From an uncultured Eubacteriales bacterium (GTDB lineage Bacteria > Bacillota > Clostridia > Oscillospirales > Oscillospiraceae): a stretch of DNA of 64,000 nucleotides. Where the stretch lies: assembly GCA_900316745.1 (NCBI GenBank), contig ONEB01000002.1:30194-94193 (forward strand), in the 5' to 3' direction. This document shows, one piece after another, positions 1 to 64,000 of the stretch (its first letter is position 1; each line of letters starts with the position of its first letter). The notes under the pieces are model-generated. The model worked only from the letters and a program-made list of their open reading frames with translations, had not been told where the DNA came from and made no database searches. The translations under genes and the position numbers were made by a program.

Positions 1-1
1 A

Positions 2-847
2 CACGACGGACACATGACAGCGCTTCTGACGTTCGCGCGCTGGCTGCGCGATCACCGGAGCGAGGTGCGGCGCAACATCGTCCTCCTGTTCCAGCCCGGC
101 GAAGAGGGCTGGGGCGGCGCGCGGCGCATGATCGAAGAGGGCGCGCTGGAAAACCCGCGCGTCGACCGCATCTACGGACTGCATCTCTGGCCGACGGTCG
201 GGCGCGGAAAGATCGGCGTGCGCTGGGGCGAGCAGATGGCGCAGACGAGCGATTTTGTGATCACCGTCTACGGCAAGAGCGCCCACGCCTCCACGCCGCA
301 GATGGGCATCGACGCCATCGTCGTGAGCGCGGAGCTGATCACGATGGTGCAGACCGTCATCACCCGCGACGTCGATCCGCATCAGGACGCGCTGCTGACG
401 CTCGGCAGGATCTGCGGCGGCACGGCGCACAACGTGATCGCGGATGAGGTGAAGATCAGCGGCACGCTCCGCACGCTCAATGACGCGCTGTTTGAGACGC
501 TCACAGAGAAGCTCCACGCGCTCGTCCGGGGACTGGAGATCGCGACGGGCGCGACGATCCGGCCTGAGCGCCGGGTCTATTACCCCGTCGTGCGCAATCC
601 GCGTCCGCTCGTGGAGCGGCTCTACGGCGTGCTCGATTCGATGGACGACACGGAGCTGGTCGAGCCCGTGATGGCGGCGGAGGATTTCGCCGAATACCAG
701 CGGCGGGTGCCGGGCGTGTTTTTCTTCCTCGGCATCAACGGCGGGCGCGGCGGCGCGCCGCTGCACAGCGCGGCGTTTGATTTTGACGAGGACGTGCTGC
801 TTGTCGGCGCGGAGGTTTACAGGAGACTGGCACAGGAAGGAACGTGA
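2..847 (+). CDS. M20 family metallo-amidohydrolase, 5'-truncated by window edge
   Basis: The reading frame is open to the window edge: nucleotides 2-13 encode His-Asp-Gly-His, the zinc-ligand motif of M20 peptidases, just before the first ATG at 14. That ATG is therefore internal and the gene begins upstream. Further family motifs are the catalytic Glu pair in GEEGWGG, the dimerisation-lid sequence KSAHASTPQMGID, GTAHNVI, the metal ligand in MAAEDFAEY and the final His in LHSAAFDF. M20D members deacylate N-acyl amino acids or hippurate-like amides in the cytosol; the substrate here is unknown. The stop lies 4 nt before the next start, so the two genes are probably co-transcribed. Confidence 0.93.
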   Translation, partial: HDGHMTALLTFARWLRDHRSEVRRNIVLLFQPGEEGWGGARRMIEEGALENPRVDRIYGLHLWPTVGRGKIGVRWGEQMAQTSDFVITVYGKSAHASTPQMGIDAIVVSAELITMVQTVITRDVDPHQDALLTLGRICGGTAHNVIADEVKISGTLRTLNDALFETLTEKLHALVRGLEIATGATIRPERRVYYPVVRNPRPLVERLYGVLDSMDDTELVEPVMAAEDFAEYQRRVPGVFFFLGINGGRGGAPLHSAAFDFDEDVLLVGAEVYRRLAQEGT

Positions 848-851
848 TCGT

Positions 852-1553
852 ATGATTCAGCAGGGAGAAGTCAGCATTGGAAAACGCACGCCGCCGAAGT
901 ACGACGGGCAGCTGCGCGCGTTCGCGCTGCGCGTGCCGGAGGCGATCTATCAGGCGAGCGGCATCCTCGTGTTCGGACGGCGCATCAAGTCGCTCGTGTT
1001 TTCCACAGACCTGTGCATCATCCGCAACGTGAACGCGGACGCGATCATCGCGGTGTATCCTTTCACGCCACAGCCGGTCATCACGCAGGCACTGCTGATG
1101 GCGGCGGACATCCCCGTGTTCGCGGGCGTCGGCGGCGGGCTGACGCAGGGACCGCGCGTGCTGAATCTCGCCATGAACGCCGAGAACCAGGGCGCGTTCG
1201 GCATCGTGCTCAACGCGCCGACCCGCGACGAGAGCATCCGCGCCGTGAATGAGCGTGTGGACATCCCCATCGTCGTGACGGTCGCGCACGGCAATACGGA
1301 CTATGCTGCGCGCATCGCGGCGGGCGCCGACATGTTCAACGTCTCCGCCGCCGCCGAAACGCCGCAGATCGTGCGAGAGATCCGCGCGCAGTTTCCGGAT
1401 TTTCCGATCATCGCCACCGGCGGTCCGACCGAGGAGAGCATCCTCCGCACGATCGACGCCGGCGCCAACGCCATCACCTGGACCCCGCCCTCCAACGGCG
1501 AGATCTTCAGGGACATCATGGCGGCGTATCGGGAAGAAAAACCGCATCCTTAA
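852..1553 (+). CDS. TIM-barrel-like protein of unknown function
   Basis: 233 residues. The ATG at 852 is chosen because it follows the M20 stop by 4 nt; the frame remains open upstream to 777 but that part overlaps the M20 gene. Alternating strand/helix segments (AIIAVYPFTPQ, IPVFAGVGGGLTQG, GAFGIVLNAPT, IPIVVTVAHG, ADMFNVSA) and a late Gly-rich loop IATGGPTEESI resemble a (beta/alpha)8 barrel with a phosphate-binding loop, as in NanE- or ThiE-like proteins. No catalytic residues are recognised with certainty. It is probably translationally linked to the amidohydrolase, but its reaction cannot be assigned. Confidence 0.8.
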   Translation: MIQQGEVSIGKRTPPKYDGQLRAFALRVPEAIYQASGILVFGRRIKSLVFSTDLCIIRNVNADAIIAVYPFTPQPVITQALLMAADIPVFAGVGGGLTQGPRVLNLAMNAENQGAFGIVLNAPTRDESIRAVNERVDIPIVVTVAHGNTDYAARIAAGADMFNVSAAAETPQIVREIRAQFPDFPIIATGGPTEESILRTIDAGANAITWTPPSNGEIFRDIMAAYREEKPHP

Positions 1554-1562
1554 AAAAGGGGA

Positions 1563-1591
1563 TTGCGTCGAAGGCGAAAGAATGATATTGT
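1563..1591 (+). promoter_or_regulatory. candidate sigma-A promoter for xpt
   Basis: TTGCGT (1563-1568), a 17-nt spacer and TATTGT (1586-1591), about 40 nt upstream of the xpt start. There is no room for a purine riboswitch in this leader, unlike many Firmicute xpt genes. Confidence 0.45.
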
Positions 1592-1631
1592 AGAGAGCAT
1601 CCTTGATGAACTTTTCGGGAGGGCTCTTATC

Positions 1632-2195
1632 ATGAAGCTGCTGGAGGAACGCATTCGCCGGGACGGCGAGATCAAGTCGGGCGACATTCTCAAGGTCGAT
1701 CGTTTTCTGAACCATCAGATGGACCCCGCGCTGTTTTACGCCATGGCGGAGGAGTGGAAGCGGCTGTTTGACGGCTGCACGATCAACAAGATCCTGACGA
1801 TCGAGGCCAGCGGCATCGGCATCGCCTGCGTGGCGGGGCTGGTGTTCGGCGTGCCGGTCGTGTTCGCCAAGAAGAGCAAGAGCCGCAACGTCTCCGACGA
1901 CGTGTACACGGCCGAGGTCCCGAGCTTTACGCACGGCGGCGTAAACACCGTCCAGGTCAGCCGGGAGTATCTGCATGCTGAGGACCGCATCCTCATCATC
2001 GACGATTTCCTCGCCAGCGGCGCGGCGCTCGACGGGCTCATCAGCATCGTCGGGCAGGCGGGCGCGACGGTCGTGGGCGCGGGCATCGCCATCGAAAAGG
2101 CGTTCCAGCCCGGCGGCAGGCGCATCCGTGAAAAGGGCGTGCGCGTGGAGTCTCTCGCGAGACTCGCGAGCATGGAACCGCTGGAGTTTATCTAA
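1632..2195 (+). CDS. xpt: Xanthine phosphoribosyltransferase
   Basis: 187 residues, the usual Xpt length. The ATG at 1632 follows a GGGAGGG ribosome-binding site; the longer open frame from 1563 overlaps the promoter. The N-terminus (MKLLEERIRRDGEIKSGDI) and the internal VDRFLNHQMDP stretch are typical Xpt sequence. The PRPP-binding loop is seen as ILIIDDFLASGAALDG. The enzyme converts xanthine and PRPP to XMP in the cytosol (purine salvage). A purine-riboswitch-controlled nucleoside importer follows 2 kb downstream, which fits a local purine-salvage theme. The gene ends at a strong terminator shared with the convergent gene. Confidence 0.96.
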   Translation: MKLLEERIRRDGEIKSGDILKVDRFLNHQMDPALFYAMAEEWKRLFDGCTINKILTIEASGIGIACVAGLVFGVPVVFAKKSKSRNVSDDVYTAEVPSFTHGGVNTVQVSREYLHAEDRILIIDDFLASGAALDGLISIVGQAGATVVGAGIAIEKAFQPGGRRIREKGVRVESLARLASMEPLEFI

Positions 2196-2196
2196 T

Positions 2197-2234
2197 AAAA
2201 AGACGTTCTTCCCCGTGGAAGAACGTCTTTTTTT
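2197..2234. terminator. bidirectional intrinsic terminator
   Basis: A-rich/T-rich flanked 16-bp hairpin (2197-2212 with 2217-2232, loop CCGT) between the convergent xpt and SLH-glycosidase genes. It overlaps the minus-strand stop codon. Confidence 0.9.
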
Positions 2235-3897
2235 AGTCGATTGTAAAAACGATCATCGTATTCATGCTTCTGCCGGGGGTGCGCACGGTGAGCGCGCCGG
2301 CGCGCAGGCAGGCGGAGGCGCCGCCGTCGAGATTCATCGCCGTCTCGCAGCCGAGCGCCGCCATGATCCGGCTCAGCTCCGCCATCGTGCACTTCGCGCT
2401 GGCAAACACCACGCGTCCGTCCGCGCGCACGCCGACGGCGATGCGCACGGCGCTCAGCTTCACGAGATCCGGTGCGTGAAAGCCCTCGGCGGCGTAGGTG
2501 TCGGCGCTGCCGTAGGGCCTGCCGTTTTTCACCACGGTCGGGCCGCAGCTGAGCGCCGCGCGCAGGTTCTGCGTGGAAGCGCCGGCATAGTACACCCCGG
2601 CGGAGATCGTGTCGCCGGTCTCGCAGCGGGTCAGCAGCGCCGCCTCGTCGCCGTGCTCCGCGACCGCAAAGCCCGTCTCCGGGATCTCGACGGCGTCCGT
2701 GCCGGTCTCGTCGTCATAGAGCGCCGTCACCGTGCCGTCCGGCGCGCAGACGGCGATGCGCGCGAAGCCCGCGGGGACGGTCTCGCCGTACAGGGCGGTG
2801 TAGACCACGATCTCGCGCGCCGCGCCGTCCGGATCGTATGGCTCGCGGTTGCGCGCGGTCTCCGTTTCGGTGACGGCGGGCGCGCCGTTGTGCAGCCGCG
2901 TGAGCGTCTGCTCGGGGCGCATGAATTCGATGGACACCGCGCCGTTTTCGGCAATGACGAGACTCGGCGTGTCGGCGGTGCTGTTGTTGTCGATGCGCGC
3001 CGCCTCCCCGTCGATGACGAGATTGGCGTAGGTCGTGAGATCTTTCATATCGAAAAACGCACCGTTGGCGCCGATATAAGCGCCGGCCCGCTCCAGGATC
3101 GAGTCGGCCCGTTCAACCCGGAAGAGCCGATCCTGCGCCAGCACGATGCGTCCCGTGTAGCCGTGCACGGGGAAGACGAGCGCCTCGACCGGAATGCCGT
3201 CGAGCTCGGTCTCGATGTGCTCCGGCTGCTCGCAGTCCGGCAGCGACGCGGCATCGAGCGGCGCGACGCCGAGCAGACGGCTCAGCATCGCCGCGCTCTC
3301 GGCGCGCGTCATGTGCGCGCCGGGGCGGAAGCTGCCGTCCTCATAGCCGTCGAAGATCCCGCCGCGCACGCACTGCGCCACGGCCTCGGCCGCCCAGTCG
3401 GGGATGTCGGCGGCGTCCGTAAAGGGCGCTGCGCGCGACGTATCGGAGAGCCGGATCTCATCGCAGCGCGCGGCAAAGCGCGTGACGAAGACGGCGGCCT
3501 CCGCGCGCGTGACGCTCCGGTCCGGCTGAAACGTCCCGTCGGGATAGCCCTCCGCGAGGCCCGCAGCCGCGCTCCAGTTGATGTACGGCGCGTGCCAGTC
3601 CTCCGCCGAAACGTCGGAAAAGGCCTCCTTTGCGCGTGCGTCCTGAAGCGCCTCGTCCTCCGCGACGGCGGCGGCCATGAGCTTCACAAGCTGGGCGCGC
3701 GTCACCTCGCCCGCGGGGACAAACCGCTCCGGCTCCATGCCGTCGATGATCCCGGCGTCCGCGAGCGCATAGACATAGCCCGCGAACCAGTCGGCGCGGC
3801 GCACGTCCCAGAACGCGCCCGGCCGCGCCGCGGCAGCAGGTGCGAGCGAGAGCGCGAGCGCAAGCGCGAGTGTCAGACCGATCAGTTGCTTTTTCAA
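2233..3897 (-). CDS. SLH-domain phosphodiester glycosidase (NAGPA-type) surface protein
   Basis: About 554 residues. The start is taken as TTG at 3897, since AGGAG lies 7 nt upstream and translation gives a clean signal peptide (MKKQLIGLTLALALALSL, ending AAAA). Three S-layer-homology repeats follow (about residues 28-190; motifs FWDVRRADWF, FSDVSAEDW, FTDAADIPDW, each with ITRAQ/VTRAE-type ends), which normally bind pyruvylated wall polymer. The C-terminal half has the phosphodiester glycosidase (DUF2233/NAGPA) hallmarks, including the final MNLDGGASACL motif. It is an exported, wall-bound enzyme likely acting on phosphodiester-linked sugars. The substrate is unknown. Confidence 0.9.
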   Translation of the reverse strand: MKKQLIGLTLALALALSLAPAAAARPGAFWDVRRADWFAGYVYALADAGIIDGMEPERFVPAGEVTRAQLVKLMAAAVAEDEALQDARAKEAFSDVSAEDWHAPYINWSAAAGLAEGYPDGTFQPDRSVTRAEAAVFVTRFAARCDEIRLSDTSRAAPFTDAADIPDWAAEAVAQCVRGGIFDGYEDGSFRPGAHMTRAESAAMLSRLLGVAPLDAASLPDCEQPEHIETELDGIPVEALVFPVHGYTGRIVLAQDRLFRVERADSILERAGAYIGANGAFFDMKDLTTYANLVIDGEAARIDNNSTADTPSLVIAENGAVSIEFMRPEQTLTRLHNGAPAVTETETARNREPYDPDGAAREIVVYTALYGETVPAGFARIAVCAPDGTVTALYDDETGTDAVEIPETGFAVAEHGDEAALLTRCETGDTISAGVYYAGASTQNLRAALSCGPTVVKNGRPYGSADTYAAEGFHAPDLVKLSAVRIAVGVRADGRVVFASAKCTMAELSRIMAALGCETAMNLDGGASACLRAGALTVRTPGRSMNTMIVFTID

Positions 3898-3933
3898 AAC
3901 GGTGCTCCTTTTTTCAAGAATCTTATGCTCTGT

Positions 3934-3962
3934 ATTATAATACGCAGCCTCGGCGCGCGCAA
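3934..3962 (-). promoter_or_regulatory. promoter of the SLH glycosidase gene
   Basis: On the minus strand: TTGCGC (3957-3962), 17-nt spacer, TATAAT (3934-3939). It lies 37 nt upstream of the TTG start. Confidence 0.55.
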
Positions 3963-4077
3963 GCAGGTACATTCCGGAAAGGGACGAAACGCCGTTCCTG
4001 ATTTAAAGCGCAAAATATGTGCATCAATCTCACAAGCAGCGTGTCGAATTGCCTTGATTTTCCGTCGTTTTTTGTGC

Positions 4078-4106
4078 TTGACAGGGAGGACACTTGATGA
4101 TAATGT
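4078..4106 (+). promoter_or_regulatory. promoter of the riboswitch/nucleoside ABC operon
   Basis: TTGACA (4078-4083), exactly 17 nt, TAATGT (4101-4106). Transcription would begin near 4113, just ahead of the aptamer. Confidence 0.65.
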
Positions 4107-4132
4107 GTTACTGTCTTTTTGAAGTTCATATC

Positions 4133-4261
4133 GCATCGGTATATCACAAATAATATGGTTTTGCAGTCTCTACCCGGTCGCCGTAAATGACCGGACTATC
4201 GATGATCCCCGCGCGTCGGGGACAGTCATCTGCGAAAGCCATATCAGCTTTCGCTTTTTTT
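4133..4261 (+). promoter_or_regulatory. Guanine-type purine riboswitch with terminator platform
   Basis: Aptamer: P1 CATCG (4134-4138) pairs with CGATG (4200-4204). P2 CAAA/TTTG carries the loop AATATGG. J2/3 is AGTCTCTACC (4165-4174; consensus AGTTTCTACC). P3 CCGGTC/GACCGG (4174-4179/4189-4194) carries the loop GCCGTAAAT. The specificity base in the GGACTAT joint is C (4196), as in guanine/hypoxanthine sensors rather than the U of adenine sensors. The expression platform is a terminator hairpin GCGAAAGC/GCTTTCGC (4232-4254) with a T run, so purine binding should switch transcription off. It controls the following nucleoside transporter. Confidence 0.93.
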
Positions 4262-4315
4262 GTATCCGATCGCATCCGCGATTACGATAAATTTTTATTA
4301 TTAGGAGACACGAAC

Positions 4316-5515
4316 ATGAAGAAAATCACCGCTCTGCTTCTCGTCATGGTCATGGTTTTCGCTCTCTGCGCCTGCGGCAGCGATAAGCCCGCCAACGGCG
4401 GCAGCGAGGACACAGCCGATTTCAAGGTCGGTTTCATCTTCCTGCATGACGAAAACTCCACCTACGACAAGAACTTTATGGACGCCGCCAAGGCTGCCTG
4501 CGAGGCGAAGGGCGTTGCTTACGAGCTGCGCACCAACATCCCCGAGGGCCAGGAGTGCTATGAGACCGCTGCGGATCTCGCCGACGGCGGCTGCAGCCTG
4601 ATCTTCGCCGACAGCTTCGGTCATGAGGACTTCATGATCCAGGCTGCCAAGGAGTTCACCGATGTGCAGTTCTGCCACGCCACCGGCACCAAGGCGCACA
4701 CCGAGAAGCTCGACAACTATCACAACGCGTTCGCCTCCATCTATGAGGGCCGTTTCCTCGCCGGTGTCGCTGCCGGTATGAAGCTCAACGAGATGATCGA
4801 AAACGGCGACATCACTGCCGAGCAGGCCAAGATGGGCTACGTCGGCGCTTTCCCCTATGCGGAAGTGAAGTCCGGCTACACCTCCTTCTATCTCGGCGCC
4901 AAGAGCGTCTGCCCCACCGTGACCATGGACGTCACCTTCACCAACAGCTGGTATGACCAGACCCTCGAGAACGAGGCCGCCAACAAGCTCATCGAGAACG
5001 ACTGCGTGCTCATCAGCCAGCATGCCGACTCCATGGGTGCTCCCTCCGCCTGCGAGCAGGCCGGTGTGCCCAACGTCAGCTACAACGGCTCCACCATCGC
5101 GGCCTGCCCCAACACCTTCATCGTGTCCTCCCGTATCAACTGGGAGCCCTACTTCGAGTACATCATTGACTGCGCCATGAACGGCAAGGCCATCGACACC
5201 GACTGGACCGGCACCATCGCCACCGGCTCCGTTGAGCTCACCGAGGTCAACGAGGCTGTCGCCGCCGAGGGCACCCAGGAAGCCATCGACGCCGCCAAGG
5301 CCAAGCTCGAGTCCGGCGAGATCCACGTCTTCGACACCGCTTCCTTCACCGTGAAGGGCGAGACCCTCACCAGCTATCTCGCGGACGTCGACGATATGGG
5401 CGACTTCCAGCCCGAGACCGAGGTCATCAAGGACGGTTACTTCCATGAGTCCGAGTTCCGCTCCGCTCCGTACTTCGACATCGATATCGACGGCATCACG
5501 AACCTGGACGCGTAA
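4316..5515 (+). CDS. nupN: BMP-family nucleoside ABC transporter substrate-binding lipoprotein
   Basis: 399 residues from ATG 4316, preceded by TTAGGAG; the open frame upstream of it overlaps the riboswitch terminator. The lipoprotein signal ends in LCAC, with Cys20 the lipidation site. The mature protein has the BmpA/PnrA look: VGFIFLHDENSTYDKNF, the SFGHEDFM region, GRFLAGVAAGM, and the late NVSYNGS and SRINWEPYF stretches. BMP proteins bind purine nucleosides outside the membrane and deliver them to the permease pair. Gene order (binding protein, double ATPase, two permeases) equals Bacillus nupNOPQ. Control by a guanine riboswitch supports a guanosine/inosine-type ligand, which remains inferred. 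Confidence 0.93.
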   Translation: MKKITALLLVMVMVFALCACGSDKPANGGSEDTADFKVGFIFLHDENSTYDKNFMDAAKAACEAKGVAYELRTNIPEGQECYETAADLADGGCSLIFADSFGHEDFMIQAAKEFTDVQFCHATGTKAHTEKLDNYHNAFASIYEGRFLAGVAAGMKLNEMIENGDITAEQAKMGYVGAFPYAEVKSGYTSFYLGAKSVCPTVTMDVTFTNSWYDQTLENEAANKLIENDCVLISQHADSMGAPSACEQAGVPNVSYNGSTIAACPNTFIVSSRINWEPYFEYIIDCAMNGKAIDTDWTGTIATGSVELTEVNEAVAAEGTQEAIDAAKAKLESGEIHVFDTASFTVKGETLTSYLADVDDMGDFQPETEVIKDGYFHESEFRSAPYFDIDIDGITNLDA

Positions 5516-5530
5516 TCCATCCAACTTCAA

Positions 5531-5567
5531 ACACAAGCTCCGGCTTACCCCGGAGCTTGTGTTTTCA
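5531..5567 (+). terminator. hairpin after nupN (intercistronic terminator/attenuator)
   Basis: 13-bp stem 5531-5543/5550-5562 followed by TTTT. It lies inside the operon, 15 nt after the binding-protein stop, so it probably reduces read-through and leaves the binding-protein mRNA in excess. Confidence 0.75.
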
Positions 5568-5568
5568 A

Positions 5569-5721
5569 AATCAACAAGCATTTCCCATGGATATGCTTGT
5601 TGATTCGATACCGCCAATATTTTGGCTATGCCAAAAAGAAAATGTTTGCACAACAAACATTTTCGGCGGTGTTGTATCGGATTCGAGGCGGGCCTTGCCC
5701 CCTCGAGCTCCCCTGCTGCTC
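5569..5721 (+). repeat. Structured repeat family 1, copy A (three-way junction element)
   Basis: In order: hairpin P0 (AATCAACAAGCA/TGCTTGTTGATT, 5569-5580/5594-5605), CGAT, closing stem ACCGCC/GGCGGT (5610-5615/5665-5670), small hairpin TTTTGG/CCAAAA (5620-5625/5631-5636), long hairpin GAAAATGTTTG/CAAACATTTTC (5638-5648/5654-5664), a 10-nt spacer, then a 41-nt conserved end at 5681-5721 that itself folds (TCGAGG/CCTCGA). The conserved end matches 52216-52256 in inverse orientation at 39 of 41 positions, with 30 consecutive identities. The other hairpins differ in sequence from copy B but keep pairing and spacing. It lies between nupN and nupO, sense to the operon. Confidence 0.85.
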
Positions 5722-5848
5722 TATCTCATGAGTCGCTGCATGACTCTGAGAGTCTGCGATTCAAGCTTTAGCTACTGCAAAGGAAAGTGCAGTCTGAACT
5801 ACCGCGCTGTCCCTTGCAGTAGAACCATTTTTCGGAGGTGTGAGGTTT
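5722..5848 (+). promoter_or_regulatory. structured leader directly upstream of nupO
   Basis: 127 nt without a gene. Holds GACTC/GAGTC (about 5743-5755) and a longer inverted repeat CTACTGCAA (5772-5780) / TTGCAGTAG (5814-5822) that ends just before the nupO ribosome-binding site GGAGG (5834-5838). This may set nupO translation. No convincing promoter was seen. Confidence 0.4.
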
Positions 5849-7381
5849 TTGGAAAAGAAAACCGCCGCAGTCAAAATGCGGAACATTACCAAGCGCTTCG
5901 GCAGCATCGTTGCCAACGACAAGTGCTGGCTGGACATTTACAGAGGCGAGATTCTCGCGCTGCTGGGCGAAAACGGCAGCGGCAAGACCACGCTCATGAA
6001 CATGCTCTCCGGCATCTACTTCCCCGACGAGGGGCAGATCACGATCGACGGCAAGGACGTCGTGATCCGCTCGCCCAAGGACGCGTTCGACCTCGGCATC
6101 GGCATGATCCATCAGCACTTCAAGCTCGTGGACGTGCTCACCGCGGCGGAGAACATCGTCCTCGGTCTCGAGGGCAAGCTCGATCTGAAGGCCGCCTCCG
6201 CGCGCATCCGCGAGATCTGCGACACCTATGGCTTCGAGGTCGATCCCGACCAGAAGATCTATGACATGTCCGTCTCCCAGAAGCAGACGGTCGAGATCGT
6301 AAAGGTCCTGTATCGCGGCGCGGACATTCTGATCCTTGACGAGCCCACCGCCGTCCTCACCCCGCAGGAGACGGACAAGCTCTTCACGGTTCTGCGCAAC
6401 ATGCGCGACGACAACAAGGCCGTCGTCATCATCACGCACAAGATGCATGAGGTGGAGGCGCTTTCCGACCGCGTCGCCGTTCTGCGCCACGGACAGTTCA
6501 TCGGCGACATGCTCACCAAGGACACCAACGCGCAGGAAATGACGAACATGATGGTCGGCCGCCCGGTCACGCTGAACATCGACCGCCCCGAGCCGAAGGA
6601 TCCCAAGCCGCGCATTCTGGTCGAGGGACTCACGGTGCGCAGCATGGACGGCATCGTGAAGCTCGACGACGTCTCCTTCACCGCCAACGCCGGCGAGATC
6701 CTCGGCATCGCGGGCATCTCCGGCTGCGGACAGAAGGAGCTGCTGGAGGCCATCGCGGGTCTGCAGCCCACGGAGGCGGGCAGCATCCGCTATGTGGAGG
6801 ACGACGGGACGGAGGAGGAGCTCCTCGGCAAGGACCCGCTGTCCATCGCGGAGATGGGCGTTACGCTCTCGTTCGTGCCGGAGGACCGTCTCGGCATGGG
6901 TCTCGTGGGCAACATGGACCTCGCGGACAACATGATGCTCCGCTCGTTCCGCCGCGGCAAGTCGCTCTTCACCGACCGCCGCACGCCGAAAAAGCTGGCG
7001 GAGACCGTCGTGCAGGAGCTCGAGGTGAACACGCCGGGCGTGTCCACGCCGGTGCGCCGCCTCTCCGGCGGCAACGTTCAGAAGGTGCTCGTCGGCCGCG
7101 AGATCGCAGCTGCCCCCACCGTCCTGCTCACGGCCTACGCCGTGCGCGGTCTGGACATCAACTCTTCGTATATGATCTATGATCTCATCAACCGCCAGAA
7201 GGCGGCGGGCGTCGCCGTGATCTATGTCGGCGAGGATCTGGACGTGCTCCTGGAGCTCGCCGACCGCATCCTCGTCCTCTGCGGCGGCAAGGTGAGCGGT
7301 ATCGTCCCCGGCCGCGGCGCGACCAAGCGCAAGGTCGGTCTGATGATGACAAAGCTGGGAGGTGACACGCAAGATGCATGA
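5849..7381 (+). CDS. nupO: Nucleoside ABC transporter, double ATP-binding protein
   Basis: 510 residues. TTG at 5849 (MEKKTAAVKM) is preferred because GGAGG lies 10 nt upstream; the in-frame GTG at 5840 touches that site. Two ABC modules as in NupO/RbsA. Module 1: Walker A GENGSGKTT, signature MSVSQKQ, Walker B ILILDEPTAVLTP. Module 2: degenerate P-loop GISGCGQKE, signature LSGGNVQK, and an unusual Walker B region VLLTAYAVRGLD, where relatives usually have LLI..QPTRGLD. Only the first site may hydrolyse ATP normally. It energises nucleoside import with the two permeases. The 3' end overlaps nupP by 8 nt. Confidence 0.93.
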   Translation: MEKKTAAVKMRNITKRFGSIVANDKCWLDIYRGEILALLGENGSGKTTLMNMLSGIYFPDEGQITIDGKDVVIRSPKDAFDLGIGMIHQHFKLVDVLTAAENIVLGLEGKLDLKAASARIREICDTYGFEVDPDQKIYDMSVSQKQTVEIVKVLYRGADILILDEPTAVLTPQETDKLFTVLRNMRDDNKAVVIITHKMHEVEALSDRVAVLRHGQFIGDMLTKDTNAQEMTNMMVGRPVTLNIDRPEPKDPKPRILVEGLTVRSMDGIVKLDDVSFTANAGEILGIAGISGCGQKELLEAIAGLQPTEAGSIRYVEDDGTEEELLGKDPLSIAEMGVTLSFVPEDRLGMGLVGNMDLADNMMLRSFRRGKSLFTDRRTPKKLAETVVQELEVNTPGVSTPVRRLSGGNVQKVLVGREIAAAPTVLLTAYAVRGLDINSSYMIYDLINRQKAAGVAVIYVGEDLDVLLELADRILVLCGGKVSGIVPGRGATKRKVGLMMTKLGGDTQDA

Positions 7382-8462
7382 ACCGTTGTTTCACATTTCC
7401 AAGCGCGGCGCGCTGCCGTGGTACCGCGCGTGGCTGATCCGCGGTCTCGCGCTTTTGGCGGCGCTGGTGCTCTGCGCCGTCGTGACGACGCTCCTCACGG
7501 GCATCAATCCCCTGCAGGTGTATGTCACGATCTTCAAGGGTTCGTTTGCCTCCTCCCGCCGCTTCTGGGACATGCTGCAGCGCCTGTCGATTCTGCTGTG
7601 CGTCTCGCTCGCGGTCACGCCGGCGTTTCGCATGCGCTTCTGGAACATCGGCGGCGAGGGTCAGGTGCTGGTCGGCGGTCTCGCGAGCGCGGCCTGCATG
7701 ATCCTGCTCGGCGGCAAGGTGCCCGATGCGGGCCTGATCGCCCTCATGACGGTCTCCGCCATGGTCGCGGGCGCCATCTGGGGCGGCATCCCCGCCGTGT
7801 TCAAGGCCAGGTGGGGCACGAACGAAACGCTCTTCACCCTCATGATGAACTATGTCGCCATCCAGCTCGTGCGCTATTTCAGCGTCGTCTGGGAGTCCCC
7901 GAAGGGCTCCGGCTCGATCGGCGTCATCAACCCCTCCACGCACTGGGGCTGGCTGCCGGAGATCGGCAACGCCTATTTCCTCAAGGTGCTCGTCGTGGCG
8001 CTGCTGACCATCGGCGTGTACATTTACCTCAACTACTCCAAGCACGGCTATGAGATCGCCGTCGTCGGCGAGAGCGAGCGCACCGCCCGCTACGTCGGCA
8101 TCAAGGTGGAAAAGGTCATCATCCGCACGATGCTCCTTTCGGGCGCGCTGTGCGGCATCGCGGGTCTGCTGCTCGTCGGCGGCACCGACCACACCATCAC
8201 CGACACCACCGCGGGCGGCCGCGGCTTCACGGCGGTCATGGTCTCGTGGCTGGCGAAGTTCAACCCCGTCTGGATGATCCTCACGAGCTTCCTGCTGGTC
8301 TTCCTCGGCAAGGGCGCCGAGCAGATCAGCTCCCAGTTCCAGCTCAACCAGTCGTTCTCGGACATCCTCACCGGCATCATCCTGTTCTTCATCATCGGCA
8401 GCGAGTTTTTCATCAACTATCAGATCAACTTCCGCAAGAGCGGGGATAAGGAGGGCAAGTAA
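7374..8462 (+). CDS. nupP: Nucleoside ABC transporter permease 1
   Basis: 362 residues. ATG 7374 is chosen: GGGAGG ends 11 nt upstream, and the start overlaps the nupO stop. Highly hydrophobic, with about eight to ten membrane spans, and family motifs FRMRFWNIGGEGQVLVGG and NETLFTLMMNYVAIQLV. The late KVEKVIIRTMLLSGALCG segment is the ATPase-coupling region typical of BPD_transp_2 (COG4603) permeases. It forms the membrane channel with the next gene product. Confidence 0.94.
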   Translation: MHEPLFHISKRGALPWYRAWLIRGLALLAALVLCAVVTTLLTGINPLQVYVTIFKGSFASSRRFWDMLQRLSILLCVSLAVTPAFRMRFWNIGGEGQVLVGGLASAACMILLGGKVPDAGLIALMTVSAMVAGAIWGGIPAVFKARWGTNETLFTLMMNYVAIQLVRYFSVVWESPKGSGSIGVINPSTHWGWLPEIGNAYFLKVLVVALLTIGVYIYLNYSKHGYEIAVVGESERTARYVGIKVEKVIIRTMLLSGALCGIAGLLLVGGTDHTITDTTAGGRGFTAVMVSWLAKFNPVWMILTSFLLVFLGKGAEQISSQFQLNQSFSDILTGIILFFIIGSEFFINYQINFRKSGDKEGK

Positions 8463-8464
8463 GC

Positions 8465-9457
8465 ATGTTTGACATTCTCTCGTTCCTCCCCCGCGCCGTC
8501 ATGCAGGGCATCCCGCTGCTGCTCGGCAGCACCGGCGAAACGCTCACCGAAAAATCCGGCAACCTGAACCTCGGCATCCCCGGCGTCATGTACGTCGGCG
8601 CGATCTGCGGCGTCATCGGCTCGTTTTTGTATGAGCAGAAGGTGCCCGCCGATCAGATGAACGCCGTGCTCGCCGTCGGCATCCCGATGGTCTGCTGCCT
8701 CGTCGGCAGTCTCCTGATGGGTCTGCTGTACTGCTTCCTGACGGTCACGCTCCGCGCAAACCAGAACGTCACCGGCCTTGCGCTCACGACGTTCGGCGTC
8801 GGCTTCGGCAACTTCTTCGGCGGCTCGATCATCAAGCTCGTCGACAGCGAGGTGCCGAGCATCGTGCTCAGCGCCACGAACCGCTATTTCTCCGCGTCGC
8901 TCCCGTTTGCGTCGAAGCTCGGCGTCGTGGGCAAGGTGCTCTTCAGCTACGGCTTCCTCGCGTACATCGCGGTCATCATCGCCATCATCGCAAGCTACGT
9001 CCTCAACCGCACCCGCACGGGTCTGCACCTGCGCGCCGTGGGCGAAAACCCGCAGACCGCGGACGCCGCCGGCATCAACGTCGTGAAGTATAAATACATG
9101 GCGACCTGCCTCGGCAGCATGATCGCGGGTCTCGGCGGACTGTACTACGTCATGGACTATGCCGCCGGCATCTGGTCGAACAACGCCTTCGGCGACCGCG
9201 GGTGGCTGGCCATCGCGCTCGTCATCTTCACGGTCTGGAAGCCGAGCTGGGGCATCCTCTCCAGCTTCCTGTTCGGCGGACTGTACATCCTGCACCAGTA
9301 CATCCCGTCCGGCATGAATCTCGCGGTGAAGGAGCTCTATAAGATGATCCCCTACGTCGTTACGATCATCGTGCTCATCATCACCAGCATGCGCAACAAG
9401 CGCGAATCCCAGCCGCCGGCAAGCCTCGGCCTGCCCTATTTCCGAGAAGAACGATAA
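8465..9457 (+). CDS. nupQ: Nucleoside ABC transporter permease 2
   Basis: 330 residues, starting 3 nt after nupP. BPD_transp_2 family (COG1079): the N-terminal LLLGSTGETLTEKSGNLNLG and PGVMYVGA motifs, about nine membrane spans, and LRAVGENPQTADAAGINV, the cytoplasmic loop that contacts the ATPase. Last gene of the nup operon, followed by a strong terminator. Confidence 0.95.
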   Translation: MFDILSFLPRAVMQGIPLLLGSTGETLTEKSGNLNLGIPGVMYVGAICGVIGSFLYEQKVPADQMNAVLAVGIPMVCCLVGSLLMGLLYCFLTVTLRANQNVTGLALTTFGVGFGNFFGGSIIKLVDSEVPSIVLSATNRYFSASLPFASKLGVVGKVLFSYGFLAYIAVIIAIIASYVLNRTRTGLHLRAVGENPQTADAAGINVVKYKYMATCLGSMIAGLGGLYYVMDYAAGIWSNNAFGDRGWLAIALVIFTVWKPSWGILSSFLFGGLYILHQYIPSGMNLAVKELYKMIPYVVTIIVLIITSMRNKRESQPPASLGLPYFREER

Positions 9458-9460
9458 AGC

Positions 9461-9496
9461 AAAAAACGATCCTTCCAAACGGAAGGATCGTTTTTT
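9461..9496 (+). terminator. terminator of the nup operon
   Basis: AAAAAACGATCCTTCC pairs with GGAAGGATCGTTTTTT (loop AAAC), four nt after nupQ. Confidence 0.92.
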
Positions 9497-9510
9497 GTGC
9501 TTCTATGGCG

Positions 9511-9585
9511 CGGGCGGCAGATTGCCGCCCCTACACGTTTGTATGAACTGCGGGGGCATGTAGGGGCGGATACCATCCGCCCGCC
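9511..9585. repeat. GTAGGGGCGG-type palindromic repeat
   Basis: Two hairpins in mirror order: GGGCGGCA/TGCCGCCC (9512-9530) and GGGCGGAT/ATCCGCCC (around 9564-9583). They share an outer inverted repeat GCCCCTACA (9527-9535) / TGTAGGGGC (9559-9567). A related unit lies at 14690-14766 and a degenerate one at 38802-38832. Confidence 0.7.
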
Positions 9586-9593
9586 TTTTCTGA

Positions 9594-10478
9594 TTATCGC
9601 ACGCGCTCGTCGCCCCAGAAGAAGAGGGCGACGGTGCCCGGACCCGTGTGGCTGCCGATCGTGGTGCCGACGGAGTAGATCTCGACCTTGCCGTTGAGCC
9701 TGGGGAATCTCGCCTCGACGAGATCCGCCACGGCGCGGGCATCGGCCATGCAGGCGGAGTTGGAGATGTAGCACTTGCCGGAGTAGTCCTCGCCGCCCTC
9801 GGCGTGCTCCGCCATGCGCTCGACGATCTCCTTGATGACGCGGTGCTTGCCGCGGAGCTTCTCGCGCGGGATGAGTCTGCCGAGATCGTCCATGTTCAGC
9901 AGCGGGCAGATGTTCAGCAGTCCCCCAAACCAGCCTGCGGCCTTACTCACGCGGCCGCCCTTGACATAGAACGTGAGGTCGGTGGAGAAGAACCAGTGGT
10001 GCAGGCGCAGACGGTTTTCAACTGCCCAGTCACGTGCTTCTTCCACGCTCATTCCGGCGTCGCGCAGGTCGGCGAGCCTGTCCATCAGAAGGCCGTAGCC
10101 TGAGGACGCGCCGAGGCTGTCCACGACATAGACCTTGCGCCCGGGGTACTGCTCCATGACGAGCGCGGCTGCGCTCTGCGCGGAGTTGATGACACCCGAA
10201 ATGCCGCTCGAGAGCGTCAGGTGCAGCACGTCCTGCCCTGCGGCGCAGAATTTGGAGAAGTACTCGACAAACTCCGACACGTTCACCTGCGAGGTGCGCG
10301 TCTCGGCGCCGTCGGTCATCGCCTGATAGAATTTGTCAAAGGGAATGGACTCTCCCAGATCGTCGAGATAGTCCTTGCCGTCGAGCGCGAAGTGAAAGCA
10401 GATGTAGTGGATGTCGCGCGCGGCAAAATGCGCCTTGCTCAGGTCGGCGGTGGAACAGCAGCTCAATACAAAAGACAT
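9594..10478 (-). CDS. DegV family fatty-acid-binding protein
   Basis: 294 residues. DegV fold signatures: the TADLS start loop; RTSQVNVSEF, the Thr-Ser pair near the fatty-acid carboxylate; LTLSSGISGVINSAQ; VVDSLGASSGYGLL; YVKGGRVSKAAG; and a C-terminal SVGTTIGSHTGPGTVALFF. DegV/FakB proteins hold a fatty acid for FakA phosphorylation, feeding exogenous acids into phospholipid. No fakA is present in the window, and not all DegV members are FakB partners. It probably forms a two-gene unit with the upstream DJ-1 gene (43 nt gap). Confidence 0.93.
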   Translation of the reverse strand: MSFVLSCCSTADLSKAHFAARDIHYICFHFALDGKDYLDDLGESIPFDKFYQAMTDGAETRTSQVNVSEFVEYFSKFCAAGQDVLHLTLSSGISGVINSAQSAAALVMEQYPGRKVYVVDSLGASSGYGLLMDRLADLRDAGMSVEEARDWAVENRLRLHHWFFSTDLTFYVKGGRVSKAAGWFGGLLNICPLLNMDDLGRLIPREKLRGKHRVIKEIVERMAEHAEGGEDYSGKCYISNSACMADARAVADLVEARFPRLNGKVEIYSVGTTIGSHTGPGTVALFFWGDERVR

Positions 10479-10521
10479 GATGGTAACCCTCTCGATTTAT
10501 GATGATTTTCGGTGTGTCGGA

Positions 10522-11070
10522 TCAGTGGCGGTATACGATCGCCTTGCGCTTCATCTCCGCGACGTCGGGCCCCTCCAGATACCGGATGATCTCCAACGCG
10601 AACGGGATCGCCGCCCCGAGACCGGAGCCGGTGATGATATTGCCGTCGCAGACGGTCTCGGCGTCGATGTATTCCGCGCCGCCGAGGTCGGTCTCGCAGC
10701 CAGGGTAGCAGGTCGCGCGTCTGCTCTCGAGCAGACCCAGACCGCCCAGCACCGTCGGCGCGGCGCAGATGGCGGCTACCAGCTTGTCCGCGTCGTAAAA
10801 CGCGCGCACCGCGCTGCACACCGTCTCGCTCGCGGCGAGATTCGGCGTGCCGGGGATGCCGCCGGGGAGGATCACCGCGTCCGCCGTGAGATCGGCGTCT
10901 TTCGCGAGCGCGTCACACACGATGCGCACGCCGTGGGAGCTCTTGATCGTCAGCTCATCCGAAACGGCGCAGATCTGCACCTGCGTGCCTGCGCGGCGCA
11001 GCAGATCGACCACGATCAGACCCTCGCATTCCTCAAATCCCGGCGCAAAAAAGATCACAGCCTTGGACAT
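10522..11070 (-). CDS. DJ-1/PfpI family protein (YajL-like)
   Basis: 182 residues, the DJ-1 subfamily length. The conserved Glu lies in FAPGFEECE and the nucleophile is Cys102 in AAICAAP. VILPGGIPG and the late GLGAAIPFALEII segment match DJ-1/YajL/ThiJ proteins. Proposed roles in the family are glyoxalase III or deglycase activity and oxidative-stress protection; which applies here is not decidable. The ribosome-binding site AGGAGG sits upstream on the minus strand. Confidence 0.93.
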   Translation of the reverse strand: MSKAVIFFAPGFEECEGLIVVDLLRRAGTQVQICAVSDELTIKSSHGVRIVCDALAKDADLTADAVILPGGIPGTPNLAASETVCSAVRAFYDADKLVAAICAAPTVLGGLGLLESRRATCYPGCETDLGGAEYIDAETVCDGNIITGSGLGAAIPFALEIIRYLEGPDVAEMKRKAIVYRH

Positions 11071-11211
11071 GGTTTTTCCTCCTTTACAGATAAAACAGAA
11101 TGGTCAACGTTTCCTGATTCCAACTATACCACAGAATCATTAAAAATGCATGATAATTCTTGCCGGACGCGCCGGATGCTCCTATACTAAACGGCAGGAG
11201 GAGGTGGGGCT

Positions 11212-11568
11212 ATGGAAAAGAAGGACGGACAGGGCTTCGGCTGCCTTGCGGCGCTGCTGCTTGCGCTCGCGCTGCTGATCGGAATCGGCTGGGTGTCGTA
11301 TGTCCGCGAAGAGCGCGAGCTCCGGCAGAAAAGCTGTGAGGAGTTTCCCAATAACACACCCCGGATCTGCACCACGCCGCGCCCCACGGCGACGCCCCGA
11401 CCCACGACAACGCCCTACACGCGCCCGCGCAGCACCCCGCGCGGCAATGACGATGATCCCTACGACGTGAACGACTACACGAGCGAAGAGGATTTCTACG
11501 ACGACCACTACGACGACTTCTTCGACTACTACGACGCCGAGGATTATTATAACGAGCATCATGAATGA
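11212..11568 (+). CDS. Small single-pass membrane protein with Thr/Pro stalk and Asp/Tyr tail
   Basis: 118 residues; GGAGGAGG precedes the ATG. One hydrophobic segment (about residues 10-28, CLAALLLALALLIGIGW), then a short charged region and a Thr/Pro/Arg stalk (TTPRPTATPRPTTTP). The last ~40 residues are almost wholly Asp, Glu and Tyr (DDHYDDFFDYYDAEDYYNEH). It looks like a surface-exposed, membrane-tethered acidic tail that may bind cations or wall polymers. I do not recognise a family. It borders the AT-rich restriction-modification island. Confidence 0.7.
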   Translation: MEKKDGQGFGCLAALLLALALLIGIGWVSYVREERELRQKSCEEFPNNTPRICTTPRPTATPRPTTTPYTRPRSTPRGNDDDPYDVNDYTSEEDFYDDHYDDFFDYYDAEDYYNEHHE

Positions 11569-11655
11569 ATGTTTGGGAGGTTGATTCGTAATAGATCGGG
11601 CGAATGGAGCAGACATAAAATCGGTGGGATATTTCCTAACTGCATCCGGTAAGAC

Positions 11656-11687
11656 GAAAGCAGACACTTGAAAAAGTGTCTGCTTTC
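11656..11687. terminator. hairpin between the small membrane gene and the R-M gene
   Basis: GAAAGCAGACACTT/AAGTGTCTGCTTTC around a GAAA loop (14 bp). The U-tract is weak on both strands. It separates convergent genes. Confidence 0.65.
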
Positions 11688-11725
11688 ATCTTGCCAGGAG
11701 CACGGCATACAAAACCTGCCCTTTT

Positions 11726-14500
11726 TCACTTTTCTGCTGTTTTGGCCTGATATAGCTTCATCAGTTCCGCGACACAGCTTGATTCCGTCGTGTCTTTGAT
11801 AGACATACCATAGGCCTGCATAACAGCGCGATCATTGTTTTGATGAGCCTGCAACAATTCAGGGAATAAATACATTTCATCGCCGTACATATCCGCTAAA
11901 CAGTTATCAGGATATAGTTTTCGCGCATCAAGGATTGCCTGCGCCGTTCGTTCAATTCTTGCCCGCTGTTCATCAGTTACATCAGGGAACGGGAAATTAT
12001 AATACACGGACGGAGCATAACGATAATCGTTTTTTAACCTGCCTGCTATTGTCCGCATCCATGAATTATGGACGTTGGAGCAGATTATTCCAAACTCATA
12101 TAGGCTTGCGTTATATACAAGCACAGCAGAATCACTTGCTATTACATCAGGGGGCAAGAAACCTATCGGTATATAGCGCCGTCCCGATGACGAAACGCGC
12201 GGAATAATAAGATAATCCGTTTCGGGCTGTCGATTTTGCGTAAACAGGAACGGCTTGTCTGCCGTTTTCTGGATCCTGTCAACGGGGCTTTTAAGCCTGT
12301 ATTCACGAATATAGTTAAACCGTTCTATCAATTCAGGAATATGTTTAAACTTGTTAGGACTGACACCAACGAACCAAAAACAATAGCGGCTATAACCCAC
12401 ATCGTTGATGAATTCCCGGCTTCCAATAAAAGGCTTTATAACTTCATCCAATTCAGGATATTTTGATAGCAGAGCCGCCCGTTCGCCTGCTGATAATAAT
12501 AGGCGGCCATCATCGGCGGGCGGGCTACCCTGAACAACCTTTGCAAGCCCTTTGTTAATGCTTTTACTTCTGTTTTTGATAAACACATCCGGGGCGGGCT
12601 TTAAGTAACCGTTTATGTGGACAACGATCTTATATTGTTCACCCGAAAACAGCTTTTTGGTTTCTCTGTTAATATACGAGAAACCAACAATAACGCACAT
12701 AACGGCTGCCTTTTCTTTCGCTTCACTTGTCCACTTAAAAGTGGTATGGGCAAAGTTTATAATAATGCCGTCCCCTAATAACATTTCCCAAAGCAGATTT
12801 ACAGATTCGCCCTGACAAATAGAGTTTGAAGAAACAAATGCGGCTTCTGCTTTGCTGTTTTTCATAAAATCAGCAGCTTTTTTGAACCATCCTGCGACAT
12901 AGTCCAGTTTCCCGCCTGCGTTTGATGGTGCAAAGACAGCCTGCATATCATCCGCTTGTGTTTTTGTTCGCATTGCCTGCCCGACAAACGGCGGATTGCC
13001 CATGATATAATTCAGGGAATACTTGGGAACCACACTTTCCCAATCAATGCGCAGGGCGTTCCCCTCAACAATAGAAGCATTTGTTTTTAGGGGCAGGAAA
13101 TCAAGAGGCATAAGAACAATATCTTCTGTCTCTTTCATCATTTGACTTTCAGCAATCCAAAGCGCGGTCTTGGCGACCGTGACCGCAAAATCATTGATTT
13201 CTATACCGTAAAACTGGCTGATTGATACCTGTATCGGGCTGTTGTTTGCATCGCCGAAAGCCATCTGCCCGCGCATCAAAAGCGCAAGCACTTCATTTTC
13301 CAGACGGCGCAGCGATAAATATGTCTCGGTTAAAAAATTCCCGCTGCCTGCCGCCGGATCCAAAAACGACAGCGACGCAAGTTTTGCCTGAAATCCCCGC
13401 AGCTTTCTTTCCTGCGTTTTTATAACGGTTATGCCCTTGATTTCCTCAAATTCTTTTTTCAAATCATCAAGGAACAGCGGGTCAATGACTTTGTGTATAT
13501 TTTCGATAGAGGTATAGTGCATCCCGCCGGAACGCCTTGTTTCCGGGTTCAATGTGCTTTCAAAGACCGCGCCGAAAATTGTCGGGCTGATTTCAGACCA
13601 ATCAAAATTTTCGCTTGCTTTCACTAACAGCAATTCCCGGATTTCATCGGTAAATTGCGGGATTTCAATTTCTTCATCCGCAAACAGCCCGCCGTTGACA
13701 TAGGGGAACTGTGCAAGTGACTGCTTCAAATAGGGGCTTCTATCCTCAATCTTTGTATCGAGCACGCGGAAAAGGCGCACAAGAGCTTCCCGCAAATCCT
13801 CTGTGTCATATTTGGCGAGATAATCATGGAACATTTCGCGCTTGCCAAATATTCCGGCGTCCTCTGCATACAGGCAGAACACGAGACGGACGCACAGTTT
13901 ATTCAGGCTTTTCAGCGTTTGTTCATTTGACGGGTCAATATACTGTTTCAGGAACGCATCATAAATCAGACCGACGATTTCGCCCGCCTGAATGGATATT
14001 TCCATTTCCCGCCGCAAATGCACATTGCCTGTATCGACAAGAAATGAAAGCCTGTAATACTCTTTTTCCAAATCCGCTAACTGTATCTTTTCAGGTTCGC
14101 CGCCGGGCTTTTCCATGTCATAGACATAGAATTCCCCAAAATTGCAGGTGACAACCCAACGCGGATGCTTTGAAAGGGGCAGTTCGGTAATATAACGCTT
14201 TGCCTGTTGGAACGGCGTAAGCAGGGAACCGTCTGATTGCTTTATGGGCTTGTTCAAATCCTTGCCGAGCCCTTTCTGTTCAATCAGCACTTTCGTTTCC
14301 GGGATAAAGCCGTCTATAAAGCTGGTGTGGTCTAAATGCACCTGTTCTTCAAACAGGATAAAGTGCTCGGGATGTTCCACCCCGTACACATCACGAAGCA
14401 GGGAGAGCCAAAAAGACTGGCTTTCCCCTTTTTCATATCCTTTGCCTTTCCAATGCGCCGCGAAAGCCTTAGCCGCCGTCCGCTGCTGTGCGTCTGTCAT
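11726..14500 (-). CDS. Fused type IIG/MmeI-like restriction-modification enzyme
   Basis: 924 residues. The N-terminal domain has FIDGFIPETKVLIEQKG with Asp63 and Glu74-x-Lys76, the PD-(D/E)xK layout seen in MmeI-like enzymes, followed by QAKRYITELP. A helical connector precedes a gamma-class N6-adenine methyltransferase: motif I DPAAGSGNF (near residue 380) and motif IV NPPF (near 503). The C-terminal ~300 residues would be the target-recognition domain. One protein would both methylate one strand and cut nearby DNA. The gene is clearly AT-richer than its neighbours, uses different codons and has no partner genes, suggesting horizontal acquisition. Cleavage activity is inferred; it could be methylation-only. 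Confidence 0.88.
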   Translation of the reverse strand: MTDAQQRTAAKAFAAHWKGKGYEKGESQSFWLSLLRDVYGVEHPEHFILFEEQVHLDHTSFIDGFIPETKVLIEQKGLGKDLNKPIKQSDGSLLTPFQQAKRYITELPLSKHPRWVVTCNFGEFYVYDMEKPGGEPEKIQLADLEKEYYRLSFLVDTGNVHLRREMEISIQAGEIVGLIYDAFLKQYIDPSNEQTLKSLNKLCVRLVFCLYAEDAGIFGKREMFHDYLAKYDTEDLREALVRLFRVLDTKIEDRSPYLKQSLAQFPYVNGGLFADEEIEIPQFTDEIRELLLVKASENFDWSEISPTIFGAVFESTLNPETRRSGGMHYTSIENIHKVIDPLFLDDLKKEFEEIKGITVIKTQERKLRGFQAKLASLSFLDPAAGSGNFLTETYLSLRRLENEVLALLMRGQMAFGDANNSPIQVSISQFYGIEINDFAVTVAKTALWIAESQMMKETEDIVLMPLDFLPLKTNASIVEGNALRIDWESVVPKYSLNYIMGNPPFVGQAMRTKTQADDMQAVFAPSNAGGKLDYVAGWFKKAADFMKNSKAEAAFVSSNSICQGESVNLLWEMLLGDGIIINFAHTTFKWTSEAKEKAAVMCVIVGFSYINRETKKLFSGEQYKIVVHINGYLKPAPDVFIKNRSKSINKGLAKVVQGSPPADDGRLLLSAGERAALLSKYPELDEVIKPFIGSREFINDVGYSRYCFWFVGVSPNKFKHIPELIERFNYIREYRLKSPVDRIQKTADKPFLFTQNRQPETDYLIIPRVSSSGRRYIPIGFLPPDVIASDSAVLVYNASLYEFGIICSNVHNSWMRTIAGRLKNDYRYAPSVYYNFPFPDVTDEQRARIERTAQAILDARKLYPDNCLADMYGDEMYLFPELLQAHQNNDRAVMQAYGMSIKDTTESSCVAELMKLYQAKTAEK

Positions 14501-14791
14501 TTCTGTACCCCTCTTTCGGGTATAATCATACAGCTAACAGTATAGCACACCCCCACCTCTTTCTCAATACGGTATCAAGCTGTTTTCCACGGTAGCTTTC
14601 GGTATCGGCTTGTATATTTAAGCGACAAACGGGCATAGCAAAACACGGCCGACCTGCACGAAAAACACAGCAGCGTTTTGAGCATCATCGTAGGGGGCGG
14701 CGTCCCCGACGCCCCGCTGCTGCCTTGCTTGACGGAAAAACGGGAAGTCGAGGACGCTGTCCCCTACAAGCAGAATGCTGAAAATGAAAAT
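14501..14791. repeat. intergenic stretch with GTAGGGG-type inverted repeat
   Basis: About 290 nt without a gene upstream of the R-M start. The first ~170 nt are AT-rich and featureless apart from a possible minus-strand promoter region near 14530. At 14690-14715 and 14747-14766 lie two facing GC-rich units (GTAGGGGGCGGCG... and ...GCTGTCCCCTAC) of the same palindromic family as at 9511. Confidence 0.6.
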
Positions 14792-14835
14792 ACCTCCTGC
14801 CTATTGTGAAAGGAAATCAGCAATAGGCAGGAGGT
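14792..14835 (-). terminator. spo0A terminator
   Basis: A perfect 15-bp stem (ACCTCCTGCCTATTG 14792-14806 / 14821-14835, 14-nt loop). On the minus strand it is followed by ATTTTCATTTTC, 57 nt after the spo0A stop. Confidence 0.75.
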
Positions 14836-14891
14836 GCTTGTTGATTTGGACGTGGTTCGTGCGATTCTTCAAAGCCCTTGTGCTACAATCC

Positions 14892-15683
14892 TTACCGCGT
14901 CGCCGCCATCTGCTTTCTGCGGAGCGTGAGACTGTCCGCGATCATCGCGATGAATTCCGAATTCGTCGGTTTTCCCTTGATGTTGCTGACCGTATAGCCG
15001 AAGAACTTCTGCAGCACTTCGATATCCCCTCTGTCCCACGCGACCTCGATGGCGTGGCGGATGGCGCGCTCGACGCGGCTGGGCGTGGTGTTGAACTTGC
15101 GCGCGACCTCGGGGTAGAGCACCTTCGTGACGGCGTTGATGATCTCCATGTCGTTGATCGTGAGGATGATCGCCTCGCGCAGATACTGATAGCCCTTGAT
15201 GTGGGCGGGGACGCCGATCTCGTGGATGATATCCGTGACCATGGACTCGAGATTCTGCGTCTCCGTGCGCGGCGCAGCGCCGACCGGCACGCCCGGAAAG
15301 TCCAGCACCCGCGGTGCCGCAACGGCGCGGACGCGCTCGAGCAGCAGGGAGAGGGACTTGCCCTTGGGCACAAAATAATCCGCGCCCAGCGCGGCACACT
15401 CCGTGATGACGTACTGGGTATAAAACCGTGTATGGACGATGACGTGCGTGTGGAGCTTTTCGCGGTGCAGCGCCTGCATGACGGCGATGCCGTCGCTTGT
15501 CCGCAGCACCAGATCCATCACCACTACGTCCGGCTGCAGTCGGCGCACGAGCTCCGGCACCTGTTCACCGTCGTCCGTTGCGCCGACGAGCGTGAGATCG
15601 GCGGAATCCGAGACCGCCGCCGTGATCGCGCGTCGCATTTCTTCATCCGCGTCCACAAGAAGCACTTTGATTTTGGTTGTCAT
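14892..15683 (-). CDS. spo0A: Sporulation master regulator Spo0A
   Basis: 263 residues. N-terminal receiver (1-125) with phospho-acceptor Asp57 in VVVMDLV and Lys107 in VPKG; C-terminal Spo0A DNA-binding domain (about 145-260) with the recognition-helix region [22 protein letters not shown], strongly conserved in sporeformers. Phosphorylated Spo0A dimerises and binds TGTCGAA boxes to start sporulation. Oddities: the acidic pocket reads Asp11-Ala-Asp13 rather than adjacent Asp-Asp, and the loop after Asp57 lacks the usual Met-Pro. The gene is also not next to spoIVB. Tandem 0A boxes upstream suggest autoregulation. Confidence 0.96.
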
Positions 15684-15822
15684 AATATTTTCCTCCGCAT
15701 GAATGACGTATTTGCGGCCCGCTACCTGCCGATTCTCGCAGTTTCACCGCTGTTGCAACCTAAATTTAGCATAGCCCCCATACGGAAGCAACGCGAAAAA
15801 GCGCGAATCATTCCAGATTTTT

Positions 15823-15840
15823 TGTTGACATAATTCAACA
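15823..15840. promoter_or_regulatory. dyad TGTTGA-N6-TCAACA upstream of spo0A
   Basis: Perfect 6-bp inverted repeat with a 6-nt spacer, 140 nt upstream of the spo0A start and AT-rich around it. It looks like a dimeric regulator site; the factor is unknown. Confidence 0.4.
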
Positions 15841-15940
15841 CACCTCTACGAAATCCATCACATAGTAGCACGAAAACAGAGCGTTCTGCCGGATTTGACA
15901 GATTTTGCGGCGACTTTGGTCGAAATTATGTTAACTTATA

Positions 15941-15957
15941 TTCGACAAAATTCGACA
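15941..15957 (-). promoter_or_regulatory. tandem Spo0A boxes
   Basis: Two direct copies of TGTCGAA on the minus strand (plus-strand TTCGACA at 15941-15947 and 15951-15957), 10 nt apart, i.e. one helical turn. A weaker TGGTCGAA lies at about 15918-15925. They lie in the ~320-nt gene-free stretch upstream of spo0A, so Spo0A~P probably controls its own gene. Confidence 0.75.
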
Positions 15958-15965
15958 GAAAGCCC

Positions 15966-15999
15966 GAAAAAACACCGCAGCCGTCACCGGCTGCGGCAA
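15966..15999 (-). terminator. terminator of the ACT-domain gene
   Basis: CCGCAGCCG/CGGCTGCGG hairpin (15975-15996, 4-nt loop). On the minus strand it is followed by GTGTTTTTT. Confidence 0.85.
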
Positions 16000-16007
16000 A
16001 AAGCGTT

Positions 16008-16454
16008 TTAACCGGCCATGAGGTGCACGCGCAGGACGCCGGGGCCGGCGCGCAGGGCGGTGAGAAACTGCTCCATGCTCACGCGCATGTGCTGTGTCTC
16101 GGCGGTGATCGTCACGGGCGCGACGCCGCTCGTGGGGATGCTCTGGTTGATCGTGAGGATGTTTGCGCCGTTGCCCGCGAAGATGGCGAGCACGGAGCTC
16201 AGCACGCCCTGCTTGTCGCGCAGCTCCATGTTGAACGTGACGAGACTGCCCGCCGCCATGCTGCGAAACGGGCTCACGGCGTCTTTATATTTATAGAATG
16301 CGCTGCGGCTGATGTTCACGCGCTCGACGGCCTGCGCCACCGTGCGCGCCTCGCCGGTCTCCAGAAGCTCTTTCGCCTCCACGACGCGCAGGAAGATCTC
16401 CGGCAGAACGTCCGCCTCGACGATGTAGTAGCGCGGCTTCTTCCGAGGTGCCAT
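16008..16454 (-). CDS. ACT domain-containing protein, UPF0735 (PheB-like)
   Basis: 148 residues, the UPF0735 length. The N-terminal part (about 1-65) contains a helix-turn-helix-like stretch TVAQAVERVNISRSAFYKYKD. The C-terminal ACT domain (about 70-147) has ELRDKQGVLSSVLAIFAGNGANILTINQ split around the ligand loop. ACT domains bind amino acids allosterically; the Bacillus relative PheB (YszB) is encoded beside homoserine/phenylalanine genes. Here it stands alone between spo0A and fbp. It is probably an amino-acid-responsive regulator; its ligand is unknown. Confidence 0.88.
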   Translation of the reverse strand: MAPRKKPRYYIVEADVLPEIFLRVVEAKELLETGEARTVAQAVERVNISRSAFYKYKDAVSPFRSMAAGSLVTFNMELRDKQGVLSSVLAIFAGNGANILTINQSIPTSGVAPVTITAETQHMRVSMEQFLTALRAGPGVLRVHLMAG

Positions 16455-16538
16455 GCGATCGCCTCCTTGTTCTCTTGTGTTTGATTATACAACACAATTT
16501 TTCGACACGCAAGCGCGGAAAACGGCGAGCGCTTGAGG

Positions 16539-16566
16539 TTGAAATTTTTAAAAGCTGTGCTATATT
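16539..16566 (+). promoter_or_regulatory. promoter of fbp
   Basis: TTGAAA (16539-16544), 16-nt spacer, TATATT (16561-16566), 55 nt upstream of the fbp start. Confidence 0.6.
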
Positions 16567-16620
16567 GGAAGCAGAGAAAGGCCTCCGGTGTGCGCCGGAG
16601 GGATGAGGAGGGTTTGTTTC

Positions 16621-18612
16621 ATGGAAGAGCACAAGACCTATACGCCCGAGGAGCTGCGGTATCTGCGCATGCTTGCGCGGCAGTTTCCCACGGTGCGCGC
16701 GGCGGGCACGGAAGTCATCAACCTGCAGGCGATCCTGAACCTGCCCAAGGGTACAGAGCACTTCATTTCCGATGTGCACGGCGAGCACGAGGCGTTTCTG
16801 CACATTCTCAACTCCTGCTCCGGCGTGGTGCGCCAGACGCTGGATCAGCTGTTCGGCAACAGCGTGACGAGCGCCGAGCTCGATGAGCTCGCGACGCTGA
16901 TCTACTACCCGCACGAGAAGATGGAGCTCATTCTGCCCCAGGCCGCCGACCCCGAGGAATGGTACCGCATCACGCTGCACCGGCTCGTGGAGGTCTGCCG
17001 CGTGGTCTCCGCGCCCTATACGAGATCGAAGGTGCGCAAGGCGCTGCCGCCGGACTTTGCCTACATCATCAGCGAGCTGCTGCAGACGCCGGAGGACGCG
17101 CAGGACCAGCACGACTACTTTGAAAACATCATTGCCACGGTCATCGAAACGGGGCTCGCGCCGGATCTGATCGCGGCGGTCTGCGCCGTGATCAAGCGCA
17201 TGGCGGTCGACCACATGCACATCGTCGGCGATATCTTCGACCGCGGCCCGCGCGCGGACATCATCATGGACTCGCTTTTGAAGTTCCACAGCGTGGACAT
17301 CCAGTGGGGCAACCACGATATCCTGTGGATGGGCGCGGCGTCCGGCAGCCGCACGCTCGTGGCGACGGTGCTGGCAAACTCCATCCACTACAACAATCTG
17401 GAGGTCGTCGAGACCGGCTACGGCATCTCGCTGCGCCCGCTCTCGGTGTTCGCAAACGAGGTCTATAAGGACGCCGACACGCACTGCTTCGCCGTGAAGC
17501 TCACGGGCGACGACGCCGACCAGTATTCGGAGAAGGACAAGCTCCTGTCCGCGCGCATGCACAAGGCGATCACGATCATCCTCTTCAAGCTGGAGGGGCA
17601 GAAGCTCATGCGCCACCCCGAGTACGGCATGGACGACCGTCTCCTGCTCGACAAGATCGACTATGAAAACAAGTGCATCACGATCAACGGCGTGACGTGG
17701 CCCCTCGAGGACACGGACTTCCCGACCGTCGATCCGAAGGATCCCTACACCCTCACCCCGGAGGAGGAGAGCGTCATCGACCAGCTGACCGCCTCGTTCG
17801 AGCACAGTGAGAAGCTGCAGCGCCACATCCGCTTTTTGTATTCCAAGGGCGGCATGTACAAGTGCTACAACGGCAACCTCCTTCTGCACGGCTGCATCCC
17901 GATGGCGGACGACGGCTCGCTTTTGAGCTTCAACTTCGACGGCAGGCCGCGCAGCGGAAAGGAGCTGTTCGACTACTGCGACGTCGCGGCGCGTCAGGCG
18001 TATTACTACAAGCGCGGCTCGAAGGAACGCAAGCTCGGCATGGACTTTCTGTGGTTCCTCTGGGCGGGGCGCAACAGCCCGATCTTCGGGCGCGACCGCA
18101 TGACGACGTTCGAGCGGCGCCTGATCAAGGACAAGACCGCGTGGGAGGAGCCGAAGAACGCCTACTACACGCTCTATGAAAGCGCGGAGGTCTGCGAGAG
18201 GCTGCTTGAAGAGTTCGGGCTTACGGGGCGGCACCGTCACATCATCAACGGGCACATCCCCGTCAAGGTGAAAAAGGGCGAGCGCCCGATCAAGGGCGGC
18301 GGCAAGCTGATCGTCATCGACGGCGGCTTCTGCAAGGCGTACCAGCCGACCTCCGGCATCGCGGGCTACACGCTGATCTACGACTCCTACGGCTACCGCA
18401 TCGTTGCGCACCAGCCGTTCGCCGGACGCAAAAAGGCGATCGAGGAAAACTGGGACATCACGTCGACGTATGAGATCTTCGAGCGCATGAACCACCGACG
18501 CAAGATCGCCCAGACCGACATCGGCACGCAGCTCAAAGCCCAGAGCGACGACCTGAAGCTGCTGCTGCGCGCCTACAAGGACGGCGCCGTGACAGAAGAC
18601 CACAAAGAGTGA
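16621..18612 (+). CDS. fbp: Fructose-1,6-bisphosphatase class III
   Basis: 663 residues, the usual size of Firmicute class III FBPase (FBPase_2). ATG 16621 is preceded by GAGGAGGG; the in-frame upstream codons from 16588 are not needed. Calcineurin-type metallophosphatase motifs: HFISDVHGEHEAFLHIL near residue 47, HIVGDIFDRGPRADIIMD near 205, QWGNHDILWMGA, and late histidines in HIINGHIPVK. It hydrolyses fructose-1,6-bisphosphate to fructose-6-phosphate for gluconeogenesis, consistent with growth on lactate or amino acids suggested elsewhere in the window. Monocistronic, closed by a terminator. Confidence 0.97.
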   Translation: MEEHKTYTPEELRYLRMLARQFPTVRAAGTEVINLQAILNLPKGTEHFISDVHGEHEAFLHILNSCSGVVRQTLDQLFGNSVTSAELDELATLIYYPHEKMELILPQAADPEEWYRITLHRLVEVCRVVSAPYTRSKVRKALPPDFAYIISELLQTPEDAQDQHDYFENIIATVIETGLAPDLIAAVCAVIKRMAVDHMHIVGDIFDRGPRADIIMDSLLKFHSVDIQWGNHDILWMGAASGSRTLVATVLANSIHYNNLEVVETGYGISLRPLSVFANEVYKDADTHCFAVKLTGDDADQYSEKDKLLSARMHKAITIILFKLEGQKLMRHPEYGMDDRLLLDKIDYENKCITINGVTWPLEDTDFPTVDPKDPYTLTPEEESVIDQLTASFEHSEKLQRHIRFLYSKGGMYKCYNGNLLLHGCIPMADDGSLLSFNFDGRPRSGKELFDYCDVAARQAYYYKRGSKERKLGMDFLWFLWAGRNSPIFGRDRMTTFERRLIKDKTAWEEPKNAYYTLYESAEVCERLLEEFGLTGRHRHIINGHIPVKVKKGERPIKGGGKLIVIDGGFCKAYQPTSGIAGYTLIYDSYGYRIVAHQPFAGRKKAIEENWDITSTYEIFERMNHRRKIAQTDIGTQLKAQSDDLKLLLRAYKDGAVTEDHKE

Positions 18613-18618
18613 TAAAAA

Positions 18619-18655
18619 ACATGCACAGGCGGTAATGCCTGTGCATGTGATTTTT
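18619..18655. terminator. bidirectional terminator between fbp and the C39-like gene
   Basis: ACATGCACAGGC/GCCTGTGCATGT (12 bp, loop GGTAAT) with A run before and T run after; serves both convergent genes. Confidence 0.9.
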
Positions 18656-19481
18656 AAAGCTTCGTAAATGCCCAGCCGCCGCGGATCTGGGGCTCGAGCT
18701 CCGCGAACGACCATGTCCGCATCGAGCGGGTGCGGCTGTTGGGGTCGTTGATGATGATGCCGCCGTTTTCGGCGATGCCGGTGAGCACGATGTAGTGCCC
18801 GTGCAGCGTGAAGTCGCCGGGACCCATGATGCAGATGATCGGCGTGCCGGCAGAGAGCGTCTGCCAGAAATAATCGTTGGAGAGCGTGATGCCCGAAGCG
18901 CGCAGCCCGAGCGCGGCGGAGCCCTCGGAGAAGAGCGCCCATTTCGTGCCGCTGCCGACCTCGTTGTAGCCGTGCTCCTCGGCATAGCGCGCCATCCAGA
19001 GCGGGTCGTGCTCCGTGTGGCCGGTGAGGAAAATGTCTACCATCGAAAGGCAGGTCGGGCCGCAGCCGGAGCGGGCGAAGAAGTTTTCGTTGTAGCTTTC
19101 ATAGCCCCAGCGCTCGTCCCACTGGTAGAGCCGGGGAACGCTCTCGGAGCCCGCGAGATCAGAGAGATCAATCTCCGGGTGCAGGTCGTGGCGCGTCGGG
19201 TAGTGCGCGACGAACATCCACGCGTCGGGGTTCACCGCGAACAGCTCCTGCAGCGCCTGGGGGATGTCGTCCGCCGTGTAGTACGGCCGGGGAATCTTCG
19301 GCAGGGGCGTGCTCGCCGCGACGGAGACGGGCTCGACGGTCTGGATCGTAAACGTGAGCCGGTCCTTCAGCCCGAACCACATCGCGCAGCCGAGCGCCAC
19401 GCCCAGAAGAATCTGCGCCGTCACGAGCGCGGCTGTATGCACTTTTTGCTTCGCGGTATCGCTGATGCTGATGATCGTCAC
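18654..19481 (-). CDS. Membrane-anchored C39-like cysteine peptidase-fold protein
   Basis: 275 residues from GTG 19481, chosen because AAGGAGG lies 6 nt upstream; the longer open frame runs antisense into the next gene. One N-terminal membrane segment (about residues 14-36) would place the rest outside. The C-terminal Peptidase_C39_2 domain shows the catalytic Cys in FARSGCGPTCLSMV, His in LHGHYIVLTGI and Asp in INDPNS. Proteins of this type are secreted or anchored peptidases of unknown substrate. Downstream of an ABC operon on the same strand but separated from it by a terminator. Confidence 0.85.
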   Translation of the reverse strand: MTIISISDTAKQKVHTAALVTAQILLGVALGCAMWFGLKDRLTFTIQTVEPVSVAASTPLPKIPRPYYTADDIPQALQELFAVNPDAWMFVAHYPTRHDLHPEIDLSDLAGSESVPRLYQWDERWGYESYNENFFARSGCGPTCLSMVDIFLTGHTEHDPLWMARYAEEHGYNEVGSGTKWALFSEGSAALGLRASGITLSNDYFWQTLSAGTPIICIMGPGDFTLHGHYIVLTGIAENGGIIINDPNSRTRSMRTWSFAELEPQIRGGWAFTKL

Positions 19482-19571
19482 GTTTCTGCCTCCTTCCCGC
19501 GTTTTCGACGGCTTGTCCGCCGGAGAATGCAAGTTTACCATAAAAGGAAACAAAAAGCAACAACAAAATAC

Positions 19572-19602
19572 AAAAAAGGCAGCGCATGTTTGCGCTGCCT
19601 TT
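19572..19602 (-). terminator. terminator of the GntR/ABC operon
   Basis: AAAGGCAGCGCA/TGCGCTGCCTTT hairpin with a T run on the minus strand, 7 nt after the permease stop. Confidence 0.9.
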
Positions 19603-19608
19603 CGGATA

Positions 19609-21387
19609 TCATTCGATGCCCGGGATCTCGTAGCCGTGCGCTGCGAGCCAGGCGAGGGTGTGGGTGGTATCGGGCGTGAGCACATAATACAGCATCTGCG
19701 TGCCCCTGTCCTCCCAGCGGAGCGTGAACGTGATGGCGAGGTGGCTGGGATAGGCGTGCTCCACGGTCGAGAGCGTCGTGCTCGGGAACGCGCCTGCGCT
19801 GCGGTCGGGCAGGATGGCGTTCTGCCAGAGATCCATGGCCGCCCGATCATCGAGGAAGAAGGAGGTGTATTGGCCGGTATAGTCGTCCGTGTCGTCCGGC
19901 ATGGGTGTGTTCCAGCTGATCTCGACTTCTTCAAGCGCCTGCGCCGTCATGTCGTGCCAGGGCTCGAGCGAGGCGTCGAAGACGTCGGATCGGCTGAGCA
20001 GAGCGCGCAGCCGGCCGGCGGAGCAGTCGGCGCTGCTGTCGTCGCGCACGGTGTAGCTGCGCGTGAGGGTCTTGCCGTTTTTCAGGTGATAGGTCAGGCG
20101 CACATCGCCGCTGCCGTAGAAGCCGGGCTCCTGCTCGTCAATGAGATCGCGGTGCAGGTCGGTGAGCGCTGCCAGCGTGTCGGCGTCCGTGATCTCCGCC
20201 TGGAGCTGGTACCATGCGTTGACCTCCGCGCGCTCGATCTCGGCGGGGTCGGGCACGTTGTGCACATAGCCGAAGACGTCCAGCTGCATCGCGCCCACGA
20301 TGAGGCAGGCGACGAGCGCCGTGACGGCGACGCCGAGCCAGCTCTTTTTCTTCACGCGCACGGACTTCATGAGGATCATCTCGCTGATGAGATAGCCGAT
20401 CGCCGCGCCGAGCGCCGTGAGCGCGAGCACGCCGACGGTCGAGTCCGAGAAATTGTCACGGAAGAAAAGCGCAATGAAGGCGGGCAGACCCAGCGCGCAG
20501 AAGAACGTCACGATATATTTCAGCAGCTGCCCCAGCCACTTTGCGGTCACGGGCTCCTGCGCGCACTCCATGCTGCGGCGCTTGAAGAGCACGAGGGCGA
20601 GTGCGGCGAGGACGACGCCGGCGGCGAGATAGGTCAGCACGACCGGCCAGCCGCGGAAGCTGAGAACCGCTTCGGGCGGCATGGCGTTGTAATTCATGCC
20701 GGTATTTACCAGAAGCTGCTCGCAGGGGGAGAGCTTCTCCAGCCACGAGAAGGCGGCGAGCGTCCCGTCCGCGGGCACGCCGATCAGCAGCAGCCGCGCC
20801 ATGTACTGCAGCATGCCGCTGAGCACCACGCCGCCGAAGTTCACGAGCGCATACAGCGGCACGAGCACGAGAATGTGCCCCGTGAGCATCGCGCAGAACA
20901 CGCCGACGGCATAGAACGTCACAGACTCCGCCGCGTACGCGCCGAGCCATGTCCAGACGGCGCCGAGATCATGCACGCCCTTGGTGAGCGCGAGCAGCGC
21001 CGCGAGCGCCGCCGACAGGAGCCCCGCCGAGAGCAGCATCGTGAGCCCTGCAAGAAAGCTCGAGCAGAAGAGTCCCTCGCGCCGGATCGGGAGCGAGGCC
21101 ATCAGTCCCGCGGCGCGGTTCGTGAAGAGATAGTCGAATGTCGCCGCCGCGAACACCAGCCCGAACAGGCAGGTGAACACCGGCAGGCTGTTTGTCGCCT
21201 CCAGCGCGATGGTCGCAACGACCGCCGCGGCGGGCATGCCGCCGTAGATCATACTGGAATCGATACGCGCGATCAGATACGGCATGGAGAAAAACAGAAT
21301 CAGCGCCGCGCCCGCCCACAGGGGCCAGTAGCGCGAGAGCGTTTTGCGGTAAACCGCGCCGTTAAAGCAGGATGTCTTTGACTGCAT
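19609..21387 (-). CDS. ABC transporter permease with large extracytoplasmic domain (YtrC/D-like)
   Basis: 592 residues from ATG 21387 (GGGAGG 8 nt upstream; overlaps the ATPase gene by 26 nt). About twelve hydrophobic segments in the first 370 residues (ABC2 or YtrC-type permease), including the loop FTNRAAGLMASLPIRREGLF, which is typical of GntR-linked ABC exporters. After the last span (near 375) a ~220-residue polar domain follows with YHLKNGKTLTRSY and TFTLRWED, probably outside. With the next gene it forms an ABC unit resembling Bacillus ytrABCDEF, linked to cell-envelope antibiotic response. Substrate unknown. Confidence 0.85.
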   Translation of the reverse strand: MQSKTSCFNGAVYRKTLSRYWPLWAGAALILFFSMPYLIARIDSSMIYGGMPAAAVVATIALEATNSLPVFTCLFGLVFAAATFDYLFTNRAAGLMASLPIRREGLFCSSFLAGLTMLLSAGLLSAALAALLALTKGVHDLGAVWTWLGAYAAESVTFYAVGVFCAMLTGHILVLVPLYALVNFGGVVLSGMLQYMARLLLIGVPADGTLAAFSWLEKLSPCEQLLVNTGMNYNAMPPEAVLSFRGWPVVLTYLAAGVVLAALALVLFKRRSMECAQEPVTAKWLGQLLKYIVTFFCALGLPAFIALFFRDNFSDSTVGVLALTALGAAIGYLISEMILMKSVRVKKKSWLGVAVTALVACLIVGAMQLDVFGYVHNVPDPAEIERAEVNAWYQLQAEITDADTLAALTDLHRDLIDEQEPGFYGSGDVRLTYHLKNGKTLTRSYTVRDDSSADCSAGRLRALLSRSDVFDASLEPWHDMTAQALEEVEISWNTPMPDDTDDYTGQYTSFFLDDRAAMDLWQNAILPDRSAGAFPSTTLSTVEHAYPSHLAITFTLRWEDRGTQMLYYVLTPDTTHTLAWLAAHGYEIPGIE

Positions 21388-22255
21388 AGTCCGCACCTCC
21401 CAGCTCATAGATGAAAACTTCCTCCAGATTCAGCGGCACGACGTCGAGATACTGCGGCTGGCACGCGGCGAACATCGCCTGCGCCGCCTGGGCGTCGCCG
21501 CGCACGATCAGCGTGTGCATGCGTCCGGTGCTGCTCCGGTGCAGGATCGGGAGATCCTCGGGGAGCGCGCTGCCCTCCGGCAGGGCGACGAGCACCTTGA
21601 CCGTGCCGCCCTGAAGCTCCGAGAGCGAACGCTCCAGCAGGAGCTTTCCGTGATCCATGATGCCGACGTGGTCGCACACGTCCTCGAGCTCGCGCAGGTT
21701 GTGCGACGAGACGAGCACTGTTGTGCCGTACTCCGCCACGTCCGCCATCACGAGACTCCACACCTGCCGGCGCATCACGGGGTCGAGTCCGTCCACGGGC
21801 TCGTCGAGCACCAGCAGCTCCGGTCGGGTGCTGAGCGCGAGCCAGAACGCCGCCTGCTTCTGCATGCCCTTGGACATGCGGCGGATCGGCTGCTTGGGGT
21901 CTAAGTCGAACGCCTCTTTGAGCTTTTCAAAGCGCTCGGGATCAAAGTTCGGGCAGACGCCCTTGTAGAATTTTGCCATGTCCCGGATGGACGCCGCGGA
22001 AAAATAGAACACGTCGTCCGGGATGTAGCCGATGCGCGCTTTCGCCGCCGGGTTTTCAAACACCGGCGCGCCCGAGAGCGTGATCGTGCCGGAGCTGGGC
22101 TTGTAGATGCCCGTGATGCAGCGGATCGCCGTGCTCTTGCCCGCGCCGTTGGGGCCCACGAGCCCGTAGACCGCGCCCTGCGGCACCGTCATCGTGAGAT
22201 CGTCCAGCGCGCGGAAGCCGTCGAACGTCTTGACCACATTCTGCAATTTCAGCAT
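21362..22255 (-). CDS. ABC transporter ATP-binding protein (YtrB-like)
   Basis: 297 residues. Walker A GPNGAGKST near residue 38, Q-loop replaced by GYIPDDVFYF, signature RMSKGMQKQ (degenerate LSGGQ, normal in this subfamily), Walker B LLVLDEPVDGLDP, H-loop SSHNLRELE. The C-terminal tail TVKVLVALPEG to EEVFIYELGG is the usual regulatory extension. It overlaps the regulator stop upstream and the permease start downstream, a tight regulator-ATPase-permease operon. Confidence 0.94.
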   Translation of the reverse strand: MLKLQNVVKTFDGFRALDDLTMTVPQGAVYGLVGPNGAGKSTAIRCITGIYKPSSGTITLSGAPVFENPAAKARIGYIPDDVFYFSAASIRDMAKFYKGVCPNFDPERFEKLKEAFDLDPKQPIRRMSKGMQKQAAFWLALSTRPELLVLDEPVDGLDPVMRRQVWSLVMADVAEYGTTVLVSSHNLRELEDVCDHVGIMDHGKLLLERSLSELQGGTVKVLVALPEGSALPEDLPILHRSSTGRMHTLIVRGDAQAAQAMFAACQPQYLDVVPLNLEEVFIYELGGADYAVKDILL

Positions 22256-22626
22256 TCGTCATTCTCTCCTTTCCCGATGCGCGCGATGAGCGCCTCGCGC
22301 GTCACGCCGAGATAATTGAGCTCCCGCACCGTCTCGTCGAGCGTGTGCAGCAGCTTGTCGCGCCGCTGGATGTCAATCTCGCTGCGCGCTGCGGCAAAGC
22401 TGCCCTTGCCCGGCACGGAGTAGAGATAGCCCTCCTGCTCCAGAGCCCGGTAGGCCCGCTGGATCGTGTTCGGGTTGATCGCAAGCTGGCTCGCCAGCTC
22501 CCGCACCGAGGGGAGCTTTTCGCCGCCTGCGAGCGCGCCCGATACGATCAGCGTCCGCAGCCCGTCGCGCACCTGCTCGTAAATCGGCCGCGGGTCGCGG
22601 TAGTTGATGTTGATCGTGGGAACCAC
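22249..22626 (-). CDS. GntR family regulator, YtrA subfamily
   Basis: About 125 residues. The winged-helix domain begins INYRDPRPIYEQVRDGLRTLI, with the recognition helix LPSVRELASQLAINPNTIQRA; the short C-terminal tail is typical of YtrA, not of ligand-binding FadR/HutC types. The start is uncertain. AGGAGG is followed directly by GTG (22626), with no other ATG/GTG/TTG at normal spacing; an ATC at 22614 would be spaced better but is non-canonical. The 3' end overlaps the ATPase start. It probably represses its own operon through the palindrome over the promoter. Confidence 0.88.
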   Translation of the reverse strand: MVPTININYRDPRPIYEQVRDGLRTLIVSGALAGGEKLPSVRELASQLAINPNTIQRAYRALEQEGYLYSVPGKGSFAAARSEIDIQRRDKLLHTLDETVRELNYLGVTREALIARIGKGENDEC

Positions 22627-22654
22627 CTCCTGATGGGCGTGTATGAAGTGTATT

Positions 22655-22701
22655 AACTGTCTTAGTACAGTTAGGATAGCACGGATGCATGCGCCTGTCA
22701 A
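22655..22701 (-). promoter_or_regulatory. GntR operon promoter with overlapping operator
   Basis: Minus strand: TTGACA (22696-22701), 17 nt, TATCCT (22673-22678), followed at once by the perfect palindrome AACTGT-ACTAAG-ACAGTT (22655-22672) over the expected transcription start. This layout fits autorepression by the YtrA-type regulator. Confidence 0.75.
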
Positions 22702-22728
22702 GAGGTTTTTTTGCGCGGGCGTCCGCAC

Positions 22729-22756
22729 TTGTAATTATCCAGAAATTCGGTATAAT
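22729..22756 (+). promoter_or_regulatory. promoter of the PrsW-like gene
   Basis: TTGTAA (22729-22734), 16-nt spacer, TATAAT (22751-22756), 35 nt before the ATG; divergent from the GntR promoter. Confidence 0.65.
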
Positions 22757-22790
22757 AAAGGCATATCAACGTGGATGGGAGCTGGGAGCG

Positions 22791-23537
22791 ATGAATCTGC
22801 TGCTCATGATCGCGCTGCTGCCGGCGGCGCTGCTGACGATCTATATCTATAAAAAGGACCGCGTGGAGCGCGAGCCGGTGCGGATGATCGTGCGGCTGCT
22901 GGCGCTGGGCGCGTTTGCGTGTCTCCCGGCCTCGGTGCTGGAGATGGCGATCTCGCGCGTGCTTTCGGCCTTCGATTTCCGGAACCCGTATTTCGCGTCG
23001 TTCCTGGAGGCGTTCGCCGTGGCGGCGCTGTGCGAGGAGCTGGTGAAGTATTTCTTCCTGCGCCGGACGACCTGGCGGAGCGCGGCGTTTGACTATCAGT
23101 TCGACGCGATCGTGTACGGTGTGTCGGTGTCGCTGGGCTTTGCGGCGCTCGAGAACGTGATGTATGTGATGCAGTCGGGCTTCGAGACGGGGCTGCTGCG
23201 CGCGGTCACGTCCGTGCCGGGGCACGCGATCTTCGGCGTGTTCATGGGGTTTTTCTACGGCTATGCCAAGCTCGCCGAGGCGCAGGGGCGCGCGTCTGAG
23301 GCGCGGGAGTATCTGGCGCTGAGCGTGCTGACGCCGATTCTGCTGCACGGGACGTATGACTTCATCGCGTTCTCGATGCAGATCTCGGAGCTTTGGATGG
23401 CGCCGTTTTTCGCGTATGTGGCGCTGCTGTATCTCATCGGCCTGCGCCGCGTGAACCGCTCGGCGAGAGACGACCGGCGCATCACCCAGCCGCAGACGAA
23501 TTTCAACGTGCGGCAGTGGTTCGACCAATGGCAATAA
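22791..23537 (+). CDS. PrsW-like intramembrane metalloprotease
   Basis: 248 residues from ATG 22791 (GGGAG upstream; the earlier in-frame start lies ahead of the promoter). About eight membrane segments. The conserved PrsW/CPBP-type motifs are present: AALCEELVKYFFLRR (EExxK), GHAIFGVFMGFFYG (His) and LLHGTYDFIAF (His/Asp). PrsW cleaves anti-sigma factors at site 1 in Bacillus, and the homologue in Clostridioides acts similarly. No sigma/anti-sigma pair is nearby, so the substrate is unknown. Structured repeat C begins immediately after the stop codon. Confidence 0.9.
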   Translation: MNLLLMIALLPAALLTIYIYKKDRVEREPVRMIVRLLALGAFACLPASVLEMAISRVLSAFDFRNPYFASFLEAFAVAALCEELVKYFFLRRTTWRSAAFDYQFDAIVYGVSVSLGFAALENVMYVMQSGFETGLLRAVTSVPGHAIFGVFMGFFYGYAKLAEAQGRASEAREYLALSVLTPILLHGTYDFIAFSMQISELWMAPFFAYVALLYLIGLRRVNRSARDDRRITQPQTNFNVRQWFDQWQ

Positions 23538-23729
23538 GCCTCGCAGAGTTTTTCGCCCGCAGGCGAAAAAGCAATTTAAAACTATTTTCCCTCCGCGGCT
23601 TTGCCGTGGAGGGAAAATTCTTATCGCGGAGCGGAGACGACTCTCGCTCAAAAGCGGAGCTTTTGAGGCTGAGGCGTTGCAGCGGAGTGCAAGCTCCTCC
23701 AACTGGAAGCCGCAAGGCTTTCAGTTGGC
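23538..23729 (-). repeat. Structured repeat family 2, copy C (3' of galE)
   Basis: Read on the minus strand after the galE stop: hairpin with GCAA-type loop (23699-23727, overlapping the galE end), hairpin CTCAAAAGC/GCTTTTGAG (23647-23667), hairpin 2 with a 15-bp stem (23585-23599/23603-23617), a linker ending AAATTGC, hairpin 1 TTTTTCGCC/GGCGAAAAA (23549-23570), and the shared end AACTCTGCGAGGC (complement of 23538-23550). The final motif abuts the prsW stop. The same order is found at 30386-30569 and 39658-39812. Confidence 0.8.
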
Positions 23730-24740
23730 ATTGTAGCCCATGGGGTTTTTCGTCTGCCAGTTCCAGGTGTCGCGGCACATGTCCTCGATGTTGTATTCGG
23801 CGCGCCAGTGCAGAAGCTCTGCGCTCTTGTCCGGGCAGGCGTAGCACACGGCGAGGTCGCCGGCGCGGCGGGGCGCAAAGACAAACGGGATCGTGAGGTG
23901 GTTTGCCGTCTCAAACGCGCGTACCATCTGCAGCACGCTGCTGCCCTGACCGGTGCCGAGGTTGAAGACGCTCTCGCCGCTGTGCGCGTCCATGTAGGCG
24001 ATGGCGGCGACGTGGCCGCGCGCGAGGTCCACGACGTGGATGTAGTCGCGGATGGCGGTGCCGTCGGGCGTGTCATAGTCGTTGCCGAAGATGCTCAGCT
24101 TCTCCCGGCGGCCGATGGCGGTCTGGGAGATGAAGGGCATGAGGTTGTTCGGGATGCCGCGCGGGTCCTCGCCGATGAGACCGCTCGCGTGCGCGCCGAC
24201 GGGGTTGAAGTAGCGCAGGAGCACGACCGACCAGCTGGGGTCCGCCACGACGGCGTCGCGCAGGATCTGCTCGCAGACGTACTTCGTCCAGCCGTAGGGG
24301 TTCGTGCAGTTGCCGGTCTTGCTCGTCTCATAGAGCGGCATCGGGTTGTCGCCGGAGTAGACCGTCGCGGAGGAGGAGAAGATGATCTTCTTGACGTTGT
24401 GCGCGCGCATTGTCTGCACGAGCACGAGCGTGGAGTTGAGGTTGTTGTCGTAGTATTCGATCGGCATGCGCACGCTCTCGCCCACGGCCTTGAGACCGGC
24501 GAAGTGGATCACGCAGTCAATGTCGTGGCGGCGGAACACCTCGTCGAGGCGCTCGCGGTCGCGCACGTCGATCTCGTAGAAGGTCACGCCCTTGCCCGTG
24601 ATCTGCTCGACGCGGCGCCCTGCCTCGGCGCTGGAGTTGACAAGGTTGTCGACGATGACGACGTCCATGCCCTGCTTCAAGAGCTCCACGCAGGTGTGGC
24701 TGCCGATGTAGCCCATGCCTCCGGTTACCAGTACGGTCAT
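23721..24740 (-). CDS. galE: UDP-glucose 4-epimerase
   Basis: 339 residues, the standard GalE length. NAD-binding GGMGYIGSHTCVELL at the N-terminus; VDNLVNSSAE; HFAGLKAVGESV; the catalytic Ser in FSSSATVYG-like SSSATVYSG; and the YxxxK pair in NPYGWTKYVCEQIL. It interconverts UDP-glucose and UDP-galactose for galactose use and envelope polysaccharides. It stands alone; the flippase at 32-33.6 kb could use its sugars. The last codons form one arm of a hairpin of repeat copy C. Confidence 0.97.
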   Translation of the reverse strand: MTVLVTGGMGYIGSHTCVELLKQGMDVVIVDNLVNSSAEAGRRVEQITGKGVTFYEIDVRDRERLDEVFRRHDIDCVIHFAGLKAVGESVRMPIEYYDNNLNSTLVLVQTMRAHNVKKIIFSSSATVYSGDNPMPLYETSKTGNCTNPYGWTKYVCEQILRDAVVADPSWSVVLLRYFNPVGAHASGLIGEDPRGIPNNLMPFISQTAIGRREKLSIFGNDYDTPDGTAIRDYIHVVDLARGHVAAIAYMDAHSGESVFNLGTGQGSSVLQMVRAFETANHLTIPFVFAPRRAGDLAVCYACPDKSAELLHWRAEYNIEDMCRDTWNWQTKNPMGYNAN

Positions 24741-24765
24741 AGTATGAAATCTCCTTTACTAGGTT

Positions 24766-25431
24766 TTACTGTGTATACGAGTTGTCAAAGACGTCGCCGA
24801 TGACCCAGACGCCGTCGATGCACAGAAGGTTCATCGTGTCCTGCCCCTGATCGCGCTCCTGATGGTCGCTGCCGATGACGGTCACGAGGATGCGCAGCAC
24901 ATAGCCCTCCGAGATCTCGGCTGCGGCAAAGCGGTCGCGCAGCGTGGTGCACAGCTGCTCCATCTCGGCGGTCTCCTCGAGCGGCTGCCCGCTCTCCCAG
25001 TCGATGGCGCCCTCGCGCTGGAGCTTTTCCAGATTCTCGCCGAAGAACGCGCTGTCATAGTCCAGCTGGTCGCGGTAGTGCGCGAGCGTCGCGTCGTCCA
25101 TGGGCTCGGCCTTCTCCACGGTGAAGTCAAACGTGCAGTCATAGCCGTAGACCGCGCGGTATTCGCCGAGCATGCGGTCGGTCATGATCTCGTCGGTCGT
25201 GATGCCGGTGCGGATCATCAGCTGCGCGATGCGTGTCAGCTCCTCGCCGCAGAAATCGCCGACCGCCGCCTGCACGGCGTCCGGCCACGCGGCGTCGGGA
25301 TTGTTCAGCAGCGCTTCAAACGCGAGCATCGGCGCTTCGTAGGCGCGCGCCTCGGGCTTGGCGGCGCAGCCGGCGAGCGAGAGCAGCATTGCCGCCAGAA
25401 GCAGCAGCGCGATGCGGGATCTGTGTTTCAT
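24766..25431 (-). CDS. Lipoprotein of unknown function
   Basis: 221 residues from ATG 25431, chosen because GGGAGGGG lies 10 nt upstream and it gives a lipoprotein signal (MKHRSRIALLLLAAMLLSLAGC), Cys22 lipidated. The frame remains open upstream but crosses the promoter. The mature part is acidic, mostly helical then a C-terminal strand region (YVLRILVTVIGSDH, MNLLCIDGVWVIGDVF), resembling the NTF2-like or DUF4878-type lipoproteins of clostridia. No catalytic motif. Function unknown; upstream of galE on the same strand with a 25-nt gap. Confidence 0.82.
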   Translation of the reverse strand: MKHRSRIALLLLAAMLLSLAGCAAKPEARAYEAPMLAFEALLNNPDAAWPDAVQAAVGDFCGEELTRIAQLMIRTGITTDEIMTDRMLGEYRAVYGYDCTFDFTVEKAEPMDDATLAHYRDQLDYDSAFFGENLEKLQREGAIDWESGQPLEETAEMEQLCTTLRDRFAAAEISEGYVLRILVTVIGSDHQERDQGQDTMNLLCIDGVWVIGDVFDNSYTQ

Positions 25432-25483
25432 GGTCGTTACCCCTCCCCGGGTTCGGTTGTTCTCGTTCTCTATTTTATATAAT

Positions 25484-25512
25484 AATATAGCATTGAATCG
25501 GCGCAACGTCAA
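25484..25512 (-). promoter_or_regulatory. promoter of the lipoprotein/galE unit
   Basis: Minus strand: TTGACG (25507-25512), 17 nt, TATATT (25484-25489), about 50 nt upstream of the lipoprotein ATG. Confidence 0.65.
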
Positions 25513-25603
25513 CGGGTGGGTTGGCGACAAAGCGGCTGCCGATCGGCGCTTTTTCTGCCCCGGGAGGCGCGCGCTGTGCTTTTTCGGACACCAAATCTTT
25601 TTA

Positions 25604-25650
25604 TTGACAACTTTTGAACACAGTCGTATAATGATTGTACAATAATCATA
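25604..25650 (+). promoter_or_regulatory. consensus promoter with overlapping operator, dehydratase operon
   Basis: TTGACA (25604-25609), 17 nt, TATAAT (25627-25632). Beginning inside the -10 box is the dyad ATGATT-GTACAAT-AATCAT (about 25631-25649), which would cover the transcription start and suggests a repressor. The only strong promoter in the 380-nt gap before the operon. Confidence 0.8.
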
Positions 25651-25659
25651 TTAAAATGT

Positions 25660-25800
25660 GATATTGTGGTTTTCTATTTGGAACTTTTGTCTGATTACGC
25701 GATCCCCTTTTGGAGCGCAACCGGAAAGGGGGCAATGGGGGCACCAGATCCGGACCGCGCCGTCAGACGCAGCGCAATACAGACCAGAATGAAGGAGGAA
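25660..25800 (+). promoter_or_regulatory. structured 5' leader of the dehydratase operon
   Basis: About 160 nt between the promoter and the first gene. An inner hairpin CCCCTTT (25704-25710) / AAAGGGG (25725-25731) is enclosed by GTCTGA (25689-25694) / TCAGAC (25763-25768), with G-rich unpaired stretches between. No uORF or T run was recognised. It does not match a riboswitch class I know. Confidence 0.45.
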
Positions 25801-25810
25801 CGCAAGAAAC

Positions 25811-27007
25811 ATGAGAGACTTAAAGCACCTGATCTACTTTGAAGACTTGCTGCAGACGGCCAACAACGAGCTGATCCAGAAGGCGAAGGAGAAGGGCGGC
25901 ATCGCGGTGGCGTACACCTGCGAGAACGTTCCCGAGCCCCTGCTGAACCTGGGCAAATGCTTCTCGATCCGTCTGCATGCGCCGCAGACCGGCTCGATGG
26001 ATATCGCCGCGTTCTACATGACGAACCTGCTCTGCGAGCCCAGCCGTGCCCTGCTGGAGCGCGCCATCGAGGGCGGCTTCAACTTCGCCGACTGCGTCAT
26101 CACGCCCGACGGCTGCACGATGATGAACCGTGCCGTCGAGAACATGGAGCTGCTGAAGACGATGGGCAAGGATAACCCCAACTTCTTCCATGAGTACATG
26201 GAGATCGCCTTCAAGAACACGCCCGCGGACGTCGATCTGAGCGTGCTGCAGTGCACGAACCACATCCTCACGCCGCTGCACGAGAAATACGGCGTCGACA
26301 TCTCCGACAAGGCCATCCGCAAGGCCGTCGAGAAGCACAACAAGATGGTCCGCGTGATCCGCGAGATCGGCGAGTTCCGCAAGGGTGACAAGCCGCGCAT
26401 CACGGGTTATGAGTTCCACGTTCTGTGTCTTGCCACTTATGTCTGCCCGGCGGATCTCGTGATGAAGAAGCTCGAGGAGACGCTCGAAGAGCTCAAGACC
26501 CGCGAGCCCGACGACAAGCCCTGGCGCTGCAAGGTTTTGCTCGTCGGCTCCGAGGTCGACGACAGCGGTCTCATCAAGCTCATCGAGGAGCAGGGCGCCA
26601 TGGTCGCGGCCGACCGCTTCTGCTTCGGCTCTCTCCCGGGACGCACCGAGATCGTCCTCAACGACGAGGAGGACGCCCTCACGCAGGTCTGCCGCCACTA
26701 CATCGAGCACTGCCAGTGCCCGCGCATGATGAACCAGGAAAAGGTCTACGGCCGCAAGCAGTATGTTGCCGACCTCGCCAAGGAATACGACGTCGACGGC
26801 ATCATCTACCAGCAGGTCAAGTTCTGCGATCCCTGGGCGTATGAGCGCGTGCTCGGCTCCCACATGCTCCAGGAGGATTACGGCTATCCCGTCCTGAGCG
26901 TTGACCGCCCCTACAACATCGCCTCCTCCTCCGGTCAGATGCGCACCCGCGTCCAGGCCTTCGTGGAGAGCATTGAGATCAAGAGAATCCAGAAAGGTGG
27001 GAAGTAA
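25811..27007 (+). CDS. 2-hydroxyacyl-CoA dehydratase family subunit (smaller)
   Basis: 398 residues; GGAGGAA upstream of the ATG. HgdB/FldC-like fold: N-terminal GGIAVAYTCENVPEPLLNLGKCFSIR with early cysteines, LLCEPSR, DCVITPDGCTMMNR (candidate [4Fe-4S] ligands), the middle WRCKVLLVGSEVDDSGLIKLIEEQGA domain, and a C-terminal VDGIIYQQVKFCDPWAYER followed by YPVLSVDRPYN, the usual end motif. Such dimers remove water from (R)-2-hydroxyacyl-CoA by a ketyl radical after ATP-driven electron injection by an HgdC-type activator. No activator gene is in the window; the substrate is unknown. Confidence 0.92.
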   Translation: MRDLKHLIYFEDLLQTANNELIQKAKEKGGIAVAYTCENVPEPLLNLGKCFSIRLHAPQTGSMDIAAFYMTNLLCEPSRALLERAIEGGFNFADCVITPDGCTMMNRAVENMELLKTMGKDNPNFFHEYMEIAFKNTPADVDLSVLQCTNHILTPLHEKYGVDISDKAIRKAVEKHNKMVRVIREIGEFRKGDKPRITGYEFHVLCLATYVCPADLVMKKLEETLEELKTREPDDKPWRCKVLLVGSEVDDSGLIKLIEEQGAMVAADRFCFGSLPGRTEIVLNDEEDALTQVCRHYIEHCQCPRMMNQEKVYGRKQYVADLAKEYDVDGIIYQQVKFCDPWAYERVLGSHMLQEDYGYPVLSVDRPYNIASSSGQMRTRVQAFVESIEIKRIQKGGK

Positions 27008-27009
27008 GC

Positions 27010-28620
27010 ATGGGAACGATGAAGACTGTTGAAAAGATCGTAAACCCCAGAGAGCGCGTCGGCGAAAAATCTCCGGGCAAGATCTATACCGACAAGCTGA
27101 AGGTCCGCAGCCGTCGTGAATGGCGCGGCTTCAGAGATACTTTCTACGATTATACCCGCTGGTGCTACCTGATGTTCGGCGTGCTGGGCAAGTTCATCAT
27201 GAACCCGCGCAACGTCAAGGGCTTCCTGCGCTATCGCTGGATGATGAGTTATCTCTTCGTGCCGCACGGCATGGATAAGTTCACCATCGGTCTGCGCGAC
27301 GAGGCGCTGCGCATCACGCATACGGCCATGAACTTCGTCATCGCGGACGTCACGCAGGCGATCTACAACTGCTTCCGCGGCGACCGCCGCGTCGGCAACG
27401 ACGTGAAGTACTCCAACGAGTGCGTCATCACCGACGAGAACTCCATGGTCACCTTCATGATGGGCTTTGACCGCGACGAGGTCCACACGATCCTCCGCGA
27501 GGTGCCCACGATGTTCGCCTCGAACATCTTCCACCAGTTCAACGTCATGCACTACCTCGACGTCGCCCAGCAGAACGGCATCGCCGGCGACGTCTGCCCG
27601 ATGCCCGAGGCCGAGGCCGGCATCTCCATGGACGACGATTTCTGCGTCCTCGGCTGCTGCGCCGTGCAGAACAACACCACCTGCGACGGCTCCCTCATGG
27701 GCAACGGCATCATCGCCAAGCGCCTCGAGCGCCAGTACGGCATCCCGACCTTCCAGCTGGCCACGCCGCTGCGTCACCAGGAGCCCGACGTCCTCGATTA
27801 TGCCGCCGAGCAGATCAAGGAAGCCATCGCCTTCGTCGAGGAGCACACCGGCGCGAAGTGGAACTGGGATATCTACTTTGACTGCGCCAAGCGCGTCAAC
27901 TACGCCACCAAGTGCCGCAACGCGCACCTGGAGATCAACTCCACGCCGTATCCGCAGTTCTTCGGCGCTGTCTTCTCCCTGTACAACGACACGAACTACA
28001 TGGGCAACTCCGGCCGCGATCCGCAGTTCGTGAAGATCGACAAGAAGCTCCTGGAGCTCGCCGAGAAGGGCTACCGCGAGAAGAGAATGTACGCCAAGGA
28101 GTATCGCCACCGCGCGGTCGTCTGGGGCGTGCAGCCGCAGTACGTCATCGACATGCTCTACTGGCTGCTCCAGTGCTGGGGCATCGTGCCGCTGACGGAC
28201 ATGCTCTCCATGATTCACTCCGGCATGATCGCCGAAGAGGACACCCCCGAAAACCGCGAGCAGGCCTACCGCGACATGGCGACGCTGAACATGGAAATGA
28301 TCATGCGCAACCACACCCACGGCGGCTACGACGTGCTCATCAACGATCTGTGGCGCACCTGCGAGAAGATGAACGCCGACATCGCCATGATGTGGGAGCA
28401 CATGTCCTGCAAGGCGCTCGTCGGCATGCACGGCATGTTCGAAGAGATGGGCCGCGAGCTCGGCATCCACGTCATGTGGGTCTGCCACGACCTGTGCGAT
28501 CCGCGCGTGTACACCCGCAACGCCATCCGCGGTCAGGTCAACGCCTATATGCGCACCGTCATGCGTGAGGAGCCGCTGGATCCGTCGCTCGAGAACCTGC
28601 CCGATGACGAGGCGTATTAA
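27010..28620 (+). CDS. 2-hydroxyacyl-CoA dehydratase family subunit (larger)
   Basis: 536 residues, about 100 longer than typical HgdA/FldB subunits; the excess includes an N-terminal basic region and the insertion FLRYRWMMSYLFVPHGMDKF. Cys-containing dehydratase motifs are visible: CPMPEAEAGISMDDDFCVLGCCAVQNNTTCDGSLMG split over two segments, the EHTGAKWNWDIYF motif common in this family, and the C-terminal HVMWVCHDLCDPR. Two nt after the first subunit, hence co-translated. With it, it should form the catalytic heterodimer carrying Fe-S clusters. It could also be a reductive relative (benzoyl-CoA reductase/double-cubane type). Confidence 0.9.
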   Translation: MGTMKTVEKIVNPRERVGEKSPGKIYTDKLKVRSRREWRGFRDTFYDYTRWCYLMFGVLGKFIMNPRNVKGFLRYRWMMSYLFVPHGMDKFTIGLRDEALRITHTAMNFVIADVTQAIYNCFRGDRRVGNDVKYSNECVITDENSMVTFMMGFDRDEVHTILREVPTMFASNIFHQFNVMHYLDVAQQNGIAGDVCPMPEAEAGISMDDDFCVLGCCAVQNNTTCDGSLMGNGIIAKRLERQYGIPTFQLATPLRHQEPDVLDYAAEQIKEAIAFVEEHTGAKWNWDIYFDCAKRVNYATKCRNAHLEINSTPYPQFFGAVFSLYNDTNYMGNSGRDPQFVKIDKKLLELAEKGYREKRMYAKEYRHRAVVWGVQPQYVIDMLYWLLQCWGIVPLTDMLSMIHSGMIAEEDTPENREQAYRDMATLNMEMIMRNHTHGGYDVLINDLWRTCEKMNADIAMMWEHMSCKALVGMHGMFEEMGRELGIHVMWVCHDLCDPRVYTRNAIRGQVNAYMRTVMREEPLDPSLENLPDDEAY

Positions 28621-28637
28621 GGAAGGAGAGAAACGAC

Positions 28638-28805
28638 ATGAAGAAGCTTGTGAAAATCCCTCTGATCGTCGCCGGCCTCGGCGCGGGCGCCTTCGTCGGC
28701 ACCTTCACGATGTATATGTTCAATTTAGATATGAAGCTGATGGCTGTGGTCGCGCCGCTGCTTGAAAAGTGGTACGACAGCAGAGATCATGAGTTCTATC
28801 TGTAA
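28638..28805 (+). CDS. 55-residue membrane peptide in the dehydratase operon
   Basis: GGAAGGAGAG is followed 8 nt later by an ATG. The product begins MKKLVKIPLIVAGLGAGAFV, has one membrane span (about 6-27) and a C-terminal WYDSRDHEFYL after an amphipathic stretch LMAVVAPLLEKW. It sits 17 nt after the larger subunit and ahead of the operon terminator, so it is a genuine third cistron. Function unknown; it might tether or assist the dehydratase. Confidence 0.7.
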   Translation: MKKLVKIPLIVAGLGAGAFVGTFTMYMFNLDMKLMAVVAPLLEKWYDSRDHEFYL

Positions 28806-28824
28806 ATCCATATCCGATCCAAAA

Positions 28825-28854
28825 AAACGCACCGTGGGAAACCACGGTGCGTTT
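28825..28854. terminator. terminator of the dehydratase operon
   Basis: AAACGCACCGTGG/CCACGGTGCGTTT around GAAA, preceded by an A run; 19 nt after the small cistron. Confidence 0.9.
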
Positions 28855-29004
28855 GCTGTCCGGAAAAAGCTTCGATCGCCCGGTCTAAACAGTGCCGTGG
28901 GACAGCGTGCGCATATTCTAAAATTTTTTGACTTTTGTTCATGAAACCGACACAAGTACGGACTAGAGTATGGAATAGAAAATCCATTAAAGGAGCGCAT
29001 ACCC

Positions 29005-30378
29005 ATGAAGGAAGAAGATTATCGTTCCGACGCGTCCGCGACGTCCGACGTGCACGAGACCATCATTGCCGAGGACGGCAGCTATCGCATCGTGCATCCG
29101 GAGAGCGGCAGCCGTTCCTATACCGACGCCCACTTCCGCACCGCGGAGGACGCCTCCGACGTACCGCCGCGCTACTATGAGCCGGAGGCGCCGCGCCGCC
29201 GAGAGAAAAAGACCGAAACCCCGAAGAAGCACGGCTTCGCGCGCATCGCGTGCCTTGCGCTGGTGTGCTCGCTGCTGGGCGGGCTCGTCGGCGCCGGCGC
29301 CGCCACGGTCGCAGCAGGCCGCGGCAGCCGCAGCGCCGAGACCACGGCGGAAACCACGCCCGCGCCGACCGTCACCACCGTGGCGGGCACGGCGGTGAAC
29401 ACGGCCTCGAGCTCCGGCAATCTCACCGCGGGCGAGATCTATTCGCTCGCCTGCCAGCAGGTCGTCGGCATCACGACCGAGGTCACCATGACGAACTATT
29501 TCGGTCAGACCAGCTCCTCCGCCGTCGCCGGCACGGGCTTCATCATCGCCGAGGACGGCTTCATCCTCACGAACAACCATGTCGTGGCCTACGCCGTGCA
29601 GGGCGGCTATGACGTCACGGTTATGACCTACGACGGCACGAAGTATGACGCCGAGATCGTCGGCGCCGACGAGGGCAACGACATCGCCGTGCTGAAGATC
29701 GACGCCACCGGGCTCAATCCCGTCACCTTTGCCGACAGCGATTCCATCGCCGTGGGCGATACGGTCTATGCCGTCGGCAACCCGCTCGGCGAGCTGGACT
29801 TCACGATGACGACGGGGCTTGTGAGCGCGCTCGACCGCACGATCACGGCAGATGAAAACTACGTACCGATCAACATGTTCCAGATCGACGCCGCCGTGAA
29901 CCCCGGCAACTCCGGCGGCCCGGTGTACAACGCCGCGGGTCAGGTCATCGGCGTCGTCACGGCGAAAAGCGCTGCCAGCGGCGTGGAGGGACTCGGCTTC
30001 GCCGTGCCCGCGAACGACGCGGTGAACATTGCAAACGAGCTCATGGAAAACGGCTTTGTCGTCAGCCGCGTGCAGCTCGGCATCACGACGCGCACCCTCT
30101 CGACCAGCGCCGCGCGGTACTACGGCCAGCAGGCGGGCGTGTATGTCGTGTCCGTCAACGAGGGCAGCTGCGCCGAAGCCGGCGGGCTGAAGCCCGGCGA
30201 TATCATCACCGCCGTCGCGGGCAAGGACACCGTCTCCTACGAGGCGCTGAAAACCGTCCTGCGCAGCTATGCGCCCGGCGACGAGGTGGAGCTCAAGATC
30301 TATCGCAACGACAAGGAGCACACCCTCACCGTCAAGCTCGACGCCGCCGACGAGACAAGCCCGAACAACCAGCGATGA
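29005..30378 (+). CDS. HtrA/DegP-like membrane-anchored serine protease with PDZ domain
   Basis: 457 residues. Cytosolic N-terminal ~80 residues, acidic and disordered, one membrane span (about 82-106, ACLALVCSLLGGLVGAGAA), a Thr/Ala-rich linker, then the trypsin-like domain. Triad: His192 in NNHVVAYA, Asp226 in GNDIAVLKID, Ser303 in NPGNSGGPVYN. The PDZ domain follows (about 365-445; GVYVVSVNEGSCAEAGGLKPGDII). It degrades misfolded exported proteins at the outer face of the membrane, as Bacillus HtrA/YvtA do. The ATG is preceded by AAAGGAG. A family 2 structured repeat follows the stop. Confidence 0.94.
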   Translation: MKEEDYRSDASATSDVHETIIAEDGSYRIVHPESGSRSYTDAHFRTAEDASDVPPRYYEPEAPRRREKKTETPKKHGFARIACLALVCSLLGGLVGAGAATVAAGRGSRSAETTAETTPAPTVTTVAGTAVNTASSSGNLTAGEIYSLACQQVVGITTEVTMTNYFGQTSSSAVAGTGFIIAEDGFILTNNHVVAYAVQGGYDVTVMTYDGTKYDAEIVGADEGNDIAVLKIDATGLNPVTFADSDSIAVGDTVYAVGNPLGELDFTMTTGLVSALDRTITADENYVPINMFQIDAAVNPGNSGGPVYNAAGQVIGVVTAKSAASGVEGLGFAVPANDAVNIANELMENGFVVSRVQLGITTRTLSTSAARYYGQQAGVYVVSVNEGSCAEAGGLKPGDIITAVAGKDTVSYEALKTVLRSYAPGDEVELKIYRNDKEHTLTVKLDAADETSPNNQR

Positions 30379-30385
30379 CATGCTT

Positions 30386-30569
30386 CACAGGAGAACGCTC
30401 AATCGCGTTCTCCTGTGAGTTTCTCGCGCTCCATCGCCTTCGCCTGCGGCTCAGTTGGTCGGCGCGAGGGCTCGCGGAGCTCGCCTTAGGGAGTTTTTGC
30501 CGCGGGAGACCCACGGCAAAAACGGATTGGATTTCATTTGCGGCGCGCACGCCGCAAACTCTGCGAGGC
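30386..30569 (+). repeat. Structured repeat family 2, copy D (3' of htrA)
   Basis: Sense to htrA: strong 13-bp hairpin (30386-30398/30405-30417), a GC-rich region with GCGAGC/GCTCGC-type pairing (30463-30484), hairpin 2 GTTTTTGCCG/CGGCAAAAAC (30493-30502/30514-30523), linker GGATTGGATTTCA, hairpin 1 TTTGCGGC/GCCGCAAA (30537-30544/30551-30558), and the conserved end AACTCTGCGAGGC (30557-30569) with a T run. The order and spacing equal copies C and E, while the hairpin sequences differ. Confidence 0.8.
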
Positions 30570-30576
30570 TTTTTTG

Positions 30577-30616
30577 AACACGATCTGCTTCCTTTCGGAA
30601 GCAGATCGTGTTTTTT
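30577..30616 (+). terminator. intrinsic terminator after repeat D
   Basis: 16-bp stem (30577-30592/30597-30612, loop TTTC) followed by T run. It ends the htrA transcript before the azlC promoter. Confidence 0.92.
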
Positions 30617-30617
30617 C

Positions 30618-30646
30618 TTGCATGTCAGGGAAAGAACAGGTATAAT
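30618..30646 (+). promoter_or_regulatory. promoter of azlCD
   Basis: TTGCAT (30618-30623), 17 nt, TATAAT (30641-30646), 30 nt before the azlC ATG. Confidence 0.7.
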
Positions 30647-30675
30647 AGCGGCATCCTTTTTTTGGCGGGTTTGGT

Positions 30676-31362
30676 ATGAAAACGACGTTTCGATATGCCC
30701 TTCGGCGCAGTCTGCCGATTTTGCTCGGCTTCGTCCCGCTGGGACTTGCCTACGGCGTGCTGATGCGCAGCGCGGGATACAATTTCCTCTGGTCGGGCGC
30801 GTGCAGCTTTTTCGTGCTCGCGGGCTCGCTGCAGTTTCTGATGGTGAGCTTTCTGACCGGCGCAATGCCGATCGCGACCGTGGCGGTCATGGCGCTGCTG
30901 CTCAACAGCCGCCACATCTTCTACGGGCTGCCGTTTCTGGAGAAATTCCGCGCTTTCGGCCCCTGGCGGTATTATCTCATTTTCGGGCTCAGCGACGAGG
31001 TGTTCTCGCAGCACTGCGACTACCGTCCGACGCCGGGCGTGGATGAAAAGTGGTCGTTCATTTTCTCGACCCTGCTCGTGCACGTCTACTGGGTGGTCAG
31101 CACCATCGCGGGCGGACTGCTCGGCGCGCTGATCCGGTTTGACACCACAGGCATCGACTTTTCACTCACAGCGCTTTTCATCGTGATCCTGCTGGATCAG
31201 ATGCACGGGGCGGACGTGCGCCTTCCGGCGGCGCTCGCGGCGGCGTCGGGCGTGGTGTGCATTCTCGTGTTCGGGGCGGCGAATTTCATCCTGCCCTCGC
31301 TCGTGATTACCTCGGCGGGGCTCATGCTGCTGCGCCCGCGGCTGGAAAGGGAGGCGGCGTGA
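30676..31362 (+). CDS. azlC: Branched-chain amino acid exporter large subunit AzlC
   Basis: 228 residues, six or seven membrane spans. Family motifs: the N-terminal PILLGFVPLGLAYGVLMRSAG, GSLQFLMVSFLTGA and LLLNSRHIFYGLPFLE, and the ANFILPSLVITSA end. AzlC with AzlD exports branched-chain amino acids or analogues. Its stop overlaps the azlD ATG (ATGA). Confidence 0.95.
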   Translation: MKTTFRYALRRSLPILLGFVPLGLAYGVLMRSAGYNFLWSGACSFFVLAGSLQFLMVSFLTGAMPIATVAVMALLLNSRHIFYGLPFLEKFRAFGPWRYYLIFGLSDEVFSQHCDYRPTPGVDEKWSFIFSTLLVHVYWVVSTIAGGLLGALIRFDTTGIDFSLTALFIVILLDQMHGADVRLPAALAAASGVVCILVFGAANFILPSLVITSAGLMLLRPRLEREAA

Positions 31363-31691
31363 TGGAGCTCAACGTCGGAAGAAGCATTTTGATCATCGCG
31401 GTCTGCGTGCTCTGTACGCTCCTGGAGCGGGCGCTGCCGTTTCTCGTGTTTCGCGGCCGGGAGGTGCCGGGCGCAGTGCGGTATCTCGGCGGCGTGCTGC
31501 CTATGGCGGTCATGGCGACGCTCGTGGTCTACTGCCTGCGCGACACGGCGTTTACGTCTCTTGCGGGCTTTGCGCCGCAGGCGATCGCGGTCGCGGTCGT
31601 TGTGGGGCTGCACCTGTGGCGGCGCAGCGCGCTCTTGAGCATCGTCGGCGGCACGGCGGTGTATATGGTATTGGTGCAGATGGTATTTTAA
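31362..31691 (+). CDS. azlD: Branched-chain amino acid exporter small subunit AzlD
   Basis: 109 residues from the ATG that overlaps the azlC stop; the frame is open upstream but inside azlC. Four predicted membrane spans; TLLERALPFLVF and YLGGVLPMAVMATLVVYCL are AzlD (COG1687-type) signatures. Small partner of AzlC. Followed by a terminator. Confidence 0.93.
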   Translation: MELNVGRSILIIAVCVLCTLLERALPFLVFRGREVPGAVRYLGGVLPMAVMATLVVYCLRDTAFTSLAGFAPQAIAVAVVVGLHLWRRSALLSIVGGTAVYMVLVQMVF

Positions 31692-31697
31692 CAAATG

Positions 31698-31728
31698 CGG
31701 CCGGCGCTTTTTAAGCGCCGGCCGTTTT
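31698..31728. terminator. terminator between azlD and the small exporter gene
   Basis: CGGCCGGCGCTT/AAGCGCCGGCCG with TTTT following; lies between convergent genes. Confidence 0.88.
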
Positions 31729-31732
31729 CGTA

Positions 31733-32215
31733 TCAGATCCCGAAGATCGTGAGCCCCACGACGTAGGTGAGGAACGTGATGATCGCGCCCGCGGTCAGAA
31801 CGCCGAGGGCGATGGCGGGGAAGGCGTCCTTGACGCGCATTTCGAGCATCGCCGCGATCAGCGCGCCCGTCCACGCGCCCGTGCCGGGCAGCGGGATCGC
31901 AACGAAGAGAAACAGCCCCCAGAACGCGTATTTCTTCACGGTGTCGGTCTTTGAGAGGGCGCGGTTTTCAAGCCGCGTCACGAGGCGGTCCAGCCCCGCG
32001 CTGATCGTGCGCAGCCAGGCGAAGATCTTTTTGATGAAGATGATGATGAACGGCACCGGCACGAGATTGCCGACGATGGCGACCGGGATCGCCTGCCAGA
32101 ACTCCAGCCCGCGCGCCACGCCGTAGGGGATCGCCCCGCGCAGCTCGATGACCGGAACCATCGAAATGAGAAACGTCTGTAATAGCTTGCCGAAAAGGCT
32201 GTTCCATAGATCCAA
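31733..32215 (-). CDS. Small multidrug export protein family (COG2426)
   Basis: 160 residues, four to five membrane segments. Motifs ISMVPVIELRGAIPYGVARG, NLVPVPFIIIFIKKI, KYAFWGLFLFVAIPLPGTGAW and TGALIAAMLEM are typical of PF06695. The family is named for drug export, but experimental support is thin. It lies 18 nt downstream of the flippase on the same strand and is likely co-transcribed with it. Confidence 0.9.
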   Translation of the reverse strand: MDLWNSLFGKLLQTFLISMVPVIELRGAIPYGVARGLEFWQAIPVAIVGNLVPVPFIIIFIKKIFAWLRTISAGLDRLVTRLENRALSKTDTVKKYAFWGLFLFVAIPLPGTGAWTGALIAAMLEMRVKDAFPAIALGVLTAGAIITFLTYVVGLTIFGI

Positions 32216-32233
32216 GGGAAGATACCTCCGAAA

Positions 32234-33640
32234 TTATCTTTTGCGAATATTCTTGATTCTGCCAAGCGTGGCGAAGAGCGGCTTGCGGTTGATCGCGAGC
32301 ATCAGCACGATGCACGCCGCCTGCACCGCGAGCCACCCCGGCAGCTGCAGCACCATGAACACGGTCTGCACCGTGAGAATGACGCAGTTTTCCACCACGC
32401 CGAACGTATAGAGCTTAAACGGGATGAAGCGTCTTGCGTCTATCGCGCGGATCAGGAACACGATCAGATAGCTCGCCGCAGTCGCGATTGCCGCGCCCTG
32501 CGCGCCGAGCGGCGAGGGGATCAGAATGAGGTTCAGGATGATATTCAGCACCGCGCCGATCATCGCCGTCACGAACGTGCGGCCCGAGCGCTTTTCCACC
32601 ATGTAAACGGTGCCGAGATAGCTGTCGAAGGAGGCAAAGACCATCGCAATGCCGAGCACCGGCACATACAGCCACGCCTGATAATAGCCCGGTGCGGCGA
32701 GGATCTTCACGCCGAGCTGTGCAAAGCCCGTGATGAACGCCGCCGCCACGAACAGCATCGCCTGAAACGCGCACCAGACGCGCGAGAAGAACTTCGTGTG
32801 CTCCAGCCGGTCCCCGCCGGCCTCCGAGATCGCGGAGAACTGCCACGCCTCCATGAAAATGCCGGAGATCAGCGTCATGATGGTGGGCAGCTTGTAGCTC
32901 ACGGCGTAGATGCCGTTGGCGCTCGTGCTGATGATCGCGCTGACCATATAGCGGTCGGAGACGTTCGTGATCCACCAGAAGATCGTCGTCGGGATCATCG
33001 GCACGGAGTAGATGAGCATCTGCTTCCAGATCCCGCCGGGCTTCAGGGTGAGCTGCCGCCAGAGCTTTTCGCGCACGACGAGCAGCAGCGCGCACAGCGT
33101 GTCCGCCAGCACGATCGAGAGCACATAGCCCGTCACGCCGTAGTGCAGCACGGCGAGGAAGAGAATGTTCAGCCCGATCACGAGGGCGGTGTTGATCATG
33201 CCCTGCACGGCGAAGAGGGCGGTCTTGCCCTCGGCGCGCACAAACTGCGCGCACAGCGTGTGCAGGCAGGAGGCAATGGTGTAAAGCCCGACCAGCCACA
33301 GATAGGCGCTCAGCCCGGGGATCAGACCCACGAGCGGCAGCAGCGCCAGAAGCAGCAGCGCGCCGACGAGGATCGTGTAGAGACCGGCCGAGAAAATGCG
33401 CTTTCGATCCTGCACATGGTCGACCGCGAAGCGGAACACGCCGTCCGTGATGCCCATCGAGATGATCGGCAGGAGCAGGTTTGCGCTCTGCGTGATCAGA
33501 TCCGCCGTGCCGAAGGCCTCCGTGTCGAGGTAGCCGGTGTAGAAGCGCACCATGAAGAACACCAGCAGCTTCGAGCCGAACGTGCCGAGGCTGATGAGCA
33601 TGGTGTTCGATATGAGAGTTTTGTATTTATTCTGTCCCAT
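32234..33640 (-). CDS. Polysaccharide flippase / MVF-MATE family oligosaccharide transporter
   Basis: 468 residues from ATG 33640 (MGQNKYKTLISN; GCGGAG upstream); 17 upstream in-frame codons lack a ribosome-binding site. About fourteen membrane spans. The N-terminal SNTMLISLGTFGSKLLVFFMVRFYT and GTADLITQSANLLLPIISMGI are Wzx/SpoVB-like features. It probably moves a lipid-linked oligosaccharide across the membrane. No glycosyltransferases are adjacent, so the glycan is unknown. Confidence 0.91.
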   Translation of the reverse strand: MGQNKYKTLISNTMLISLGTFGSKLLVFFMVRFYTGYLDTEAFGTADLITQSANLLLPIISMGITDGVFRFAVDHVQDRKRIFSAGLYTILVGALLLLALLPLVGLIPGLSAYLWLVGLYTIASCLHTLCAQFVRAEGKTALFAVQGMINTALVIGLNILFLAVLHYGVTGYVLSIVLADTLCALLLVVREKLWRQLTLKPGGIWKQMLIYSVPMIPTTIFWWITNVSDRYMVSAIISTSANGIYAVSYKLPTIMTLISGIFMEAWQFSAISEAGGDRLEHTKFFSRVWCAFQAMLFVAAAFITGFAQLGVKILAAPGYYQAWLYVPVLGIAMVFASFDSYLGTVYMVEKRSGRTFVTAMIGAVLNIILNLILIPSPLGAQGAAIATAASYLIVFLIRAIDARRFIPFKLYTFGVVENCVILTVQTVFMVLQLPGWLAVQAACIVLMLAINRKPLFATLGRIKNIRKR

Positions 33641-33756
33641 AGAAAATGCTCCGCAGGATGTGTTTGAGTGTCCAAACAAATATTCTAGCATATTTGTTCG
33701 GATTTTGGAAGAGGAAACAGCCCGATGACGAAGGTCATCGGGCTGCCGGTATGTTG

Positions 33757-34206
33757 TTATCTGCCTCTGCGTCTGCCGCGGTTGCGGTCGCTGTACAGGC
33801 GGTTGCCGGCGATGCGGCTGTCGGATTCCTGCATGAAGTGCTTCAGCCGGTCTTCAAAGGAGGCGTCATTCGTCGGGCCGTGCACCATGCCGCTCGGGGC
33901 GCTGCCGGCGCTCGCTCGGGGCGCTGCCGGGCGCGGCTGCCGCGGGGCGCTGCGCTGCTCGGTATGCGGCTGCTCCTCGGCGCGCTTGATGGAGAGATTG
34001 ATCTTGCCCTCCGGCGTGATGGCGAGCACTTTCACCTTTACGGTCTGTCCGACCTGCAGAAAGTCGTTCACGTCGGCAACATACGCCGCTGCGATCTCCG
34101 AGATGTGGACCAGTCCGCTCCTGCGCTCCGGCAGGCTGACGAACGCGCCGAACTTGGCGATGCTGGTGACAGTGCCTTCGAGGATGGCTCCTACTTCGAT
34201 TTCCAT
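33757..34206 (-). CDS. yabR: S1 RNA-binding domain protein YabR
   Basis: 149 residues. N-terminal S1/OB domain (1-75: VGAILEGTVTSIAKFGAFVSL, GLVHISEIAAAYV, VKVKVLAITPEGKINLSIK), then a disordered Pro/Arg/Ala-rich linker and a short conserved FEDRLKHFMQESDSR motif with a basic tail. This is the YabR layout, and its place after divIC is the conserved Firmicute order. It probably binds RNA or ribosomes. Last gene of the yabP-yabQ-divIC-yabR unit. Confidence 0.93.
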   Translation of the reverse strand: MEIEVGAILEGTVTSIAKFGAFVSLPERRSGLVHISEIAAAYVADVNDFLQVGQTVKVKVLAITPEGKINLSIKRAEEQPHTEQRSAPRQPRPAAPRASAGSAPSGMVHGPTNDASFEDRLKHFMQESDSRIAGNRLYSDRNRGRRRGR

Positions 34207-34221
34207 ACGGCATTTAACTCC

Positions 34222-34500
34222 TCAATTACTGGTGTCGTAAAAAATCTTTTCGCCGGGTTTGACAAGCCCCAGCTTGTCCCGGGCGATCTCTTCTTTGGTT
34301 TCATCGTCGTCGCTGTGCGCGATCTGATATTCGAGTGCGGCGTTTTCCTCTGTAAGCTCCTGCGTCTGCTGCTCGAGCTGCGCGATCTGGCTTTGCAGGG
34401 AACGGGTCTCGGCGTGGAGCATGGCCAGCCGAACCGCCGCGTACAGGACGATCGCCAGAAGAAGAATCTTCGTAATGATGCCTGCCCGCTTGATCTTCAT
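34222..34500 (-). CDS. divIC: Septum formation initiator DivIC/FtsB-like
   Basis: 92 residues from ATG 34500 (GGGAGG upstream). Short cytosolic basic N-terminus, one membrane span (about 9-26), then a coiled coil LHAETRSLQSQIAQLEQQTQ and the conserved end ARDKLGLVKPGEKIFYD. DivIC works with FtsL and DivIB in the division septum. Position between yabQ and yabR is conserved. The raw yabQ frame overlaps its first two thirds (see yabQ). Confidence 0.92.
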   Translation of the reverse strand: MKIKRAGIITKILLLAIVLYAAVRLAMLHAETRSLQSQIAQLEQQTQELTEENAALEYQIAHSDDDETKEEIARDKLGLVKPGEKIFYDTSN

Positions 34501-34969
34501 GTTTGCTTGTCCTCCCGTCGTCAGACGAACAGTTTTGTCCATGATACTGTATTCTAAAGCAATTTCTCAATTTTGGAAAGTCTTTTTTTGCGTTTTCCAG
34601 AAAATTTTTAAATTTCTTTTCATATTTGCGCAGAGGATTTACCAAAAAATGGACAATACCCAGGAGCTTGTCAACCGCTTTCCGGAATAGGGGCAGCAAA
34701 AGAGGGCTGAGCGTCACGCCGTAGAGCATGGCGCCCGCGGCGGCGAAGAGGATCGAGTCGAGCCCCGCGCGGCCCGCGCCGGAGCGCAGACCCAGCAGAA
34801 ACAGCCCCGTGAACACGACCAGCGCATAGAGCACATCGAGCAGCACCCGCCCGGCCGCGCGGCAGTGCGCACGGGGCGCGCGCAGCGCATCGAACACCAG
34901 CCCGAGCGCAAAGCCCAGCGTGAGCGCGAGCGCCGCGAACACCGCCTGATCCTGTACCGAGGTCCTCAT
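34301..34969 (-). CDS. yabQ: Spore cortex protein YabQ, 3' end apparently frameshifted
   Basis: The raw frame is 222 residues. Residues 1-129 look like YabQ: hydrophobic segments at about 8-28, 42-62 and 73-93, then a basic helix NPLRKYEKKFKNFLENAKK. Beyond that the frame runs 200 nt into divIC with low-complexity, Arg-rich sequence that looks like a shadow. The change occurs at an A7 run (plus-strand T7 at 34583-34589). Reading one more A gives KKRLSKIEKLL and a stop at 34554-34556, a 138-residue protein ending before divIC. The run is aligned as A-AAA-AAA, a -1 slippery heptamer. Either an indel or slippage explains it. YabQ is needed for spore cortex formation in Bacillus. Confidence 0.75.
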   Translation of the reverse strand: MRTSVQDQAVFAALALTLGFALGLVFDALRAPRAHCRAAGRVLLDVLYALVVFTGLFLLGLRSGAGRAGLDSILFAAAGAMLYGVTLSPLLLPLFRKAVDKLLGIVHFLVNPLRKYEKKFKNFLENAKKDFPKLRNCFRIQYHGQNCSSDDGRTSKHEDQAGRHHYEDSSSGDRPVRGGSAGHAPRRDPFPAKPDRAARAADAGAYRGKRRTRISDRAQRRR

Positions 34970-35256
34970 CCGAAGAGCTTTGCCCAGAAGCCCTCGCCGC
35001 GCTGGGGCGTGTCGGCGTAGAGAAGCTCGTCCACGTTGCCGTCGATGCCGAGCTCTCCGGTGTCGATCGCGAGTCTGCCGACGTGCAGCTCGCTGCCGCG
35101 CACGATGAGATTGCCCCGCGCCGTGCGCATCTCGACCTCCTCCTCGTCAAAGCGCAGCACCTCGTCCACGCCCGTAACGGTGAGCTTTCCGCGCTCTGAG
35201 AGCGTGAGCGTGTGCGCGCGGCTCACGGTCGGGTTCTTCTTGTCCTCATAAGCCAT
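34966..35256 (-). CDS. yabP: Sporulation protein YabP
   Basis: 96 residues from ATG 35256 (AGGAGG 8 nt upstream). The YabP/YqfC fold is seen as repeated short strands: HTLTLSERGKLTVTGVDEVLRFDEEEVEMRTARG followed by GSELHVGRLAIDTGELGIDG (two segments). The sporulation-specific family is expressed in the mother cell in Bacillus. Overlaps the yabQ start by 4 nt. The C-terminal ~15 residues (QRGEGFWAKLFG) are common in clostridial YabP. Confidence 0.93.
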   Translation of the reverse strand: MAYEDKKNPTVSRAHTLTLSERGKLTVTGVDEVLRFDEEEVEMRTARGNLIVRGSELHVGRLAIDTGELGIDGNVDELLYADTPQRGEGFWAKLFG

Positions 35257-35323
35257 GGTAGGTACCTCCTGAAGTGTTATCGGTAGAGCGTATGCGCTCC
35301 CGGCGGAGGATATGACCGCTGCA

Positions 35324-35352
35324 TTGACACTCAACCGTATTTCATGTATAAT
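35324..35352 (+). promoter_or_regulatory. promoter of the methyltransferase/ECF unit
   Basis: Consensus TTGACA (35324-35329), 17 nt, TATAAT (35347-35352), 50 nt before the ATG at 35402. Confidence 0.85.
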
Positions 35353-35401
35353 GATAAATTGTATTATTGGGAGTATATGGTTTTTTACAGGAGATTTGAC
35401 G

Positions 35402-36265
35402 ATGTGGATTGCGGATCAATGGAAAGATTATGAGCTGCTGGACTGTTCCGGCGGGGAGAAGCTGGAGCGCTGGGGCGAGATCACCCTCGTGCGCCCGGAC
35501 CCGCAGGCGATCTGGCGCACGGAGCGGCGCGATCCGCGCTGGCGGCATCCGGCGGGGCGCTACTCCCGCAGCGAGACCGGCGGCGGCAGCTGGGACAAGG
35601 GACGTCTGCCCGAGCGCTGGAAGGTGCGCTACGGGGATCTGACGTTCCACGTCAAGCCCATGAACTTCAAGCACACGGGCCTGTTCCCCGAGCAGGCCGT
35701 GAACTGGGACTTCGCCATGGAGCAGATAAGAAATGCCGGACGGCCGATCTCCGTTTTGAATCTCTTCGGCTATACGGGCGCCGCCACGGTCGCCTGCGCC
35801 GCGGCGGGCGCGAGCGTCTGCCATGTGGACGCGGCGAAAGGCATGGTCGCCTGGGGCAAGGAAAACGCGCAGGCAAGCGGCGTCATCGACCGCCCGATCC
35901 GATGGATCGTGGACGACTGCGCGAAGTTCGTCGAGCGCGAGATCCGGCGCGGCAGACGGTACGACGCCGTCATCATGGACCCGCCGAGCTACGGGCGCGG
36001 CCCGGGCGGCGAGGTCTGGAAGCTGGAGAACAATCTCTGGGATTTCGTCGAGCTCGTCGCGGGCGTTTTGTCCGATGATCCGCTCTTCGTGATTCTCAAT
36101 TCCTATACCACGGGCCTGAGCGCGAGCACGATCGGCTATGTCTGCCAGAGCGTGTTCTGCCGCCGCTTCGGCGGGCGCACCGAGTCGCAGGAGCTGGGTC
36201 TGCCGGTCACGGCCTCCGGTTTAGCTCTCCCGTGCGGCGCTACAACACGAGTTATCTTCGATTAA
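35402..36265 (+). CDS. Class I SAM-dependent (rRNA) methyltransferase, RlmI/RlmK-like
   Basis: 287 residues from ATG 35402 (AGGAG upstream; earlier in-frame codons precede the promoter). Motif I is seen in VLNLFGYTGAATVACAAAGA, the SAM-binding acidic residue in VCHVDAAKGMVAWGKEN, and motif IV as DAVIMDPPSYGRG. These match COG1092-type 5-methylcytosine or 7-methylguanine rRNA methyltransferases without an N-terminal PUA domain. The exact target base is not predictable. It is 16 nt upstream of ecfA1. Confidence 0.9.
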   Translation: MWIADQWKDYELLDCSGGEKLERWGEITLVRPDPQAIWRTERRDPRWRHPAGRYSRSETGGGSWDKGRLPERWKVRYGDLTFHVKPMNFKHTGLFPEQAVNWDFAMEQIRNAGRPISVLNLFGYTGAATVACAAAGASVCHVDAAKGMVAWGKENAQASGVIDRPIRWIVDDCAKFVEREIRRGRRYDAVIMDPPSYGRGPGGEVWKLENNLWDFVELVAGVLSDDPLFVILNSYTTGLSASTIGYVCQSVFCRRFGGRTESQELGLPVTASGLALPCGATTRVIFD

Positions 36266-36281
36266 AAATACAGAGGTTTTT

Positions 36282-37118
36282 ATGCAGCCGATCATTCAAG
36301 TAGAAAATGTAGAATACACCTATCCCGGCGAGGAGCAGCCCGCTCTGCGGGGCGTGACGCTCTCGATCGAGCCCGGCACCTTCACGGCCGTGCTGGGGCA
36401 CAACGGCTCCGGCAAGAGTACGCTCGCCAAGCACTTCAACGCGATTTTGCTGCCCACGTCCGGGCGCGTACTGGTGGACGGGATGGACACCGCCGATGAG
36501 GAGAATCTCCTCCGCGTGCGCGGCACGGTGGGCATGGTGTTCCAGAACCCGGACAACCAGATCGTCGCGAACGTGGTGGAGGACGACGTGGCGTTCGCGC
36601 CGGAGAATCTCGGCGTGGAGCCGCAGGAGATAAGACGCCGCGTGGACGAGGCGCTCAAGCAGGTGGGCATGTACGAGTACCGCACGCACGCGCCGCATCT
36701 CCTGTCCGGCGGACAGAAGCAGCGCGTCGCCATCGCGGGCGTGATCGCCATGCGCCCGAAGTGCATCGTGCTCGACGAGCCGACCGCCATGCTCGACCCC
36801 TCCGGCAGGCGCGAGGTCGTGTCCACGGCGCTCAAGCTCTGCCGCGAACAGGGCATCACGGTCGTGCTCATCACGCACCACATGGACGAGTGCATCGACG
36901 CCGACCGCCTGCTCGTCATGTCCGGCGGACATGTGATCGCCGACGGCAAACCGAAGGACGTCTTCGCGCAGCGCGCGCTGCTCGAATCCGAGGGGCTCGC
37001 CGTGCCGGTCACGACGGCGCTTTTGCAGGATCTGAGAGCCGAGGGGCTCGATGTGCAGACGGATGTGCTCTCCGTCGAAGCCTGCGCCGATACGATCGCC
37101 CGGGCCCTGCAACACTAA
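36282..37118 (+). CDS. ecfA1: Energy-coupling factor transporter ATPase EcfA1
   Basis: 278 residues. Walker A GHNGSGKST, Q-loop VFQNPDNQIVANVVEDDVAF (the NPDNQ variant typical of EcfA1), signature LLSGGQKQRVAIAG, Walker B CIVLDEPTAMLDP, H-loop LITHHMDE. With EcfA2 and EcfT it forms the shared energising module for vitamin and metal S-components. No S-component gene is adjacent. Confidence 0.96.
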   Translation: MQPIIQVENVEYTYPGEEQPALRGVTLSIEPGTFTAVLGHNGSGKSTLAKHFNAILLPTSGRVLVDGMDTADEENLLRVRGTVGMVFQNPDNQIVANVVEDDVAFAPENLGVEPQEIRRRVDEALKQVGMYEYRTHAPHLLSGGQKQRVAIAGVIAMRPKCIVLDEPTAMLDPSGRREVVSTALKLCREQGITVVLITHHMDECIDADRLLVMSGGHVIADGKPKDVFAQRALLESEGLAVPVTTALLQDLRAEGLDVQTDVLSVEACADTIARALQH

Positions 37119-37137
37119 TCCAGAAAGAAGCCACGCT

Positions 37138-38004
37138 ATGACGCCAATTCTCCAAGTCGACGCGCTCCGGCATGTTTACAGCGCCGGAACGCCGTTTGAA
37201 AAGGTCGCCATCGACCAGATATCGCTCTCGTTCGAGCCGGGTCAGCTCATCGGCATCATCGGCCACACCGGGTCGGGCAAGAGCACGTTCATCCAGCACC
37301 TGAACGGGCTTTTGAAGCCCACGTCCGGCACCGTCCTCTTCGCGGGCGAGGACATCCACCGCTCCAAGGAGGCCACGCGCGACGTGCGCTTTTCCGTGGG
37401 GCTGGTGTTCCAGTACCCGGAGTATCAGCTCTTTGAGGAGACGACGGAAAAGGACATCGCCTTCGGGCCGAGGAACATGAAGCTTTCCGAGGACGAGATC
37501 AAAGAGCGCGTGCATGAGGCGGCGCGGTTCGTCGGGCTTGACGAATCGCGGCTGGACCGCTCGCCGCTGGAGCGCTCCGGCGGACAGAAGCGCCGCATCG
37601 CCATCGCCGGCGTGATCGCCATGCGCCCGCAGGTGCTCATCCTCGATGAGCCCACGGCGGGACTTGACCCCGGCGGTGCGCAGGCGATTTTGAAAAACAT
37701 CCTCGATTACCGCCGCGAGACGGGCTCGACCGTGCTGCTCGTGACCCACAACATGGACGACGCCGCGCGCATCGCCGACCGGCTCGTTGTGTTCCACGAG
37801 GGCAGTGTTGCCTTCGACGGCGCGCCCAGCGAGGTCTTCTGCCACACGCAGGAGCTGATGGATATCGGGCTCGACGTGCCGCAGTCGGCGCGCATCGCCG
37901 AGGCGCTGCGCCGCCGCGGTCTCGACCTGCCGGAGTCCATCTATACGCCCGAGCAGCTCAAGGCCGCCATCCTCCGTCTGAAAGGAGGCGACGCCGCATG
38001 CTGA
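37138..38004 (+). CDS. ecfA2: Energy-coupling factor transporter ATPase EcfA2
   Basis: 288 residues from ATG 37138; the open frame upstream lies inside ecfA1. Walker A GHTGSGKST, Q-loop VFQYPEYQLFEETTEKDIAFG (YPEYQLF is the EcfA2 signature), RSGGQKRRIAIAG, LILDEPTAGLDPGG. C-terminal EcfA2-type extension to residue 288. Overlaps the ecfT start by 7 nt. Confidence 0.96.
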   Translation: MTPILQVDALRHVYSAGTPFEKVAIDQISLSFEPGQLIGIIGHTGSGKSTFIQHLNGLLKPTSGTVLFAGEDIHRSKEATRDVRFSVGLVFQYPEYQLFEETTEKDIAFGPRNMKLSEDEIKERVHEAARFVGLDESRLDRSPLERSGGQKRRIAIAGVIAMRPQVLILDEPTAGLDPGGAQAILKNILDYRRETGSTVLLVTHNMDDAARIADRLVVFHEGSVAFDGAPSEVFCHTQELMDIGLDVPQSARIAEALRRRGLDLPESIYTPEQLKAAILRLKGGDAAC

Positions 38005-38801
38005 AAGACATCACCCTCGGCCAGTACTTCCCCGGGGACAGCGTTGTGCATCAGCTCGACCCCCGCAGCAAGCTGATCGCGGTCGTCATCTTCATCGCCT
38101 GCATCTTCACGGCGGAGAGCTATGTCGGCTACGCGCTCGTGATCGCGGTCACGGGCGGCATGATCGCCCTGTCGCGCATTCCGCTCAAGAGCATCGTGCG
38201 CGGCCTGAAGCCCGTCATGATCATCATCATCTTCACCGCGGTGCTGAACATGTTCTTCACCCCGGGCAAGGTGATTTTCCAGGTCTGGAAGATCTCGTTT
38301 ACGCAGGAGGGCGTCGTGCGCGCCGTGTTCATGGTGCTGCGCATCTCGCTTCTGATCGCGGGCACGTTCCTTCTGACCTACACCACGCCGCCCATCGCCC
38401 TGACGGACGGCATGGAGCGCCTCTTCAATCCGCTGAAAAAGCTGCACGTCCCCGTGCACGAGATGGCCATGATGATGAGCATGGCGCTGCGCTTCATCCC
38501 CACGCTCATCGAGGAGACGGACAAGATCATGTCCGCCCAGCGGGCGCGCGGCGCGGACTTTGAGACCGGCAGTCTCGTCCAGCGCGCGCGGGCGCTGCTG
38601 CCGCTGCTGGTGCCGCTGTTCGTGAGCGCCTTTCGCCGCGCGGACGAGCTCGCCGTCGCCATGGAGAGCCGCTGCTACCACGGCGGCGAGGGCCGCACGC
38701 GCATGAAGCAGCTCGTGTGGCACCGGCGCGACACGCTGGCGATTGTCGTGATGCTGCTCGCGCTCGCCGCGCTGATCGTGCTGCGGCGCTTCGGATTATA
38801 A
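37998..38801 (+). CDS. ecfT: Energy-coupling factor transporter transmembrane protein EcfT
   Basis: 267 residues. N-terminal GQYFPGDSVVHQLDPRSKL is the usual EcfT start; five to six membrane spans; two coupling-helix Ala-Arg-Gly motifs, seen as RARGADF and MESRCYHGG. It links the ATPases to exchangeable substrate-binding S-proteins. The order ecfA1-ecfA2-ecfT-truA is common in Firmicutes. Confidence 0.96.
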   Translation: MLKDITLGQYFPGDSVVHQLDPRSKLIAVVIFIACIFTAESYVGYALVIAVTGGMIALSRIPLKSIVRGLKPVMIIIIFTAVLNMFFTPGKVIFQVWKISFTQEGVVRAVFMVLRISLLIAGTFLLTYTTPPIALTDGMERLFNPLKKLHVPVHEMAMMMSMALRFIPTLIEETDKIMSAQRARGADFETGSLVQRARALLPLLVPLFVSAFRRADELAVAMESRCYHGGEGRTRMKQLVWHRRDTLAIVVMLLALAALIVLRRFGL

Positions 38802-38832
38802 GGGACGGGACGTCGAGGACGTCGTCCCCTGC
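38802..38832. repeat. degenerate GGGGCGG/GTCGAGGACG palindromic repeat
   Basis: GGGACGGGACGTCGAGG followed by ACGTCGTCCCCTGC, a near palindrome between ecfT and truA. It shares GTCGAGGACG and the CCCCT(A/G)C end with the unit at 14747-14766. Confidence 0.5.
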
Positions 38833-38846
38833 GGAGAAATGAACCT

Positions 38847-39653
38847 ATGAACGAAAAGCCCAAACGGAATATCGCGCTGCGGCTGAGCTACGACGGCTCG
38901 CGCTACCACGGCTGGCAGGTGCAGAAAACGGAGATCACCGTCGCCGAGACGCTGGAAAAGGCGCTGACCAAGGTCTGCGGACATCCCGTCAAGGTCACGG
39001 GCTGCGGGCGCACGGACGCGGGCGTGCACGCGCTGAGCTACTGCGCGAACTTTCGCACCGACTGCACGATCCCCATTGACCGCGTGCCGCTTGCGGTAAA
39101 TGCGCGCCTGCCCGGCGATATCGCCGTGTCCGACGCCGTCGAGGCGCCGGAGGACTTCAACGCCATCGGCTCGTGCATCCAGAAGGAATATCTCTACCGC
39201 ATCCACAACTCCCGCGTGCGCGATCCGTTCATGGAGCACCGCGCGTGCTTCTACCCCGCGCCGCTGGATATTGAGATGATGCAGCGCGCCGGACGCGCCT
39301 TTGAGGGCACGCACGACTTTGCCGCCGTGCGCAGCGTCGGCACCGAGACGAAGACCACCGTCCGCACCGTCCACTGGTGCCGCGCCGAGCAGCAGGGCGA
39401 GTGGATCACGATCCGCGTCTGCGCGAACGGATTTTTGTATAACATGGTGCGCGCCATCGTCGGCACGATGGTCTATGCCTCCCACGGCAAGCTCGTGCCG
39501 GAGGAGATCCCGGCGCTTCTTCAGACGCGCGACCGCCGGCTCACCGGCCCCACAATGCCGCCGCAGGGCCTGTATCTGAACAGACTCTGGTACGACGGCG
39601 CGGTGGGCGAGATGATGCAGGCTGACGCCCCATCAAAAAACGTCGTTTTTTGA
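38847..39653 (+). CDS. truA: tRNA pseudouridine synthase A
   Basis: 268 residues. LRLSYDGSRYHGWQVQ at the N-terminus and catalytic Asp57 in GCGRTDAGVHAL. Also KEYLYRIHN, EGTHDFAAVRS and GFLYNMVRAIVGTM. It makes pseudouridine at positions 38-40 of tRNA anticodon arms. Downstream of ecfT as in many Firmicutes. The stop lies in the first arm of a hairpin (39630-39655). Confidence 0.97.
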   Translation: MNEKPKRNIALRLSYDGSRYHGWQVQKTEITVAETLEKALTKVCGHPVKVTGCGRTDAGVHALSYCANFRTDCTIPIDRVPLAVNARLPGDIAVSDAVEAPEDFNAIGSCIQKEYLYRIHNSRVRDPFMEHRACFYPAPLDIEMMQRAGRAFEGTHDFAAVRSVGTETKTTVRTVHWCRAEQQGEWITIRVCANGFLYNMVRAIVGTMVYASHGKLVPEEIPALLQTRDRRLTGPTMPPQGLYLNRLWYDGAVGEMMQADAPSKNVVF

Positions 39654-39812
39654 TGGAAGAGATTGCGCTTCACGGTTTCCTCCTGGACGAAAGTGCGACT
39701 TTCGCAAAAGGAGAAAACCGTTTCGCGAGAAGTGTTTTCCGCGCCGCGGCGAAGCCGCGCCGGGAAAACGACAGAATTGTTTTCGCGTCAGCGGACGCGA
39801 ACTCTGCGAGGC
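39630..39812 (+). repeat. Structured repeat family 2, copy E (3' of truA) with truA hairpin
   Basis: The first 12-bp hairpin CATCAAAAAACG/CGTTTTTTGATG (39631-39655) includes the truA stop and could terminate it. Then come an outer CGGTTT/AAACCG stem enclosing CGAAAG/CTTTCG (39672-39720), hairpin 2 GTTTTCC.../...GGGAAAAC (39734-39769), linker ACAGAATTGT, hairpin 1 TTCGCGTC/GACGCGAA (39782-39789/39794-39801) and the shared end AACTCTGCGAGGC (39800-39812). The layout is the same as copies C and D. Confidence 0.8.
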
Positions 39813-39855
39813 TTTTCCGTGCTGACTGCAGATCGCAAGGAGAACTGAGATTATT

Positions 39856-40953
39856 ATGAATGAAAAACGATCCTCGGCGCTCACGCACGTTCTTCTTGCC
39901 GCGATCGTGCTGGTCGTGGCGCTGTTCTTCGTGGTGACGCTCGTGCGCCGCAGCGCGGCGAAAAGCGCCGCCGTGAACGAGGAGGCGCCCTACACGCTCG
40001 ACAACAGCGCGGGGCAGGTCTTCGCCGTCACCACCGGCAAGGCGGGACAGCTCGTCGCCGCGACGAACGGCGGCGTGCAGCTGTTCTCCCCCGAGGGACA
40101 GAGCGTGGCGCATGAGCTCATGAGCTTCAAGCAGCCGGGCGTCACGGCGGGGGACCATGCCGCCGCCGCGTATGACATCGGCGCCGAGACGCTCGTGGTC
40201 GCGGACACGGACGGAAACGTCAGCCGCATCAAACCCGCAGGCGCCGTGATCTCCGCGCGCATGAACAGCGAGGGCTGGCTCGCCGTCGTCACCGAGGCGC
40301 CGGGCTACCGGGCGGTCGTCACGGTCTATGACAATACGCGCAAGGCCGTCTACGTCTGGTACTCCGGGTCAAGCTATGTGCTCACCGCCGCGATCTCGGA
40401 CGACCGCACGCTCGCCGCGCTCTGCGTGGATGAATCCGGCGGCAGCGTGCAGATCTTCCGGCTCTCGGACGAAAACCCCGTCGGCACGTTCACCGCGCCC
40501 GGCGAGCTCTTCGCGGATCTGAGCTGGACGGACGACGACCACATCGCCGCCGTGAGCCCGTCGCGCGTCGTGTTTCTGAATGAGGACGGCGGCACGGCCG
40601 GGGAATACGGCTTCAACGGGCAGAGTCTCTATGACTACGCCCGCGAGGGGAGCGGCTTTTTCACGGTCGCCCTTTCGCAGTACCGCTCCGGCAGCCCGAC
40701 GCGGCTCATCACGCTCTCGCCCAAGGGCGAGGTGCTCGGCGATATCGAGGCCCCCGAGGGGCTGGAGAGCGTCAGCGCCCACGGCAAGCAGGTGCTCGCG
40801 CTCTGCGGCAGGCATCTGATCCAGTATAACCAGCAGCTTGAGCAAATGCTCGCCGCCGACATCGAGCAGACCGGCGTGCGGCAGGCGCTGCTGCTCGAGA
40901 GCGGAAAATGCGTTTTGGTGTTTGATTACAGTGCGCAAGCATTTAATTACTGA
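39856..40953 (+). CDS. Membrane-anchored beta-propeller-like protein (DUF5711 type)
   Basis: 365 residues. One membrane span near the N-terminus (about 11-30, VLLAAIVLVVALFFVVTLV), the rest outside. Repeated short strand units spaced ~40 residues apart (GGVQLFSPEGQSVAHE, TLVVADTDGNVSRIKPAG, GGSVQIFRLSDENPVG, RVVFLNEDGGTAGEYG, RLITLSPKGEVLG) indicate a WD/PQQ-like propeller. DUF5711 proteins with this arrangement are common in Oscillospiraceae ahead of cvpA and clp genes. No enzymatic motif; function unknown, perhaps envelope scaffolding. Confidence 0.83.
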   Translation: MNEKRSSALTHVLLAAIVLVVALFFVVTLVRRSAAKSAAVNEEAPYTLDNSAGQVFAVTTGKAGQLVAATNGGVQLFSPEGQSVAHELMSFKQPGVTAGDHAAAAYDIGAETLVVADTDGNVSRIKPAGAVISARMNSEGWLAVVTEAPGYRAVVTVYDNTRKAVYVWYSGSSYVLTAAISDDRTLAALCVDESGGSVQIFRLSDENPVGTFTAPGELFADLSWTDDDHIAAVSPSRVVFLNEDGGTAGEYGFNGQSLYDYAREGSGFFTVALSQYRSGSPTRLITLSPKGEVLGDIEAPEGLESVSAHGKQVLALCGRHLIQYNQQLEQMLAADIEQTGVRQALLLESGKCVLVFDYSAQAFNY

Positions 40954-40978
40954 TAAAGATAAAAGGTAGGAACATACT

Positions 40979-41698
40979 ATGAACCTGGCATTGTATATCG
41001 TGTTCGGTTTGATCGTGCTGATCTCGATCTGGAGCGGCTACAAGCATGGTCTGATTCTGAGCGTGGCACACCTCGCGGCGATCGTCGCGTCGCTGTATCT
41101 GGCGGCGCTGCTGTCCAGCGCGTTCTCCAACGAGATCGTCTCCGGCATGCGCCCGTTCGCCGAGGGCTTTCTCGATCATCAGGTGGCGACGGAGGTCATG
41201 CCGAATCTCGGCCTCGTCGGCGACAGCGACCTCTCCGTAGCCGATACGCTTGAGCAGCAGCCGGAGGCCGCCTATGAATTCTGCTATTCCACCTATCGCG
41301 CCGCGGGCATCGCCGAAAAGCCCGCCCAGCAGATGGCGCGCGAGGCGCAGTCCTATGCCGCCGCGCAGCACACCACGGTGTCCGACGGGCTCGTGCAGGT
41401 GTTCTGCGAGCGCATGGCCTACGTCGCGGGAACGGCGCTGGCCTTTATCCTGATCCTCGTTTTGCTGCTCGCGGTCGGCAATCTTCCGAATCTCACGTTC
41501 CGACTCCCGGAGCATGAGCATCTGGACGACTTCGGCGGCGCGCTCGTGGGGCTTGTGAACGGTCTTGCCTACTGCATGCTCCTGTGCTGGGTGCTCCAGT
41601 TCGCCGGGGCGCTCATCGGCCGCGACACGCTGGAGGACAACATCGTGTCGAACATTCTTCTCAAAATCAATATCCTCACCATCGGTGTAGGCATCTAA
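40979..41698 (+). CDS. CvpA family membrane protein
   Basis: 239 residues. CvpA topology: N-terminal YIVFGLIVLISIWSGYKHGLILSVAHLAAIVAS, i.e. the xxGxxxG hallmark, an extracytoplasmic helical insert of ~90 residues, then two spans with LDDFGGALVGLVNGLAYCMLLCW (the conserved GxxxGxxxG region). The family is linked to colicin V/biofilm and envelope integrity. 25 nt after the propeller gene, 27 nt before clpE. Confidence 0.87.
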   Translation: MNLALYIVFGLIVLISIWSGYKHGLILSVAHLAAIVASLYLAALLSSAFSNEIVSGMRPFAEGFLDHQVATEVMPNLGLVGDSDLSVADTLEQQPEAAYEFCYSTYRAAGIAEKPAQQMAREAQSYAAAQHTTVSDGLVQVFCERMAYVAGTALAFILILVLLLAVGNLPNLTFRLPEHEHLDDFGGALVGLVNGLAYCMLLCWVLQFAGALIGRDTLEDNIVSNILLKINILTIGVGI

Positions 41699-41725
41699 TG
41701 ACTCCCAAGGAGGGAAATCGAATCT

Positions 41726-44026
41726 ATGCAGCCTACTCTCTGTGCCCGCTGCGGCAAGAATATGGCGGTGATCTTCATCACCCGCATCGAAAACAACGAA
41801 ACGAAAAACGAGGGGCTCTGCCTCAAATGCGCCCGCGAGCTGCACATCAAGCCCGTGGACGACGTGATCGAGCGCATGGGGCTCACGGACGAGGATCTGG
41901 ACAGCCTCACCGGCGATATGATGGATCTGTTCCGCAACGCCGAGGAGCTGCCGGACGCGTCGGACGACGACGGCGAGAACGACGACGGCAAGACCGCGAC
42001 GTTCCCGTTCTTAAACCGCCTCTTCGGCGCGGCAAACAACGCCATGCAGCCGGCGAATGAGCCTGAGCCCAAGCGCGAGCAGGCGCAGCAGCCGCGCGAC
42101 GGCGCGGCTCCCCAGCCGAAAAAGCGCAAGTTTCTGGATAACTACTGCATCGACCTCACCGCGCGCGCCGAACAGGGCAAGCTCGACCGCATGATCGGCC
42201 GCGCCGAGGAGCTTGAGCGCGTTCTGCAGATCCTAAACCGCCGCCAGAAGAACAACCCCTGTCTCATCGGCGAGCCGGGCGTCGGCAAGACCGCCATCGC
42301 CGAGGGCCTCGCCCAGCGCATCGCAAAGGGCGACGTGCCGTATAAGCTCCGTGATAAGCGCGTGTATCTCCTGGATCTCACGGCGCTCGTCGCGGGCACG
42401 CAGTTTCGCGGGCAGTTCGAGAGCCGCATGAAAGGGCTCATCGACGATATCCGCAAGGCCGGCAACGTCATCCTCGTCATCGACGAGGTGCACAACATCG
42501 TCGGCGCGGGCGACGCCGAGGGCAGCATGAACGCCGCCAATATCTTGAAGCCCGCCCTCTCGCGCGGCGAGATCCAGGTCATCGGCGCGACGACGTTCAC
42601 CGAATACCGCAAGCACATCGAAAAGGACTCCGCGCTCGAGCGCCGCTTCCAGCCCGTCACGGTCTCGGAGCCGTCCATCGCGGACAGCATCGAGGTCCTA
42701 AAGGGCGTGCGCAGCTACTACGAGGACTTCCATCAGGTGACGATCTCCGACGAGATGTGCGCCGCCGCGGTCACGCTCTCGGAGCGGTATATCACGGACC
42801 GCTATCTCCCAGACAAGGCCATCGACCTCATCGACGAGGCCTGCTCGGACGTGAACCTGAAAAACGCCGCGCTCTCGCGCCGCATGGAGGTCGAAAAGGA
42901 GCTCGCGGACTACGACAAAGAGCGCGAGATGATCATGTCCCAGGCCGATCAGGACTTTGAGCGGCTCGCGGAGCTTCGAAGCAGATCGCTGCAGCTGACC
43001 GACGAGCTCAACCGCCTCAAAGCCCTCGACCGCCCCGCGCTCACGACGGAAAACCTCGCGCGCGTCATCGAGCTCTGGACGAAGATCCCGGCCTCGAGCA
43101 TCCGCGAGGATGAGTTTGAGCGCCTCGCGCAGCTGGGCGACCGCCTGCGCGCGCACATCGTCGGGCAGGACGAGGCCGTCGACGCCGTCTGCGCCGCCAT
43201 CCGCCGCAGCCGCGTCGGTCTGCAGGCAAAGCGCAAGCCCGTCAGCTTCATCTTCGTGGGCGGCACGGGCGTCGGCAAGACGGAGCTTGTAAAGCGCCTT
43301 GCCGCCGACCTCTTCGATTCGCCGGAGAGCCTGATTCGCCTCGACATGTCGGAATTCATGGAGAAATTCTCCGTCTCGCGGCTCATCGGCTCGCCTCCGG
43401 GCTACGTCGGCTATGACGAGGCGGGGCAGCTCACCGAGAAGATCCGCCGCAAGCCGTACTCGGTCGTCCTCTTCGACGAGATCGAAAAGGCGCACCCGGA
43501 CGTGATGAACATCCTCCTGCAGATCCTCGACGACGGGCGCATCACGGACGCGCAGGGCCGCACCGTGAACTTTGAAAACACCGTCGTCATCATGACGACG
43601 AACGCCGGCAGCAACCGCGGCGCGAACGCGCTCGGCTTCGGCATGTCCGCAAACGACCAGACCCGCGAGCGCGTGATGAAGGCGCTGGGAGAATTCCTGC
43701 GTCCGGAGTTTTTGAACCGCGTGGACGAGGTCGTGTATTTCAACCGCCTCACCGAGGAGAACTTCCGCAATATCGCCTCGCTCATGCTCACCGAGGTGCG
43801 CGACATGATGGCCCAGCGCGGCATGGCGCTCGTCTGGGACGAGACGGTCATCGACGCGCTCGTAAAGAAGAGCTTCAGCGAGACCTACGGCGCGCGCAAC
43901 CTGCGCCGCACGATCCAGAAGGACGTGGAGGACGCCATCGCCGCCGCAATCGTAGACCGCCGCGCCCACGCAGCGAACGTGAAATTAACGGCGGACGGCG
44001 ATCATATCAAGGTCGAATTGGAATAA
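41726..44026 (+). CDS. clpE: ClpE-type AAA+ unfoldase with N-terminal zinc finger
   Basis: 766 residues. N-terminal treble-clef finger Cys6-x2-Cys9 ... Cys32-x2-Cys35, resembling ClpE/McsA, then an acidic and Pro-rich linker (90-135) in place of a Clp-N domain. AAA-1 (about 140-370): [23 protein letters not shown]-domain coil (about 390-440, [17 protein letters not shown]). AAA-2: [25 protein letters not shown], and the C-terminal D2-small domain. It unfolds substrates for ClpP in stress. No CtsR or McsB is next to it, unlike the clpC operon. AAGGAGG precedes the ATG. Confidence 0.93.
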
Positions 44027-44037
44027 TGCAACCGCAG

Positions 44038-44057
44038 GGGAGGGGCTTGCCCCTCCC
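44038..44057. repeat. short perfect hairpin between clpE and the macro-domain gene
   Basis: GGGAGGGGC/GCCCCTCCC with a 2-nt loop, 12 nt after the clpE stop. No T run; probably an mRNA stability or processing structure. Confidence 0.5.
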
Positions 44058-44082
44058 GCTCGGTATCAGGGAGGAAACCATC

Positions 44083-44595
44083 ATGAAATCCAAAATCCAA
44101 ATCATCCAGGGCGACATCACCCTGTCGGACGCCGACGCCATCGTGAACGCCGCGAACTGCTCGCTTTTGGGCGGCGGCGGCGTGGACGGCGCGATCCACC
44201 GCGCGGCGGGGCCGGAGCTCCTCGCGGAATGCCGCACCTTAAACGGCTGCGAGACCGGCGAGGCGAAGATCACAAAGGGCTACCGCCTGAAGGCAAAATA
44301 CGTCATCCACACGCCTGGTCCGCGCTGGCGCGACGGGCAGCACGGGGAGCCTGAAAAGCTCGAGAGCTGCTACCGCAACTGCCTGCGCCTCGCCGCCGAA
44401 AACGGCTGCGGAAGCGTGGACTTCCCGTCCATCAGCACGGGCGTGTATCACTTCCCGCTGCAGCAGGCCGCCGCCATCGCCGTGAAGACGATCGCCGAGA
44501 CGCTCGATGCGTACCCTGAGATTGAGCGCGTGCGCATGGTGTGCTTTGATGCGCGCACCCGCGCGGCCTACGAAGACGCCCTTGCGGCGCTCTGA
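44083..44595 (+). CDS. Macro domain ADP-ribose-binding hydrolase (YmdB/MacroD type)
   Basis: 170 residues from ATG 44083 (GGGAGGAA upstream). The ligand motifs are [35 protein letters not shown] in two adjacent pieces, IHTPGPRW and the phosphate loop [10 protein letters not shown]. MacroD members remove ADP-ribose from proteins or hydrolyse O-acetyl-ADP-ribose. Cytosolic. 57 nt after clpE and 10 nt before the rhomboid gene. Confidence 0.94.
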
Positions 44596-44604
44596 GGGCC
44601 GGCG

Positions 44605-45180
44605 ATGAAAAAGCATTCGGTCACGATCCAGTATAACGCGCCCGTCACGCTCACGTTCGCGCTTCTGAGCCTGCTGGCGCTCCTGCTCGGCAGGATCACG
44701 GACGGCTGGACGACGCAGCATCTCTTCTGCGTGTACCGCGCGCCGCTCAGCGATCTGCTGACGTATCCGAGAGCGCTGCTGCATGTGCTGGGGCATACGG
44801 ACTTCGCGTCGTGCGCGGCCAACATCGTCATGATCCTCGTCGTGGGGCCTGCGGCGGAGGAGCGGTTTTCGAGCCGCCGCGTGCTCCTCGCCATCCTCAT
44901 CACCGCGCTCGTCACGAGTCTCGTGCTCTGGTTTTTCTTCCCCGGCAGCACGCTCATGGGCGCGTCCGGCGTGGTGTTCATGCTCATCGTGCTCAGCTCC
45001 TTTGCCGGGGCGCGCGGAGGCGTGATCCCGCTCACGCTCATTCTGGTGCTGGCGCTCTATCTCGGCACGGAGATCGTGCAGGCCTTTACCGGCGCGCGCG
45101 ACCTCGTGCAGCTGACGCACATCGCCGGCGGCGTGGTCGGCGTCGTGCTCGGCACGATCTACGCCCGCAGGGGAGGCTGA
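44605..45180 (+). CDS. Rhomboid family intramembrane serine protease
   Basis: 191 residues, six membrane spans, the minimal rhomboid core. HVLGHTDFASCAANIVMILVVG carries the L2 oxyanion-side residues, the catalytic Ser is in LMGASGVVFML and His in LTHIAGGVVG. It cleaves membrane proteins within the bilayer; substrates unknown. Closely packed with the macro-domain gene (10 nt) and DUF523 gene (3 nt). Confidence 0.92.
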   Translation: MKKHSVTIQYNAPVTLTFALLSLLALLLGRITDGWTTQHLFCVYRAPLSDLLTYPRALLHVLGHTDFASCAANIVMILVVGPAAEERFSSRRVLLAILITALVTSLVLWFFFPGSTLMGASGVVFMLIVLSSFAGARGGVIPLTLILVLALYLGTEIVQAFTGARDLVQLTHIAGGVVGVVLGTIYARRGG

Positions 45181-45183
45181 GCG

Positions 45184-45612
45184 ATGCGCATTCTGATCAG
45201 CGCCTGTCTTCTGGGCGAGGCCTGCCGCTATGACGGCGCGTCCAAGGGGCTGCCGCCGGAAAAGCTCGAAGCGCTCATGCGCAAGCATACGCTCATCCCC
45301 GTCTGTCCGGAGCAGCTCGGCGGGCTCCCCACGCCGCGCACACCGTCGGAGCGGCAGGGAGCGTGCGTCGTCATGCGCGACGGCACGGACGTCACCGCGG
45401 AATATGACCGCGGGGCGCGCATCGCCTGCGCCCTCGCCGCCCAGACGCTCGCCGAGGCAGCGCTTTTGAAGGCGCGCAGCCCCTCCTGCGGCAGCGGCGA
45501 GATCTACGACGGCACGTTCACCGGCACGCTGACGCCCGGCGACGGCGTCACCGCCGAGCGCCTGAAGACCCTCGGCATCCCGGTCTATACGGAAGAGACA
45601 TTCCCGTTCTGA
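45184..45612 (+). CDS. DUF523 family protein
   Basis: 142 residues. The typical DUF523 start is seen (MRILISACLLGEACRYDG), then LIPVCPEQLGGLPTPR and KARSPSCGSGEIYDG, with three conserved cysteines that could bind metal or a thiol. Function is not established for the family; in some proteins it is fused to DUF1722. Last gene before a terminator. Confidence 0.93.
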   Translation: MRILISACLLGEACRYDGASKGLPPEKLEALMRKHTLIPVCPEQLGGLPTPRTPSERQGACVVMRDGTDVTAEYDRGARIACALAAQTLAEAALLKARSPSCGSGEIYDGTFTGTLTPGDGVTAERLKTLGIPVYTEETFPF

Positions 45613-45626
45613 TACGGCAAAAGCAC

Positions 45627-45668
45627 CCCTCTGCGGTCTGTTATTCACACCGCGGAGGGACTTTTTTG
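45627..45668 (+). terminator. terminator after the DUF523 gene
   Basis: CCCTCTGCGGT/ACCGCGGAGGG (one wobble pair) followed by ACTTTTTT. Confidence 0.88.
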
Positions 45669-45743
45669 TGGAAAACGTTGTTGGAAATGTGGAAAAGGTT
45701 CACATAACATGAAGCTCTCGGACAAAAAACACGCCTTTCCCGC

Positions 45744-45772
45744 TTGCCGACACCCTGCAATCGTGATATGAT
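45744..45772 (+). promoter_or_regulatory. promoter of the SLH-protein gene
   Basis: TTGCCG (45744-45749), 17 nt, TATGAT (45767-45772) with upstream TG; 50 nt before the ATG. Confidence 0.6.
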
Positions 45773-45823
45773 AAAAGTTACGGATGCAGGAAGCATTCGA
45801 CAGATTTAATGGAGGAACAAAGC

Positions 45824-47386
45824 ATGAAAAAACGCATTTTGTGTCTGGTTCTGACGCTGATGCTTGCGCTCTCGCTGGCGGCTGTGCCGGCGGCGGCGGC
45901 ACCCCTCGACGCCTACACCGACGCCGTGAAGGCGGCGATCGCCGAAAACGGCACCGCGTATCCCGGCTACGGCATGCTCTATGATCTCGACGCCAACGGC
46001 ACGGACGAGCTGCTGATGCTCTATCGCAGCGAGCAATCCGGCGCGCCCAACGTGGTGCTGAGCATCTATACGCTCGCAAACGGCGTCTGCACGCCGCTGC
46101 TCGACCACGCCGTGATGTATCAGGAGGTCGGCAGCACGACCGGCGCGGTCTCCGTCGTGAAGAAAAACAACGAGACTCTGCTCCTTGCCGAGCGCGAGAG
46201 CAGCGAGAGCGATGCAGTGCTGCACCGCTATACCGGCAGCGCCGCGCTCTACACCCTCGCTTCCGGCGCGCTGAAAGAGGTCTCGCGTCTGGACTACAAA
46301 TATGACGAGACGCTCTCAGGCGACGGCGAGTGGACGGTGCCGGAGGAGAAGTTCACCGGCAGCGAGCGCACCGGCTCCGGCACGGCCGAGATCTCCTACG
46401 GGCAGTTCCAGGCGTGGTTCAACGCGCTGGACCGTCTCACGCTGCTCGTCGCCCGCGACGTGAACGACCGCGGCGACGGTCTGCCCCTGGAGCTGCTGCT
46501 CGGCCGTCTGGAGGGACACATCGGCCCGTTCACGGACGTCGCGGCAAGCGAGTGGTATGCCGACAGCGTCGAATGGGCGCTGCTGCACAAGATCACCGAC
46601 GGCATGACCGATACGACCTTCGGCACCGGCAGCACCTGCACCCGCGCGCAGATGGTCACGTTCCTGTGGCGCGCGCACGGCTCGCCCATGATCAAGACCG
46701 ACGGCGAGATCCAGTTCACCGATGTGCCGAAGAGTGAATACTACTATGACGCGGTGCGCTGGGCGGTCACGCTCGGCATCACGGACGGCATGACGGACAC
46801 GACCTTTGCCCCCGACGGCACGGTCAACCGCGCCCAGACCGTCACGTTCCTGTGGCGTGACGCCTGCCACCCGAGCGCCGCGATCCCGAATTTTGCGGAC
46901 GTGCCGCTCGCGGAGTACTACGCCTCTGCCGTGGGCTGGGCGCAGGAGGTCGAGGTGACCGACGGCGTGACGGAGACGACCTTTGCCCCCAACGACCCCT
47001 GCACCCGCGCGCAGATCGTCACGTTCCTGAGCCGCGGCATGTGCGCGCCGGGCCTGCACGCGTCCGATGTGACCGGACTGGACCATGGCAAAGAGATCAG
47101 CTTTGCCACCGATTCCTACGGCAAGCAGATCCTCTTCACCGCCGTGGGCGATGTGGATGACTTCTCCGTCGTGAGCCTCATGCTCACCGCCACGGAGGGA
47201 CTGAAGCCCGACATGGCAGTGAAAGAGGTGGGCGCGCTGCACGACGGCGAGACCTTCCTGCTGCAGACCGGCATCCCCGATGTGGCAGCGCGCTACGGCG
47301 TGACCTATACGATCGGCGACCGCACCGTGACCCTCGCGATCACGGACAGCGGACGCGACGGCAGCGTGTATCTCACAGAACTGTAA
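45824..47386 (+). CDS. Exported protein with three C-terminal-side SLH domains
   Basis: 520 residues from ATG 45824 (GGAGGAA 7 nt upstream). Signal peptide MKKRILCLVLTLMLALSLA ending AAAA. The N-terminal region (30-225) is a globular domain of unknown type with ELLMLYRSEQ-like strands. Then three SLH repeats: FTDVAASEWYADSVEWAL, FTDVPKSEYYYDAVRWAV and FADVPLAEYYASAVGWAQ, each followed by GITDGMTDTTF-type ends and FLWR/FLSR motifs. A final ~110-residue beta domain follows. Likely anchored to the wall by its SLH part; ligand of the other domains unknown. Confidence 0.88.
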   Translation: MKKRILCLVLTLMLALSLAAVPAAAAPLDAYTDAVKAAIAENGTAYPGYGMLYDLDANGTDELLMLYRSEQSGAPNVVLSIYTLANGVCTPLLDHAVMYQEVGSTTGAVSVVKKNNETLLLAERESSESDAVLHRYTGSAALYTLASGALKEVSRLDYKYDETLSGDGEWTVPEEKFTGSERTGSGTAEISYGQFQAWFNALDRLTLLVARDVNDRGDGLPLELLLGRLEGHIGPFTDVAASEWYADSVEWALLHKITDGMTDTTFGTGSTCTRAQMVTFLWRAHGSPMIKTDGEIQFTDVPKSEYYYDAVRWAVTLGITDGMTDTTFAPDGTVNRAQTVTFLWRDACHPSAAIPNFADVPLAEYYASAVGWAQEVEVTDGVTETTFAPNDPCTRAQIVTFLSRGMCAPGLHASDVTGLDHGKEISFATDSYGKQILFTAVGDVDDFSVVSLMLTATEGLKPDMAVKEVGALHDGETFLLQTGIPDVAARYGVTYTIGDRTVTLAITDSGRDGSVYLTEL

Positions 47387-47412
47387 TCTGACTGGAACCG
47401 GAGGTTGGGACC

Positions 47413-49875
47413 ATGCACATTGGCTTGAACCGAGACTGGAGCTTCACCGAGCGCTTCGACGAGGCATTCCTGCGCGGCGAGGGCGCGGCGGAGACCGTCG
47501 AGCTGCCGCACACCTGCGTTCTCACGCCCTATGACTACTTCGATGAGAGCATCTACCAGATGGTCTGCGGCTATCGCCGGGTGCTCCGCGTGCCGGCTGA
47601 CTGGGCGGGAAAGCGCGTCTTTCTCACGCTCGGCGCGGCGGGCCACAGCGCCGAGGTCTATGTGGATGGGCAAAAGCTCAGCGAGCACCACTGCGGCTAC
47701 ACGGCGTTTAAGACCGAGCTCACCGGCGCGCTCACGCCGGGAGCCGACGCCCTGCTCGTGATCCGCGTCGACTCCCGCGAGCAGCAGGACATCCCGCCGT
47801 TCGGCTATGTGATCGACTATATGACCTACGGCGGACTGTACCGCGAGGCGTGGCTCGATGTGTATGACAGCGCCTTCGTCGAGGACGTGTGCGTGCGCCC
47901 GGAGATCCCCGCCGGCGCGGGGCTGGTCTCGAAGCGCGACAACGCGCGGAAGATCGCGGCGGTGCGCTTTGAGGGGCGCGTCGAGACCATCGTCACGCTG
48001 CGCGGCGAGATCGACAGCGAAGACTGTGTCCTGCGCCAGACCGTCACGCGCTGCGGCGAGGACAGGCCCCTCGTCACGGCGCAGGCGGCGCTGTCCTCCC
48101 TCGCGCTCACGGCAGGGGAGGGCGACCGGCGGACCTGCCGGCGCGCGCTGCGCGTGCCGGACGCCGCGCTCTGGGACATCGCGTCTCCCGCGCTCTATCG
48201 CCTCGAGACCGCGCTCGTGCGCGGCGGCGAGGTGCTGCACGAGAGCGTGACCACGTTCGGCTTCCGCCGCGCGGAGTGGCGCGCAAACGCGTTTTACTTA
48301 AATGGGCGAAAGGTGCAGCTCGTGGGGCTCAACCGCCACCAGAGCTGGCCCTACATCGGCTATGCTGCGCCCGCGCGCATGCAGCGCATGGACGCGGACA
48401 TCCTGAAAAAGGAGCTCGGCCTCAACGCCGTGCGCACCTCGCACTATCCGCAGTCGCAGCACTTCATCGACCGCTGCGACGAGCTGGGGCTGCTCGTGTT
48501 CACCGAGATGCCCGGCTGGCAGCACATCGGCGGCGATAAATGGAAGCGCCAGGCCGTGCGCAACACCGAGGACATGGTGCGCCAGTACCGCAACCACCCG
48601 AGCATCGTGCTCTGGGGCGTGCGCATCAACGAAAGCCGCGACGACGATGCGTTCTACACCGAGACGAACGCCGCTGCCCGCGCGCTCGATCCCACCCGCG
48701 CCACGGCGGGCGTGCGCTGCCACAAGCGCTCGAGCCTGCTGGAGGACGTCTATACTTATAACGACTTCTCCCACACCGGCAAAAACGCCGGCTGCGAGCC
48801 GAAGCGCAATGTCACGAGCGACATGAAAAAGGCCTACGTCATCTCGGAGTTCAACGGGCACATGTTCCCGACCAAGACCTTCGACCCCGAGGAGCACCGC
48901 CTGGACCACGCGCTCCGGCATGCCAATGTCCTCGACGCCGCCTTCCGCGAAAAGGGCGTCGCGGGCTCGTTCGGCTGGTGCATGTTCGACTACAACACGC
49001 ATCAGGACTTCGGCAGCGGCGACCGCATCTGCTACCACGGCGTGATGGACATGTTCCGCAATCCGAAGCTCGCCGCCGCCGTCTACGCCGCGCAGGGGGA
49101 CTTCGAGCCCGTGCTGGAGGTCAGCTCCTCCATGGACATCGGCGAGCACCCGGCGGGCAACCGCGGCAGGATCTTCGTCTTTACGAACGCCGACGAGGTG
49201 CGGATGTACAAAAACGGCGTCTTCATCCGCAGCTACACGCATAAGGATTCGCCCTACAAGCACATCCCGAACCCGCCGATCGAGATCGACGACTTCATCG
49301 GCGACGCGATCGAGCGGGGCGAAAGCTTCACGCCGACGCAGGCGAAGTTTGTCAAGGACATGCTCAACCACAACGCGCGCTTCGGCTCCGACCACATGCC
49401 GCCCGCCGTCCTCGCGAAAGCGGCGGTCTGCATGGCGCGCTACGGCATGACGTTTGACGACGCCTACCGGCTCTACGGCAAGTACGTCGGCAACTGGGGC
49501 GACGCCGCGATCGAATACCGCTTCGACGCCGTGAAAGACGGCGTGGTGGTAAAGTCCGTGCGCAAGTCTCCCGCGAGAGCGCGCGTGCTGCGCGCCGAGA
49601 CGCCGACCACGCAGCTGCGCGAGGGCGAGACCTACGACGCCACGCTCGTGCGCATCGCCATGACGGACCAGAACGGCAACGTCCTGCCGTTTTATAACGG
49701 CGCGCTGCGCATCACTGCCGAGGGACCGATCCGGCTCATCGGCGCGGAGCACAACATGCTGCGCGGCGGACTCGGCGGCGTGATCGTCCGCACCACGGGC
49801 GGGCAGGGCGCCGCGAAGGTCACCATCGAGGCCGAGGGGACGGCTCCGGTCGAGATCGCCTTTACCGTCGCATAA
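47413..49875 (+). CDS. Glycoside hydrolase family 2 enzyme
   Basis: 820 residues, no signal peptide, so cytosolic. N-terminal sugar-binding domain (1-170), immunoglobulin-like domain (170-290), then the TIM barrel: LVGLNRHQSWPYIG, NAVRTSHYPQSQHFIDRCDELGLLVFTEMP in two pieces, acid/base Glu near residue 407 in WGVRINES, nucleophile Glu near 478 in VISEFNGH. Extra C-terminal Ig-like domains (620-820). GH2 includes beta-galactosidases, glucuronidases and mannosidases; specificity is not evident. A family of such DUF4982-bearing enzymes is common in gut clostridia. 26 nt after the SLH gene. Confidence 0.93.
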   Translation: MHIGLNRDWSFTERFDEAFLRGEGAAETVELPHTCVLTPYDYFDESIYQMVCGYRRVLRVPADWAGKRVFLTLGAAGHSAEVYVDGQKLSEHHCGYTAFKTELTGALTPGADALLVIRVDSREQQDIPPFGYVIDYMTYGGLYREAWLDVYDSAFVEDVCVRPEIPAGAGLVSKRDNARKIAAVRFEGRVETIVTLRGEIDSEDCVLRQTVTRCGEDRPLVTAQAALSSLALTAGEGDRRTCRRALRVPDAALWDIASPALYRLETALVRGGEVLHESVTTFGFRRAEWRANAFYLNGRKVQLVGLNRHQSWPYIGYAAPARMQRMDADILKKELGLNAVRTSHYPQSQHFIDRCDELGLLVFTEMPGWQHIGGDKWKRQAVRNTEDMVRQYRNHPSIVLWGVRINESRDDDAFYTETNAAARALDPTRATAGVRCHKRSSLLEDVYTYNDFSHTGKNAGCEPKRNVTSDMKKAYVISEFNGHMFPTKTFDPEEHRLDHALRHANVLDAAFREKGVAGSFGWCMFDYNTHQDFGSGDRICYHGVMDMFRNPKLAAAVYAAQGDFEPVLEVSSSMDIGEHPAGNRGRIFVFTNADEVRMYKNGVFIRSYTHKDSPYKHIPNPPIEIDDFIGDAIERGESFTPTQAKFVKDMLNHNARFGSDHMPPAVLAKAAVCMARYGMTFDDAYRLYGKYVGNWGDAAIEYRFDAVKDGVVVKSVRKSPARARVLRAETPTTQLREGETYDATLVRIAMTDQNGNVLPFYNGALRITAEGPIRLIGAEHNMLRGGLGGVIVRTTGGQGAAKVTIEAEGTAPVEIAFTVA

Positions 49876-49890
49876 TCGAAAAGAAAAAAG

Positions 49891-49926
49891 CAGGGGCTGT
49901 TGCAAAACGGATGCAACAGCCCCTGT
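49891..49926. terminator. terminator between the GH2 and racemase genes
   Basis: CAGGGGCTGTTGC/GCAACAGCCCCTG with A run before and TTTT after; convergent genes. Confidence 0.9.
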
Positions 49927-49949
49927 TTTATGTTTTTCCATCTGCACGG

Positions 49950-50710
49950 CTACGGCTCGATCTCGGCGGTGCGCTGCGCGATGCAGCGAACAGCTCCGGC
50001 GAGATGGAGCCTGCCCGCGTCGTCGGACGTGATCGTGAGCCGTCCGCCGGGCTGATCGAGCGCGGCGGACACGCTGCCCTCCTCCGAGGCGAGATACGCG
50101 CCCACCGCGGTGGTGCCGCTGGCGCAGGAGGTCTCCCAGAAGAGGGTGTCCGCCTCCGGCACATAGACCAGCGGCGTCAGCGCTGCGCGGCGCCGGTCGA
50201 AAAACATCAGCCCCAGCGCGTCGGCATGGAGCGCGAGGCACCATTCGCGCGCCATGCGCTCCGCCAGCGGGCGGGGCATCGGCTCGGTGAGCACGACATG
50301 CGTAATGCCGGGAAGCTCCACCACGGGCACGACGCCGACGCCGGGGAGCATGCGCTGCGTGACGCGCGTCGGGCGCGGCATTTCCACGACGCCCTGCCAG
50401 CTGCCGTCCGGCTGCCGCGCGGCCTCCACGCGCACCGGCGCCGGCGCTCCGGAGACGCGCACAGACTGCACGGTCCTGTCCTGCCCGGCGGCCTCAGCCG
50501 CGCAGACCGCCGCGCTCATGGCGGCGTTCCCGCAGAATTCTCCGCCCGCCATGCGCAGCGCGCCGTCCGGCGAGAGGAATCCGACCTGCTCCGCGCGCGG
50601 CTCGAGCGCCATGAGCTGCGCCGCGATGCGCGGCTGCATCGCGGCAGGCATGGGCGTCTCGACCAGAAGCGTGATGTTTCCGGTCGGATCGAAGATACGA
50701 TAGTCCAGCT

Positions 50711-50714
<4 letters not shown>
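49950..50714 (-). CDS. DapF-fold amino-acid racemase/epimerase-like protein
   Basis: 254 residues. Two symmetric halves with the thiol pair expected of cofactor-free racemases: Cys61 in [15 protein letters not shown] and Cys197 in [14 protein letters not shown]. Length and motifs are nearer to CntK-type histidine racemases and relatives than to genuine DapF. Its start overlaps the stop of a polar amino-acid ABC ATPase (4 nt), so it is in that operon: binding protein, permease, ATPase, racemase. It may racemise the imported amino acid, or act on a D-amino acid before or after transport. The substrate is inferred only from context. Confidence 0.82.
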
Positions 50715-51484
<770 letters not shown>

Positions 51485-51497
51485 AGTTGCCGTCCTC

Positions 51498-52145
51498 TTA
51501 TTGGTAATAATCCAGGCGCTTTTCGACTCTGCCCATCACGCGGTCGACGACGAAGTTCAGCACATAGTAGAACACGCCCGCGACCACAAAGGGCACAAAG
51601 CTCGTCTGGGAGTTTGCAATCTGTTTGCCGATGGTGAACATCTCCTGATAGGAGACCGTGAACGCGATGGAGGTATCCTTGACCAGCGTGACGATCTCGT
51701 TGGTCACACTCGGCATGATGCGCTTGACGACCTGCGGCAGGATGACGCGCATAAACGTCTGAACCCGCGTGTACCCCAGAACGGTGGCGGCCTCATACTG
51801 CCCGACGGGGATCGACTCGATGCCGCCGCGGTAGATCTCGGCGAAATAGGCGGCGTAGTTGACGGCAAACGCGATCACGACCGGGATCAGCTTGTTGCGC
51901 GATACGCCCATGCCGAACAGATAATACGGACCGTAGGTCACGGCCAGCAGCTGCAGCATCAGCGGCGTGCCGCGCAGCACGGTGATGAAAAACCGCGTGA
52001 CCGAGGATACGATCCGGTTTTTGCTCATGCGCAGCAGCGCCACAATCATGCCCAGCGGCAGGGAGAAAAGGAGCGTGAGCGCAAAAATGGCGCAGGTCCG
52101 GCCGAGACCTTCGCTCATTTTCAGGATGATGGTCATTAACGTCAT
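51498..52145 (-). CDS. Polar amino acid ABC transporter permease
   Basis: 215 residues, five membrane spans, HisM/GlnP type. [18 protein letters not shown] at the N-terminus, [15 protein letters not shown] (the amino-acid permease hallmark), the ATPase-contact EAA loop [21 protein letters not shown] and the end [13 protein letters not shown]. It forms the channel with the ATPase and the binding protein encoded upstream of repeat copy B. Confidence 0.95.
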
Positions 52146-52215
52146 ATCGGAAACCTCAATTACTCAAAGAAAAAATACGCCATGGGAAAATACGATGCTG
52201 AACACTTCGACATCA

Positions 52216-52409
52216 GAGCAGCGGGAGAGCTCGAGGGGGCAAGGCCCGCCTCGAATTTGATCTATCGTCGCCGCAAGCCATTGAAAAGCCAGGCTTTTCA
52301 ATGGCTTGCTGATTGCGAGGCAATCATATTGGCGACTGCGAATCTTGTCAAAAGCCGAAAGGCTTTTTGACAAGATTGCCCGAAAGCGCGCCGAAACGCG
52401 CTTTCGGGG
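52216..52409 (-). repeat. Structured repeat family 1, copy B
   Basis: Minus strand, sense to the operon. First a separate 12-bp hairpin CCCGAAAGCGCG/CGCGCTTTCGGG (52380-52409) after the binding-protein stop. Then P0 AATCTTGTC.../...GACAAGATT (52341-52377), CGCA, closing stem GTCGCC/GGCGAC (52331-52336 with 52267-52272), AATAT, small hairpin GATTGC/GCAATC (52311-52325), a single A, an 18-bp hairpin (52273-52309), a 10-nt spacer and the 41-nt conserved end (52216-52256). Against copy A, spacing matches and two closing pairs change together (A-T to G-C, C-G to T-A). Confidence 0.85.
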
Positions 52410-52435
52410 AAAGGGGCTCGCAGTAGAAACAGATT

Positions 52436-53245
52436 TTATTTCTGCAGGAAGAGCAGGTTGTTGACGATGTCGGGATACTTCTCGGCGATCTTGGCGTAGG
52501 TGCCGTCGGCAACGAGCTCCTGCACGGCGTCATCGACCTTCTTGCACAGCTCCTCGTCTCCGGAGCGGAAGGCGATGCCGTACTGCTCGGCGCCGAGCTG
52601 CTCGTCGATGATCTTCAGGCCGTCGTGCTCGGCCACATAGGCGGCCGCGACCGGCATGTCGACGAACACGGCGTCAACGGAGTTGCCCTCGAGCTCGGTG
52701 AAGCACTTGAGGAAGCTGTCGCAGGTGACCACCTCACCGAACGTGGCGGCGAGATCCGCGAGATCCTCGTTCAGCAGCGCCTCGCCGGAGGTGCCGAGCT
52801 GCACCGCGACGGCCTTGCCTGCCAGGTCCTTGGAGGAGGCGACGCCGCTGTCCTCTTTCACGACCAGCACCTGGGTGTTGTCGTAGTAGGGCTCGCTGAT
52901 CACATAGCCGGCCTCGGTCATGCTGTCGAGGATGGTCATGCCGGACCAGACGCAGTCGCATTCATTGGAGTCGAGCTGCACGAGCTTCTGATCCCAGTTC
53001 ACGGGGAAGATCTCCAGCTCCCAGCCGAGCTTATCGCAGACGGCCTGGCAGACTTCAACGTCAAAGCCGGTGTACGCACCGTCGTCGCCCAGATAGCTGA
53101 ACGGGGGATACTCGGCGTCAACGCCCATGACAAAGGTGGTTCTCTCGTCGGCGGAGGGCGCTTCGGCGCCATCCTTGCTGCCGCAGCCGGCCAGGACGCC
53201 GACCAGCATCAGCGCTGCCAGTGCAAGAACAAGCAGTTTTTTCAT
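52436..53245 (-). CDS. Polar amino acid ABC transporter substrate-binding lipoprotein
   Basis: 269 residues from ATG 53245 (GGAGG upstream). Lipoprotein signal MKKLLVLALAALMLVGVLAGC with Cys21. SBP_bac_3 fold: FVMGVDAEYPPFSYLGDDGA, YTGFDVEVCQAVCDKLGWE, CDCVWSGMTI, the hinge-crossing LAGKAVAVQLGTSGE, VDAVFVDMPVAAAYV and the normal C-terminal segment EQYGIAFRSGDEELCKKVDD. First gene of the importer operon. Ligand is probably a polar or cyst(e)ine-like amino acid, not determinable by eye. Confidence 0.95.
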   Translation of the reverse strand: MKKLLVLALAALMLVGVLAGCGSKDGAEAPSADERTTFVMGVDAEYPPFSYLGDDGAYTGFDVEVCQAVCDKLGWELEIFPVNWDQKLVQLDSNECDCVWSGMTILDSMTEAGYVISEPYYDNTQVLVVKEDSGVASSKDLAGKAVAVQLGTSGEALLNEDLADLAATFGEVVTCDSFLKCFTELEGNSVDAVFVDMPVAAAYVAEHDGLKIIDEQLGAEQYGIAFRSGDEELCKKVDDAVQELVADGTYAKIAEKYPDIVNNLLFLQK

Positions 53246-53284
53246 AATGGGTTCCTCCATTCGGTTTTGAATTAGTTCGCTATC

Positions 53285-53313
53285 ATGCTACCACGTTAGC
53301 GCACTAAAGTAAA
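53285..53313 (-). promoter_or_regulatory. promoter of the amino acid ABC operon
   Basis: Minus strand TTTACT (53308-53313), 17 nt, TAGCAT (53285-53290). The spacer holds the short dyad TTAG-TGCG-CTAA, a possible operator. Confidence 0.5.
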
Positions 53314-53458
53314 GCCTTTTTTTGCTCTGCACGCGCTTTTCTCTGTTTTGCGCAGTTTTTCGGCGCGAAAACCGGCGCGGACACAGCAAACCGCCTAAGA
53401 ATTCGCGCGCAGAACGGGCATTGCGGTGCTTTTTCGCGGGAAGTTCACAATTTTGCCC

Positions 53459-53487
53459 TTGTTTGCCGGGGCGATCCATAGTAGAAT
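53459..53487 (+). promoter_or_regulatory. candidate promoter of the permuted binding protein gene
   Basis: TTGTTT (53459-53464), 17 nt, TAGAAT (53482-53487), 54 nt before the ATG. The rest of the ~295-nt gap between the divergent binding-protein genes shows no other clear signal. Confidence 0.45.
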
Positions 53488-53540
53488 AAGCCCGGCGCCG
53501 CTGCGGCGCTTGACTTTGATTTTATGGGAGCTTTACAGAT

Positions 53541-54377
53541 ATGATCCGAAACTTACGCGCACGCATGACAGCGCTGCTGCTCGCGCTTGCGGCGCTGTGG
53601 TCGCTCGCGGGCTGCGCCAAGACCGTCGGCAGCTACCGCGTGCTCAAAACGTTCGGCGAGGAATCGTTCCGCATCGGCTACCGGCTGGACGATCAGGTCG
53701 CCAACTACATCGACGCCGCCCTGCGCGCCCTCGCCGCGGACGGCACCGTGCGCAAGCTCGCCGTCGAGTGGATGGGCACGGACGAGACGCTCATCGAGGC
53801 CGACACCGAGGCGCTGAAAAATCTCGGCACGATCCCGAAGCGCACGCTGATCGTCGGCGTGAACGATTCGAGCTTTCCGCTCAGCTATGCCGACGGCAGG
53901 CACTTCGACGGCTTTGATATCGCGCTGGCGCGCGCCGTGTGCGAAAAGCTCGGCTGGAACGTGCGCTTTCAGGCCGTCGCGCCGAGCGACGTGTACATCC
54001 AGCTCACGAGCGGCAATGTCGACTGCGTCTGGGGCGGCATGACGCTCGAGGACGTGAATCTCACAGAGAGCGGCAAGGAAAAGCCGCTTAAGGAGCAGCT
54101 CGCGCTCTCGGCGGCGTATCTGAAAAGCGAGATCGTGCTCGTCTCGCGCGCAGATTCGCGCATCTCCAGCGCCTTTCGCCTGCGCGGACAGAGCGTCATG
54201 CTTGACTCCGGCGAGCAGTATATCGCGGCTCTGCAGTCCGACTCCGGGCTCGTCCGGCGCTGCGGCGCGATCGAGCGCGTCAACGGCGGCGCGCAGCAGT
54301 GCTTCACCGCCCTGCAGAGCGGCGAGTGCGCCGCGATCGTGACGGATTCCGTCGCGCTGGCTTACTATAATAAATAA
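53541..54377 (+). CDS. Substrate-binding lipoprotein with circularly permuted SBP_bac_3 fold
   Basis: 278 residues; lipobox LAGC with Cys25. Residues 102-278 align with residues ~35-200 of the neighbouring binding protein (TLIVGVNDSSFPLSY, FDGFDIALARAVCEKLGWN, VDCVWGGMTLEDV, the region ending AIVTDSVALAYYNK) and then stop, lacking the usual final ~60 residues. That missing part is found instead at the N-terminus: residues 32-79 (YRVLKTFGEESFRIGYR, then VANYIDAALRALAADGTVRK) match the neighbour's C-terminal EQYGIAFR...VADGTYAKIAEKY. The fold thus seems complete but permuted. Divergent from the transporter operon; may supply it or act as a sensor. Confidence 0.8.
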   Translation: MIRNLRARMTALLLALAALWSLAGCAKTVGSYRVLKTFGEESFRIGYRLDDQVANYIDAALRALAADGTVRKLAVEWMGTDETLIEADTEALKNLGTIPKRTLIVGVNDSSFPLSYADGRHFDGFDIALARAVCEKLGWNVRFQAVAPSDVYIQLTSGNVDCVWGGMTLEDVNLTESGKEKPLKEQLALSAAYLKSEIVLVSRADSRISSAFRLRGQSVMLDSGEQYIAALQSDSGLVRRCGAIERVNGGAQQCFTALQSGECAAIVTDSVALAYYNK

Positions 54378-54420
54378 AGAATCAGAATTATGAACACCTT
54401 GAAGCACTCCGGCGCCGTCA

Positions 54421-54458
54421 CGGCGAGGGCGCGCAGGGCGGCGTCGATGTAGTTGGCG
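54421..54458. repeat. 38-bp inverted copy of part of the binding-protein gene
   Basis: Exact reverse complement of 53699-53736, with weaker similarity for about 12 nt beyond. On the minus strand it lies in an open frame (about 54365-54520) encoding HAANYIDAALRAL, so it looks like a fragment of another binding-protein tail. It lies in the 245-nt gap after the permuted gene. Confidence 0.85.
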
Positions 54459-54531
54459 GCATGATCGTCGCCGACGAGGATCCGCTCGGACTTGTTCAGG
54501 CCGCGTCCGCCGGCTAACCGCATCCGATCCT

Positions 54532-54572
54532 TTCTCACCACAGGGGCCGACCGCCTCTGTGGTGAGAAGCCT
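54532..54572 (+). terminator. hairpin upstream of the Ldh2-type gene
   Basis: TCTCACCACAG/CTGTGGTGAGA (54533-54543/54557-54567) followed by AGCCTGTTTT; 55 nt upstream of the next start. A terminator of the preceding gene or a leader attenuator. Confidence 0.55.
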
Positions 54573-54622
54573 GTTTTCACCAAGCAAACTATGAAGAAAT
54601 TTCTATACTGGAGGAAACTGCA

Positions 54623-55681
54623 ATGCTCCATCTATCTTTCGAGCAGGAAAAACAGCTGATCCGCGGCCTGTGCAAGGCGCTGGACGTCGAAGAGATCGAC
54701 GCCCACTATCTGTCCGAGGTCGTCACGCACTCCGACTTCACCGGCACCTATTCCCACGGCCTGTCCCGTCTGTGCATCTATCTGCGCCAGTACATGGCCA
54801 ACGCCCTCATTGCGAAGCCCGACTTCAAACTCGCGAGCGACAAGGACGCCGCCCTCGTCTTCGACTGCGGCGGCGGCTCCGGCATCGCTGCGGTGAACCG
54901 CGTGTATGACGAGGTGCTCAAGCGCGCGAAGAAGTACGGCGTGGCCGCCGGCGTCGGCCGCAACAGCGCGAACATCGGCTGCGGCGCCTACTACGGCCAC
55001 CGCATGGCTGAGGACAACATGATCGGCATCGTCGTGTCGAACACCTATCCCTGCCAGGCACCGTTCGGCGGCGCCGACCGTCTGATCGGCACCAACCCGA
55101 TCATCCTCGGCTGCCCCACCACCAATCCCGACCGCCCGATCGTCATCGACGTCTCCACCAGCGGCGTCGCCATCGGCAAGGTGCAGGCCTATCGCCGTGA
55201 GAACAAGGAAATGCCCGAGGGCTGGGCCAACGACTACGACGGCAGCCCGACCACCGATCCGAACGTCGCCTACTGCGTCCGTCCGATGGGCGGCCACAAG
55301 GGCTACGGCCTCGCGGTATTCGTCGATATGTTCGGCGGCGTCCTGTCCGACGCGCTGACCAGCCCCGAGATCCCGTTCGTCGAGGATATGCGCCCCGAGG
55401 AGACCGGCTTCGCCGTCATTCTGCTCGACATCGCGCACTTCATCGACGTCGATCGCTTCAAGGAGCACTCCTCCCTGTACGCGAGCCTCATCAAGAACAG
55501 CCGCACCGCCACCGGCGTGAAGGAGATCTTCATGCCCGGCGAGATCGAGGCGCGTCTGCTCGAGGAGCGCAAGGTCACGGGCGTGGACTTCTCCGACGCG
55601 CTTGAGGCGGAGCTGACAGAGCTCGGCCGCAAGTGCGGCGCCCTCGGCCCGGACGGCAAGCTCACCGATCTGCTCGCCTGA
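54623..55681 (+). CDS. Malate/L-lactate dehydrogenase (Ldh2/COG2055) family oxidoreductase
   Basis: 352 residues, normal for the family; GGAGG lies upstream of the ATG. The catalytic His region THSDFTGTYSHGLSRL is followed by GVGRNSANIGCGAYYG, the NAD(P)-binding TYPCQAPFGGADRLIGTNPI and VDVSTSGVAIGKV, and GGHKGYGLAVFVD. COG2055 enzymes oxidise L-lactate, malate, sulpholactate or ureidoglycolate with NAD(P). It lies ahead of lctD-etfBA on the same strand, suggesting a role in 2-hydroxyacid metabolism. The substrate is not certain. Confidence 0.9.
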   Translation: MLHLSFEQEKQLIRGLCKALDVEEIDAHYLSEVVTHSDFTGTYSHGLSRLCIYLRQYMANALIAKPDFKLASDKDAALVFDCGGGSGIAAVNRVYDEVLKRAKKYGVAAGVGRNSANIGCGAYYGHRMAEDNMIGIVVSNTYPCQAPFGGADRLIGTNPIILGCPTTNPDRPIVIDVSTSGVAIGKVQAYRRENKEMPEGWANDYDGSPTTDPNVAYCVRPMGGHKGYGLAVFVDMFGGVLSDALTSPEIPFVEDMRPEETGFAVILLDIAHFIDVDRFKEHSSLYASLIKNSRTATGVKEIFMPGEIEARLLEERKVTGVDFSDALEAELTELGRKCGALGPDGKLTDLLA

Positions 55682-55779
55682 ACGAAAACGCACGCCTGGC
55701 TGAACCTGCGAAAGCGGGATCGGCCAATTTTCGGCAAACAGCTGTCCTTAGCTTTATTTCTAAAACAGGAGGAACTTGC

Positions 55780-57213
55780 ATGGCAACCTACAATCAGATC
55801 ACACCTGAGATCGCCGAGCAGCTGAAAGCTGTTGTCGGCGAAAAACGATTCTCTGCGGGCGAGGCGGTCGATCCGAATTACAGCCACGACGAGATGCCGA
55901 TCTACGGGAAGTATTTCCCCGAGGTCGCGGTGGACGTGGAGACGACGGAAGAAGTCTCGAAGATCATGAAGATCTGCAACGACAACAAAATCCCCGTCAC
56001 CTGCCGCGGCGCGGGCACGGGTCTCGTGGGCGGCTGCGTGCCGCTGTGCGGCGGCGTGGTGCTCTGCACGCGCCGCATGAACAAGATCCTGCACTATGAC
56101 ATGGACAACCTCGTCGTGCGCATCCAGCCGGGCGTCCTGCTCAAGGACCTCGCCGCGGACGCGCTCGCGCACGGGCTGATGTATCCGCCCGATCCCGGCG
56201 AGAAGACCGCCACCGTCGGCGGCAACATCTCCACGAACGCCGGCGGCATGCGCGCGGTGAAGTACGGCGTCACGCGCGACTATGTGCTGGCGCTCACGGT
56301 CGTGCTCGCCGACGGCCGCATCATCGAGCTCGGCAAGACCGTCTGCAAGACCAGCTCCGGTTACAGCCTGCTGCACCTGATGGTCGGCTCCGAGGGCACG
56401 CTCGGCGTCATCACCGAGATGACCATGAAGCTCATCCCGAATCCGGTGTGCGACGTCAGCTGTCTCGTGCCGTTCGCGGACGTGGAGAGCTGCATCAAGT
56501 TCGTGCCGCACATCAAGCTCGCGAATCTCGATCCCCAGTCCATCGAGTTCATGGACGCGGACATCGTGACGTCCTCCTCCGCGTTCACCGGCATCCCGAC
56601 GTTCCCGGAGCGCGTCAAGGAGGCCGACGTCGGCGCGTCCCTGCTCGTGACGTTCGTCGGCGCGGACGAGGATGAGCTCGACCAGAAGCTCATCAAGCTC
56701 GGCAGGATCGCCGAGGAAGCCGGCGCGCTGGACGTGCTCGTCGTCGCGACGAGCTCCAACAAGAAGGCCGCCTGGGCCGCCCGCTCCAGCTTCCTGACCG
56801 CCATCGAGGCCGACACGAAGCTGCTCGACGAGATGGACGTCGTCGTCCCCGTCGACAAGATCCCCGCGTTCCTGCTCTACATCCGCTCTCTCGGCGAGCA
56901 GGAGGGCCTCACGATCCGCAACTTCGGTCACGCGGGCGACGGCAACCTGCACATCTACTGCTGCTCCAACGATCTGGAGCTGGATGAGTTCAAGCGCCGC
57001 ACCAAGATCATCATGGACAAGGCTTATGCCAAGTGCGCGGAGCTGGAGGGTCAGGTCTCCGGCGAGCACGCCATCGGTCACGCGAAGATGCAGTATCTGC
57101 GCGAGTCCGTGGGCGAGGACGTGTTCGCGCTGATGGGCGAGATCAAGCGCGTCTTTGACCCGAACTACATCCTCAACCCGGGCAAGGTCTGCGACGCCTC
57201 CCTCGTCGGCTGA
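55780..57213 (+). CDS. FAD-linked 2-hydroxyacid (lactate) dehydrogenase, LctD/GlcD-like
   Basis: 477 residues from ATG 55780 (AGGAGGAA upstream); the longer open frame overlaps the preceding gene. FAD_binding_4 domain with PVTCRGAGTGLVGGCVPLCGG and the pyrophosphate loop VGGNISTNAGGMRAVKYG. The C-terminal FAD-oxidase domain has FGHAGDGNLHIYCC (metal/substrate His) and GEHAIGHAK. Directly followed by etfB and etfA, as in Acetobacterium lctBCD, where the complex drives endergonic NAD reduction by lactate with reduced ferredoxin through flavin-based confurcation. D-lactate is the likeliest substrate, inferred. Confidence 0.93.
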   Translation: MATYNQITPEIAEQLKAVVGEKRFSAGEAVDPNYSHDEMPIYGKYFPEVAVDVETTEEVSKIMKICNDNKIPVTCRGAGTGLVGGCVPLCGGVVLCTRRMNKILHYDMDNLVVRIQPGVLLKDLAADALAHGLMYPPDPGEKTATVGGNISTNAGGMRAVKYGVTRDYVLALTVVLADGRIIELGKTVCKTSSGYSLLHLMVGSEGTLGVITEMTMKLIPNPVCDVSCLVPFADVESCIKFVPHIKLANLDPQSIEFMDADIVTSSSAFTGIPTFPERVKEADVGASLLVTFVGADEDELDQKLIKLGRIAEEAGALDVLVVATSSNKKAAWAARSSFLTAIEADTKLLDEMDVVVPVDKIPAFLLYIRSLGEQEGLTIRNFGHAGDGNLHIYCCSNDLELDEFKRRTKIIMDKAYAKCAELEGQVSGEHAIGHAKMQYLRESVGEDVFALMGEIKRVFDPNYILNPGKVCDASLVG

Positions 57214-57230
57214 GAAGAAAGGAGAACGTT

Positions 57231-58025
57231 ATGCTGAAAATACTCGTTTGTGTCAAGCAGATCCCGGACGTCGATCTCGTGAAGATGGACCCCGAGACCG
57301 GCAACCTCGTGCGCGCCGGCGTCCCCACGCTGACGAACCCGCTGGACTTGAACGCCCTGGAAGCGGCTGTCAGAGTCAAGGAGCAGTACGGCGGCGAGGT
57401 CACCCTCATCACCATGGGACCTCCGATGGCGGAGAGCACGCTGCGTGAGTGCCTTGCCGTCGGCGGCGACGACGCGATTCTGATCTCCGGCCGTCCGTTC
57501 GGCGGCGCGGACACGCTGTCCACCAGCTATTCCATCGTCAAGGCCTCCGAGATGAAGGGCAAGTTCGACCTCATCTTCTGCGGCAAGGAATCGCTCGACG
57601 GCGCCACCGGCCAGATGGCCTCTCAGCTCGCGGAGCGCTTCGACGCCTCCCAGATCTCCTGCTGCTACTCCATCGAGAGCATCTCCGACGGCAAGATCCG
57701 CGCCGTGCGCGCGCTCGAGGACGGCAAGGAGGTCGTGGAAGCGACGCTGCCCTGCCTGCTCACCGTGGAGAAGGACAACTTCTACGGCAGACTTCCCAAC
57801 CTGAAGGCCTATCTCGACTCCAAGACCGCGCCGATCACCACCTACACGGAGAACGACATCGACGGTCTGGATCTGAACAAGATCGGCGTCCCCGGTTCCG
57901 GCACCATCGTGCCGAAGATCTATCCGCCCGAGCTGCCTGAGCCCGGTCAGATCATCAGCACCGGCAGCGCCAAGTCCGACGCTAAGAAGCTCGTGGAGAT
58001 TCTGGCGGAAAAAGGTTCGATTTAA
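57231..58025 (+). CDS. etfB: Electron transfer flavoprotein beta subunit
   Basis: 264 residues. MLKILVCVKQIPDVDLVKMD start, LNALEAAVRVKEQYGGEVTLITMGP, and the loop of the beta subunit nucleotide site FCGKESLDGATGQMASQLAE; C-terminal arm reaching PPELPEPGQII. The VTLITMGPP and DGATGQ motifs match bifurcating EtfB sequences, with FAD rather than AMP at this site. 17 nt after lctD; AAAGGAG upstream. Confidence 0.95.
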   Translation: MLKILVCVKQIPDVDLVKMDPETGNLVRAGVPTLTNPLDLNALEAAVRVKEQYGGEVTLITMGPPMAESTLRECLAVGGDDAILISGRPFGGADTLSTSYSIVKASEMKGKFDLIFCGKESLDGATGQMASQLAERFDASQISCCYSIESISDGKIRAVRALEDGKEVVEATLPCLLTVEKDNFYGRLPNLKAYLDSKTAPITTYTENDIDGLDLNKIGVPGSGTIVPKIYPPELPEPGQIISTGSAKSDAKKLVEILAEKGSI

Positions 58026-58038
58026 GGAGGGCGAAACG

Positions 58039-59043
58039 ATGCAGAAATCTGATTATAAAAATATGTGGGTTTATATCGAGCATGACGGCAAAACCGCCGC
58101 GCCCGTGGGTCTGGAGCTCTGCTGTGAGCTCAGAAAGCTCTGCGATCAGACCGGCGACAAGCTCTATGCCGTCATCCTCGGCAAGCTCCCCGAGCCTGAG
58201 ATCGACAGGGTCAAGGAGTGCGGCATCGACGGCATCATTCAGGTGAGCGGCACCGGCTATGAATACTTCAACACCGACGCCTACGCCAACGCCTTCACGG
58301 TGCTCTCCCGCAAGTATAACCCCTCCGCCATCTTCGTCGGCGGCACGATCAACGGCCGCGACTTCGCGCCGCGCTTCGCCGTGCAGCTCGACACCGGCTG
58401 CACCTCCGACGCCATGGAGCTGGAGTATGACCCCGAGACCGGCGACATTCAGTTCATCGAGCCCGCTGTCGGCGGCAAGATCATGGCCGTCATCACCGTT
58501 CCCGTCCTGCGCCCGCAGGTCGGCACGATCCGTCCCGGCACGTTCAAGTACGCCCCCACCGGCGCCAAGGCCGAGATCGACTGCATCGAAGAGGAGATCA
58601 GCTTCGATCCCGAAGCCATCCGCTGCAGGCACATCGACTTCATCCCCGACGATGTGGACCCCGAGCTGGACATCGCCAACGCCGACTGCATCGTCTGCGT
58701 CGGCAACGGTCTGAAGGACTCCGAGCACCTCGAGCGCTATCGGGAGCTGGCGAAGCTCCTCGGCGGCAAGATCGGCTGCACGAGACCGCTGTTCGACCGC
58801 GGCATCCTGCCCTATAAGCTCCAGATCGGCCAGTCCGGCGTCATGGTCAAGACGAAGCTCTATATCAGCTTCGGCGTCTCCGGCGCCGTGAACCACACCG
58901 CCGGCGTGGACGCGGATCTGTTCATCGCCGTCGACAAAAACCCCGAGGCGCAGATCTTCAACTACTGCGACTACGGCATCGTCGGCGACATGGACGAGGT
59001 CTGCGACGAGATGATCGAGCTGCTCAAAGCCAGAAAGGCGTAA
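58039..59043 (+). CDS. etfA: Electron transfer flavoprotein alpha subunit
   Basis: 334 residues, without the N-terminal ferredoxin domain some LctC-type EtfA proteins carry. N-terminal alpha/beta domain; C-terminal FAD domain with AVGGKIMAVITVPVLRPQVGTIRPG, RPLFDRGILPYKLQIGQSGVMVKTKLY split over two segments, and the FAD-binding FGVSGAVNHTAGVDADLF. Completes the LctD-EtfAB complex. A strong terminator follows. Confidence 0.95.
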   Translation: MQKSDYKNMWVYIEHDGKTAAPVGLELCCELRKLCDQTGDKLYAVILGKLPEPEIDRVKECGIDGIIQVSGTGYEYFNTDAYANAFTVLSRKYNPSAIFVGGTINGRDFAPRFAVQLDTGCTSDAMELEYDPETGDIQFIEPAVGGKIMAVITVPVLRPQVGTIRPGTFKYAPTGAKAEIDCIEEEISFDPEAIRCRHIDFIPDDVDPELDIANADCIVCVGNGLKDSEHLERYRELAKLLGGKIGCTRPLFDRGILPYKLQIGQSGVMVKTKLYISFGVSGAVNHTAGVDADLFIAVDKNPEAQIFNYCDYGIVGDMDEVCDEMIELLKARKA

Positions 59044-59057
59044 AAACTGCACAGCAA

Positions 59058-59090
59058 AAGGCGCGCTGCATCGGCAGCGCGCCTTGTTTG
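59058..59090. terminator. terminator between etfA and the TRIC-NUDIX gene
   Basis: AAGGCGCGCTGC/GCAGCGCGCCTT around ATCG, A run before and GTTTGTTT after; convergent genes. Confidence 0.9.
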
Positions 59091-59102
59091 TTTGGAGATG
59101 TA

Positions 59103-60308
59103 TCAGATCGTCCCGTTTTCCATGCACCACACGCGCAGGACTGCCGCCTGGGTCTTGCCGTCGGGGACGTTCCCCTTTGCAATCTCCTGCACGAGGTCGG
59201 AAAGCGGCATGGCCTCGAGCGCGAGAAATTCGTCGTCGTCGAGCTTCTGCTCCCCGAACGTGAGCCCGCGCGCGAGATACATCCAGATCACCTCGTCGGA
59301 GTACGCCGCGGCGGGGTAGTAGGTGCCGAGGCAGATGAGCTCCTTGGGCTCGATGCCGGTCTCTTCGCGCAGCTCGCGCCGCGCGGCCTCCTCGGGGGGC
59401 TCGGCCTTGCTGTCGCGCTTGCCCGCCGGGATCTCGAGGATCACCTCGTTCAGCGGATAGCGAAACTGCTTTTCCACGATCACTCTGCCGTCGTCCGTCA
59501 TCGGCACGACGCACACCGCGCCGACATGGCGGCTCAGCTCGCGCGAGGCCGTGTGCCCGTTCGGCAGGCGCACCGTGTCGGTGTAAAAATCGAGGATCTT
59601 GCCGTGGTAGACGAGCTTCGACGCCGTCATAACCTCATTGAGTTCGTCCATGGGTTCGTCTGCTCCTTTCACGTCGTCCGAGAGCGCGTGCGCCCTCGGG
59701 AGATTCCAGCGGTAGTGCGCCGCGAGACAGCGCAGCGTGACCGTCACAAGGATGCTCAAAATGACCGCCGCCGCCTCCGGCAGCACCGGCTGCAGCAGCA
59801 GAAACAGCCCCGCGCCCACAAGCAGCGCCGAGGCATAGACATGCCTGCGGAACACGCTCGGCACCTCGCCGGCGAGCACATCGCGCAGCACGCCGCCGCC
59901 CGTGCCGGTGAGCAGCGCCACGAACAGCAGCAGCCACACGCTGCTCTGCCCGGAGCGCTCGGCAAGCAGGATCGCCGTCGCGCCGAAGATGCCCATGCCC
60001 ACCGCGTCCGACACGAGCAGCAGCAGATCCGACGCGCGCTTGTTTTTCAGCGCCGTGCGGCGCATCGCGGGGAAGAACAGCAGCACCGAGCTTAAAAGCC
60101 CCACGATCAGCCAGACCGGGTCGCGAAACGCCATCGGCGGCGTCAGCCCCAGCATCAGATCGCGCAGGATGCCGCCGCCCACCGCCGTCGCGGAGCCGAG
60201 GATGCATACGCCGAAGAGATCCATCTCCTTGCGGATGCCCACCGCCGCGCCGCTCACGGCAAAGGCAATCGTGCCGATCAGCTCGAGGATGAAGAAAAAC
60301 GTGTCCAT
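59103..60308 (-). CDS. Fusion of TRIC-type membrane channel (UPF0126) with NUDIX hydrolase
   Basis: 401 residues from ATG 60308 (GGAGG upstream, 1 nt after the preceding stop). Residues 1-~205 are a full UPF0126/TRIC protein: seven spans with two glycine-rich repeats, ATAVGGGILRDLMLG and LTGTGGGVLRDVLAG, a family of cation channels. Residues ~220-401 are a full ADP-ribose pyrophosphatase: EIPAGKRDSKAEPPEEAARRELREETGIE contains the NUDIX box (in pieces). The two parts join without a stop. An internal AAAGGAG followed by ATG (59651) could start the 182-residue NUDIX protein separately. A recent stop-codon loss or a working fusion are both possible. Confidence 0.87.
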   Translation of the reverse strand: MDTFFFILELIGTIAFAVSGAAVGIRKEMDLFGVCILGSATAVGGGILRDLMLGLTPPMAFRDPVWLIVGLLSSVLLFFPAMRRTALKNKRASDLLLLVSDAVGMGIFGATAILLAERSGQSSVWLLLFVALLTGTGGGVLRDVLAGEVPSVFRRHVYASALLVGAGLFLLLQPVLPEAAAVILSILVTVTLRCLAAHYRWNLPRAHALSDDVKGADEPMDELNEVMTASKLVYHGKILDFYTDTVRLPNGHTASRELSRHVGAVCVVPMTDDGRVIVEKQFRYPLNEVILEIPAGKRDSKAEPPEEAARRELREETGIEPKELICLGTYYPAAAYSDEVIWMYLARGLTFGEQKLDDDEFLALEAMPLSDLVQEIAKGNVPDGKTQAAVLRVWCMENGTI

Positions 60309-60309
60309 G

Positions 60310-60888
60310 CTATACCTCCGCGTGCCGCACAAGCTGTTTGGGATCCACCTGGATGAGCGAGTCCGGCGGAATGTCGCGCAGCGTGCTCACCGCGCAGGCG
60401 CAGCCGGGGATCGTGTCATAGAGTCTGCAGAGCGCGCTCGGATTCGGCGGGATGAGGATGCCGCCGTGGCGCGTGAACGGAATGTCGCGCAGGTCGCCGT
60501 GCCCCGTGAGCTTAAACCAGCTTTCGCGCAGCGTCCAGAGCTCGAAGAGCTCCAGATCCCCGTGCTCGACTTCAAAGAGGCGCGCGCGCACCACGTCCGG
60601 GATCTCTCGCCGCCGCTCCACGTCCGCGCCCACGGGCGCGTCAGACAGCGCCGCGAGTACCACGCCCTTGGTGTGGCTCAGCGAAAAATGCAGCGACGGG
60701 TACGCGGAGAAGGTCGGCTTGCCCGCCTCGTTCAGCGCCGTCTCGGGGAGGGCTTTCAGTCCCCAGACCTCCAGCGCCGCTCGCTCCAGCAGGCTCCATG
60801 CAAAGGCGCTGCCGTCGGCGTTCGACCGCCCCGGCCGCCGCGCCAGAGCCGCGCGCAGCGCGCGGACGTCCGCCCAGTATACGCGCAT
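60310..60888 (-). CDS. 4'-phosphopantetheinyl transferase, Sfp type
   Basis: 192 residues, slightly short for Sfp. Family motifs in order: NEAGKPTF and PSLHFSLSHTKG; the metal-binding VGADVE with Glu after Asp; and the LWTLRESWFKLTG helix (WxxKEA variant). It transfers the 4'-phosphopantetheine arm of CoA to carrier proteins. No carrier protein or NRPS/PKS gene is in the window, so it may serve fatty-acid ACP or a remote cluster. Its stop is 1 nt before the TRIC-NUDIX start. The ATG lies beside a GC-rich stretch with a GAGGCGCTGC-type weak ribosome-binding site. Confidence 0.87.
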   Translation of the reverse strand: MRVYWADVRALRAALARRPGRSNADGSAFAWSLLERAALEVWGLKALPETALNEAGKPTFSAYPSLHFSLSHTKGVVLAALSDAPVGADVERRREIPDVVRARLFEVEHGDLELFELWTLRESWFKLTGHGDLRDIPFTRHGGILIPPNPSALCRLYDTIPGCACAVSTLRDIPPDSLIQVDPKQLVRHAEV

Positions 60889-60960
60889 CGAGCAGCGCCT
60901 CCTTTCTCGGAAAAATCATGCAACGTGTATTCTATCACATTTCGGGCGGGGATTCAATCT

Positions 60961-61046
60961 TGTCATTGCGAACCAGTGCGCACACCGGTGCGGCAATCTG
61001 AGGGAGGAAAACGGATTGCCGCGTCGCTGCGCTCCTCGCAATGACA
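60961..61046. mobile_element. MITE-like element with GTCATTGCGA terminal inverted repeats
   Basis: Ends TGTCATTGCGA (60961-60971) and TCGCAATGACA (61036-61046) are exact inverted repeats; inside lie GGCAATC/GGATTGCC and GC-rich pairing. Such GTCATTGCGA...TCGCAATGAC units with internal GGCAATCC are widespread in unrelated bacteria and probably are non-autonomous elements. Within a 350-nt gene-free gap; the remaining ~190 nt are AT-rich and hold an extended -10 (TGATATACT, about 61147-61155) for the response-regulator gene. Confidence 0.75.
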
Positions 61047-61240
61047 CAATCGATATACAAATCGCTATATTTTGTGGTTTCTTTTTGCTCTTTTGAATAA
61101 ATATAGTATAAAAAACAAAGTTTGACTACCATTCTGCGAAAAAGTGTGATATACTTCATTATTATGGACGAAATAGAATCAAAAAGCGCGGGTTTGGTGG
61201 CAAAAGGTTTCACAAGCCGCGCCGAAAGGAAACGAATACA

Positions 61241-61921
61241 ATGAAGAAAATCCTAGTTCTGGAAGATGAACCCAGCATTCGCAGTTTTGTGGTTATCAAC
61301 CTCCGCCGCAGCGGCTATGAGCCGATCGAGGCGGCCACCGGCGAGGAGGCCATGGAGCGCATTCGCCAGCATCCCGACATTCTCGTGGCCCTGCTCGACG
61401 TGATGCTGCCCGACATCGACGGCTTCGAGGTCTGCCGCCGCATCCGCGCGACGGGCTCGAAGATGGGCATCATCATGCTCAGCGCAAAGAGCCAGGAGAT
61501 GGACAAGATCACGGGTCTCATGACGGGCGCGGACGACTATGTCACAAAGCCCTTCTCTCCCGCGGAGCTCACCGCCCGCGTCGACGCCCTGTACCGCCGC
61601 ATCGGCGGCGACAACGTGGAGGACGCGCTCTCGTCGGGTCCGTTCCTGCTGCATCTGCACTCCCGCACGCTCGACAAAAACGGCGAGCACATCCGCCTGA
61701 CGCAGACGGAGTTTACGATCATGAAGCTCTTCATGAACAACCCCGGCCGCGCGCTGAGTCGCGAGGAGATCCTCTCCGCCGTCTGGGGCGAGGACTATTC
61801 GGGCGAGGTGAAGATCGTGGACGTGAACATCCGCCGTCTGCGCATCAAGATCGAGGACAAGCCCACCGAACCTGAGTACATCACGACCGTCTGGGGCTAC
61901 GGCTACAAGTGGGGCTACTGA
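61241..61921 (+). CDS. OmpR/PhoB-family response regulator
   Basis: 226 residues; GAAAGGAAA upstream. Receiver domain (1-120): acidic pair EDE near residue 8, phospho-Asp in VALLDVMLPDIDG, Lys in VTKPFSP. Winged-helix DNA-binding domain (about 130-226): LTQTEFTIMKLFMNNPGRALSREEIL in two parts and DVNIRRLRIKIE, end WGYGYKWGY. Four nt before its kinase gene, so the pair is co-expressed. Targets unknown. Confidence 0.96.
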   Translation: MKKILVLEDEPSIRSFVVINLRRSGYEPIEAATGEEAMERIRQHPDILVALLDVMLPDIDGFEVCRRIRATGSKMGIIMLSAKSQEMDKITGLMTGADDYVTKPFSPAELTARVDALYRRIGGDNVEDALSSGPFLLHLHSRTLDKNGEHIRLTQTEFTIMKLFMNNPGRALSREEILSAVWGEDYSGEVKIVDVNIRRLRIKIEDKPTEPEYITTVWGYGYKWGY

Positions 61922-61925
61922 TCCC

Positions 61926-63008
61926 ATGAACGACAGTAAGCTGCTGCGGCATCTGCGCGGCTGGTTTCGCCGGCTGTATTCGCGCATGTCGCTCACGCAG
62001 AGCATTCTCGCGGCGGCGGCGGTCGTGTCCGGCATCGTGGTCGGTCTGGTGTTTGAATCCATCAATCCCGCGCTGGTCGTGCTCATCGGACTCGCCGTGG
62101 CGCTGCTCTCGGCGCTGCTGAGCGCGATCTGGTTTCGCGACGAGGTCGCAAAGCCCGTCCGCCAGATGACGGAGGCCACGCGTCACATCGCCGCCGGAAG
62201 CTACGGAACCGAGCTGCCGCTGCCGAAAAAGCCGGATCTCGCGGAGCTCGCCGCCTCCATCAACGCCCTGTCGCAGGAGGTCAGCCGCACGGAGAAGATG
62301 CAGTCGGAGTTTATCTCCTCCATCTCCCACGAGCTGCGCACGCCGCTGACCGCCATCACCGGCTGGAGCGAGACGCTGATGTTTGACCCCTCTATCGAAA
62401 ACGACTCCCGCCGCGGCATCCAGATCATCCAGAAGGAGGCCGCGCGGCTGACCGGTCTCGTGGAGGAGCTGCTGGAGTTTACGCGCATCCAGGACGGGCG
62501 CTTCAAGCTGAACATCGAGCTGCTGGACATCGAGTCCGAGCTGGAGGACACGATCTTCACCTACCGGGAGCTGCTGCGCCAGGATCATCTGGAGCTGAGA
62601 TACAGCCCCGCCGAGAGCGAGATTGCCCTCGTCCCCGGCGACCCGGAGCGCCTGCGGCAGGTGTTTTTGAACATTCTCGACAATGCCGCCAAGTACGGGC
62701 GCGAGGGCAAGATCATCGAGGTCTCTGTCTCGGCCGACCCCGAGGCGGTCACGATCACGTTCCGCGACCACGGCCCCGGCATCGCGCCGGAGGAGCTGCC
62801 GCACGTCAAGGAAAAATTCTACAAGGGCGTGAGCTCCAAGGCGCGCGGCAGCGGCATCGGGCTCGCGGTCTGCGATGAGATCATCACCCGGTCCGGCGGC
62901 AGGCTGGACATCTCCAACGCCCCCGGCGGCGGCGCGCTCGTGCGCGTGACGCTGCCGTTTTCCGAGCAGGGCGAACGCCACAGCAATCTTCCCGAGGGAT
63001 CTGAATGA
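61926..63008 (+). CDS. HAMP-containing sensor histidine kinase
   Basis: 360 residues. Two close membrane spans (about 24-45 and 49-68) with almost no extracellular loop, so it probably senses within the membrane or through a partner. HAMP domain (about 70-120), phospho-acceptor His in SSISHELRTPLTAITGW, N box NILDNAAKYG, G1 DHGPGIAPEE, G2 GSGIGLAVCDE. The C-terminus overlaps the yqhQ start by 4 nt. Confidence 0.95.
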   Translation: MNDSKLLRHLRGWFRRLYSRMSLTQSILAAAAVVSGIVVGLVFESINPALVVLIGLAVALLSALLSAIWFRDEVAKPVRQMTEATRHIAAGSYGTELPLPKKPDLAELAASINALSQEVSRTEKMQSEFISSISHELRTPLTAITGWSETLMFDPSIENDSRRGIQIIQKEAARLTGLVEELLEFTRIQDGRFKLNIELLDIESELEDTIFTYRELLRQDHLELRYSPAESEIALVPGDPERLRQVFLNILDNAAKYGREGKIIEVSVSADPEAVTITFRDHGPGIAPEELPHVKEKFYKGVSSKARGSGIGLAVCDEIITRSGGRLDISNAPGGGALVRVTLPFSEQGERHSNLPEGSE

Positions 63009-63985
63009 AAAAACAAACCTCCGCTGCCGAAGAGCAGCTTTGCTTCCGCACCTCCATCGGCGGTCAGGCGCTGTTGGAGGGCATTCTGATGCGAGGGCCG
63101 CAAAAGCAGGCCATCGTGTGCCGCACGCCCGACGGGCTTGTGGAAAAAATCGACGAGCTGCATCTCGTCAAGGACAAGCACCCCGTGCTCGGCTGGCCGC
63201 TCGTGCGCGGCGTCGTCACGTTCTTAGACTCCATGGTCAAGGGCATGCAGGCGCTGACGTATTCCGCCGACCTCCTGCCCATCGAGGAGCAGGGCGAGCC
63301 GGACAAGCTCGATCAGTGGATCGAGGCGCATTTCTCCGAGGAAAAGGCAAAATCGATCATCATCGGCGTCGCCGTCGTGCTGGGTATCCTGCTCGCGGTG
63401 GGGCTGTTCGTGCTGCTGCCGACGCTGCTGGGCAAGCTCTCGCTGCGGCTGATCCCGTCCATGTCGTCCTTCGGGCTGAGCATGGTCGAGGGCGTCATCC
63501 GCATCGTGATCTTCCTGACCTATCTCTGGGGCGTCACGCGCATGCAGGACGTCGCGCGGATGTTCGCATACCACGGCGCCGAGCACAAGACGATCTTCTG
63601 CTATGAAAAGGGTCTGCCGCTCACGGTCGAAAATGTGCGCGTGCAGTCGCGCTTCCACCCCCGCTGCGGCACGAGCTTTCTGTTCGTCGTCGTCATGATC
63701 AGCATTCTGGTGTTCGCCGCGGTGAGCTCGCTGCTCACGCACTGGAACAATTTCTGGATCCGGTTCGGGCTGCACCTGCTGCTCCTGCCGGTCATCGTGG
63801 CGCTCAGCTATGAGCTCAACCGCTGGGTCGGCCGGCACGACAACGCGCTCTCGCGCGTACTGTCCGCGCCCGGCAAGTGGCTGCAGCGGCTCACCACCAA
63901 CGAGCCGGACGACGGCATGATCGAGTGCGCCATACGGGCGCTGGAATTGGTCATTCCCGAAGAAAAAGGCAGCGATACCTGGTAA
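63005..63985 (+). CDS. yqhQ: DUF1385 membrane protein YqhQ
   Basis: 326 residues. Typical YqhQ sequence: SIGGQALLEGILMRGPQKQAIV in two pieces, the LGWPLVRGVVTFLDSMVKGM helix, three to four membrane segments, and FAYHGAEHKTIFCYEKG with conserved His/Glu, then FHPRCGTSFLFVVV. The conserved His-Glu and Cys suggest a metal site, but no activity has been shown. In many Firmicutes it precedes prmC/prfA, which would lie beyond the window. Translationally coupled to the kinase gene. Confidence 0.93.
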   Translation: MKKQTSAAEEQLCFRTSIGGQALLEGILMRGPQKQAIVCRTPDGLVEKIDELHLVKDKHPVLGWPLVRGVVTFLDSMVKGMQALTYSADLLPIEEQGEPDKLDQWIEAHFSEEKAKSIIIGVAVVLGILLAVGLFVLLPTLLGKLSLRLIPSMSSFGLSMVEGVIRIVIFLTYLWGVTRMQDVARMFAYHGAEHKTIFCYEKGLPLTVENVRVQSRFHPRCGTSFLFVVVMISILVFAAVSSLLTHWNNFWIRFGLHLLLLPVIVALSYELNRWVGRHDNALSRVLSAPGKWLQRLTTNEPDDGMIECAIRALELVIPEEKGSDTW

Positions 63986-64000
63986 AATAAAAGGCGGGCG

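Follow-up and report, generated by a model that had tools for sequence, protein, structure and literature searches.

A probable non-autonomous IS1182-family element flanked by duplicated terminator hairpins in an Oscillospiraceae genome and its relatives

The structured repeat that occurs twice in the window (the whole 64,000-nt stretch of DNA analysed here) is very probably a non-autonomous element (MITE) of the IS1182 family whose insertion duplicates an entire terminator. Its fixed ends and its duplicated targets make a transposable element, and not an RNA class, the best reading. The 29 clean insertions described below form a natural series in which the length of the duplication follows that of the hairpin, and provide comparative evidence for structure-guided integration by a DDE-type transposase; the full IS1182 elements with closely similar ends supply material on which such integration can be tested. 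The element also suggests a route by which bacteria may gain an additional terminator while retaining the old one, and it carries a warning for RNA discovery: a DNA transposon may give rise to a multi-copy family with excellent covariation.

Ends, flanking hairpins and distribution

In the rumen genome RUG11929, identity among near-identical copies stops at CAGCTTGTCAAAAAAGTC on the left and at TTTTTTGACAGTCTC on the right, and several copies have an identical terminator-like hairpin on each side (for example AGAAAACGCCTCCGGGATTCCTCCCGGAGGCGTTTTCT, which stands twice around L074). Less decayed copies are about 200–220 nt long, with the ends CAGCTTGTCAAAAAA...TTTTTTGACAGTCTC. Sufficient flanking sequence was available for 117 copies (those in named genomes having been selected by an exact 21-nt tail pattern), and after 57 that lacked one or both recognisable ends were dropped, 60 were analysed. 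Their length is 196–220 nt in 55 and 173–250 nt in all 60, a size at which the element would have no transposase gene of its own.

The two flanks resemble each other beyond the 99th percentile of mispaired flanks in 40 of the 60 copies; in 36 of these the matching stretch is no more than 2 nt from either end, in the other 4 it is 14–20 nt from an end, and the remaining 20 copies are without clear duplication. Hairpins lie directly against the left end of 46 copies, against the right end of 42 and against both ends of 33; when each flank was letter-shuffled once, the counts were 0 and 0 of 60. Among the 33 two-sided pairs, 30 clearly consist of one hairpin in two copies (inverted relative to each other in L117 and L120), one is partly alike (L146) and two are different (L132 and L140). 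Defined as at least 15 nt with no more than 8% mismatch and within 2 nt of both ends, clean duplications are present in 29 of the 60 copies and measure 22–41 nt; 28 of these 29 are hairpins with feet 0–3 nt from where the duplication begins and ends, and the two lengths correlate at r 0.98. One copy elsewhere in the window's own genome (L011) retains both duplicates with a single mismatch.

Some copies stand in arrays. The tandem array L093 (SVKO01000009.1) has three copies with a period of 222–223 nt, that is, a 196-nt element plus a 26-nt duplication, although the left part of the first unit differs; such arrays could arise by repeated insertion at a duplicated hairpin or by recombination between duplicates. 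By eye, the short forms L098, L099, L029 and L025 seem to have no junction, and three of them (L025, L029 and L098) also stand between duplicated hairpins, so the junction seems dispensable for insertion. A short form also occurs in tandem at G009:C10:2038-2298, with three copies of the tail spaced exactly 111 nt apart.

The genes beside 56 copies are convergent in 21 cases, on the same strand in 30 and divergent in 5. Frames of at least 100 aa overlie 15 of the 60 elements according to a crude frame caller, so an intergenic location is not proved for all copies.

A first-pass annotation of the window had described a new structured repeat, and its numbers show that it is no chance likeness. 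A 61-nt tail query found 8 copies in the window's genome (a 2.44-Mb draft in 39 contigs; two further tail matches there, at E 0.13 and 1.6, were excluded from the count), 16 in G006 and 21 in G009 (both of the same genus), 2 each in G005 and G013 and 1 in G027, or 6 of 60 genomes with its own included. The 21-nt tail pattern occurs in at least 119 stretches in named genomes; among the matches listed (80 records), 76 are named as Clostridia-type bacteria, mostly metagenome bins, and one is a Bacteroidaceae bin (L125). Matches in Siccirubricoccus, Methylobacterium and Marinobacterium (L055, L103 and L108), whose surroundings are not conserved by eye, were taken as chance. With a query running from the tail to the right end, the element was found in 44 of 400 genomes of the window's bacterial family and 22 of 106 genera; phylum-wide, the same query matched 2 of 398 genomes, namely the window's own and one with a 23-nt match that was taken as chance. 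One IMG/VR contig (L169) has the whole element, and a single phage record, of 4.7 kb and labelled 'Bacteriophage sp.' (MT838946.1:1798-1847), matches the tail over 50 nt at 98%; plasmids gave no tail match at E 1e-5.

IS1182-family partners, related systems and a possible mode of insertion

Searches for IS1182-type transposases returned 48 loci, most of them without visible duplication and many truncated by contig ends. Five (L184, L188, L192, L195 and L196) are full elements of 1.50–1.58 kb with a transposase frame and the ends CAGnnTGTC..GACAnnCTG, and each stands between two copies of one whole hairpin (inverted relative to each other in L188). They are like the repeat in their closely similar ends and in the duplication of a whole terminator, and unlike it in their length (1.5–1.6 kb), their transposase frame and the absence of the tail: the 20-nt tail core, with up to 4 substitutions allowed, is in none of the five, and the junction model gave a single partial match among them (L196, E 0.16). 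The left end of L184 agrees with that of the element in 15 of 15 letters and its right end, TTCTTTGACAGGCTG, agrees with TTTTTTGACAGTCTC in 12 of 15, the right end being slightly different (CTC in the element, CTG in the IS). NCBIfam places the longer frame of L184 among the IS1182-family transposases (296.7 bits against a cut-off of 270), and the same genome also carries the element (L140).

Other loci were less informative. At L170, L174 (the same place as L206), L203 and L212, with the ends GGGGCTGTTGAC or GGGGCTGTGAAAA, a script found no hairpin at the ends; these are weak negatives, since the same script placed the ends of the five full elements inside their flanking hairpins (other end placements were used for those five). 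Two different hairpins stand at the ends of L197 and one hairpin at L173/L191 and at L198, while at L183 only one side could be judged. A decayed IS1182-type element of about 740 nt (L175, in G037:C18), with the ends AGACTGTCAAAAAACT..TTCTTTGACAGTCTG, lies between two different hairpins.

The element and an autonomous IS with matching ends were found together in one genome, G064. Searches for a PF13751 transposase came up empty in the window's genome, G005, G006 and G009 (drafts of 39–310 contigs with 2–21 copies of the element each), so mobilisation there would need a transposase that was lost, was missed or is of a different kind. Five other genomes bearing the element were searched, of which three have a PF13751 match and one, G064, has the IS with matching ends.

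Long, variable duplications are given for IS1182 in ISfinder. Within the same family, IS1272 and TnSha1 aim, like our element, at hairpins and do so with an IS1182-family transposase; the available parts of the two papers describe hairpin targets without sequence consensus (PMC4923244; PMC5678879), five of them termed confirmed terminators (PMC4923244). In those parts the target hairpin is deleted or replaced and target duplication is not reported (PMC4923244; PMC5678879), whereas the element described here duplicates the whole hairpin, 30 of 60 copies having the same hairpin left and right. Thus, of the two features of an IS1272-type insertion, the hairpin target recurs here and deletion of the hairpin without duplication does not (29 of 60 copies have clean duplications). 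For IS1272, Wan and colleagues did draw a possible pathway b in which a whole stem-loop would be duplicated (PMC5678879); in the text at hand, then, whole-hairpin duplication is proposed for IS1272 and not demonstrated. Not every IS1182 element appears to duplicate hairpins: ISPse1 of Paracoccus belongs to the same family, and its row in a table of PMC3281130 ends in 4, which we take as a 4-bp duplication. BOX, RUP, SPRITE and other bacterial MITEs are likewise small and gene-less, some with terminator-like structure (PMC10969869), and in the portion of that review available to us the term IS1182 is absent and hairpin-length duplication is not mentioned. Among the literature surveyed by title and the start of the abstract, no paper describes a comparable MITE or an IS1182 element that duplicates a whole hairpin.

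We propose that an IS1182-family transposase may recognise the terminator once it is extruded as a hairpin or cruciform, and would then presumably join the 3' ends of the element where the stem-loops have their two 5' feet; repair would copy the entire hairpin, so that the duplication would be as long as the hairpin. The cruciform step is put forward with less confidence than the element itself. DDE transposases normally make a short stagger of fixed length. A further proposal, which we offer tentatively, is that the target is chosen by DNA shape alone: the cut would be made at the base of the extruded cruciform, which brings the two 5' feet next to each other; being constant in space, this cut would appear in the linear sequence as a duplication equal in length to the hairpin (22–41 nt), and the branched interior of the element would be a DNA-level fold that aids end pairing or the binding of a host factor.

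The interior fold and what may maintain it

The first-pass annotation had pointed to compensatory changes between the two copies, and these extend to the wider family. In an alignment of 39 copies of the main subfamily (A1), 46 pairs are paired in 95.9% of cases and double changes occur at 26 of the 46; none of 500 shuffles reached any of five covariation measures, and structures slid along the alignment pair at 43–54%. The fold used for this test was taken from the same alignment, which was obtained by reducing the 60 copies to 50 by similarity or the presence of N and then leaving out 11 with misplaced ends, a deleted interior or membership in another subfamily (L015, L017, L063, L064, L074, L095, L105, L116, L136, L166 and L168). 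Invariance of the tail helix is not evidence here because the copies were partly chosen by their tail pattern. A model limited to the junction gives weak matches to other subfamilies (L051, L063, L092, L105, L116, L136 and L166, at E 5e-4 to 0.008), which are suggestive only, as antisense matches in the main subfamily score in the same range.

Such covariation, strong by all five measures, is what a structured ncRNA or a cis-regulatory RNA present in many copies (a mobile terminator, for example, or a 3'-UTR element) would show if the fold were kept because the RNA acts. The location of the copies fits this as well, many lying just 3' of genes (the median distance is 51.5 nt for 72 facing 3' ends and 70 nt for 40 facing 5' ends), and P0 and the long hairpin resemble bidirectional terminators by eye. 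The reverse strand, with its own predicted structure, also has a mild excess of G.T over A.C wobble pairs (30 against 21). However, the strand as written has no lean toward G.T (26 G.T against 32 A.C; p 0.51), whereas 16 distinct purine riboswitches of the same order have 14 G.T against 5 A.C; and the reverse strand folds equally well or better in 31 of the 39 copies. Copies between same-strand neighbours are sense to both in 20 cases and antisense to both in 10 (raw counts), and the short forms seem to do without the junction altogether. Rfam agrees with the earlier statement that the repeat belongs to no known RNA class: within the window it finds a purine riboswitch elsewhere and no family at gathering score for the repeat, and for L056, L101, L155 and L184 it gives four matches (E up to 0.5) that fall well short of their gathering scores. 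An RNA that acts as such is therefore, in our judgement, an improbable reason for the fold. The fold itself is kept, and nothing in these counts marks a single RNA strand as the thing that is kept; we infer that the fold is maintained as DNA or in transcripts of either strand.

The same pattern could also come about without selection, if mutation copied one palindrome arm into the other, and the first-pass annotation had likewise considered a mechanism that swaps palindromic tips. Inverted hairpin tips are indeed present between the duplicates of L117 and L120 (2 of the 33 pairs) and around the IS in L188, which lends slight support to tip swapping, and L146 has three double changes within one pair. 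The differences between duplicated hairpins are informative here because duplicates should start identical: across 16 diverged pairs (gapped pairs excluded) there are 4 double changes, 9 that are one-sided but still paired and 11 that break a pair, so that most are uncompensated, and three of the four double changes fall in that one pair. Tip inversion happens; arm copying is not the rule, and we consider it an unlikely cause of the fold as a whole. An origin as a REP/BIME-type element moved by a RAYT (Y1 transposase) is more remote by far. The repeat does resemble these systems in being a short, palindromic sequence with up to 21 copies per genome, but a search of 60 genomes for Y1_Tnp showed no link to it, with 0 matches in each of the two genomes richest in the element (G006 and G009) and one partial match in the window's own, and we rejected this origin; nor are duplications of hairpin length known from REPs. 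A transposable element with whole-terminator duplication remains the reading that we prefer.

Copies A and B and their surroundings

The two copies in the window (Table 1) have the parts that the first-pass annotation described, namely a shared tail (BLAST 95% over 41 nt, or 39 of 41) and the same order of parts about a three-way junction. The closing stem is ACCGCC/GGCGGT in copy A and GTCGCC/GGCGAC in the inverse copy, with double changes at two pairs. Model R1, a covariance model built with the window copies excluded, finds copy A (5609–5683, E 2.6e-7) and, weakly, copy B (52254–52337, E 0.035). It also scores the antisense of copy A (E 3.4e-4), because the fold is palindromic.

Table 1. 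Parts of the two copies of the element in the window and the hairpins beside them
Feature	Position	Strand	Basis or detail
Terminator-like hairpin AACACAAGCTCCGG..CCGGAGCTTGTGTT, presumed target, just 5' of copy A	5530..5563	+	Read from sequence and fold
Copy A, P0 hairpin, a decayed form of the element's left-end hairpin	5569..5605	+	Less decayed relatives begin CAGCTTGTCAAAAAA at P0
Copy A, three-way junction	5606..5679	+	Closing stem, 5606-5615 paired with 5665-5679; small hairpin at 5620-5636 and long hairpin at 5638-5664
Copy A, conserved tail hairpin CGAGGCGGGCCTTGCCCCCTCG	5684..5705	+	
Copy A, remaining conserved tail	5706..5721	+	
Copy B, inverse orientation; left end CAATCTTGTCAAAAAG starts at 52378	52216..52378	-	Sequence reading and tail match
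Terminator-like hairpin CCCGAAAGCGCG..CGCGCTTTCGGG, presumed target, directly abutting the left end of copy B	52379..52408	-	Read from sequence

The stretch originally marked out as the repeat is only part of the element, since in less decayed relatives the right end lies about 38 nt past the tail. By eye, a right end of the TTTTTTGACAGTCTC kind cannot be made out downstream of copy A, nor a right end for copy B, and each has a hairpin on one side only. As neither retains a recognisable right end, both are probably old, decayed insertions beside terminators.

Nine relatives were searched for the site of copy A, and in all seven same-genus genomes in which both flanks could be placed, the copy A tail is absent from the matching gap and the gap holds a hairpin. 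The gaps of G009 and G006 gave weak antisense matches to the junction model (E 0.015 and 0.059, respectively), with the tail missing. For L011, an empty site was sought in the relatives, where its two flanking genes are not adjacent. In G002, the 371-nt gap between the same two genes (L225, in G002:C31) carries a different hairpin-rich insertion at the matching place, perhaps another element attracted to the same site.

By eye, copy A lies between a gene for a BMP-type lipoprotein on one side and an ABC transporter gene on the other. Upstream of these two genes, at 4117–4218 (+), is a purine riboswitch (69.1 bits), a family present in 14 of the 60 genomes with the window's own counted. Further along, a 924-aa frame at 11726–14500 (-) resembles, by eye, an adenine-specific DNA methyltransferase.
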